IMG/VR virus record: IMGVR_UViG_3300006617_000247
Coordinates: 1-28,229 of that record
Length of the DNA stretch: 28,229 nt
Source of the DNA: a virus
Direction: 5' to 3' (one strand)
The notes under the pieces were generated by a model that was not told the origin of the DNA, ran no database searches, and worked only from the letters and a program-made list of their open reading frames with translations. Each line of letters begins with the position of its first letter. Within the stretch, counting starts at the first letter, position 1. Shown in pieces: positions 1-28,229 of the stretch. Both the position numbers and the translations under genes were made by a program.

Positions 1-606
1 AGCGAAATCGTTTACATTAATCTTTTCGTCTAATCTGTCTAATATTTCTTCTTTAGAACCGAAGTCTTTGAATTCAAATACTAGAGGATCTGCATATGCT
101 TTTTTAATACGTATTTGATCGTTACGCATATCTAATTCTTCTAAGTAACTATTGTTAAAAAAGTTTTTATAATTATCTAAGTTACTTTCATTAACCTTTT
201 GCTCGTATGCTTTTGGATCTTGAGGTATATTAGATTCTAATGTTTCTTTATCTAATGGCTTACTTCTAAAGTTTTTATCATAGCGAAACTTAAATTTATC
301 TAATTCAGATAGTTTGCCTACTCCGTCTGCAATTTCTAATATATGATCTGAAATGTGTCGGTTACGTTCTAGTTCAACAAATACTTTATATGTGCCATCG
401 CTTTGTTCACCTGCTGTAGCATCTGCATCTAATACAAACTCATAACCTTTTTCAATAAAATTCATAAGATCATCAGCGGCATGCTTTTCGTTTACACTAA
501 AACTTAATGTAACAATATCTTTATCGTCGCCCATTTTTGATTTAAAACTGTCAATCTCAAAAATGTGATCAACACAATTTTTTAAGTCACCTATGCGTAA
601 TCCCAT
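1..606 (-). CDS. Unknown phage protein, C-terminus cut by window edge
   Basis: This reading frame is open from the ATG at 606 to the left end of the window, giving 202 codons with no stop, so the C-terminus lies outside. The start begins MGLRIGDLKN. Its ATG overlaps the stop of the upstream 176-aa gene in a TAATG junction, which suggests translational coupling. The protein is hydrophilic and rich in Asp, Glu and Lys, with no membrane segment, signal peptide or motif I recognise. Base composition and strand match the neighbours. It should be transcribed from the GATAAATA motif upstream of the 176-aa gene. I cannot assign a function; a virion-associated or late protein is possible only from the promoter context. 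Confidence 0.8.
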   Translation of the reverse strand, partial: MGLRIGDLKNCVDHIFEIDSFKSKMGDDKDIVTLSFSVNEKHAADDLMNFIEKGYEFVLDADATAGEQSDGTYKVFVELERNRHISDHILEIADGVGKLSELDKFKFRYDKNFRSKPLDKETLESNIPQDPKAYEQKVNESNLDNYKNFFNNSYLEELDMRNDQIRIKKAYADPLVFEFKDFGSKEEILDRLDEKINVNDFA

Positions 607-1136
607 TATACTGCTTCCTCGGCTGGAGCCGCTCCGGCTACTGCATCATCTGCTGGTTGCATTTCTTGTTGTGCTTGAGAACCTGCATCTACTGCTGGCT
701 CTGTATTAAAGTTTTGCATTTCTTGTTGCCCACTATACATGTCAACAATTAATTTCTTAGGCATTTGGATCTTAACTACCCAAATTTCTTTACGATCTAA
801 TTTTCCTTTTTTAGTACCAGGACGAATGTCGTCTGGCTTGCGAATTTTACGTGGTATCATAATAGAATCTTTTTTGTAATATACTTTGCAATCATAATCT
901 AATAGACGTTTGCCGCCCATTGGACCAGGCATGTTATTACGATCCCACATAAATGCACAAGTTACCCAATGTCTTTCGATTTCAGGACCTGCTAGTAGTT
1001 CGCCATCTTCCCAATTCTCGTATACGTATATGTCTAATTCGTCTAATACACGTTCAAAATCCTTTAGAACAGCGAAGGCAGTATTACTTTCGTATATACC
1101 TTCAACATTCTTAACTAAGTCGTAAATATCTTCCAT
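606..1136 (-). CDS. Unknown phage protein with Gln/Ala-rich acidic tail
   Basis: A 176-aa protein starting MEDIYDLVKN. The first 135 residues look globular, with aromatic residues and a basic stretch around residues 90-120 (RKIRKPDDIRPGTKKGK). The last 40 residues are a low-complexity acidic tail rich in Gln, Ala, Glu and Pro. I see no catalytic motif, membrane segment or signal peptide. It lies 26 nt downstream of a GATAAATA late-type promoter motif (1163-1170, minus strand) and shares a TAATG overlap with the next gene. Late expression would fit a structural or morphogenesis protein, but that is inference only. Confidence 0.8.
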   Translation of the reverse strand: MEDIYDLVKNVEGIYESNTAFAVLKDFERVLDELDIYVYENWEDGELLAGPEIERHWVTCAFMWDRNNMPGPMGGKRLLDYDCKVYYKKDSIMIPRKIRKPDDIRPGTKKGKLDRKEIWVVKIQMPKKLIVDMYSGQQEMQNFNTEPAVDAGSQAQQEMQPADDAVAGAAPAEEAV

Positions 1137-1162
1137 CTATAACTCTCTCATTCTTATACTGT

Positions 1163-1170
1163 TATTTATC
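1163..1170 (-). promoter_or_regulatory. Late-type promoter motif GATAAATA
   Basis: On the minus strand the sequence reads GATAAATA, matching the NATAAATA form of T4-like late promoters. It sits 26 nt upstream of the ATG of the 176-aa gene (606-1136), a distance also seen at other copies in this window. Confidence 0.6.
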
Positions 1171-1195
1171 GTATTAAATGAGTTAAGTTATCTTA

Positions 1196-1284
1196 TTGAG
1201 AACGTTGTATATAGGTAAATACTTTTGTAGGGCAAATGCTTCTACTGCATAAAGACCCTACTCCATACCCAATAGGAGGACTTA
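1196..1284 (+). promoter_or_regulatory. phoH leader: weak promoter and nested hairpin
   Basis: Between the divergent genes lies a possible promoter for phoH: TTGAGA at 1196-1201, then a 16-bp spacer and the weak -10 AATACT at 1218-1223. Downstream is a nested inverted repeat: TAGGG (1228-1232) pairs with CCCTA (1256-1260), and inside it ATGC (1236-1239) pairs with GCAT (1247-1250). A strong ribosome binding site, TAGGAGG, follows at 1273-1279, 5 nt before the ATG. The hairpin ends 12 nt before the ribosome binding site, so it could protect the transcript or tune initiation. The promoter call is weak; the hairpin and ribosome binding site are seen directly. Confidence 0.35.
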
Positions 1285-2010
1285 ATGGGAGCAAAAAGAA
1301 AGGCCGCAAGGCAGAAAACTTTCACCCACAGCAACGTGGTTGAACTTAATTCTTTTACAAAGAAAAAACAATCCGTAACAATACTACCCCGCAATAAAAA
1401 CCAAGAACAATACGTGCTTAAACTGTTAGAGCCATCGAAAGACATAGTCTTTGGCATTGGCCCGGCAGGAACAGGTAAAACTCTGTTGGCAGTACAGGTA
1501 GCGGTTAAGTTATTTAAGGAAGGCAAAGTTGACAAGATAATTGTTACCAGACCAGCAGTGTCTGTTGATGAAGATCTCGGTCATTTACCAGGTACGCTAG
1601 AACAAAAAATGGCACCTTGGACTAGGCCTATTTTTGATGTGTTACGTGAATATTTTAATGCTCGCGAAATAGAAGGCATGATAGAAGAAGGTATTATTGA
1701 AATTGCTCCACTAGCATATATGCGTGGACGCACTTTTAAAAATAGTTTTATTTTAGCTGATGAAATGCAAAACGCAACACCAAATCAAATGAAAATGTTA
1801 CTAACAAGAATCGGAGACAATAGTAAATTAGTAGTAACAGGTGACTTAGCACAGCATGATAGAGGATTCGAGTCGAATGGTTTAAAAATGTTTATCGATC
1901 GCTTGATGGCAAGTAATTCCGATAGAATTAAACTAGTAAACTTTGACAATGGAGATATCGAAAGACATCCTGTTGTTAGTGAAGTACTTAAAATTTACGA
2001 ATCAGCCTAA
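1285..2010 (+). CDS. phoH: PhoH-family ATPase
   Basis: A 241-aa PhoH-family P-loop ATPase, and the only large rightward gene in the window. The Walker A motif GPAGTGKT spans residues 59-66 and the Walker B segment FILADE spans residues 155-160, followed by the family's QN pair. The conserved TRPAV segment (88-92) and VTGDLAQ (184-190) also fit. An N-terminal basic extension of about 30 residues precedes the ATPase core. The start is set by a strong TAGGAGG ribosome binding site. PhoH is common in marine phages. Its cellular role is not settled: phosphate stress and RNA metabolism have been proposed. The 3' end overlaps the convergent radical SAM gene by 9 bp, with no terminator between them. 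Confidence 0.95.
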   Translation: MGAKRKAARQKTFTHSNVVELNSFTKKKQSVTILPRNKNQEQYVLKLLEPSKDIVFGIGPAGTGKTLLAVQVAVKLFKEGKVDKIIVTRPAVSVDEDLGHLPGTLEQKMAPWTRPIFDVLREYFNAREIEGMIEEGIIEIAPLAYMRGRTFKNSFILADEMQNATPNQMKMLLTRIGDNSKLVVTGDLAQHDRGFESNGLKMFIDRLMASNSDRIKLVNFDNGDIERHPVVSEVLKIYESA

Positions 2011-3402
2011 CATCTGAATCTTCTTCTTGGCAATGTAAGTGTCAATATGATCTGTTACATTTGCATTGCCAATTGCCTTTTCAGATATATGATTCCAAGG
2101 GCCTCTATTAGTAAGTCCTTTCCTCACATTCTTTGAACTCATTTTCTCTGCAATTATTCTTGCAGTTTTCTCATCACACAATTCATGTTCCCAAGTGTAT
2201 CCTCTTTCTTTCTTGCTTAAAGTTATGCCATACTTCTCAGGCTCTTTGGAAAATGCACTAGCATCGTTATCCTCTCCTGGTAAGTGAGATATGCTTAATG
2301 GGATAATACTTAGGCTGTCTACTAATTGTTGTTCTCGTATCTCATTAATAGTTTCTATGCAATGATCTACTGGCTCCCCAGGTAAGCCTGTTATGTAACT
2401 TGCGGCAGTCCACCAATGAGGATAGTTCTCTTTTACATATTGCATTGTGCTAAATGCTTTTTCTTTGGTTAATCTTTTTTTAATGTTTTTACTTGCAACT
2501 GGATGGAATGTTTCTGTGCCCCAAAAATGTGCATGTATGCCACACTTGTCTAACAGTTCTATTTGTTCTGGCTTGTTTGCTATAATATCAAACCTAGTAA
2601 AGCCAACAATAAAAGGAGTGTAGTCTAATCTTTCTACTGCTGACAGTAAACATTCTAACTTGCTGTCGTCCTCGTTTATAGTATCGTCTGCACAACTGAA
2701 ATGTGTTACACCATACTCGTCCTTTGCTGTTTGAAAGAATTCATACAATGCATTAGGATCAGAGTCTTGTGTATCTTTGGCATTACGATGTGGGAATGAA
2801 CAGAATGTACAATTAAACTTACACCCTAAACGTGTTTCGAAGTTTAGAACATCTGTAGGCATAAGGCAGTAATCATTGTATAGTTTACTAACTATAGGAG
2901 TTTCTACTATCTCTTTATCCTTTGGTCTGTGTACTGGAATACCATTTTCTATTGCTGGTTGTCGTATTGGTAAGCCGTCTATCCAGTGTTCAAACAAGTG
3001 TAATGTTCTACCTAAAAACATTACATCTGGCTTTAAATCGTCAAAAGAGAAGTGATTATTAGGTCCTCCAACAGCAATAGTAATGTCAATATGTGTCTTT
3101 AACTCTGTTAAAACCTTGTATATAGTGGTGTTATTGTTGAGTATATCGGCATTAAATAACGTGCTACAAGCGACTACAGGGCGTCTTACAGCATGTTTTG
3201 AGCACCATTGCTGTATTGATGCTAATAATTCCTTACTATCCCAATAGTCCGCATAGTTAATAACAGTACTAGGTATATTACGTTTTACGAATACATCATG
3301 CAAACCAAATACACCTAATGGTCTAACTGTATCAGTGTGGATGGAAGTTGATGTTTTTGTATTGGTTAACTCTATGATTAGAGCACCGTCGAATTTTGCC
3401 AT
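2002..3402 (-). CDS. Radical SAM protein with B12-binding-like N-domain (copy 1)
   Basis: A 466-aa radical SAM protein. The [4Fe-4S] motif CxxxCxxC is at C194, C198 and C201 (GCKFNCTFCSF). The first 140 residues look like the Rossmann-type B12-binding region found in many large radical SAM enzymes, including IAVGGPN near 109-115, but I see no DxHxxG cobalamin signature, so B12 may not be bound. Later segments such as CADDT, HFWGTET and TGLPGE fit the radical SAM barrel. The substrate is unknown. It follows the 110-aa gene by 1 nt under the late-type promoter at 3757-3764, and is related to the radical SAM protein at 3760-5220. The ribosome binding site is GAGG before ATG 3402. Confidence 0.88.
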   Translation of the reverse strand: MAKFDGALIIELTNTKTSTSIHTDTVRPLGVFGLHDVFVKRNIPSTVINYADYWDSKELLASIQQWCSKHAVRRPVVACSTLFNADILNNNTTIYKVLTELKTHIDITIAVGGPNNHFSFDDLKPDVMFLGRTLHLFEHWIDGLPIRQPAIENGIPVHRPKDKEIVETPIVSKLYNDYCLMPTDVLNFETRLGCKFNCTFCSFPHRNAKDTQDSDPNALYEFFQTAKDEYGVTHFSCADDTINEDDSKLECLLSAVERLDYTPFIVGFTRFDIIANKPEQIELLDKCGIHAHFWGTETFHPVASKNIKKRLTKEKAFSTMQYVKENYPHWWTAASYITGLPGEPVDHCIETINEIREQQLVDSLSIIPLSISHLPGEDNDASAFSKEPEKYGITLSKKERGYTWEHELCDEKTARIIAEKMSSKNVRKGLTNRGPWNHISEKAIGNANVTDHIDTYIAKKKIQMLG

Positions 3403-3403
3403 G

Positions 3404-3736
3404 TTACCTCAGTTTGCGTATCTGGTAATCAAATGGCTCCACTGTTTTAATTTCAAAAGGCTTGCCAAATGCATCTGTACCCTTGATGTGTTTGCTGTTG
3501 CTTTTAGATATAGACTTTAGTAAGAATTCTCTTCTAGTTCTTCTTACTGTTTTGAGTCCTTCTTGAGATATATCAGTTTCGTTATGAAACCAAATAATAA
3601 GTTCATATTCGTTTACAAAGAGTCCAATAAACCATTCCCAAAGTCTTTTATACCAAGGTAGTCTCTTAACCGATCCGCCGGCTTTTTGTTCGACTACTAC
3701 GGACTTTGGTTTTTCTTCTGTTTTGGCTTTGGCCAT
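3404..3736 (-). CDS. Unknown small protein with hydrophobic segment
   Basis: A 110-aa protein with a Lys-rich N-terminus (residues 1-27) and an aromatic, hydrophobic stretch at about residues 28-51 (LPWYKRLWEWFIGLF, then YELIIWF). The C-terminal half is basic (RRTRREFLLK) and ends in KTVEPFDYQIRKLR. The hydrophobic stretch could bind a membrane or form a buried strand. It is the first gene after the GATAAATA motif at 3757-3764, with a GGAGA ribosome binding site 5 nt before the ATG, and is followed after 1 nt by a radical SAM gene. No function can be assigned. Confidence 0.75.
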   Translation of the reverse strand: MAKAKTEEKPKSVVVEQKAGGSVKRLPWYKRLWEWFIGLFVNEYELIIWFHNETDISQEGLKTVRRTRREFLLKSISKSNSKHIKGTDAFGKPFEIKTVEPFDYQIRKLR

Positions 3737-3756
3737 CTCTGTCTCCTATGTAGTAG

Positions 3757-3764
3757 TATTTATC
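3757..3764 (-). promoter_or_regulatory. Late-type promoter motif GATAAATA
   Basis: GATAAATA on the minus strand, 20 nt upstream of the ATG of the 110-aa gene (3404-3736). It overlaps the stop codon of the upstream radical SAM gene (stop at 3760-3762), a typical phage packing arrangement. Confidence 0.6.
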
Positions 3765-5220
3765 TACCTAGTAGCCATTTTTCTTTATTTTTGACGTATG
3801 ATCTAACTACTTTCTCCCTTAGCCTGTTTGCTAAATGGAAATGATCGTTGTACCAACTCCAATCATGTCCTGGTACAAGTGTTCTCAATCCGTGTATTTC
3901 GTGTGCTGTAAATTTAGACTGTAAGCCTTCACCTAAGATTGCATCAACTCTTTCAGATAGTACATCAGCATCATGTTGATTAGTCCAATCGTTTTTCCAT
4001 ACTTGAGAACTATATCCTAGTTCTGCCCATTCCTTGTCTGTGCCTATAATCTCATATCCAAACTTGTTAGGATCAATGTCTATGTCACTTTTAACATCTG
4101 GATTTTCTAAGTTTTCATATATCCTCAATGAGTTACAACCACCGCTAGTTAATAATTGTTCCTCAACTATTATGTTACAGTTTTTAATAATACTTTCTTC
4201 AGAATCACCAGTAAGTCCCATAATTAAATTGCCAAAAGTAAATGCTTCTGGAAACTCTGCTTTTATACTTCTCAATGACTGTAACATTCTTTCTGGCTTG
4301 CCGCCTTTACGAATCATTTTAGTAACACTTGGATTTAAACTCTCTAATCCAAAGAACATAGCATTTACTCTTGCTTCTTTGAGTAAGTCTATTTGATGCA
4401 TTTGGGCACCTAGTACATCTGCTCTAGCAAAAGCCATGTAGTTTGGTTCAAAGTCTAATTGCTTGTTTACGTTTGCTAACAGTATTAACTTGTCGTCTAC
4501 TTCGTTTATAGTATCATCTGCTAACACAAAATTAGTTATACCAAATTTATCGTGTGCAGACTTAATACTGTTGTATAGTTTTTCTTCATCTACAAGTACA
4601 GGATTCCTAACGTTCCTATAGTCGTACCCGCAAAAACTACAATTAAATTTGCAACCTAATGCTAGTTCAATGGTGTGTGTTTCGTACTCGCTCCAAAAAT
4701 CATTTTGTTGTACAATAGGTGCTACAGGAAGTTCTAGTATTTGTCCATGCGGATTCTTATATGTGGGAGGAGCATTTTGATCTATGGTACTAAACAAGTA
4801 TTCTGATATGTCTTCGTTGCGTAACCATTTTGTAAATATGTTTCCGCTACGACCTATAAATGCTAAGTCTACCCAATCCCTAGTTCCAACAGGAACTCTG
4901 TAACCACCAAGCATTACTTTTAAGTTTGGTACTTCTCTTTTTATTAGATGGACTAGTGTTTTAAAATCGTTTGTGCTACTGCCGTCTATACTTCCACTCA
5001 GCCCTATCCAAGGATCAGGATCATCACTTAACCAATGTATTAATGCATCACGTAGACAAGCAGTTTGCCACTCTGTCCAGTAATCTATATTGGTTGCTTC
5101 TGCGCCATGGTCTCTGGCTAGTTGCGTTATGTGATGAGCACCAGAGGCTCTACTATTGTTTAGTAGTCTGCCTGCTCGTGTAGGCTTGTGACCCAAGTCT
5201 GATAGCAGAACAAATTTCAC
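3760..5220 (-). CDS. Radical SAM protein with B12-binding-like N-domain (copy 2)
   Basis: A 486-aa radical SAM protein related to the one at 2002-3402. The cluster motif is C190, C194 and C197 (GCKFNCSFCGY). Shared landmarks include the LGCKFNCxFC block, the ADDTINE segment, a barrel strand with FFGLES, and a glycine-rich MGLTGD loop. The N-terminal 140 residues resemble a B12-binding-type Rossmann domain (MKFVLLSDLG at the start, LGGYRVP near 104-110) without an evident DxHxxG. The start codon is GTG, placed 2 nt after the clamp-loader stop. No ATG fits better, and the first strand of the domain starts there. The substrate is unknown; modification of nucleic acid, protein or a small molecule is all possible. 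Confidence 0.88.
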   Translation of the reverse strand: MKFVLLSDLGHKPTRAGRLLNNSRASGAHHITQLARDHGAEATNIDYWTEWQTACLRDALIHWLSDDPDPWIGLSGSIDGSSTNDFKTLVHLIKREVPNLKVMLGGYRVPVGTRDWVDLAFIGRSGNIFTKWLRNEDISEYLFSTIDQNAPPTYKNPHGQILELPVAPIVQQNDFWSEYETHTIELALGCKFNCSFCGYDYRNVRNPVLVDEEKLYNSIKSAHDKFGITNFVLADDTINEVDDKLILLANVNKQLDFEPNYMAFARADVLGAQMHQIDLLKEARVNAMFFGLESLNPSVTKMIRKGGKPERMLQSLRSIKAEFPEAFTFGNLIMGLTGDSEESIIKNCNIIVEEQLLTSGGCNSLRIYENLENPDVKSDIDIDPNKFGYEIIGTDKEWAELGYSSQVWKNDWTNQHDADVLSERVDAILGEGLQSKFTAHEIHGLRTLVPGHDWSWYNDHFHLANRLREKVVRSYVKNKEKWLLGR

Positions 5221-5222
5221 CC

Positions 5223-6146
5223 CTAACTCGCATTTAATTGCAATTCAATTAGTGTCGCACTAAGATTAATTTCAGGGTCTGCACATGCTACACTTTTAAC
5301 TATACCGTCTCTGATAATAACAATGGCTTGATCCTGTTGCAATTCTGTTGAACCCCACAAGTCTAAATTACGATACATAAAACGATATACTTCCTCGTAC
5401 TCTTCTGGTCTTGCTTGGCTTACAATAAGTTCTCTGGCCTTCTTGTATTCACTTTGCTTGAATAATGCTACTACATCTAACATCCAATCGCTTGTACCAC
5501 TATCGCCTACTTGTGGTGCTTGTAGTACACCTTCTACTACATTTTGTTGAACTAAGTTAATACTTTTACGCAAGTCAGGATAACTTGCTTGTACATAAGT
5601 GTCTAGTGTTTCTAAGTCTACTGCTACACCCTCATCAATACAGATCTGTGCCAGCCTTGCTGTAAACTCATTGATGTCTAACTTCTCAATATGGAAGCCT
5701 TGACATCTGCTGTGTAGTGCTGGAATAATACGTTGTGGATAGTTACAAGTAAGTATGAACCTACAACTTGTATGATACATTTCCATAACACCACGTAATG
5801 CCGCTTGACCATTTGGCGTAATATAATCAGCCTCGTCGAGCAATACATATTTTAAATCTCCAAATGGCATTGTGCTACTGAAGTTTGTGATCTTGTTTCT
5901 AATTGTATCAACATTGTTTTCATTACTAGCATTAATCTCTAGTATGTCCATGCTGTCTACATCTAGTTCTGTAAGTAAAACTTTTGCTAACGTTGTTTTA
6001 CCTGTTCCAGGAGCACCACTAAAGAGCAAGTGGGGTAGTGCTCCTTCTTGTACCCAGCCACTTACCTGCTGGCGTTGGCCGTCATCTCGAAACACATAAG
6101 TATCTATGCTTGACGGCCTATATTTCTCTGTCCATAATTCTTTCAT
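5223..6146 (-). CDS. 44: Clamp-loader ATPase (gp44 / RFC small subunit type)
   Basis: A 307-aa AAA+ clamp-loader ATPase. In T4 the equivalent subunit (gp44) uses ATP to open and load the sliding clamp gp45 during replication and late transcription. Visible motifs are the N-terminal LWTEKYRP signature (4-11), Walker A GAPGTGKT (44-51), Walker B LLDEAD (102-107), sensor-1 TCN (133-135) and the SRC arginine-finger motif (146-148). The length fits the family. No partner gp62 or clamp gene is visible in this window. Upstream lies a 63-codon membrane ORF carrying a consensus sigma70 promoter at its start. Downstream the radical SAM gene follows after 2 nt. Confidence 0.93.
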   Translation of the reverse strand: MKELWTEKYRPSSIDTYVFRDDGQRQQVSGWVQEGALPHLLFSGAPGTGKTTLAKVLLTELDVDSMDILEINASNENNVDTIRNKITNFSSTMPFGDLKYVLLDEADYITPNGQAALRGVMEMYHTSCRFILTCNYPQRIIPALHSRCQGFHIEKLDINEFTARLAQICIDEGVAVDLETLDTYVQASYPDLRKSINLVQQNVVEGVLQAPQVGDSGTSDWMLDVVALFKQSEYKKARELIVSQARPEEYEEVYRFMYRNLDLWGSTELQQDQAIVIIRDGIVKSVACADPEINLSATLIELQLNAS

Positions 6147-6150
6147 TTAC

Positions 6151-6342
6151 TCACCAATTGTGTATTATATTTGCCATAATAAAAAATGCACATATAACAT
6201 TGATTCCAACAATAAATGTTCTCACTATCGCAACAATGTCATCGTATTCTTCAGTTTGTTCATCTGAAAAACTGCCTACTGCATATTTCCATGTAGTCCA
6301 TAACTTTTTTAACATTATACTACTCTTTGCCCCTATTGTCAA
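6151..6342 (-). CDS. Small single-pass membrane protein
   Basis: A 63-aa open frame with a C-terminal transmembrane helix at about residues 41-60 (IVAIVRTFIVGINVICAFFI region). A second in-frame ATG at 6315 would give a 54-aa protein starting MLKKLWTTWK. The stop lies 4 nt before the clamp-loader ATG, so the two may be coupled. A perfect sigma70 promoter (6314-6342) overlaps both candidate starts. The ORF can therefore be translated only from transcripts begun further upstream, while that promoter would serve the clamp loader. The function is unknown. Confidence 0.55.
   Translation of the reverse strand: MTIGAKSSIMLKKLWTTWKYAVGSFSDEQTEEYDDIVAIVRTFIVGINVICAFFIMANIIHNW
6314..6342 (-). promoter_or_regulatory. 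Consensus sigma70-type promoter upstream of clamp loader
   Basis: On the minus strand TTGACA (6337-6342), a 17-bp spacer and TATAAT (6314-6319) form a perfect sigma70 consensus. The -35 overlaps the stop of the 2OG oxygenase gene, and the last five bases of the -10 begin the inner ATG of the 63-aa ORF. Expected transcription would begin near 6307 and reach the clamp-loader ATG at 6146 after a leader of about 160 nt. Confidence 0.75.
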
Positions 6343-7010
6343 GACTTTTTAACAAACTGTTCACGTAATTCTTCTGGTATCATATACATATACTTTTCAG
6401 GTATATTACCTATATTAACATAATCGCTACCCAGTCCCCAAAAAGCCTGTATGGTTAATCTATCTTGCGTTACCTCTTCTACTCTGTGCAAACACCCTAC
6501 AGTAGGTTCAGGGTAACAATCGAGGATACCGCAGTTATATTTGGGTGTTATTGCAATTCCGTTTTCTTGTTCAGTGTCATCATCTTCATACCAAACAAAG
6601 TTACCGCCCCATTCTTCATTCCACTCTTTGTTTAAAAACAATGTCATAGAACCCCAGGCAAAATCGGTATGAGGTGGAAAGCCTCCGCCTGGTAAAAAGT
6701 TATTAATTCTCATTGGCAAACCTAAATCTTTTAACAGTCTCTTTTCTTTGTAGAAAGGTAAGTTTGGATTACCGTATAGTTCTTCTAATATTCTCAGTTG
6801 TTGATCTTGTGTTAAGTTTACTGTACCTGGTAATACTTTTCTTGCTTTACCAACTTTAAATATGTCTACAAACTGTTTGCCATATACCGGAATACTTCGT
6901 TCTTCTATTCTTCCATAATAGTAATCATGTAATTCATCAACAAGTTCGTTGCTAAGTATGTTCTCGTAAAGAGTAAATCGTTTTTTAGTACTATGATGTA
7001 TCTCAACCAT
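6339..7010 (-). CDS. 2OG-Fe(II) oxygenase (1)
   Basis: A 223-aa 2-oxoglutarate/Fe(II)-dependent oxygenase of the prolyl-4-hydroxylase-like type. The iron ligands are H114 and D116 (PPHTDFAWG) and H175 (CLHRVEEV), and R184 is the likely 2-oxoglutarate-binding arginine (QDRLTIQAF). The double-stranded beta-helix segments MTLFLNKEW and WGGNFVWYE fit the family. The substrate is unknown; phage members may hydroxylate proteins or act on nucleic acids or sugars. Its start overlaps the end of the next upstream 2OG-type gene by 8 nt, so the two probably share the late promoter at 7771-7778. Confidence 0.85.
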   Translation of the reverse strand: MVEIHHSTKKRFTLYENILSNELVDELHDYYYGRIEERSIPVYGKQFVDIFKVGKARKVLPGTVNLTQDQQLRILEELYGNPNLPFYKEKRLLKDLGLPMRINNFLPGGGFPPHTDFAWGSMTLFLNKEWNEEWGGNFVWYEDDDTEQENGIAITPKYNCGILDCYPEPTVGCLHRVEEVTQDRLTIQAFWGLGSDYVNIGNIPEKYMYMIPEELREQFVKKS

Positions 7011-7752
7011 CTCGCTCTAACCGTTCAATGATTTCTAGATTATCTGCTTTCCATTCTTCAGATGTTTTAGCCATTTGTCCTAGACTTGGTAACTCTAATG
7101 CTCCACTCATTATTGCTTTCTGAGTTTGGTCAATTTCCATATCCGCATACTTACCTTGAGTCTCATTGTTTCTGTACTCATGCGTTCTATAGCCTATGTT
7201 ACCTGTCATTGTTCCATGTGCTTGTTGCCCTGGTCCAAAGAACATTTGTAATGCATATCTACTTTGATCACTTTCATTGTATTCTACTTTGTGATATGCA
7301 TTCATTGTTGGATCATTTTCATCTGTTAAAAAGAATGTACCTGAGTTACAATGTATATCATATGTGTGTTCATGATTTTCTAAGTTGTGTAAATCTTGCG
7401 TTGTATAGTAAACAAATTTAGGTGCTGGGTTTTGTTCATTCCAGTCCTCATCAGGATTTAGATAAATGGTTAATACTCCATAACATCTTTCCCTATGCAA
7501 AGGTAACCAACTACCAGGAACAAACCTTTGTAAGTACATGTGATGATGTCTCATCATCTTTTTGTTTTTGTATGTAGGTAAGTTTTCGTTATAATAAAGT
7601 TCATCTAATACTGCATCGTGATGAACGGAATCTAAGTACAAAAAGAATCTACCAAAGTTTCTATGTTTCCATACGATATCATCTCGCATATAGGAGTCCT
7701 GCAAAGTTTTTAGCAGTTCTGGACTTAGAAAATTATGGTATTGCTTGAACAT
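7003..7752 (-). CDS. 2OG-Fe(II) oxygenase-like protein with HxE motif (2)
   Basis: A 249-aa protein resembling the 2OG-Fe(II) oxygenases. The core has H86 and E88 (PLHRERCYG) where HxD is usual, then the strand VLTIYLN, a distal H154 (YHKVEY) and R165 (SRYALQMFF). HxE is known in some active members but may also mark altered metal binding. About 70 residues follow the core, ending in a charged helix. It is the first gene after the TATAAATA motif at 7771-7778 and overlaps the second oxygenase gene by 8 nt. The pair is not closely similar, so they may act on different substrates or as partners. Confidence 0.75.
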   Translation of the reverse strand: MFKQYHNFLSPELLKTLQDSYMRDDIVWKHRNFGRFFLYLDSVHHDAVLDELYYNENLPTYKNKKMMRHHHMYLQRFVPGSWLPLHRERCYGVLTIYLNPDEDWNEQNPAPKFVYYTTQDLHNLENHEHTYDIHCNSGTFFLTDENDPTMNAYHKVEYNESDQSRYALQMFFGPGQQAHGTMTGNIGYRTHEYRNNETQGKYADMEIDQTQKAIMSGALELPSLGQMAKTSEEWKADNLEIIERLERDG

Positions 7753-7770
7753 TTTTGTCCCCTATACCTC

Positions 7771-7778
7771 TATTTATA
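7771..7778 (-). promoter_or_regulatory. Late-type promoter motif TATAAATA
   Basis: TATAAATA on the minus strand, the exact T4 late-promoter consensus, 18 nt upstream of the ATG at 7752. It lies in the 35-nt gap after the nucleotide-sugar dehydrogenase gene. Confidence 0.7.
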
Positions 7779-7787
7779 ACGTATTTG

Positions 7788-8615
7788 CTAGTTTGAATCT
7801 TTTTCGCGGTGGGTTTTGTTTATGTCAACTGCTGACTTTAGCACTGATAAAGGACTGCCGCCTTTGCATGTAAGTTTAGCATAGTACAATAATGCATCTG
7901 TATCTTTTGGAAAACATGTACCACCAAAACCAAATTTACCATCTGGTCCAGGTACTTGCATGTGGCTCTTGCCAACACGTTCGTCTTTCTCTAACATTTC
8001 AGTAAAGTGTTCCCAAGAACTGTTAGAGCCACTTGCTTCAAACAAGTCGTGTAGTTCATTAAAGAATGCTACTTTAGTTGCTAACCAACTGTTAATTGTG
8101 TATTTGAGGAAACTTGCTGTGATTAAATCTGTTTTAAATGTAGGCACAATCTTAACAGAACTGTGTCTCACATAAGCCTTTTCAACTATTTCGCACTCTT
8201 TCCATTTGCCACCTAATACTTGCATACTAGGATTTGTAAAGTCGTAATCTGCGTTTGATTCTCTAAGGAATTCTGGATTGTACACAATTTTTAAGTCGTA
8301 CATCTTTTTGAATTTTGTTAGATAGTAAGGCGTGATTGTGCTTTTAAGTACAACTATGCCTTTATATTTTAATCTATCTAGTTGATCAAGCATTTCCTTA
8401 ACAATGCTTATATCTACGTCTTGGTGTGTATCTTGTCTAGGTGTAGGCAGGCATACAAAAGTAATACTAGGACTTTCATCGACAAGTTTTTCTAAGGGAA
8501 TGTTCCCGTCAACTTTAGGATCAACTATAAACTTCTCGACATCCTTATTAAAACCTTTGTTGACAGCACCGCCTACAAAACCGCAACCGATAATACCAAG
8601 TCTAAGAGTTGACAT
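7788..8615 (-). CDS. UDP-glucose/nucleotide-sugar dehydrogenase, short form
   Basis: A 275-aa member of the UDP-glucose/GDP-mannose dehydrogenase family, which oxidise a nucleotide sugar to the uronic acid with NAD. The Rossmann motif GIIGCGFVGGAV is at residues 7-18 and NPEFLRES at 113-120. The central helix carries K171 and N175, and the catalytic cysteine is C234 in GFGGTCFPKD. Full-length family members are about 390-450 aa. This one ends about 40 residues after the catalytic cysteine, so it lacks most of the C-terminal UDP-binding domain. It could be a shortened enzyme with another substrate, or be inactive. The ATG overlaps the upstream stop (TAATG). Confidence 0.82.
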   Translation of the reverse strand: MSTLRLGIIGCGFVGGAVNKGFNKDVEKFIVDPKVDGNIPLEKLVDESPSITFVCLPTPRQDTHQDVDISIVKEMLDQLDRLKYKGIVVLKSTITPYYLTKFKKMYDLKIVYNPEFLRESNADYDFTNPSMQVLGGKWKECEIVEKAYVRHSSVKIVPTFKTDLITASFLKYTINSWLATKVAFFNELHDLFEASGSNSSWEHFTEMLEKDERVGKSHMQVPGPDGKFGFGGTCFPKDTDALLYYAKLTCKGGSPLSVLKSAVDINKTHREKDSN

Positions 8616-8833
8616 TAGACCAAACTAGCAACTAGTTTAACGGCATCAATTACTTTTCCAACCATAATTGCATCGGCTTCTGTACCAATCCTTCCACTAA
8701 TTTTTGCAGAGTCTGTGATGTCTTCAACTAGTTCGTTGTATTCATCTTCTGACATATCACCTGCTTCTACTAATGCTTTAAGTTCTAGTACTTGTGATTT
8801 TAAATCTTCTTCTAATTTTGTGTAATCGCTCAT
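8615..8833 (-). CDS. Small acidic helical protein, unknown
   Basis: A 72-aa protein starting MSDYTKLEED. It is mostly helical and acidic in its first 45 residues (LKALVEAGDMSEDEYNELVE), ending in a hydrophobic segment GKVIDAVKLVASLV. The segment DMSEDEYNELVEDI resembles the short SHOCT-like helical motif (MSEEEYxxLK), though that is tentative. It overlaps the preceding lipoprotein gene by 4 nt and the following dehydrogenase gene by 1 nt, so all three are likely co-translated. Confidence 0.7.
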   Translation of the reverse strand: MSDYTKLEEDLKSQVLELKALVEAGDMSEDEYNELVEDITDSAKISGRIGTEADAIMVGKVIDAVKLVASLV

Positions 8834-9207
8834 TTCTTTCTATCTCCAAATGTATCCATTGCCTCATCTACTAACTTCGAGATGTTGCCCCTTTTAATTC
8901 TACAGTATGCGGCTGACGGATTTTCTCTTTCAGTTAGTTCTACTGTTAAGCCATGTATGCCAGCATATATTTCTGCAATGTTTGCCTTAAGTGTACCTTC
9001 ACTGTATTTCATAAGTACAGCACTATTAAATCTCATACTTGCTAACTCTACACCGTCGCATGTTTCACTAAGACTTGATAATACAGATAGTTCGGCAAGT
9101 TTCATATACTCGTTGCCATCAAACTCTTCTGGGATATAATCTCCCCAGTTTGCACATCCACTAACAATCAGTACTGTTGCTAGTAATCCTAAAAATTGTT
9201 TTTTCAT
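8830..9207 (-). CDS. Predicted phage lipoprotein
   Basis: A 125-aa protein with a classic lipoprotein signal: MKKQFLG, then a hydrophobic core, then a lipobox VSGC with the acylated cysteine at C18. Residues 19-20 are Ala-Asn, which gives no inner-membrane retention signal, so outer-membrane sorting is likely in a Gram-negative host. The mature part of about 107 residues is mostly helical with two further cysteines. Possible roles include an outer-membrane spanin subunit or surface exclusion. However, no inner-membrane spanin partner is evident beside it, so I leave the function open. Confidence 0.75.
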   Translation of the reverse strand: MKKQFLGLLATVLIVSGCANWGDYIPEEFDGNEYMKLAELSVLSSLSETCDGVELASMRFNSAVLMKYSEGTLKANIAEIYAGIHGLTVELTERENPSAAYCRIKRGNISKLVDEAMDTFGDRKK

Positions 9208-9216
9208 ATCAGTCTC

Positions 9217-9480
9217 CTATGGAACGTAATTTATATTGGCTTTCTTGCCTTCAAGTACTTCTTGTACTCGTTCCTGTTTTTTCTCTGCTAACCATTCTTC
9301 TTCACCTGCGTATGTAGGTGCATTATCTAAAATCTTTTGTAGTTCAAACAAAACTTCGTAACACTTCTTTTTACAACCCCATCCATTGAATCCATCAATG
9401 CGTGGGTCTACCATAACGTGATACCATTGCTGTAACTGTTCTTTAATTGTCTTGGTACCTGTCCTTTCTATGTATGGCAT
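9217..9480 (-). CDS. Unknown 87-aa protein
   Basis: An 87-aa protein starting MPYIERTGTK. It has a conserved-looking middle with aromatic and cysteine residues (GFNGWGCKKKCYEVLFELQ, with the cysteines in a CKKKC pair) and a charged helical C-terminus. There is no membrane segment or signal peptide. The CxxxC pair could form a disulfide or bind metal, but there is no second pair. It sits between the small membrane-protein gene and the lipoprotein gene in a tightly packed run, with 1-nt and 9-nt gaps. The function is unknown. Confidence 0.7.
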   Translation of the reverse strand: MPYIERTGTKTIKEQLQQWYHVMVDPRIDGFNGWGCKKKCYEVLFELQKILDNAPTYAGEEEWLAEKKQERVQEVLEGKKANINYVP

Positions 9481-9481
9481 G

Positions 9482-9673
9482 TTACTCCTGGTCTTCTTTG
9501 TTTTGTGCTACTTGTAATCCTTGTCCCATCATTACAAAAAAGAATGCTGGTATAAAGTACCATGGACTGGCTCCTGCAAAAAGTACTGCTCCTAAGAACA
9601 TTAGTCCTGCAAGTCCAAACGTATTGAACCATGGGTTAGTTTTGGGTTTATTATTTTGATCTATCCATTTCAT
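9482..9673 (-). CDS. Small two-helix membrane protein
   Basis: A 63-aa protein with two predicted transmembrane helices: about residues 17-35 (FNTFGLAGLMFLGAVLFAG) and 38-52 (WYFIPAFFFVMMGQG). Both termini are polar. Its start overlaps the end of the co-chaperonin gene by 4 nt (ATGA-type junction). Size and topology would fit a holin or a modifier of the host membrane, but many tiny phage membrane proteins share these traits, so no role is assigned. Confidence 0.7.
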   Translation of the reverse strand: MKWIDQNNKPKTNPWFNTFGLAGLMFLGAVLFAGASPWYFIPAFFFVMMGQGLQVAQNKEDQE

Positions 9674-10047
9674 TGGTCTAATGGGTTCCTGTACACACCA
9701 TCAAATGCTGTGTCCTTGTTATAATACATAGTATTGTCAGGTGCTTCGTCGGATACGGCTAGACATCCTTTGCCATCTAATAGCCATACATCACCTTTAC
9801 CGTCTTCTAGTCTATCGTCTTTTAACTCTATGGACTCACTCCAACGACCGTATTCCACATATACCCATTGTCCTGGTGTTACCCAATCAATGTCTGGTCC
9901 TACTTCTAATATTTCAAACCAACGTGGTGTAATACCTTCATTGCTACCTGCTGTTGATTTAATTAATAATCCTGACTCCGTGACTGTGTCTTTGAAGTCG
10001 CCGTTGATTGCTAGTATTCGATCTTTAATCGCTCTCAGTTGTGTCAT
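9670..10047 (-). CDS. GroES/gp31-like co-chaperonin
   Basis: A 125-aa protein resembling GroES and the T4 co-chaperonin gp31, which cap host GroEL and support folding of the phage capsid protein. The visible pattern is an N-terminal LRAIKDRILAI strand (GroES: PLxDRVLV), a mobile-loop-like region with VTESGLLIKST, then the ILEVGPDIDWVTPGQWVYVEYG block (GroES: GxVxAVGxG...V.xGDxVxF). The segment DVWLLDGKGCLAV matches the final beta strands. It is longer than bacterial GroES (about 97 aa) and near gp31 (111 aa). The 5' end overlaps the upstream gene by 23 nt. Confidence 0.72.
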   Translation of the reverse strand: MTQLRAIKDRILAINGDFKDTVTESGLLIKSTAGSNEGITPRWFEILEVGPDIDWVTPGQWVYVEYGRWSESIELKDDRLEDGKGDVWLLDGKGCLAVSDEAPDNTMYYNKDTAFDGVYRNPLDQ

Positions 10048-10348
10048 TTTTTACCTTGTTTAGTGCTGTCTGTGTGTTAAGCATGTCTAGTAAGTCGCTT
10101 TCGCCCATGCCCTCGATTATATCTAGTAATGCAGATAATCTCTCTAGTTTCTTTTCAGTGATAACTACATCACCTAATGTAATTGTGTTAGGTATTGATG
10201 TAGTAAATGTATAGTTGTCAGAGAAACTAAGTACGTCTAAGTCATTGTCTAAGTTGTCGACTGTTACTGTAACTGTATCGCTAAGTGAGACGGCTGAATC
10301 GCCCATCGTGATTGTGTAATTACTGTCGTTGTAATTAGGTATTTGCAT
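10025..10348 (-). CDS. Unknown protein with beta-rich N-terminal half
   Basis: A protein of about 107 aa. Its first 65 residues are a Thr/Ser/Asp-rich, strand-like repeat of the kind xxVTVTVDNLDNDLDVL, with two similar segments around ITMGDSAVSLSDTVTV and ITLGDVVITEKK. The C-terminal part is helical (KLERLSALLDIIEGMGESDLLDML). Three in-frame ATGs lie close together (10357, 10354, 10348). I chose the last because a GAGG ribosome binding site is about 9 nt upstream. It overlaps the 169-aa gene before it and the co-chaperonin gene after it. A virion-associated role is possible but not shown. Confidence 0.65.
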   Translation of the reverse strand: MQIPNYNDSNYTITMGDSAVSLSDTVTVTVDNLDNDLDVLSFSDNYTFTTSIPNTITLGDVVITEKKLERLSALLDIIEGMGESDLLDMLNTQTALNKVKNDTTESD

Positions 10349-10844
10349 CCTCATCATCCTCTTCGTAGTATGGTACCATTTCTATGTCGCCATTAGGAAG
10401 TTCAACTTCCTTCCATCCTAGTGGCTGTGGTATTTCTTCGACTTCTTCCGGCTCTGCAAACTCGTCTGGCTCTTCTATAGCCTCGAGTTTATCTTCTAAA
10501 ACTTCTTCAACTGTATCTACAACACTAGGTTCTTCCTGTGCTTTACGTTTGTTTTCTTTTGCTGTTTTGGCTGTTTTAGGTTCCATTGGAACATCTTTAT
10601 CTGGTTCTGCTTTTACTGTAGGCATTTCACCTTTTAAACTTACTTGAGATGTACTACTTGAAGGATTCTCTTTATAGTATGCTCTAACTCTATCTTCGTT
10701 AGGGCGAACAATCTCGCCACCAGGACCCATCTCATCACCAGCGGCATTTACTTTCATATTGCCTACTGCAGGAGATTCCTTATTGGCCGCAATCAAGGCA
10801 TCCATATCAATCGATTGTCCTCTGTTGCTTTTTCTTGTTACCAT
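10335..10844 (-). CDS. Unknown acidic phage protein with Gly-rich N-terminal motif
   Basis: A 169-aa protein. The N-terminal 55 residues carry the conserved-looking pattern RGQSIDMDALIAANKESPAV, then GNMKVNAAGDEMGPGGEIV, which I associate with a family widespread in T4-like marine phages and of unknown function. The remainder is low complexity: first Lys/Pro-rich, then strongly acidic (EEVLEDKLEAIEEPDEFAEP), and probably disordered. It follows the DnaE-like gene by 7 nt. A structural or scaffold-like role is possible because of the acidic disordered tail, but this is inference. Confidence 0.72.
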   Translation of the reverse strand: MVTRKSNRGQSIDMDALIAANKESPAVGNMKVNAAGDEMGPGGEIVRPNEDRVRAYYKENPSSSTSQVSLKGEMPTVKAEPDKDVPMEPKTAKTAKENKRKAQEEPSVVDTVEEVLEDKLEAIEEPDEFAEPEEVEEIPQPLGWKEVELPNGDIEMVPYYEEDDEDANT

Positions 10845-10851
10845 AATATCC

Positions 10852-11325
10852 TCATTTCAAAAATTCTTTTATATCTAAGTTATATTTAACCGAATCTACC
10901 TTATGTACACCCAATAAATAGAGTATATAACTTGCAACACTACTTCCTCTTCCTACACCCCATACAAGGTTGTTTTTTCTCATAGTGTCAATTATATATA
11001 TCAATAATTGCAGTATAGGAAATAGGTTCCTGGCTTTAAATTCGGCTAATTCCATCTCTACTCTTGCCGTGGCTGGATTACTGCCTACGCCTTGGCTTTT
11101 TGGAATTAGCGAAATAATGTATTCCTCAATATCTATATCTTTATAGTGTTGTGGAATGTTAAAATCTTTGCTCCAGTTACCCTTACTTACTAACTCTTCT
11201 AAATCTAATTCAAACGATGCGTTGTTGTATTCTTTTACAACATCGTCTTCAAAGGGTATGTTTACTAATGATCTGTTACGATATAGTAATTCAATACCTG
11301 TAGATTCAGAGTTTTTTATTTCCAT
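10852..11325 (-). CDS. Stand-alone fragment of DnaE-type DNA polymerase III alpha
   Basis: A 157-aa protein whose residues 85-157 resemble the segment of bacterial DnaE that leads into the polymerase palm: a helix with RVEMELAEFK, then LVWGVGRGSSVASYILYLLGV (DnaE: [22 protein letters not shown]) with GRGSS at 125-129, then VDSVKYNLDIKEFL (DnaE: DPLxYDLLFERFL). It stops just before the position of the catalytic aspartates (the DFDxDF block), so it cannot be a polymerase alone. The frame is intact, starts 8 nt downstream of a sigma70-like -10, and has no obvious ribosome binding site. It may be a decoy for host replisome partners, a nucleotide-binding protein, or a relic. Confidence 0.7.
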   Translation of the reverse strand: MEIKNSESTGIELLYRNRSLVNIPFEDDVVKEYNNASFELDLEELVSKGNWSKDFNIPQHYKDIDIEEYIISLIPKSQGVGSNPATARVEMELAEFKARNLFPILQLLIYIIDTMRKNNLVWGVGRGSSVASYILYLLGVHKVDSVKYNLDIKEFLK

Positions 11326-11332
11326 AATCGTT

Positions 11333-11361
11333 ATTATTACATATAATATTGTTTATGTCAA
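11333..11361 (-). promoter_or_regulatory. Sigma70-like promoter for the DnaE-fragment operon
   Basis: On the minus strand TTGACA (11356-11361), a 17-bp spacer and AATAAT (11333-11338, five of six to consensus). It lies in the 46-nt gap between the 249-aa gene and the DnaE-like gene. The start codon at 11325 is only 7 nt after the -10, so the DnaE-like gene would have a very short leader or none. Confidence 0.55.
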
Positions 11362-11371
11362 CCATTTTCTA

Positions 11372-12121
11372 CTATACCAATGTTGGTTTCCATCCAGTTT
11401 CTTTCTTTTCTTTTGCTACTTTATAACCTTTTAAATCTATTACTTGTCCATCTTTAGGAGTTGATTCATCAAACATTTTATCAAATGTTTTATCAATGTA
11501 ATCTAACGGCTCTTTGTTTATGTCATCAACACCTGCTTCGTCTCTGGTTAATAACCACATGTCATGTTCTTCTTGATTTGTTGACATACCATCAACAGTA
11601 CTCATATCATATCTGAACCACCAACTCTGTTCAAAGTGTGCAAGTTCTGGTAACCATTCGTCATGTGTGGGTAGTTCTATCCAAGTATCTTCCTCAAAAC
11701 TATCCACATTGTAGTTATAAGATATTTGCTGATCTGTATCTACTAATGCTAAGTTATCAACAAACGTATTTTTGTCTACAATATGATTCAATTTGCAATG
11801 CAATGCCGCTAAAAATGTTGTCTCGCCTAAATCTGGCATTACTATAATATTGTTATTGTATTTTTCTATAAATTTTAAATCAGGATTACCAATCTGTATA
11901 ATAAAACTGTGATCTAATATTTGCTCTACAAATGTATTAACCTTTGCATAACTTTTGTTTTGTGCCTTTTGTGCTTCTAAGTGAGGATCAACTGCTTCAG
12001 TGTCAACGGTTGTCGTCATGCTGTATGTTAATCTATACTCTGTGGTTTGAATTGCGTTCTGGTCAGTGTCAAGCATTAACACTCGCATAGGAAGTGTTTT
12101 GTTTAGTGTAACTTGTCTCAT
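11372..12121 (-). CDS. Unknown 249-aa phage protein
   Basis: A 249-aa protein starting MRQVTLNKTL. The N-terminal 70 residues are strand-like. The centre has LGETTFLAALHCKLNH and YNVDSFEEDTWIELPTHDEW, and the end is charged (KGYKVAKEKKETGWKP). I find no transmembrane helix, signal peptide or recognised catalytic motif. It is rich in Asp and Thr. It is the last gene of the run beginning with clpP, placed 2 nt after the 108-aa gene. The function is unknown. Confidence 0.75.
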   Translation of the reverse strand: MRQVTLNKTLPMRVLMLDTDQNAIQTTEYRLTYSMTTTVDTEAVDPHLEAQKAQNKSYAKVNTFVEQILDHSFIIQIGNPDLKFIEKYNNNIIVMPDLGETTFLAALHCKLNHIVDKNTFVDNLALVDTDQQISYNYNVDSFEEDTWIELPTHDEWLPELAHFEQSWWFRYDMSTVDGMSTNQEEHDMWLLTRDEAGVDDINKEPLDYIDKTFDKMFDESTPKDGQVIDLKGYKVAKEKKETGWKPTLV

Positions 12122-12123
12122 AA

Positions 12124-12450
12124 TTATTGCCTTGTGCCAGGCTCTCCGGGTTTCTTTTTAGTATATACTTCTATGTATGCATTTACTATATCTTCTTTGG
12201 TATAGTCTGGTGTGTAAGTTATATGATCTGTTTCACCAATATCTAATACCTTGTCTTCTGCTTTTATTCTTTGGGCACTTAATATATCATTGTAAGCCTC
12301 GTTGGCCATTTGTATCATGTTTGTTAATTGATTGTATATAGGACTTGTGGGATTGGTTTTAAACAATCTCTTGTTTAGTTTTTCCATTTCAGCAACTAAC
12401 TTGCCTTCGTTAAGGCCGTTTACATAATCGTAGTAATCAAACCCACTCAT
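12124..12450 (-). CDS. Unknown 108-aa helical protein
   Basis: A 108-aa soluble protein starting MSGFDYYDYVNG. Residues 13-60 form an amphipathic helix-rich region (KLVAEMEKLNKRLFK, then IYNQLTNMIQMANEAYNDILSAQRI), and the rest holds a short strand and a basic C-terminus (YTKKKPGEPGTRQ). The helical pattern suggests a small oligomer or an interaction protein. It overlaps the preceding 110-aa gene by 14 nt. No family is recognised. Confidence 0.7.
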   Translation of the reverse strand: MSGFDYYDYVNGLNEGKLVAEMEKLNKRLFKTNPTSPIYNQLTNMIQMANEAYNDILSAQRIKAEDKVLDIGETDHITYTPDYTKEDIVNAYIEVYTKKKPGEPGTRQ

Positions 12451-12769
12451 GGTAATGTCTCTCCTGGTATCTACAACTTTCTATGCCGCTCATTAATGCC
12501 CATGCTTTTGTTTCTTCATCTTTAAATCGCACTTCATTTTCTCTAACTTGAAAATCCCAAAACTCTTTTAAGCCTAGTTCTTTACACATACTTCTAGTTA
12601 CATGATCAAAGTGGGCTTTGAGTTTTACTCTTGTAGGTCTCCAATCCATCCAACTTTCAAAGAAATATGCAGTACGTTCACTCACAGATGGAGTAAGTGT
12701 ACCAAATGCTTCAAGCATTTCGTCATCGCCAAATATTTCTTGGTATGTTTTACTTCTCTGCGTCTGCAT
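12437..12769 (-). CDS. Unknown 110-aa protein
   Basis: A 110-aa protein rich in aromatic and charged residues (RTAYFFESWMDWRPTRV, then FWDFQVRENEVRFKDEETK). It ends in a His-rich tail (RYQERHYHEWV). There is no membrane segment. It overlaps the VOC-like gene upstream by 20 nt and the 108-aa gene downstream by 14 nt, typical of this compact run. The function is unknown. Confidence 0.7.
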   Translation of the reverse strand: MQTQRSKTYQEIFGDDEMLEAFGTLTPSVSERTAYFFESWMDWRPTRVKLKAHFDHVTRSMCKELGLKEFWDFQVRENEVRFKDEETKAWALMSGIESCRYQERHYHEWV

Positions 12770-13604
12770 AATAAGTGTCCAATGTTTTCTCAGATATATG
12801 TAGATACTGCTTACGTTGTCTAAATATAATATCTAAGTTAGGTGCCGCATTTGGTATCAAGTTTTCAATGGTGTAACTGTTTTCATTGCCACTTGCATTA
12901 CAGTTATAACCTCTAATCTTATGATTAAGAGCACCAAAGTCTAATTGATCTGGTATTTCAAAATGCCTAAGTTCTACACCACCAGACACATAATTTGCTG
13001 TTGTAACAAACACATCGTCTGTGTCGCAAATTACTGAAGGAATGTTATTGTCATTTGATTGTGTGTCCATGAGTATTGTAAATCTGTTGTTTGCACTTAC
13101 AAATGTGTAGTATCTGTTTCCAGTTTTAGTAAATTTAAAACCTAGTTCTTGGTAGAAGTCTCGCATTCTAGCATCAGTGTTATTGTATATAATACCACTA
13201 ACATAATGTAAGCCAGCACCTGAGCCCGGAGTGTTATTCCTTTCTATGTGTTGTAAGGATCTTCTAAGGTCGTTGAAATCTTCTTGAGGCATTAATAGTG
13301 TACGCAACCCTGCACAATTATCTACAATGTACATTCCAGTATCATCTGGATCAGGTTGTGCATTAGTGGATTCAATAGTACCTCTATCACAAAGGAAGCC
13401 AATTCCTGTAATTCCTGCCTTTTGCACGTTACATGCTTTTAGTATCAAGATACAGAGATTTTGCGTCCAAATAACAACATTTCCTTCACTGTTTCTTGTA
13501 CGTTTTGAAAAACCAAGTCTTTCTAGTTGTGATTCTACAACTGTTATAGGCATTTCCTCTGGATTATAAGAGTACTCTAAGAAACTATAGTCTACTTTAT
13601 TCAT
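12750..13604 (-). CDS. Possible VOC (glyoxalase/HPPD-like) fold protein
   Basis: A 284-aa protein with segments resembling the vicinal-oxygen-chelate fold. The clearest is GLHYVSGIIYNNTDARMRDFYQELGFKFTKTGNRYYTFV at about residues 131-170, matching the family pattern of a His-bearing strand, a helix with FYxxLGF, then strands. A second module may lie N-terminal (VVESQLERLGFSKRTRNSEGN, then VVIWTQNLCILIL). Such folds occur in glyoxalases, extradiol and 4-hydroxyphenylpyruvate dioxygenases and in resistance proteins. Metal ligands cannot be placed with certainty, so activity is unclear. It begins 4 nt inside the end of the Fe-S carrier gene. Confidence 0.5.
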   Translation of the reverse strand: MNKVDYSFLEYSYNPEEMPITVVESQLERLGFSKRTRNSEGNVVIWTQNLCILILKACNVQKAGITGIGFLCDRGTIESTNAQPDPDDTGMYIVDNCAGLRTLLMPQEDFNDLRRSLQHIERNNTPGSGAGLHYVSGIIYNNTDARMRDFYQELGFKFTKTGNRYYTFVSANNRFTILMDTQSNDNNIPSVICDTDDVFVTTANYVSGGVELRHFEIPDQLDFGALNHKIRGYNCNASGNENSYTIENLIPNAAPNLDIIFRQRKQYLHISEKTLDTYYADAEK

Positions 13605-13960
13605 ACGTCAAACGTTACACTTTCGCCACAGCCACAAGTACTAGATGCTAATGGAGATTCTATCTCTATAATACTTCCTGCTATGCTAGTTTTCTTGTCA
13701 ACCGTGCTACCTACTAAGTAAGGTTTGCTCAATGTGTCTAAGTAAAAACTCCAACCTTCAAAGTTTATTGAAAACTCATCTAGTCTAATATCCGATGTAG
13801 TTTCTACAGGTTCCCACTCATAGGCAAATCCGGCGCAACCGCCTCCTGTTAGTTTTAATCTTATACCGTGTGCTCCAGTGTCTTCTGCTACTTGCTTGAA
13901 GTGTACCTGAGCACTCTCAGTAATAGTTATTAGTTCTTTTGATGGATCAAATGTTTGCAT
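13601..13960 (-). CDS. A-type Fe-S cluster carrier (IscA/SufA/ErpA family)
   Basis: A 119-aa A-type carrier. These proteins accept Fe-S clusters from the assembly scaffold and hand them to apo-enzymes. All three conserved cysteines are present: C42 in LTGGGCAGFAYEW, and C109 and C111 in the C-terminal STCGCGESVTF. The length is typical. It lies between a 2OG oxygenase gene and the VOC-like gene, overlapping the latter by 4 nt, in the run driven by the sigma70 promoter at 15063-15091. SufE and NfuA homologues elsewhere in the window suggest a phage-encoded set. Which of IscA, SufA or ErpA is closest cannot be told by eye. Confidence 0.92.
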   Translation of the reverse strand: MQTFDPSKELITITESAQVHFKQVAEDTGAHGIRLKLTGGGCAGFAYEWEPVETTSDIRLDEFSINFEGWSFYLDTLSKPYLVGSTVDKKTSIAGSIIEIESPLASSTCGCGESVTFDV

Positions 13961-13964
13961 ACTA

Positions 13965-14450
13965 CTATTTAACCAATTTACACCTTAAATTAACAACATA
14001 GCGACTACCATTTTTAACTTGCATTACGCCATGTCTTACATCATATGTATAATAGACCATATCACCCTGGTCCATATCTACTAGTTCTCCGTCTATCATC
14101 ATATCCCCACCTTTATAATCATCTGGGTGATTTAATTGCAGTATTACACTTAGGTCTGACTCTTGTGCTTCGTGCATATCTAAGTGTGGTGGTATATGAC
14201 TGCCTAAACTGTATTTTAGTATTCTTGCTTCTACTAAATTACAATTAGGTAATGCTGTTTTTATCTTTTTCCAAGCAAAGTCAAACTCTTCATGTGAGAA
14301 TTTGGTTACTAAAAAATGTCCTACAAAACTAGGCCAATGTCTTTCAGTAACTAATCCTTGTAAATCTACCTGGTTAGGTAGTTCTCTATACAATTTATAT
14401 ATGTCTAGTATAGTAGATAAGTCAAGAACTTCTGCTTGTCGCTCAAACAT
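13965..14450 (-). CDS. 2OG-Fe(II) oxygenase (3)
   Basis: A 161-aa 2-oxoglutarate/Fe(II) oxygenase. Visible ligands are H89 and D91 (PPHLDMHEA) and the distal H140 (VRHGVMQV), with R150 (GSRYVVNLRC) as the likely 2-oxoglutarate anchor. The strands LSVILQLN and YKGGDMMIDGE fit the jelly-roll core of small phage and P4H-like members. The substrate is unknown. It sits between clpP (1-nt overlap) and the A-type Fe-S carrier gene (4-nt gap), so three functionally different proteins share one transcript. Confidence 0.87.
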   Translation of the reverse strand: MFERQAEVLDLSTILDIYKLYRELPNQVDLQGLVTERHWPSFVGHFLVTKFSHEEFDFAWKKIKTALPNCNLVEARILKYSLGSHIPPHLDMHEAQESDLSVILQLNHPDDYKGGDMMIDGELVDMDQGDMVYYTYDVRHGVMQVKNGSRYVVNLRCKLVK

Positions 14451-15037
14451 TACCTCTTCTCTACAATTTCGTCTGCTAGTCCCCAGTCAACTGCTTCTTG
14501 AGCCGTTAAGAAATTATCCCTATCCATGCCTGCTTCAAAGTCAGCATAGGTTTTACCTTTGCTGTTGTGCTTAACATAAATTTCTGTGAGGTCTTTTTTC
14601 ATACGTTCAATCTCTCTGTATTGAATCTCAATGTCTGAAGCCATTCCTCTTGCACCACCTGATGGTTGGTGAATCATTGTTCTACTTTTAGGCAATAAAG
14701 ATCTTTTGCCTGGTGCACCTGCTTGGGCAAGTAAACTACCCATTGATGCCGCTTGTCCCATTACTATAGTTGCTACATCTGGTTTGATGTATTGCATAGT
14801 ATCGTACATTGCCATTCCAGCAGTTACTACACCGCCTGGACTATTAATATAAAAACTTATATCTGCGTCTTGATCCTCTGCTTCTAAGAACAGTAGTTGG
14901 GCACAGATACTATTTGAAACTTGATCATTTACTTCACCATTAAGAAACACAATACGTTCTTTTAATAGTCTACTGTAAATGTCGTAACTTCTTTCGCCTT
15001 GTGCTGTTTTCTCAATTACATATGGTACAAAGTTCAT
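14450..15037 (-). CDS. clpP: ClpP serine protease
   Basis: A full-length 195-aa ClpP. The catalytic triad is present: S98 in GQAASMGS, H123 in MIHQPSGG and D172 in MDRDNF. The oligomer-forming INSPGG block is at 64-69. ClpP forms a double heptamer and relies on a Clp ATPase (ClpA/ClpX), so the phage protein presumably uses host unfoldases or alters host ClpP complexes. It could also serve prohead or host-protein turnover. The start ATG has a GGAGA ribosome binding site, and the consensus-like promoter at 15063-15091 lies just upstream. Confidence 0.95.
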
Positions 15038-15062
15038 TTTATCTCCGTTTGTTTATTCAGTT

Positions 15063-15091
15063 ATTATACATTCTAAATACTGTAAAGTCAA
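15063..15091 (-). promoter_or_regulatory. Strong sigma70-type promoter for clpP run
   Basis: On the minus strand TTGACT (15086-15091), a 17-bp spacer and a perfect TATAAT (15063-15068). The -35 overlaps the sufE stop codon (15088-15090). The clpP ATG is 25 nt beyond the -10. It should drive clpP, the 2OG oxygenase, the Fe-S carrier and the genes after them. Confidence 0.75.
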
Positions 15092-15480
15092 GTCTTAGCA
15101 ATATTTTTAATGTGATTAAGCATTGCCTGTAAGCCTTTCTTTTTGTTTAGAGTTAAGTTTCCTCCAAGCCAATCAAAGTCTGTGTATTTAATTTGGGCAA
15201 CTTGGTCAGCAGTTAAGCCGTTACAGCCTTCACACACAATACTTACAACACCGTTAGTAAACATTGTGTTGCTGTAGAATCCAAAGTACCACTTCTCTTT
15301 AATCTTGTTACCTGTTATCCATACATTAGTTGTACAGCCTCTAACGTGATTCTCTTCTACGCAAATACTTCTTAAGTTATCGCCAGAAGATTTACCTACC
15401 GCCATTAACCAATCATCGAATTGTTTTGCTGACTGGAAGTCCTTGATAGTATTTTTAATCTTGTCTAAACTTTCAAGCAT
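15088..15480 (-). CDS. sufE: SufE-family sulfur acceptor for Fe-S assembly
   Basis: A 130-aa SufE-family protein (SufE takes persulfide sulfur from the cysteine desulfurase SufS and passes it to the SufB scaffold). The conserved block VRGCTTNVWITG carries the likely catalytic C49, matching IQGCQSQVWIV of E. coli SufE. The C-terminal GLQAMLNHIKNIA matches the family's GLEAMIxxI helix. The frame extends to an ATG at 15519, but that lies within a terminator hairpin. I therefore chose the inner ATG at 15480, which is 5 nt after a TATAAATA late motif and has no ribosome binding site. No SufS or SufB is seen here, so host partners are implied. Confidence 0.87.
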   Translation of the reverse strand: MLESLDKIKNTIKDFQSAKQFDDWLMAVGKSSGDNLRSICVEENHVRGCTTNVWITGNKIKEKWYFGFYSNTMFTNGVVSIVCEGCNGLTADQVAQIKYTDFDWLGGNLTLNKKKGLQAMLNHIKNIAKT

Positions 15481-15485
15481 ACAGA

Positions 15486-15493
15486 TATTTATA
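15486..15493 (-). promoter_or_regulatory. Late-type promoter TATAAATA abutting sufE start
   Basis: TATAAATA on the minus strand, ending 5 nt before the chosen sufE ATG (15480). T4-type late transcripts start roughly 5-8 nt past this box, which would put the start at or on the AUG, so the sufE message may be leaderless. Confidence 0.6.
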
Positions 15494-15504
15494 CTTGCAA
15501 ATAC

Positions 15505-15527
15505 AAAAAAGGCCCACATAGTGAGCC
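15505..15527 (-). terminator. Intrinsic terminator after the 62-aa gene
   Basis: On the minus strand GGCTCAC-TAT-GTGGGCC (7-bp stem with one T-G pair) is followed by six T residues. It starts 20 nt past the stop of the 62-aa membrane-protein gene and separates that unit from sufE. Confidence 0.75.
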
Positions 15528-15546
15528 TCGTTTGTTGTGTAGTAAC

Positions 15547-15735
15547 TTACCTAAAAATTAAAATAGGTTCCATTGCAACATACATAAACCATACCATAAA
15601 GACTAAACTGCCTACGGTAAACAAGTCTTGACACAATGCACCGTCTTTGCAGACCGCGTCTTTGATAGAAGACCATTTATTTACTATACGTTGAAAAGGA
15701 TAGTTACCGTCACGTGTTTTTGTGATGGTTGACAT
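15547..15735 (-). CDS. Small membrane protein, unknown
   Basis: A 62-aa protein starting MSTITKTRDG. The first 35 residues are polar with two cysteines (AVCKDGALCQD). A transmembrane helix follows at about residues 39-60 (LFTVGSLVFMVWFMYVAMEPIL). A CGGAGAAACGAA ribosome binding site precedes the ATG. It is the only clear gene of a short unit that begins at the GATAAATA motif (15946-15953), passes through a 210-nt hairpin-rich leader and ends at the 15505-15527 terminator. The function is unknown. Confidence 0.75.
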   Translation of the reverse strand: MSTITKTRDGNYPFQRIVNKWSSIKDAVCKDGALCQDLFTVGSLVFMVWFMYVAMEPILIFR

Positions 15736-15945
15736 TTCGTTTCTCCGAATCTAAATTTTCTTAGCATCCGTATTCATATTTCCTCTCGGACAATACTCAG
15801 TTCTAAAAGTTCCTAAACTTTTGTAAGACTTCGAATTGGTGCTGTTCTTCTTTAATTGAGACCAGAGAATACATATCTCGGCAACACTCGACAGTCTTCA
15901 AAAACTGTTGTGGAAGAAGGAGTGCATATTTTCAACTTCCACCGA
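15736..15945 (-). ncRNA. Candidate structured RNA or long leader
   Basis: This stretch has no convincing gene. Read on the minus strand it begins just after a GATAAATA late motif and contains three hairpins: GTGGAAG/CTTCCAC (15936-15942 with 15910-15916), ACAGT/ACTGT (15904-15908 with 15891-15895), and a 7-bp stem AAAAGTT/AACTTTT with a 4-nt loop (15816-15822 with 15805-15811). An 8-codon frame (15751-15777, MNTDAKKI) behind a GAGAGGAA ribosome binding site could be a leader peptide. The composition looks less T-rich than the flanking genes. It may be a small RNA or a regulatory leader of the 62-aa gene. Confidence 0.4.
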
Positions 15946-15953
15946 TATTTATC
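15946..15953 (-). promoter_or_regulatory. Late-type promoter motif GATAAATA
   Basis: GATAAATA on the minus strand, 45 nt beyond the UUCG terminator that closes the upstream operon. No start codon follows for a large gene until 15735, so it implies a leader of about 210 nt or a non-coding transcript. Confidence 0.6.
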
Positions 15954-15997
15954 AAATCGTTAACTGATGTGTTAAGTTATTGTGGAATTTTAGTCAA

Positions 15998-16025
15998 AAA
16001 TAAAGACTCCGAAGAGTCTTTATTT
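15998..16025 (-). terminator. C(UUCG)G intrinsic terminator
   Basis: A perfect 12-bp inverted repeat (15998-16009 with 16014-16025). On the minus strand it reads AAATAAAGACTC-TTCG-GAGTCTTTATTT, so the RNA has the extra-stable C(UUCG)G loop often seen in T4-type terminators, with T residues in the descending arm and just after. It lies 15 nt past the stop of the 106-aa gene and closes the long run that starts near 24.8 kb. Confidence 0.85.
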
Positions 16026-16040
16026 CACTATAGTAAAATA

Positions 16041-16361
16041 TTACTTAGATTGAGCTTTCACGCCTGCTTTTAGGTCAGCGATCATCTTATCTTTATTTTT
16101 ACGTTTGTCAAGTTCAATGCCAAACTCTCTACCCAACTCTTCGAGTTGTGCTTTTGTTTGAGCTTTTAACTTAGCAGGTGTTGGAAGTTTTTTAACTTCT
16201 GCTTTAACTCCTTTAGCAACGTTAGATGCCGCTTCTTTTAAATCGGCTACATCAACTTTGCCATCGTCGTTAATATCTAGGTCATTTTGATCTTTGTTAA
16301 AATACCAAAATGCACCACCAACAACTACTAGAACTATTACCGCAATTACTTCAATACCCAT
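16041..16361 (-). CDS. Membrane-anchored protein with EF-hand-like loop and HeH-like C-domain
   Basis: A 106-aa protein with three visible parts. An N-terminal transmembrane helix covers residues 4-21 (EVIAVIVLVVVGGAFWYF). An EF-hand/dockerin-type calcium loop, DINDDGKVDVADL, follows at about 29-41. A basic linker then leads to a C-terminal helix-extension-helix-like segment (AQLEELGREFGIELDKRKNKDKMIADLKA), similar to HeH/LEM or Rho-N type modules that can bind nucleic acid. The parts are seen in sequence, but the combined function is unknown. It follows the NAD synthetase gene by 3 nt and is the last gene before the UUCG terminator. Confidence 0.78.
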   Translation of the reverse strand: MGIEVIAVIVLVVVGGAFWYFNKDQNDLDINDDGKVDVADLKEAASNVAKGVKAEVKKLPTPAKLKAQTKAQLEELGREFGIELDKRKNKDKMIADLKAGVKAQSK

Positions 16362-16364
16362 GGG

Positions 16365-17288
16365 TTAACTCCTTAAGTAGTTATCTAGTTTACTTAACTC
16401 ACTATATCTAGATGAGTCAATTGGATGATCAAGATTGAACGGATTTGTACGTTTGTAAGTAGTACTCCTCACTCGGTCAGCGACCGCATTTACAATCGCT
16501 CTATCTTCATCGGTTAATTCGTCCTCATTCACTTCTCTTCTTAATATGGAAAAGAGTGCTATATCGAACTCCAAGTAACTAAAACCAAATTGGTCTTCGT
16601 CACCATTTGCAATTCCTAATCCGTCTGTTGGAACTGCTTCCACGATATCACGTGGAACTCCGAGATGTTCTGCTAGTGCAGGAACCTCCCAGCTCTTAGT
16701 CAATGCTTGGATAGGTGAGACGTCACCAACATCACCATGCAAAGTCCAAAATCCTGATGCAAGTTCTGAATAGTTATCAGTACTTGCTACTAAACCACCA
16801 TGCTTTTGTGCTAGGTCGTATAGTGTAATCATTCTTAATCTTGCTCTTATGTTACCTTGACGTATTTTATCATCTGATAATCCGTCATGCGAAATAGTTT
16901 CATCCATGATAGAAACTAGTGCATCAAATTGTTTAGATAAATCATGTTCAATCCAACTATCTAGTTTTTCAATACAGAATGTTTTTGCTCTTTCTAGTTC
17001 ATCATTGTTTTGATGTATAGGTAACATACAACCTGTTACTTGCCACCCTGCTTCTTTGAAAAGCAAAGCCGTAACAGCACTATCAATACCACCGCTTATT
17101 CCAATTACAACATGTTCTAAGTTGTACTTGGCTTTATACTCAATGAGCTCTGTTACTAAGGATGTCTGTAAACCTTGTATGTCGCTGTGGTAGACACCAT
17201 AGGAAATTAGTTGATTTAACTTTTCTTTGAACCAAGGACTTAAACTTGGATTCCTATTGTATCGTAATATGTCTGGTTGTATAATCAT
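16365..17288 (-). CDS. nadE: NAD+ synthetase (ammonia-dependent type)
   Basis: A 307-aa NAD+ synthetase, which converts deamido-NAD, ATP and ammonia to NAD+. The ATP-pyrophosphatase loop SGGIDS is at residues 65-70. Family blocks QGNIRARLRM and ASTDNYSE, then GDVGDVSPIQALTK, are present. No glutaminase domain is attached, so it is the ammonia-dependent form. The N-terminal 45 residues extend beyond the usual core. The ATG at 17288 has no clear ribosome binding site, and an AATAAATA motif lies 9 nt upstream. Phage-made NAD could support the NAD(P)H-using enzymes nearby or offset host NAD depletion. Confidence 0.92.
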   Translation of the reverse strand: MIIQPDILRYNRNPSLSPWFKEKLNQLISYGVYHSDIQGLQTSLVTELIEYKAKYNLEHVVIGISGGIDSAVTALLFKEAGWQVTGCMLPIHQNNDELERAKTFCIEKLDSWIEHDLSKQFDALVSIMDETISHDGLSDDKIRQGNIRARLRMITLYDLAQKHGGLVASTDNYSELASGFWTLHGDVGDVSPIQALTKSWEVPALAEHLGVPRDIVEAVPTDGLGIANGDEDQFGFSYLEFDIALFSILRREVNEDELTDEDRAIVNAVADRVRSTTYKRTNPFNLDHPIDSSRYSELSKLDNYLRS

Positions 17289-17297
17289 TTACAGTTG

Positions 17298-17305
17298 TAT
17301 TTATT
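17298..17305 (-). promoter_or_regulatory. Possible late-type promoter AATAAATA before nadE
   Basis: AATAAATA on the minus strand, 9 nt before the nadE ATG and overlapping the stop of the SGNH-like gene (17304-17306). It fits the NATAAATA form but AT-rich chance matches are possible. Confidence 0.4.
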
Positions 17306-18197
17306 AATTAAAACCTGTTTTATTTAGGTTTTTGGCAATATATTCTGCATATTGTCTGTGTGCTTCTTGATCTGGATGATAAAAACCGCAAAGGTCTCTG
17401 TCTCCTTGGAAGTACATCAAGTGCCTTGATTCATCAATCATATACAGTTTTGCTCTATTATATGTGTCTATGCAAAAGTCCCAATACTCCCATTCTTGCT
17501 TGGTTTCGCAATGGGTTTTGTATGCATTAGTTGGTGGTCTATGCTCGCCATCTACTTTTATATAGTCTTGATTAAAATGGGGAACAAGGTGTAGTTGGTA
17601 GTTATTTACTGTGGCAAAGTTAATAATGCCATCTAGTGCTGAATAAAAACTGGCAACTAATTTGTTGTCTGTTAAAAATTCTGATAATAATATTTCTTTG
17701 TTATGTCCAAAACGTTTTAGCATTTGTGCTGTTTCTGGATCTGAACTGTCTTTGCCGTCTGCGTTTTCAAATGCAAAGTTATACCTTCCCTCATCATTAT
17801 CCAGTGTGTACGTTCTAGTAGGGCGACACATACCTACAAATAGTACATCGTTGTCAGGATTAATTTCTTTTTGTGCATGTAGGTTTTGTAATTGCAGTAA
17901 AACATAATCCATACTACTTGCTGTTTGGCAATATGTTTTTATGTCTACATTTTGACTTTCTGCTAACAAGTAAGGGTAACTGCTTTCTACAGGTCTGTTA
18001 ATATAATCCCAAGGTGACATGTTTGTTTGTTGTGCCATATGCATGTGCCACATCACAACCGCCGTCTTAAAATCGTATTGATCAATTAGTCCTTCTTTCA
18101 TTACATTGACTAATTCAAAGTCGTTTTTAAGTACTTCGTGGTCTTCTATCTCTAAACCACAAACACTGGAGTCACCAAAGAAAACGTATCTATTCAT
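17304..18197 (-). CDS. SGNH/GDSL-hydrolase-like protein
   Basis: A protein of about 297 aa from the ATG at 18197 (MNRYVFFGDSSVCG). The start carries the GDS block of SGNH/GDSL hydrolases, with S10 as the candidate nucleophile. The C-terminal HPDQEAHRQYAEYIAKNL resembles the final block with its catalytic Asp/His (HPxxxxH). Such enzymes are esterases or lipases, often acting on acetylated sugars or lipids. The frame extends 13 codons further up to 18236, but the inner ATG overlaps the stop of the 46-aa gene as ATGA and starts directly at the first strand. Assignment rests on the end motifs only. Confidence 0.6.
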   Translation of the reverse strand: MNRYVFFGDSSVCGLEIEDHEVLKNDFELVNVMKEGLIDQYDFKTAVVMWHMHMAQQTNMSPWDYINRPVESSYPYLLAESQNVDIKTYCQTASSMDYVLLQLQNLHAQKEINPDNDVLFVGMCRPTRTYTLDNDEGRYNFAFENADGKDSSDPETAQMLKRFGHNKEILLSEFLTDNKLVASFYSALDGIINFATVNNYQLHLVPHFNQDYIKVDGEHRPPTNAYKTHCETKQEWEYWDFCIDTYNRAKLYMIDESRHLMYFQGDRDLCGFYHPDQEAHRQYAEYIAKNLNKTGFN

Positions 18198-18334
18198 TCC
18201 TGATTGTGTCTCGGGTCTTGTTGTTGTTTGATCCATTCTGCAATTTGTTTTTCTTGTTCTTTGATTGCTTGTGATTGGTCCTTAATTTTCTTGTCTTGGA
18301 ATCTCAGTCTTTGCTGTTGCTGTTCCTGTGCCAT
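18194..18334 (-). CDS. 46-aa Gln-rich coiled-coil protein
   Basis: A short gene of 46 codons starting MAQEQQQQRLRFQDKK, with an AGGAG ribosome binding site 7 nt before the ATG. It is almost entirely Gln, Lys, Glu and Arg with spaced Ile, Leu and Trp, giving an amphipathic, probably coiled-coil helix. The stop overlaps the ATG of the SGNH-like gene (ATGA), so the two are likely coupled. It starts 1 nt before the end of the GMP reductase gene. The function is unknown. Confidence 0.7.
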   Translation of the reverse strand: MAQEQQQQRLRFQDKKIKDQSQAIKEQEKQIAEWIKQQQDPRHNQE

Positions 18335-18335
18335 T

Positions 18336-19451
18336 TTATTCTCCTGTTGTGAATGACTCGTACATTGTATTGTACTGCTTACCGTTGTTCACTTGTACAA
18401 AGGTTGTACGTTTACTTAGTTCTTTTAGGCTCGTTGCACCAACATAAGTGCAAGTACTACGCAAACCGCCAAGAATGTCTCGTACTCCGCTCTCCACGGC
18501 ACCCTTGTAAGGTATGTGTACGACACGGCCTTCACTTGTTCTATAATCTTTAACATTATTTTTCTCCGTTGCATTATTAGAGCTCATTCCATGAAACTCC
18601 ACAAATTGTTTTTCTACTTTCTTAGGAATGCCTGCACTAGTACCACCTGCTTGTTCATTAGTTAGTAAGTACTTAGATATAACTTCGCCGCCACCCTCAT
18701 CATATCCTGCTAACATTCCTCCTAGCATTACAAAGTCTGCTCCGGCACCAAATGCCTTTGCTACATCTCCAGGACTACTACAACCCCCATCAGCAATGAT
18801 GTGTCCACCAAGACCATGAGCGGCATCGGCACACTCAATAACGGCGGATAGTTGCGGATAGCCAACACCTGTCTTAATACGAGTAGTGCAAACACTACCA
18901 GGCCCAATGCCAACTTTAACAATATCTGCTCCACTTAAAATTAACTCCTCTGTGATGTCTGGTGTTACTACATTACCAGCAATAATTGTAATTTTAGGAT
19001 ACTCTTCTCTGAACCGTTTTACAAAATCTATAAAGCCTTCTGAATATCCGTTTGCTACGTCAATACACACATAGTCTATTGTTCTATTTAATTTAAGTAC
19101 AGAATCAATACGTTCTTTATCAATAGCAGTAACACCTGTGCTAACTGCCATTGTTTTTACTATGTCTGATTTGTATTCGTTGTTATTTAACCAATCCCAA
19201 AGTTCTGCTGGATTGTCTTCTTTGACTAGGCATGTAAACATACCATGTCTTGCTAGTTCTAACACCATGCCTTTTGTACCAACACCGTGCATATTACTAG
19301 CCATTATAGGAATACCATTGTATTCTTTGTTGCTATGTTTAAACTTATATGTGCGTTGTAAATCTACATCGCCTCTGCTTAACATAGCACTTCGCTTAGG
19401 GCGAAATAATACATCGCTGTAGTCTAGTTTAATGTCTCGTTCAATTCTCAT
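18336..19451 (-). CDS. guaC: GMP reductase
   Basis: A 371-aa member of the IMP dehydrogenase/GMP reductase family, best matched to GMP reductase. The loop [26 protein letters not shown] with catalytic C188 is the GuaC form, and later blocks ([53 protein letters not shown]) also fit. There is no CBS domain insertion as in IMP dehydrogenase. The reaction turns GMP into IMP with NADPH and releases ammonia. In an AT-rich phage this would redirect guanylate toward adenylate. Released ammonia is also a substrate of the NadE three genes downstream. Confidence 0.9.
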
Positions 19452-19776
19452 TAGATAGTACCCTTTGTGCTACTTGATCGTGTGTTTCATAATACACGGT
19501 TTTTTTGAAATTTGCTGTTTGCTTATACCATACGTTTTTAGATTTAGGAACAAACCTTCTTCTAGTTGTGTGAGTAGTTTTAAGAATCTTTGTTAACCAA
19601 ACCCATTTACCTGATACTGTTTTCTTAGGTAACCATGCGAACATATATTCTCGTTCTACTCCAAACTTTACGTTTAAGAATGGATATCTAACATATGCTG
19701 GATGTTCAGTCTTCAAATTCTGCGTCGTACTCTTCCCAGAACTCATCCATATTTTTATCTTCTTCTGGTTCCACAT
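19441..19776 (-). CDS. Unknown basic protein
   Basis: A 111-aa basic protein starting [10 protein letters not shown], rich in Lys, Thr and Trp ([19 protein letters not shown], then [16 protein letters not shown]). There is no membrane helix. The ATG at 19776 has a GGAGA ribosome binding site but makes a 71-nt overlap with the upstream gene. An inner ATG at 19746 would cut the overlap to 41 nt. The 3' end overlaps guaC by 11 nt. The high net charge suggests nucleic-acid or surface binding, which is inference only. Confidence 0.6.
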
Positions 19777-20446
19777 ACTCGTCTCTCCACTGGTCTGTAC
19801 TCCAGCCTACTTCGGCTTCGTAACTTTTACCCATTGTGTCGTTGTAGTCGTAATTTGCTTCTAGCCATACTTTGTCGTATGCTAGGTCCTCAACAAACTC
19901 ACCCATACAAGTTTCGTTAACCGTCATTGCAAGTTTCATTGTATCAAACTCTTCATCAGTGTCAACAAACCAAGTAGCAAAGCCACCTTTCTCAACACTC
20001 ATAAATGCCATTACAGGTGTACAGCCTTCTGGTGTTTCGCCTGTTGAGTCTGTGCTGATGTATCCACCTTCTCTGCCTTTGAGCCAATATGCTTCGCAAC
20101 TGATTTCATTTTCATCATATTCGTAATCATCTGAACCATCTGCTGGAACACTTGATACTGTAAAGCCACCATCTGCAAATGCGGCGTTGATATGTTCTTT
20201 ATCATCTACTGCATACCAGCCTTCAATTTCATTGCCTTCAGCAGTGATGTCTGGTGAATTAGGATCTTGCTCGTCATCATCGTCCCACTCGCTTAGTGAC
20301 AGTACATGATCAATAAAACCACTTTGGTGTGAACCATCCTCTTCTATTTTAGGAGCCCAGTATTTGGCAAATTCTTCTGTGACAGTACCAATAGCACATT
20401 CGCCTCCATATCTACCGCCCTCAATTCTATATCTATATTTTGCCAT
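19706..20446 (-). CDS. Unknown highly acidic protein
   Basis: A 246-aa protein starting MAKYRYRIEGGRYGGE. It is extremely acidic: Asp/Glu runs such as WDDDDEQDP, DGSDDYEYDENE and the end [13 protein letters not shown]. Aromatic residues are frequent and the middle (GEIxxWYxVDD-like pattern, then EEFDTMKLAMTVNETCMGEF) looks globular. The acidity could mimic DNA or give high solubility; DNA mimicry is a known anti-restriction strategy, but nothing specific supports it here. It lies 10 nt after the ferredoxin-NADP reductase gene. Confidence 0.75.
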   Translation of the reverse strand: MAKYRYRIEGGRYGGECAIGTVTEEFAKYWAPKIEEDGSHQSGFIDHVLSLSEWDDDDEQDPNSPDITAEGNEIEGWYAVDDKEHINAAFADGGFTVSSVPADGSDDYEYDENEISCEAYWLKGREGGYISTDSTGETPEGCTPVMAFMSVEKGGFATWFVDTDEEFDTMKLAMTVNETCMGEFVEDLAYDKVWLEANYDYNDTMGKSYEAEVGWSTDQWRDEYVEPEEDKNMDEFWEEYDAEFED

Positions 20447-20456
20447 AATTTACTCC

Positions 20457-21191
20457 TTAGTCTGCAAATGCCCTTTCTAGCAAGAAGTCTCCTATCTCGC
20501 CCTGATTACCTTCTTCCCACCCTAAGCCTTTAAACAATGTTCTGCAACCTTTGTTTAACTCAGGTGAACCACATACCATTACTGCGTCTCTGTGTTTATC
20601 AAAGCCGCCTGGTAAGTAATCTTCTAAATAGTTCCAGAACCTACCAGGTCTTACATACGGTTCTTTTGTAACAGTATTAATATACACTAATCCGCGAAAT
20701 AAGTCAACCAAATTATCTATTTCATTTATGTAGGATAGTTCATTAATGTTTCTTACTGTATGGAACAAATAAACATTTTCAAATTTATCGTATGTTTCAA
20801 AGTCGCTTATAATACTCATAAACGGTGCTATGCCTGTGCCTGTGCTTAACAGTACTAAGTTCTCAGTAGGTCTTAAGTAATCTATACATAAACTACCCAC
20901 ACACTTAGGTTTGATTAGCAGTTCGTCTCCTGGTTCTATCTTTTGTAGGATTGATGTTAAAGGTCCGTTTGGTACTTTTATACTAAGGAATTCAATGTGA
21001 TCATCATAGTTTGTGCTTACAATACTGTATGCTCTAAACACTTGTTTCTCGCCATTGTACTTGTCTTTGGGTAATCCTATCATGGCAAACTCGCCATTTT
21101 TAAATCTAAATTCTCTGGGTCTTGTCGTAGTAAAACTAAACAATCTGTCGCTGTAATGAGTAACTGTAGTTATTTCTACGGAGTGGGTCAA
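20457..21191 (-). CDS. fpr: Ferredoxin/flavodoxin-NADP+ reductase
   Basis: A bacterial FNR of about 244 aa that moves electrons between NADPH and ferredoxin or flavodoxin through FAD. The FAD motif RAYS is at about residues 53-56 and the NADP-binding STGTGIAP at about 116-123. VCGSPELNKG and the C-terminal EIGDFLLERAF match the Fpr ending (GEPGDYVIERAF). I chose a TTG start at 21191: it has a GGGAG ribosome binding site, forms TTGA with the upstream stop and matches the family N-terminus. An ATG at 21221 lacks a ribosome binding site. It could supply electrons to the radical SAM proteins through a host carrier. Confidence 0.9.
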   Translation of the reverse strand: MTHSVEITTVTHYSDRLFSFTTTRPREFRFKNGEFAMIGLPKDKYNGEKQVFRAYSIVSTNYDDHIEFLSIKVPNGPLTSILQKIEPGDELLIKPKCVGSLCIDYLRPTENLVLLSTGTGIAPFMSIISDFETYDKFENVYLFHTVRNINELSYINEIDNLVDLFRGLVYINTVTKEPYVRPGRFWNYLEDYLPGGFDKHRDAVMVCGSPELNKGCRTLFKGLGWEEGNQGEIGDFLLERAFAD

Positions 21192-21685
21192 GTCTGTTTC
21201 TCCCAAGGATATACAAGCCATACATCATTTTCTGCTTTGTTTATCTCATGGGAGTAATAATTTACTTGACCAAAGGAACTAGCAAAGTTTTCAGTTAGAG
21301 TTGCAAATCTCACACTATCACCCCAAATCATATCCCACTTCATATCATCAGGTAAGCAGTTCTGTTGCCAATCCTGTTGTAAGTGGTTTAATGTTTCGCC
21401 GGTGTCATTGATATCGTCAATAACAAGAATCTTTTTGCCGTTGTAGGCATCTTCGCTCATCCAACAGTTGGACTCAGTTTCTTCTTGGTCTCTGAAACTG
21501 ATTTTAAGAGCATGACATGTAATGTCAGTCCAATTTGAGATTATCGTAGCAGGAATGTTTCCACCTCTGGTTAGTCCTACTATGTAATCTGGTCTCCAGT
21601 TGTCTGCATACATATCCATAATAATGCTTTGACACATTAATTCGATATCGTTCCAACTGTAATAATGTTTGTTTATATATGCCAC
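21188..21685 (-). CDS. Purine-type phosphoribosyltransferase
   Basis: A 165-aa type I phosphoribosyltransferase. The PRPP-binding motif ILVIDDINDTGET is at residues 86-98, and GLTRGGNIPA at 37-46 is the loop seen in xanthine-guanine-type enzymes. The C-terminal VWLVYPWE also resembles that group. It would join a purine base to PRPP, salvaging guanine, xanthine or hypoxanthine, although the exact base cannot be read from sequence. It overlaps the cyclotransferase-like gene by 13 nt and the fpr start. With GMP reductase and NAD synthetase in the same run it suggests a purine/NAD supply module. Confidence 0.82.
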   Translation of the reverse strand: MAYINKHYYSWNDIELMCQSIIMDMYADNWRPDYIVGLTRGGNIPATIISNWTDITCHALKISFRDQEETESNCWMSEDAYNGKKILVIDDINDTGETLNHLQQDWQQNCLPDDMKWDMIWGDSVRFATLTENFASSFGQVNYYSHEINKAENDVWLVYPWEKQT

Positions 21686-22062
21686 ATCTTCACCTCGTCA
21701 TTGATAATTTCTACCTGTGGTGAATCGACATTTTCGTAGCCTGAATAAGTATCTCTAGGAAGATAATACATCCATGCTTTGCCTTGCGTTGTCATTGTTA
21801 CTTCGCGATTGTAAAAATTTGGATAACCTTCAATATCATCTAGGTCTTGCATTGTTTCATCGTCAACTTCCCATACCTCGCCTTGTATTTTATATGTGCC
21901 GCCTTTAACAACACCAGGGAAGGAGCCTAGATCAATCATGTCATAATCCGGATATACAGTTTGTGCTTTACCTACAATAACTGCGCCATCACCAAATTGA
22001 TTAAGTCCTCTAATCTGTCCGCCTGATTTTAATGTTCCGTAAACAAATACTTTATTGCTCAT
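21673..22062 (-). CDS. Gamma-glutamylcyclotransferase-like (AIG2/GGCT fold) protein
   Basis: A 129-aa GGCT-fold protein. The substrate loop VFVYGTLKSG spans residues 5-14, and E78 in DLDDIEGYPNFYNRE is the candidate catalytic acid, followed by the usual Y and R. The length is typical for the bacterial YtfP/AIG2-like group. Members cleave gamma-glutamyl amino acids or related isopeptide adducts, but the true substrate of the small forms is often unknown. It overlaps its upstream coiled-coil gene by 11 nt and the phosphoribosyltransferase gene downstream by 13 nt. Confidence 0.85.
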   Translation of the reverse strand: MSNKVFVYGTLKSGGQIRGLNQFGDGAVIVGKAQTVYPDYDMIDLGSFPGVVKGGTYKIQGEVWEVDDETMQDLDDIEGYPNFYNREVTMTTQGKAWMYYLPRDTYSGYENVDSPQVEIINDEVKMWHI

Positions 22063-22270
22063 TTTCTAATTTTTCCTCAAGTGCTTTGATGCGTTGATTC
22101 ATAATAGTAAGTAATCTACTGCCATCAGCATCCATTGGAATAGCTCTACTTTCAATAGCCATTTTTTCTAGTTCATCGACCCTAGCATTAAGGTTTGCTA
22201 TTACTTCGTCTTTCTCTTTGAGAACAGTAAACAGTTCTGCTTTAGTCATCTGTGTAGTGCTTTTCTTCAT
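22052..22270 (-). CDS. Small coiled-coil protein
   Basis: A 72-aa protein from the ATG at 22270 (MKKSTTQMTKAEL). Most of it is heptad-like helix (VLKEKDEVIANLNARVDELEKM, then LTIMNQRIKALEEKLENEQ), predicting a two-part coiled coil. The open frame runs on to an ATG at 22375, but that part overlaps two tiny coupled membrane genes. I therefore prefer the inner start, which lies 14 nt after the last of these. The ribosome binding site is weak. The function is unknown. Confidence 0.6.
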   Translation of the reverse strand: MKKSTTQMTKAELFTVLKEKDEVIANLNARVDELEKMAIESRAIPMDADGSRLLTIMNQRIKALEEKLENEQ

Positions 22271-22284
22271 ACTACTACTTATTA

Positions 22285-22365
22285 TTACATTGTTTGTGTC
22301 ATGACAAATACTGATAAAATTATCAATACCTGCATTACAATAAACATGTTGGTTAGTTCTCTCAT
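22285..22365 (-). CDS. 26-aa single-helix membrane microprotein
   Basis: A 26-codon frame starting MRELTNMFIVMQVL and ending MTQTM. After five residues it is one uninterrupted hydrophobic helix. Its ATG overlaps the stop of the 32-aa gene as ATGA, and it ends 14 nt before the start of the coiled-coil gene. The coupling and the clean helix support a real gene, but it is very short, so certainty is limited. Confidence 0.45.
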   Translation of the reverse strand: MRELTNMFIVMQVLIILSVFVMTQTM

Positions 22366-22460
22366 CGTAGATCAAATGCCACCATCATTAAAAACATTAC
22401 CAATGCCGCTATCAGCAAAGGAGACATGTTTTTTAAAAAATTCCAATCATGTTCATCCAT
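22362..22460 (-). CDS. 32-aa single-helix membrane microprotein
   Basis: A 32-codon frame starting MDEHDWNFLKNM, followed by a hydrophobic helix (SPLLIAALVMFLMMVAF) and a short polar end. Its ATG overlaps the stop of the 122-aa membrane gene as TAATG, and its stop overlaps the next ATG as ATGA. It is the middle of three consecutive membrane-protein genes. The charge pattern (acidic N-terminus, Arg at the end) suggests a single-pass topology. The function is unknown. Confidence 0.55.
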   Translation of the reverse strand: MDEHDWNFLKNMSPLLIAALVMFLMMVAFDLR

Positions 22461-22828
22461 TATGTCACCGCCTTTAAAATTTCTACAAATAGTTTACCGT
22501 ACTTGGTAAACCAACCTTCTTCTTCAGTAAGAGCAATGCCATAACTTTCTGCAATCATTATTGCAGTTTCAGTATCTAAAAATGCATTACCTACTAATAG
22601 AAATCCTGCACTAGACACTAACAAGAACATATGATCGTTGTCTCTAAAACTGTGTGTCATTATAAGTACAGAACCTGCAAATAACATTAGATATGCAGTC
22701 AATTCCATGTGTGGATTAATCTTAATACCTAATGCCATTGTCATTCCTAAGAATAACATCGAACAACCTAGCAGTTTTAATGCTGATTGTATAAAATTAT
22801 TAACTTGTCGTTTCTGCTTTGCTGTCAT
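22460..22828 (-). CDS. Three-helix membrane protein
   Basis: A 122-aa protein with a basic N-terminus (MTAKQKRQVNNF) and three predicted transmembrane helices at about residues 15-35 (LKLLGCSMLFLGMTMALGI), 41-58 (ELTAYLMLFAGSVLIMTH) and 66-82 (MFLLVSSAGFLLVGNAF). The C-terminal 40 residues are amphipathic. A CGGAGAAAG ribosome binding site precedes the ATG, which lies 29 nt inside the end of the Api92-like gene. The topology could fit a holin, antiholin or superinfection-exclusion protein; none is supported specifically. Confidence 0.72.
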   Translation of the reverse strand: MTAKQKRQVNNFIQSALKLLGCSMLFLGMTMALGIKINPHMELTAYLMLFAGSVLIMTHSFRDNDHMFLLVSSAGFLLVGNAFLDTETAIMIAESYGIALTEEEGWFTKYGKLFVEILKAVT

Positions 22829-23345
22829 CTTTCTCCGGGTTAGTTAATATAGTAGGATCTGTATGAATCGCTTCTTCCATCTCCTCTTCAATGTATTGTT
22901 CTAAGTCGTCTATAATACCAAACGTTTCATCCAATTCTTGTCCAACTGGATCATTGTTAAAAAAGTCTAGACCTTCATCAGATATAGTTATTGTACCATG
23001 TTCTAAACTGCCTGCAAAATCCATTGAAGGCTCATGATATAATAATTTAATATTAACATCGTTATTGTTATACAAAAATGTTAGAAATGCTTGTTCAGGT
23101 GGCGACCATGCAGATTCAAAGTATCCTTTTAGGATTGCACGACCATTGTCAAGTTTTTTAAAGTCCATACGACCGATGTCTATGTCCCACTTAGTTCCCC
23201 AAGAAGATAAAGCATCATTGTAGTCCCATTCACCAAGTGGAGCCATATGCTCTAAGAACTTTTCGTCTTTACCTGCTTCAAAAAGATCATGCACTAAATC
23301 TGCAGGACCTTCTATCTCAGTATAGTTACCGCACCAATTAGGCAT
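22800..23345 (-). CDS. Api92/YubB-like ferredoxin-fold protein (DUF1281-like)
   Basis: A 181-aa protein with the hallmark start MPNWCGNYTEIEGPAD and later blocks SSWGTKWDID, YFESAWSPPEQAF and YHEPSMDFAG. These match the phage and plasmid family of Api92-like proteins, also called DUF1281, with a ferredoxin-like fold at the C-terminal side. No biochemical role is established that I can name. The last 40 residues are acidic and low complexity. The ATG overlaps the stop of the 56-aa gene (TAATG). Confidence 0.75.
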   Translation of the reverse strand: MPNWCGNYTEIEGPADLVHDLFEAGKDEKFLEHMAPLGEWDYNDALSSWGTKWDIDIGRMDFKKLDNGRAILKGYFESAWSPPEQAFLTFLYNNNDVNIKLLYHEPSMDFAGSLEHGTITISDEGLDFFNNDPVGQELDETFGIIDDLEQYIEEEMEEAIHTDPTILTNPEKDDSKAETTS

Positions 23346-23515
23346 TAGTCATCCAACCCTGGATAAAAGTTATCCGATTTTTCGTTATAGCCATAGAAAG
23401 AACCTTCTTTGTTTGCTTCTTTCTTTTCAGCATCGCTTTTGTTACTAGCACCAAGTGGGTCAAGTAATACTCTTTCCCTTCTTGATAGTTGTGCGTTTTC
23501 TGGCTTATCGTACAT
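23345..23515 (-). CDS. 56-aa hydrophilic protein, unknown
   Basis: A 56-codon frame starting MYDKPENAQLSRRERV, rich in Lys, Asn, Asp and Glu, and ending FYGYNEKSDNFYPGLDD. It fills exactly the gap between two genes, with TAATG overlaps at both ends (23515 and 23345), which strongly supports it as a gene despite its size. There is no hydrophobic segment; it is probably disordered or peptide-like. The function is unknown. Confidence 0.65.
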   Translation of the reverse strand: MYDKPENAQLSRRERVLLDPLGASNKSDAEKKEANKEGSFYGYNEKSDNFYPGLDD

Positions 23516-23865
23516 TATGCTACCTTGCCTTTTTTATACTCAGCCATTGTTTCTTTGATCATTGTTCTGTATTCGCCCATCATTGACCAACCCATGTAGT
23601 CACCTGAGGATTGAATATCAAAACCATAGCCTGACTTTTCGCTTCTACCTTGACCATAAGAGACTTGGGTGACTGGACCAAATACTACTTTGTAATATTT
23701 TTGCTCGTAGTAGTCGCCTCTTTTATCACCCGATATCCAAAATGCGTTATCAGTTCTAGCAACCGGTGTTAGTTTAGCACCAGTACAATGTTTGAAAAAC
23801 TTTTTAAGTTGTTCAGTACTTTGATACTCAGTAGCAAGTACAGTTGTATTTCTTTGTTTAATCAT
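23515..23865 (-). CDS. Unknown 116-aa protein
   Basis: A 116-aa protein starting MIKQRNTTVLATEY. It has a C-terminal half rich in Gly, Tyr and Met (VTQVSYGQGRSEKSGYGFD, then GDYMGWSMMGEYRTMI) and a basic end. There is no membrane segment or recognised motif. Its ATG and stop overlap neighbours by 1 nt (TAATG) on both sides, so it is translated as part of the early run. The function is unknown. Confidence 0.72.
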   Translation of the reverse strand: MIKQRNTTVLATEYQSTEQLKKFFKHCTGAKLTPVARTDNAFWISGDKRGDYYEQKYYKVVFGPVTQVSYGQGRSEKSGYGFDIQSSGDYMGWSMMGEYRTMIKETMAEYKKGKVA

Positions 23866-24377
23866 TATGCAACCTCCTTACATTCTGATTTAAGTTGAGG
23901 ATGATCTGCATCAAACCAACCGTTTTTAGTTTTAAACTGACATGCATAGTCAGACCTAGTATTATTAACACCAGGTGTCCATTGCTCAGCCTTGCCTATG
24001 ATAGCACGGTTCCAATGGCTATATTCAGGGCTGGGAGTGTGATGGGTACGACATTTCCACCCGTCCTTATAAAAGAACTCTACAGGTGTTTCCCAAGGCT
24101 CACAAATTGGGCCTTTACCGTCGCCATTTTTACCAAGATCACGAATCTCCCAGTCCAGGATATATTCTTCAAAATATTCTGACTTGGGCTCAATAAGCAA
24201 TGACAGAGTAGGAATACCTTTCTGTGCAATCTTATTGATTTGAGCAGTAGTCAAATCAGTAACAAAATAAGTGTTACCACCTTTGAACTTCCAATGTTGA
24301 GGACATTCGCCCTCACCTTCCCAATTATGGGCACCGTAGTTTTCACGATGTTGTGTTTGGATAACTAAAGTTTGCAT
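23865..24377 (-). CDS. Unknown phage protein with conserved aromatic N-terminus
   Basis: A 170-aa protein starting MQTLVIQTQHRENYGAH, followed by GEGECPQHWKFKGGNTYFV, a pattern I associate with a family of uncharacterised phage proteins. It is rich in Trp, His, Cys and Pro (ICEPWETPVEFF, KCRTHHTPSPEYSHWN). The Cys/His content could bind metal but no spaced motif is clear. It is linked by TAATG junctions to both neighbours. The function is unknown. Confidence 0.75.
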   Translation of the reverse strand: MQTLVIQTQHRENYGAHNWEGEGECPQHWKFKGGNTYFVTDLTTAQINKIAQKGIPTLSLLIEPKSEYFEEYILDWEIRDLGKNGDGKGPICEPWETPVEFFYKDGWKCRTHHTPSPEYSHWNRAIIGKAEQWTPGVNNTRSDYACQFKTKNGWFDADHPQLKSECKEVA

Positions 24378-24748
24378 TAAACGTTCCTCACTACGTTTTC
24401 GTTATCAAAATTGATAATGTTGCCTTTCTCATCTCTACCTGGAGAAGTTGAAGCATGTATAATACTATCAAAATCTCTAACATCAATACCAGTTCTGTTT
24501 AAAACACTATCAATAACTCTGTCTCTCATCACTTTCATGTGAGGAACATTTATGCTCTCAGGATACTCAGAACCTTCTGGATGATTAATGTTCTCTTCGT
24601 GTCCATACCACATTTCTTCTAAACTGGTAAGTTGGATATTAACACTATCATCGTCGTTTGCGTTGTAGCAAGTAAGTGACCCAATATGGTAACCTGGTAC
24701 AGATACAATTTTGTCCTTGCTTTGGTTCTTAGTATTCAAATTCTGCAT
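24377..24748 (-). CDS. Unknown protein, first gene of the early run
   Basis: A 123-aa protein starting MQNLNTKNQSKDKIV, Asn- and Asp-rich, with no recognised domain. It is the first gene after the consensus sigma70 promoter at 24784-24811, with a TAGGAG ribosome binding site 7 nt before the ATG and a leader of about 30 nt. Being first behind a strong promoter, it should be made early and abundantly in infection, which often marks host-takeover proteins; that is inference. Its stop overlaps the next ATG (TAATG). Confidence 0.75.
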   Translation of the reverse strand: MQNLNTKNQSKDKIVSVPGYHIGSLTCYNANDDDSVNIQLTSLEEMWYGHEENINHPEGSEYPESINVPHMKVMRDRVIDSVLNRTGIDVRDFDSIIHASTSPGRDEKGNIINFDNENVVRNV

Positions 24749-24783
24749 AAAAAACTCCTACCTTTTTTATTTGTTATACTACT

Positions 24784-24811
24784 ATTATACAGAAATATCC
24801 GGTTTTGTCAA
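24784..24811 (-). promoter_or_regulatory. Consensus sigma70-type promoter of the long leftward run
   Basis: On the minus strand TTGACA (24806-24811), a 16-bp spacer and TATAAT (24784-24789), both perfect. An inverted repeat, CGGTT (24800-24804) and AACCG (24810-24814), overlaps the -35 and could be an operator. Transcription would start near 24777, about 30 nt before the 123-aa gene. Confidence 0.8.
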
Positions 24812-24830
24812 CCGTTTTTACCACAAAATA

Positions 24831-24854
24831 TGCATTTAACCACCTTTAAATGCA
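24831..24854. repeat. 9-bp inverted repeat TGCATTTAA / TTAAATGCA
   Basis: TGCATTTAA at 24831-24839 is matched by its complement TTAAATGCA at 24846-24854, with a 6-nt centre. It lies between the leftward promoter and the possible rightward extended -10, so it is well placed for a regulator acting on both. It may also form a hairpin in RNA. Confidence 0.55.
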
Positions 24855-24860
24855 GGTTTT

Positions 24861-24869
24861 TGCTATAAT
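24861..24869 (+). promoter_or_regulatory. Extended -10 promoter candidate, rightward
   Basis: TGCTATAAT on the plus strand is a TGn-TATAAT extended -10; a second TATAAT follows at 24872-24877. No good -35 is seen, which extended -10 promoters can do without. It would give the 44-aa gene a leader of about 145 nt. Confidence 0.4.
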
Positions 24870-24900
24870 TCTATAATCTTTTAATGATGTTTTAATGATT

Positions 24901-24908
24901 GATAAATA
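24901..24908 (+). promoter_or_regulatory. Late-type motif GATAAATA, rightward
   Basis: GATAAATA on the plus strand, the only rightward copy placed upstream of a gene in this window. It would serve the 44-aa gene at 25020 with a leader of about 105 nt that contains the GTAACA array. Confidence 0.4.
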
Positions 24909-24913
24909 AAATT

Positions 24914-24952
24914 GTAACAAAACTGTAACATTAGTGTTACTAACTCGTAACA
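24914..24952. repeat. GTAACA site array with palindrome
   Basis: GTAACA occurs at 24914-24919, 24925-24930 and 24947-24952, and as its complement TGTTAC at 24935-24940. The start-to-start spacings are 11, 10 and 12 bp, close to one DNA turn each, so all sites face the same side. The two middle copies form a perfect palindrome, GTAACA-TTAG-TGTTAC. This looks like an operator for a repressor or activator. Confidence 0.55.
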
Positions 24953-25019
24953 ATCTCCAATAGGGGTAGGTTACATTTCACTAAGTTATAGACTGCGTTA
25001 TCATAATAAGGAGAATGAA

Positions 25020-25154
25020 ATGGCGAAATCCATAGGAATAGTAGCCAGTGCAACTCATCGTTTCGCATTGGATACTTGGGAAAAATTAGATACTTTAATG
25101 AAGTATGGTAGAATCACTAATGTGGCTAAGATAGCCGGAGTTAGTAGTTCATAA
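25020..25154 (+). CDS. 44-aa protein with partial HTH-like end
   Basis: A rightward gene of 44 codons starting MAKSIGIVASATHRF, with an AAGGAG ribosome binding site (spacing about 6 nt) and an intrinsic terminator 5 nt after the stop. The C-terminal ITNVAKIAGVSSS resembles the first helix and turn of a LacI-type helix-turn-helix (IKDVAKLAGVSxS) but ends where the recognition helix would begin. It could be a complete miniprotein or a truncated regulator. The operator-like array just upstream makes self-regulation plausible. The opposite strand is free of convincing genes here. Confidence 0.65.
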   Translation: MAKSIGIVASATHRFALDTWEKLDTLMKYGRITNVAKIAGVSSS

Positions 25155-25159
25155 AAAAA

Positions 25160-25180
25160 GGGAGCAAATGCTCCCTTTTT
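25160..25180. terminator. Bidirectional intrinsic terminator
   Basis: GGGAGC (25160-25165) pairs with GCTCCC (25170-25175) around a 4-nt centre. A run of five T follows on the plus strand, and seven A on the other side give T residues for the minus strand. It ends both the rightward 44-aa gene and the leftward exported-protein gene, whose stop is at 25188. Confidence 0.85.
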
Positions 25181-25187
25181 CTTAGGC

Positions 25188-25568
25188 TTAGCCTTCCCAG
25201 CCATCGTCATTTTCGTCATACACACCGTCGCCGTTTGTATCACATGCACGTTGCCACCACACCATAGTAAAACTCAAACCTTCACTCCATGGAACATATG
25301 AATCACACCATGCATGTGAACCGACTACCATGGCGTCATCTGTTCCGTTATCTACTTCAACATAATCTCGTCGACTAGTTTCAGGAAACTGTTTGAACTG
25401 AATTGTTTTACCATTACTATAAGTTTGTTTTCTGTACAACAAACCTTTAGTAACCATAATTTTTTCACCCTCTGTGAGAGTGAGTGTTGACCCGTCATCA
25501 TAATTAATGACAGTTTGTGCTGATACACTAAAAGAAAATAGTGCTAAAGTTAGTAGTAAGTATCTCAT
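25188..25568 (-). CDS. Exported protein with calcium-loop-like end
   Basis: A 126-aa protein from the ATG at 25568 (MRYLLLTLALFSFSVSAQT), which has an AAGGAG ribosome binding site. The frame extends to an ATG at 25616 without one. Residues 1-17 form a clear Sec signal peptide with a likely SVSA/QT cleavage. The mature part has two cysteines that may form a disulfide, an SHAWCDSYVPW segment, and a C-terminal DTNGDGVYDENDDGW resembling an EF-hand or dockerin calcium loop. An envelope or secreted role during late infection is likely; the exact function is unknown. A GATAAATA motif lies upstream. Confidence 0.78.
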   Translation of the reverse strand: MRYLLLTLALFSFSVSAQTVINYDDGSTLTLTEGEKIMVTKGLLYRKQTYSNGKTIQFKQFPETSRRDYVEVDNGTDDAMVVGSHAWCDSYVPWSEGLSFTMVWWQRACDTNGDGVYDENDDGWEG

Positions 25569-25639
25569 GTCTGTCTCCTTTGATACAATATAATGTACAC
25601 CATATAGGTTGCACATTAGATTGGTCTTACTACAAAATA

Positions 25640-25647
25640 TATTTATC
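25640..25647 (-). promoter_or_regulatory. Late-type promoter motif GATAAATA
   Basis: GATAAATA on the minus strand between the terminator of the acidic repeat-protein gene and the exported-protein gene, 71 nt before the chosen ATG (25568). Confidence 0.55.
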
Positions 25648-25648
25648 C

Positions 25649-25676
25649 AAAAAAAAGCACCCGGAAGGGTGCTTTT
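25649..25676 (-). terminator. Intrinsic terminator of the acidic repeat-protein gene
   Basis: On the minus strand AAAAGCACCC-TTCC-GGGTGCTTTT forms a perfect 10-bp stem with a 4-nt loop, followed by further T residues. It begins 13 nt past the stop at 25690. Confidence 0.85.
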
Positions 25677-25689
25677 GGCGTTAAATTAA

Positions 25690-26478
25690 TTAACCTTGTA
25701 CGTCACCACCGGACATATCTGCGTTACCGTCTTCCATACCTGCTTGTTGAAAAGCATCTACTTCTACGTTTGCTTCTTCCATGTGTACGTTTGCTTCATC
25801 GTGATAATAAATATCAACATTAGCCTCTTCGTGATACACTGGTACTTCTGGTAGTTTATCTTCAGTGTCGCCTATAATCTCTTGAGGTTCTACATCTTCA
25901 TAAACAACATCGTCGTGTGCTGGCATTGGTTCCGGAGCAGGTTCTACTACTGGTGCTTCTTCTACTGGAGCCATTGGTGCTTGATCAATTTCATTAATAC
26001 TATAATCTACAGGTTGTTCTGGAACAACTGGTGCTGGATCTGGCTCTAATGCTGGTTCAACATACTCTTCTACAATTTCTGTAGGAGCAACATACCAATC
26101 ATCAGCATAACCATTTGACCAATCGTTTGTACTTTCTGGTACCCATATATTACCATGCTCTGGTAAGTATGTCATATCTGTATGATAGTTTGTGAATAGG
26201 TTTGAATCATCCCATTCATATTCGTTTGGTGCCATCCAACATTGACAGCACTCGTCCCAATAAGCACCTTCGCCTAATCCTTCTGGACATGGGTGGGTTG
26301 GTGTTGATGGGTGCATGTAGTCGCCTACTGCTGGAGCAACAAATACCTCTTGGTACTGCTCAGGCTCCTCGTGATGTGGAATTTCCCATAGTTTCATTTC
26401 CAGTTTGTTCAACTGTTCTCTGACACCATGAATCATTTCCATGATTTCTTGACGTGGGTCTAACATAATCTTCTCCAT
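25690..26478 (-). CDS. Acidic, Pro-rich repeat protein
   Basis: A 262-aa protein. Residues 1-35 form a charged helix (MIHGVREQLNKLEMKLWE). A Cys/Trp-rich stretch follows near 63-83 (HPCPEGLGEGAYWDECCQCWM), which could bind metal. From about residue 133 it is low complexity: Pro/Glu/Ala-rich (VEPALEPDPAPVVPEQP), then three EANV repeats (HEEANVDIYYH, HDEANVHM, EEANVEV). It is very acidic overall. The layout suggests an extended, probably virion-associated or scaffold-like protein. A possible AATAAATA late promoter lies 59 nt upstream and a strong terminator follows. No homologue is recognised. Confidence 0.75.
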   Translation of the reverse strand: MEKIMLDPRQEIMEMIHGVREQLNKLEMKLWEIPHHEEPEQYQEVFVAPAVGDYMHPSTPTHPCPEGLGEGAYWDECCQCWMAPNEYEWDDSNLFTNYHTDMTYLPEHGNIWVPESTNDWSNGYADDWYVAPTEIVEEYVEPALEPDPAPVVPEQPVDYSINEIDQAPMAPVEEAPVVEPAPEPMPAHDDVVYEDVEPQEIIGDTEDKLPEVPVYHEEANVDIYYHDEANVHMEEANVEVDAFQQAGMEDGNADMSGGDVQG

Positions 26479-26536
26479 ATATGTGTCGTATATTATTTGT
26501 AATTACAATGTGGGGTGTGTGAGGTATATACAAGTG

Positions 26537-26544
26537 TATTTATT
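26537..26544 (-). promoter_or_regulatory. Late-type promoter motif AATAAATA
   Basis: AATAAATA on the minus strand, overlapping the nfuA stop (26543-26545) and 59 nt upstream of the acidic repeat-protein ATG at 26478. Confidence 0.45.
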
Positions 26545-27163
26545 AATAAAATGCGTTTGATGTGTCGCTATGGTCTGTAACATCCTTGATTCCTTTAAGT
26601 TCTGGAATCTCTTTTAACAATGTTTCTTCTACACCATATTTTAGTGTCATATCAACTTGGGCACACCCTTGGCAACCTCCGCCAAAACTAAGTATCGCCA
26701 TTTTATCTTCTGTAATCTCTACTAGGTTACATTCCCCACCATGTGCCGCTATACCTGGATTTATATCATTCCACAACACATAGTTCACTCTTTCTTCTAA
26801 TGAAGCATCTTCACCTACTTTAGGCAACTTACTGTTGGGTGCCTTGATAGTTAAACTGCCACCATATGATTCTTTATCATAATTAACAGTTGCTTCATGT
26901 AAAAATTTTATACTGCTCTGGTCTAAATATACATTTACATTACCAAACTCGTATAACTCTGTTCCTTCTTCTGAACCCTCCCTACAATATGTAAGTAAGG
27001 TCTCTGCTCTTGGAGTTCCTGCTTTGTCAACAAAGATCCGTACACCTACTACTTTTTCTCCCTTAGGATCATTCAAGTTTTGTGTTTCAAGCAGGTTGCT
27101 TAAATACTCTTGAGCAGGTTCTGTTACAGTAATACTGTAATCGTTTCTTGTTATAGTCGACAT
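26543..27163 (-). CDS. nfuA: NfuA-type Fe-S carrier
   Basis: A 206-aa two-domain Fe-S protein closely matching bacterial NfuA. The N-terminal domain (about 10-110) is the degenerate A-type fold with FVDKAGTPRAETLLTYC. The C-terminal Nfu domain has VNYVLWNDINPGIAAHGG, then FGGGCQGC with cluster-binding C164 and C167, then LKEIPELKGIKDVTDH. NfuA carries [4Fe-4S] clusters to target enzymes, especially under oxidative stress or iron shortage. This two-domain form is typical of Gammaproteobacteria and hints at the host lineage. It overlaps the dCMP deaminase gene by 13 nt. Confidence 0.94.
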   Translation of the reverse strand: MSTITRNDYSITVTEPAQEYLSNLLETQNLNDPKGEKVVGVRIFVDKAGTPRAETLLTYCREGSEEGTELYEFGNVNVYLDQSSIKFLHEATVNYDKESYGGSLTIKAPNSKLPKVGEDASLEERVNYVLWNDINPGIAAHGGECNLVEITEDKMAILSFGGGCQGCAQVDMTLKYGVEETLLKEIPELKGIKDVTDHSDTSNAFY

Positions 27164-27570
27164 TGTTCTAATCCTATATTACTTATTTTAAGAAATTCTT
27201 CGCCACTGCCTTTTGCGGCTTTATAATTTATTAAATAATATACACTACTTATCCCCGATTGGTGAATTAACTTTGCACACTCTATACAAGGCATGTGGGT
27301 ACAAAATAATGCTGAACCTTCTGAACTATCAGAACTACGAGCCAACTTTGTAATTGCATTTGCTTCTGCATGTAATACTTCTGGTTTAGTTTTATCTTCT
27401 CCAGGTATCTCACATTCATTATCCCAACCACTAGGCATTCCATTATAACCTATACTAATAATACGATTGTCTTTTACAATAATACAACCTACTTTGGCTC
27501 TGGTTGCATGACTAAGTTTTGCTGTTTCTTCAGCAATAGTCATAAAGTATTTTTTGAACTTACTTTTCAT
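27151..27570 (-). CDS. dCMP deaminase
   Basis: A 139-aa deoxycytidylate deaminase, which turns dCMP into dUMP for dTMP synthesis. The zinc site is H67 with catalytic E69 (HAEAN) and C95/C98 (PCIEC). KVGCIIVKDNRIISIGYNGMPSG is the typical N-terminal block. T4-like phages carry the same function (T4 gene cd) to balance pyrimidine supply. The gene overlaps the ketoacyl synthase gene upstream by 11 nt and nfuA downstream by 13 nt. Confidence 0.93.
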   Translation of the reverse strand: MKSKFKKYFMTIAEETAKLSHATRAKVGCIIVKDNRIISIGYNGMPSGWDNECEIPGEDKTKPEVLHAEANAITKLARSSDSSEGSALFCTHMPCIECAKLIHQSGISSVYYLINYKAAKGSGEEFLKISNIGLEQCRL

Positions 27571-28229
27571 ATTTACTTACACTCACAGCCGCACTTCTGC
27601 CACCAAATCCAAAACTTGTTTTCATAAGTCTGTTATATTCAAAATGCTTTTTAGCATCAAATGTAAATGCAAAATGACTTTGATCAAACGGTTCTACTAA
27701 TCCTGCGTTACCTGGAATAATGTTTTGTGTCATTGCTTCTGCACCAAGTACTAATTCAATTAAACAACTAGCACCCATCATGTGTCCTACTTGTCCTTTA
27801 TTACTGTATAACCACGAGTCCTTGTTGAAAAATTCTTTTAGTACATCGAACTCTACAGGGTCACCTACTTGCGTTCCTGTAGCATGTGCATTTAGTACAT
27901 TGTAATCATCAACAGTTGTTCCTGCTTTTTGCATAGCATCTTCAATAGCCATTCTACCACCAGTGCCTTTAGGGTCTGGTTGTGTTGGGTGGTGAGCATC
28001 ACTGGCAATACCAATACCGTCAATTACCCAACGTATATTAGCACCACGAGCCTCTGCTTTTTCTAAAGGTTCAACCACCAAGTACACACTACCCTCACCA
28101 GGTATAATACCATCTCGGTCTTTGTCCCACGGTACACTCTTTGGTGTTTTTGAGTGGGCACCTAAGGCCTGGAAATAGTACAACGTGGTACTTGATGTCA
28201 TGAAATCTGTAGCACCTACTATAGCAAGG
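27560..28229 (-). CDS. Beta-ketoacyl-ACP synthase, N-terminus outside window
   Basis: The frame is open through the right edge, so the start is outside; about 222 residues are visible. It is the C-terminal half of a FabF/FabB-type condensing enzyme: IIPGEGSVYLVVEPLE, NAHATGTQVGDPVE with the first catalytic His, NKGQVGHMMGASCLIELVLG with the second, and the ending SFGFGGRSAAVSVSK. The active-site cysteine lies in the missing half. Such enzymes extend acyl chains on ACP in fatty-acid or polyketide synthesis. The gene runs straight into dCMP deaminase with an 11-nt overlap, so it belongs to the phage operon. Confidence 0.9.
   Translation of the reverse strand, partial: LAIVGATDFMTSSTTLYYFQALGAHSKTPKSVPWDKDRDGIIPGEGSVYLVVEPLEKAEARGANIRWVIDGIGIASDAHHPTQPDPKGTGGRMAIEDAMQKAGTTVDDYNVLNAHATGTQVGDPVEFDVLKEFFNKDSWLYSNKGQVGHMMGASCLIELVLGAEAMTQNIIPGNAGLVEPFDQSHFAFTFDAKKHFEYNRLMKTSFGFGGRSAAVSVSKYEK

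Follow-up and report, generated by a model that had tools for sequence, protein, structure and literature searches.

The rightward half of a divergent control region in viral DNA appears to be a late-gene leader in which an operator of the OmpR/PhoB type, placed at the transcription start site, would be joined to a structured 5′ RNA; this reading is held with about even confidence. The region lies in a stretch of 28,229 nucleotides (the window), which belongs to a 41,243-base viral record, and its features are collected in Table 1. An earlier note on this DNA had seen a divergent regulatory switch here rather than a simple spacer. Its regulatory character was borne out, and the phasing of the GTAACA repeats is conserved; the single divergent switch was not, as the array belongs with the late gene on the right. 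Because promoter, repeats and RNA leader are kept together across many marine phages, the region is taken as real gene-control machinery.

Table 1. Features of the control region and of the small rightward unit (window coordinates).
Feature	Position	Strand	Description
Leftward sigma-70 promoter	24784..24811	-	TTGACA-16-TATAAT, 12/12 match; for the 123-aa gene 24377-24748
T4-type late promoter (predicted)	24901..24908	+	GATAAATA; rightward unit; predicted start near 24914
Units 1 and 2	24913..24930	+	TGTAACAAAACTGTAACA; direct repeat of 11 bp, resembling a Pho box and lying at the predicted start of transcription
Unit 3	24935..24941	+	TGTTACT; third of the phased sites, of inverted type; shares bases with the P1 5′ strand
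Unit 4	24946..24952	+	CGTAACA; GTAAC is the 5′ strand of P2
Structured leader RNA	24931..24984	+	fold of the window sequence plus covariation
P1	24931-24936 / 24979-24984	+	TTAGTG / CACTAA
P2	24947-24951 / 24970-24974	+	GTAAC / GTTAC
P3	24955-24958 / 24963-24966	+	CTCC / GGGG, loop AATA
Shine-Dalgarno sequence	25008..25013	+	AAGGAG; conserved in the leader alignment
44-aa ORF	25020..25154	+	start is that of the exported-protein genes; rest is a microprotein homologue
Terminator-like hairpin	25155..25180	+	AAAAAGGGAGC-AAAT-GCTCCCTTTTT; -16.3 kcal/mol, z -5.1; ends the small unit

According to the preferred reading, the rightward half would form a discrete late transcription unit, in which a phage-modified RNA polymerase would start from GATAAATA near position 24914, which falls within the first GTAACA. 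The 11-bp-phased TGTNACA units, within the first 40 nt transcribed, would serve as a DNA operator for a response regulator of the OmpR/PhoB family, most likely the PhoB of the host, and the strongly conserved pair TGTAACA-n4-TGTAACA would be its main part. Since this operator covers the start site and is not followed by a sigma-70 -10, it would be more likely to restrain than to activate transcription. The transcript would fold into P1-P2-P3 just upstream of the Shine-Dalgarno sequence, and the leader may control the translation or stability of the small ORF.

The four GTAACA sites reported before are all present and 10-12 bp apart, the direct copies beginning at 24914, 24925 and 24947, but the third is inverted and reads TGTTAC (24935-24940). 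The array is far beyond chance: four such sites within 46 bp were found in 0 of 20,000 Markov copies of the region and in 0 of 300 copies of the whole window, and a direct 11-bp GTAACA pair in 0.005% of the Markov region copies. The search for further arrays proposed in the earlier note revealed that the TGTAACA-n4-TGTAACA pair is unique in the 41-kb record, with one mismatch allowed, and no second full element was detected in any of the 36 contigs checked (up to 156 kb). As there is one element per contig, there is no phage regulon for comparison.

The earlier note had named loss of the spacing in relatives as a result that would refute it; the 11-bp spacing is kept. The array and its spacing were recovered by a pattern scan in 76 contigs, most of them with one layout, that is, GATAAATA, TGTAACA-n4-TGTAACA at the predicted start, a three-helix RNA leader, a Shine-Dalgarno sequence and a small ORF. 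As the letters selected in pattern-derived sets cannot support claims of invariance, a search with the 44-aa protein was added to avoid this bias, and ATAAATA and the exact 11-bp pair were present upstream in all 21 loci that match the start of the protein. Nearly all of the 45 contigs returned by a further search with the start-codon sequence were known from the earlier searches; the array is present in the three additional ones as well, in one case truncated at the contig end.

The relatives compared are metagenomic contig fragments, and no near relative of the window phage was found in the isolated-phage collection. The clamp loader gene of the window, in which gene direction is mostly leftward, is closest to that of jumbo phages, for example Pseudomonas PA5oct with 56% identity, and next to that of Sinorhizobium phage Phosso, and the same PA5oct-like group is closest to the capsid proteins of array-bearing relatives. 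By their capsids, the array carriers comprise at least two phage lineages, one PA5oct-like and the other T4-like, near Sinorhizobium phiN3 and Methylophilales Melnitz; members of the T4-like lineage have short leaders with phased units and no hairpin. An ordinary strong late promoter followed by a stabilising 5′ hairpin, with the GTAACA repeats inherited and devoid of any regulatory role, would account for a simple unit made of a T4-type late promoter and a terminator, but units 1 and 2 keep their sequence and spacing across two phage lineages while the flanks diverge, and this explanation is judged quite improbable.

Outside these leaders, a scan of bacterial genomes for four phased units gave 12 scattered matches. 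Among the matches listed from a three-unit scan of viral sequences, many adjoin tRNA-like sequence in other viruses, so that the motif alone is not specific. Tandem TGTAACA arrays with 11-bp spacing were observed in many other viral contigs (L144-L222), often beside tRNA-like sequence among the matches listed; here they probably represent the arm sites of an integrase, adjoining att cores, and the motif thus recurs in unrelated settings. In L091, a neighbouring gene (7106-7164, minus strand) has a two-unit leader, GTAACA-n4-TGTTACA, with a simple hairpin resembling the element.

The rightward GATAAATA claimed in the earlier note is in place and is the sole constant promoter element upstream of the array. 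T4-type late promoters, which serve a gp55/gp33/gp45-dependent polymerase late in infection, have a TATAAATA-like octamer at -10 and need no -35, and GATAAATA corresponds to this in its sequence, so that it is predicted to be such a promoter. Between ATAAATA and unit 1 there are 4 nt in 35 of the 46 leaders, the others having 2-6 nt, and the base before ATAAATA is G in 29 of the 46. ATAAATA was part of the search pattern, yet it also occurs in every one of the protein-found loci. Other copies of NATAAATA in the window lie 15-70 nt upstream of genes on the same strand, one of these being a virion structural gene. Other -10-like sequence takes the place of the octamer in L189 and L199, where the array is retained, and this again would place the start at unit 1. 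A copy of GATAAATA was also noticed at 25647, just upstream of a 142-aa ORF on the minus strand (25188-25616) with an apparent signal peptide and no family match.

Single occurrence per contig and the combination of phased repeats, promoter and hairpin would also suit the iterons of a replication origin that is primed by the late transcript; T4 oriE has been described as having iterons. A replication origin at this site is nevertheless very unlikely: a Shine-Dalgarno sequence and an ORF come next in nearly all relatives, the neighbours differ among phages, the window has no GC-skew turn, and in some long leaders the repeats are reduced to two clear units.

The perfect leftward sigma-70 promoter described earlier was found (24811 to 24784, Table 1), as were the dyad over its -35 (CGGTT-TTGTC-AACCG, 24800-24814), the 9-bp inverted repeat formed by TGCATTTAA (24831-24839) and TTAAATGCA (24846-24854), and the rightward extended -10 TGCTATAAT (24861-24869). 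Neither the dyad nor the inverted repeat is conserved; the gene order is common only to L006, where the inverted repeat is degenerate. A sigma-70 promoter matching at 11-12 of 12 positions precedes the 123-aa gene in all 21 of its relatives (Markov control mean, 8.5), and the array and small ORF adjoin that gene in only one of the 21, L006. Therefore, the leftward promoter is a unit of its own, a neighbour that lies outside the rightward element.

The array could be the operator of a phage-encoded repressor, or of the 44-aa protein itself, within a divergent early/late switch. It does lie between divergent units, leftward sigma-70 promoters with at least 11 of 12 matches are found upstream of it in 21 of 45 distinct leaders (control, 0.15%), and a single array in each contig would fit a regulator dedicated to it. 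However, these promoters serve different genes in different phages, the array is about 100 bp away from the leftward -35, and the same array is present in at least two phage lineages, so that such a switch is considered improbable; the leftward promoters near the element are a recurrent neighbourhood and not a coupled switch. Binding of the array by the 44-aa protein is likewise unlikely from its distribution, as its microprotein core occurs in many array-less contigs and arrays also precede exported proteins.

The fold of the leader RNA is shown by covariation. Three helices were seen in an alignment of 36 long leaders, in which compensatory changes keep them paired, and the leader of the window folds likewise. 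P2 and P3 together are paired in 91% of the cells, compared to 32-43% with slid partners, and have 64 double changes against 21 in shuffles. When partners were shuffled among 22 representatives under 75% identity, P1, P2 and P3 gave z values of -5.4 to -6.0, pairing with the own partner being better than in any of 5000 permutations; relatedness inflates covariation tests of this kind, and the result still holds with the slid-partner control and the representative set. The G-U pairs in the helices favour the plus strand. A hairpin between units 2 and 3 and an outer helix, P0, were possible in single folds and were rejected, as they gave no covariation signal. The leader had no match at the gathering threshold in ten loci with the 4227 covariance models of Rfam, and only chance-level matches turned up elsewhere within 24600-25250 at E<=10; comparison of the leader DNA with isolated phages also gave chance matches only. 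As a conserved structured element of marine phages, the leader RNA is new.

The strong covariation of P1-P3 also agrees with a role of the TGTNACA units in RNA only, as near-palindromic pairing arms of a 5′ leader that acts on stability or translation, with no DNA-binding protein. The units are able to pair mutually, units 1 and 2 of L269-L271 are complementary despite their differing sequence, and L009 retains the complementarity of units 2 and 3 at a different spacing. Against this, the short-leader phages L081, L098, L189 and L199 keep the 11-nt phasing, at unit 3 as well, without the P2-P3 hairpin, units 1 and 2 show no covariation in the main set, and an 11-nt periodicity serves no obvious purpose in single-stranded RNA. 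Such an account is regarded as the less probable one, though it has perhaps one chance in a few.

The preferred reading, with a DNA operator, is supported by the match of units 1 and 2 to PhoB sites. The 59 sites found for E. coli PhoB by ChIP-seq (PMC10294691) were made into a matrix, and with this matrix, which comes from another species than the host and may not be that of the host, units 1 and 2 ranked first among 56,424 windows (18.5 bits; next, 12.0). They make up two half-sites 11 bp apart, as in a Pho box, and their score exceeds the 90th percentile of the E. coli sites that went into the matrix. When related loci with 2.9 million positions were scanned, 20 of the 22 matches of at least 16 bits fell within the element, 13 of these 20 being exact pairs selected by pattern. 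Among diverged leaders, some changes in the core keep the PhoB score in L269/L270 (P=0.001, one lineage) and in L262 (P=0.02), and the score does not discriminate in L129, L267 and L271. In E. coli, both PhoB and ArcA bind direct repeats of 18 bp that are spaced by 11 bp, those of ArcA often with 3-5 units (PMC10294691, PMC3798270). Use of the host PhoB by marine phages is known experimentally for cyanophages, in a paper that also cautions against relying on predicted Pho boxes in phage genomes (PMC10976474).

No similarity to a sigma-70 -10 was found at +9, +20 or +31 behind the box across 46 leaders, so that the -10 which a PhoB-activated promoter needs about 9 bp downstream of its box is lacking. 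As they also lie downstream of the promoter, units 1 and 2 were not filed as a PhoB-activated promoter or classical activator box. It also speaks against the preferred reading that unit 3 is inverted, and that units 3 and 4 drift together with the RNA stems in long leaders. An OmpR/PhoB-type operator is the likeliest reading for units 1 and 2, with no membership of the PhoB-activated promoters claimed.

The unit of some relatives codes for an exported protein (about 100-115 aa) and then for an overlapping microprotein of 22-27 aa, and in the window and most relatives the first 9 codons of the exported-protein gene are fused to the microprotein. The 44-aa ORF looks like a collapsed fusion of the two, and its sequence reads as an internal deletion. 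Codons 2, 4, 6-9 and 12 of the small ORF show no synonymous change in 17 distinct sequences, and later codons vary; therefore, its start is also under nucleotide-level constraint. Hairpins similar to the terminator-like one are present 3′ of the ORF in many relatives. Isolated phages had nothing similar to the 44-aa ORF, to the microprotein or to the exported proteins. In PHROGs, neither the 44-aa ORF nor the microproteins had a match, and those of the exported proteins were insignificant; Pfam gave nothing above cut-off for the 44-aa ORF and exported proteins. The model of the exported protein (pLDDT 79), all-beta in its mature part, had no convincing PDB match. A microprotein of 22-30 aa (about MKKxWKKFHKLMKSGRINKVVKL) was also observed at or overlapping the stop codons of many unrelated marine phage genes (L281-L320), whose endings resemble a NifU/IscU-like protein, a 2OG-Fe oxygenase-like protein and others; these loci have no GTAACA array, and neither the families nor the isolated phages searched gave a match to their microprotein.

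More tentatively, and with well under an even chance, the whole could be a composite phosphate-responsive control, in which the host PhoB acts at the start of a late promoter and a previously undescribed leader RNA sets translation, common to two lineages of phages of marine heterotrophs and travelling with an exported protein and a microprotein. If this were true, a late phage gene would be tied to host phosphate status in heterotrophic marine bacteria; host control through PhoB has already been shown for some cyanophage genes.

Among known systems, phage cis-regulatory RNAs such as the glutamine riboswitch of phage Melnitz (PMC9004378) also place a structured leader before a small gene in marine T4-related phages, whereas the present leader has a different structure and matches no Rfam family. 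Two tandem glutamine riboswitches (RF01739) were seen in a relative of the window phage (L008, 3796-3904). T4-type late promoters share the GATAAATA octamer immediately upstream of the start, but here a phased array and a structured leader come next, once per contig. ArcA, of the OmpR family, has a TGTTA-like half-site. Its sites are similar in their 3-5 direct repeats at 11 bp, usually repressing (PMC3798270), although the TGTCACA/TGACACA variants of the units in relatives fit PhoB better. The cyanobacterial Pho box differs in its sequence (PyTTAAPyPyT/A). The Pho boxes of E. coli pstS and phoA and of cyanophage P-SSM2 and S-PM2d genes lie at the -35 of a sigma-70 promoter, whereas the site here is downstream of the promoter, over the predicted late start; like them, it is an 18-bp pair of TGT-N-AY half-sites, 11 bp apart and oriented towards the gene.
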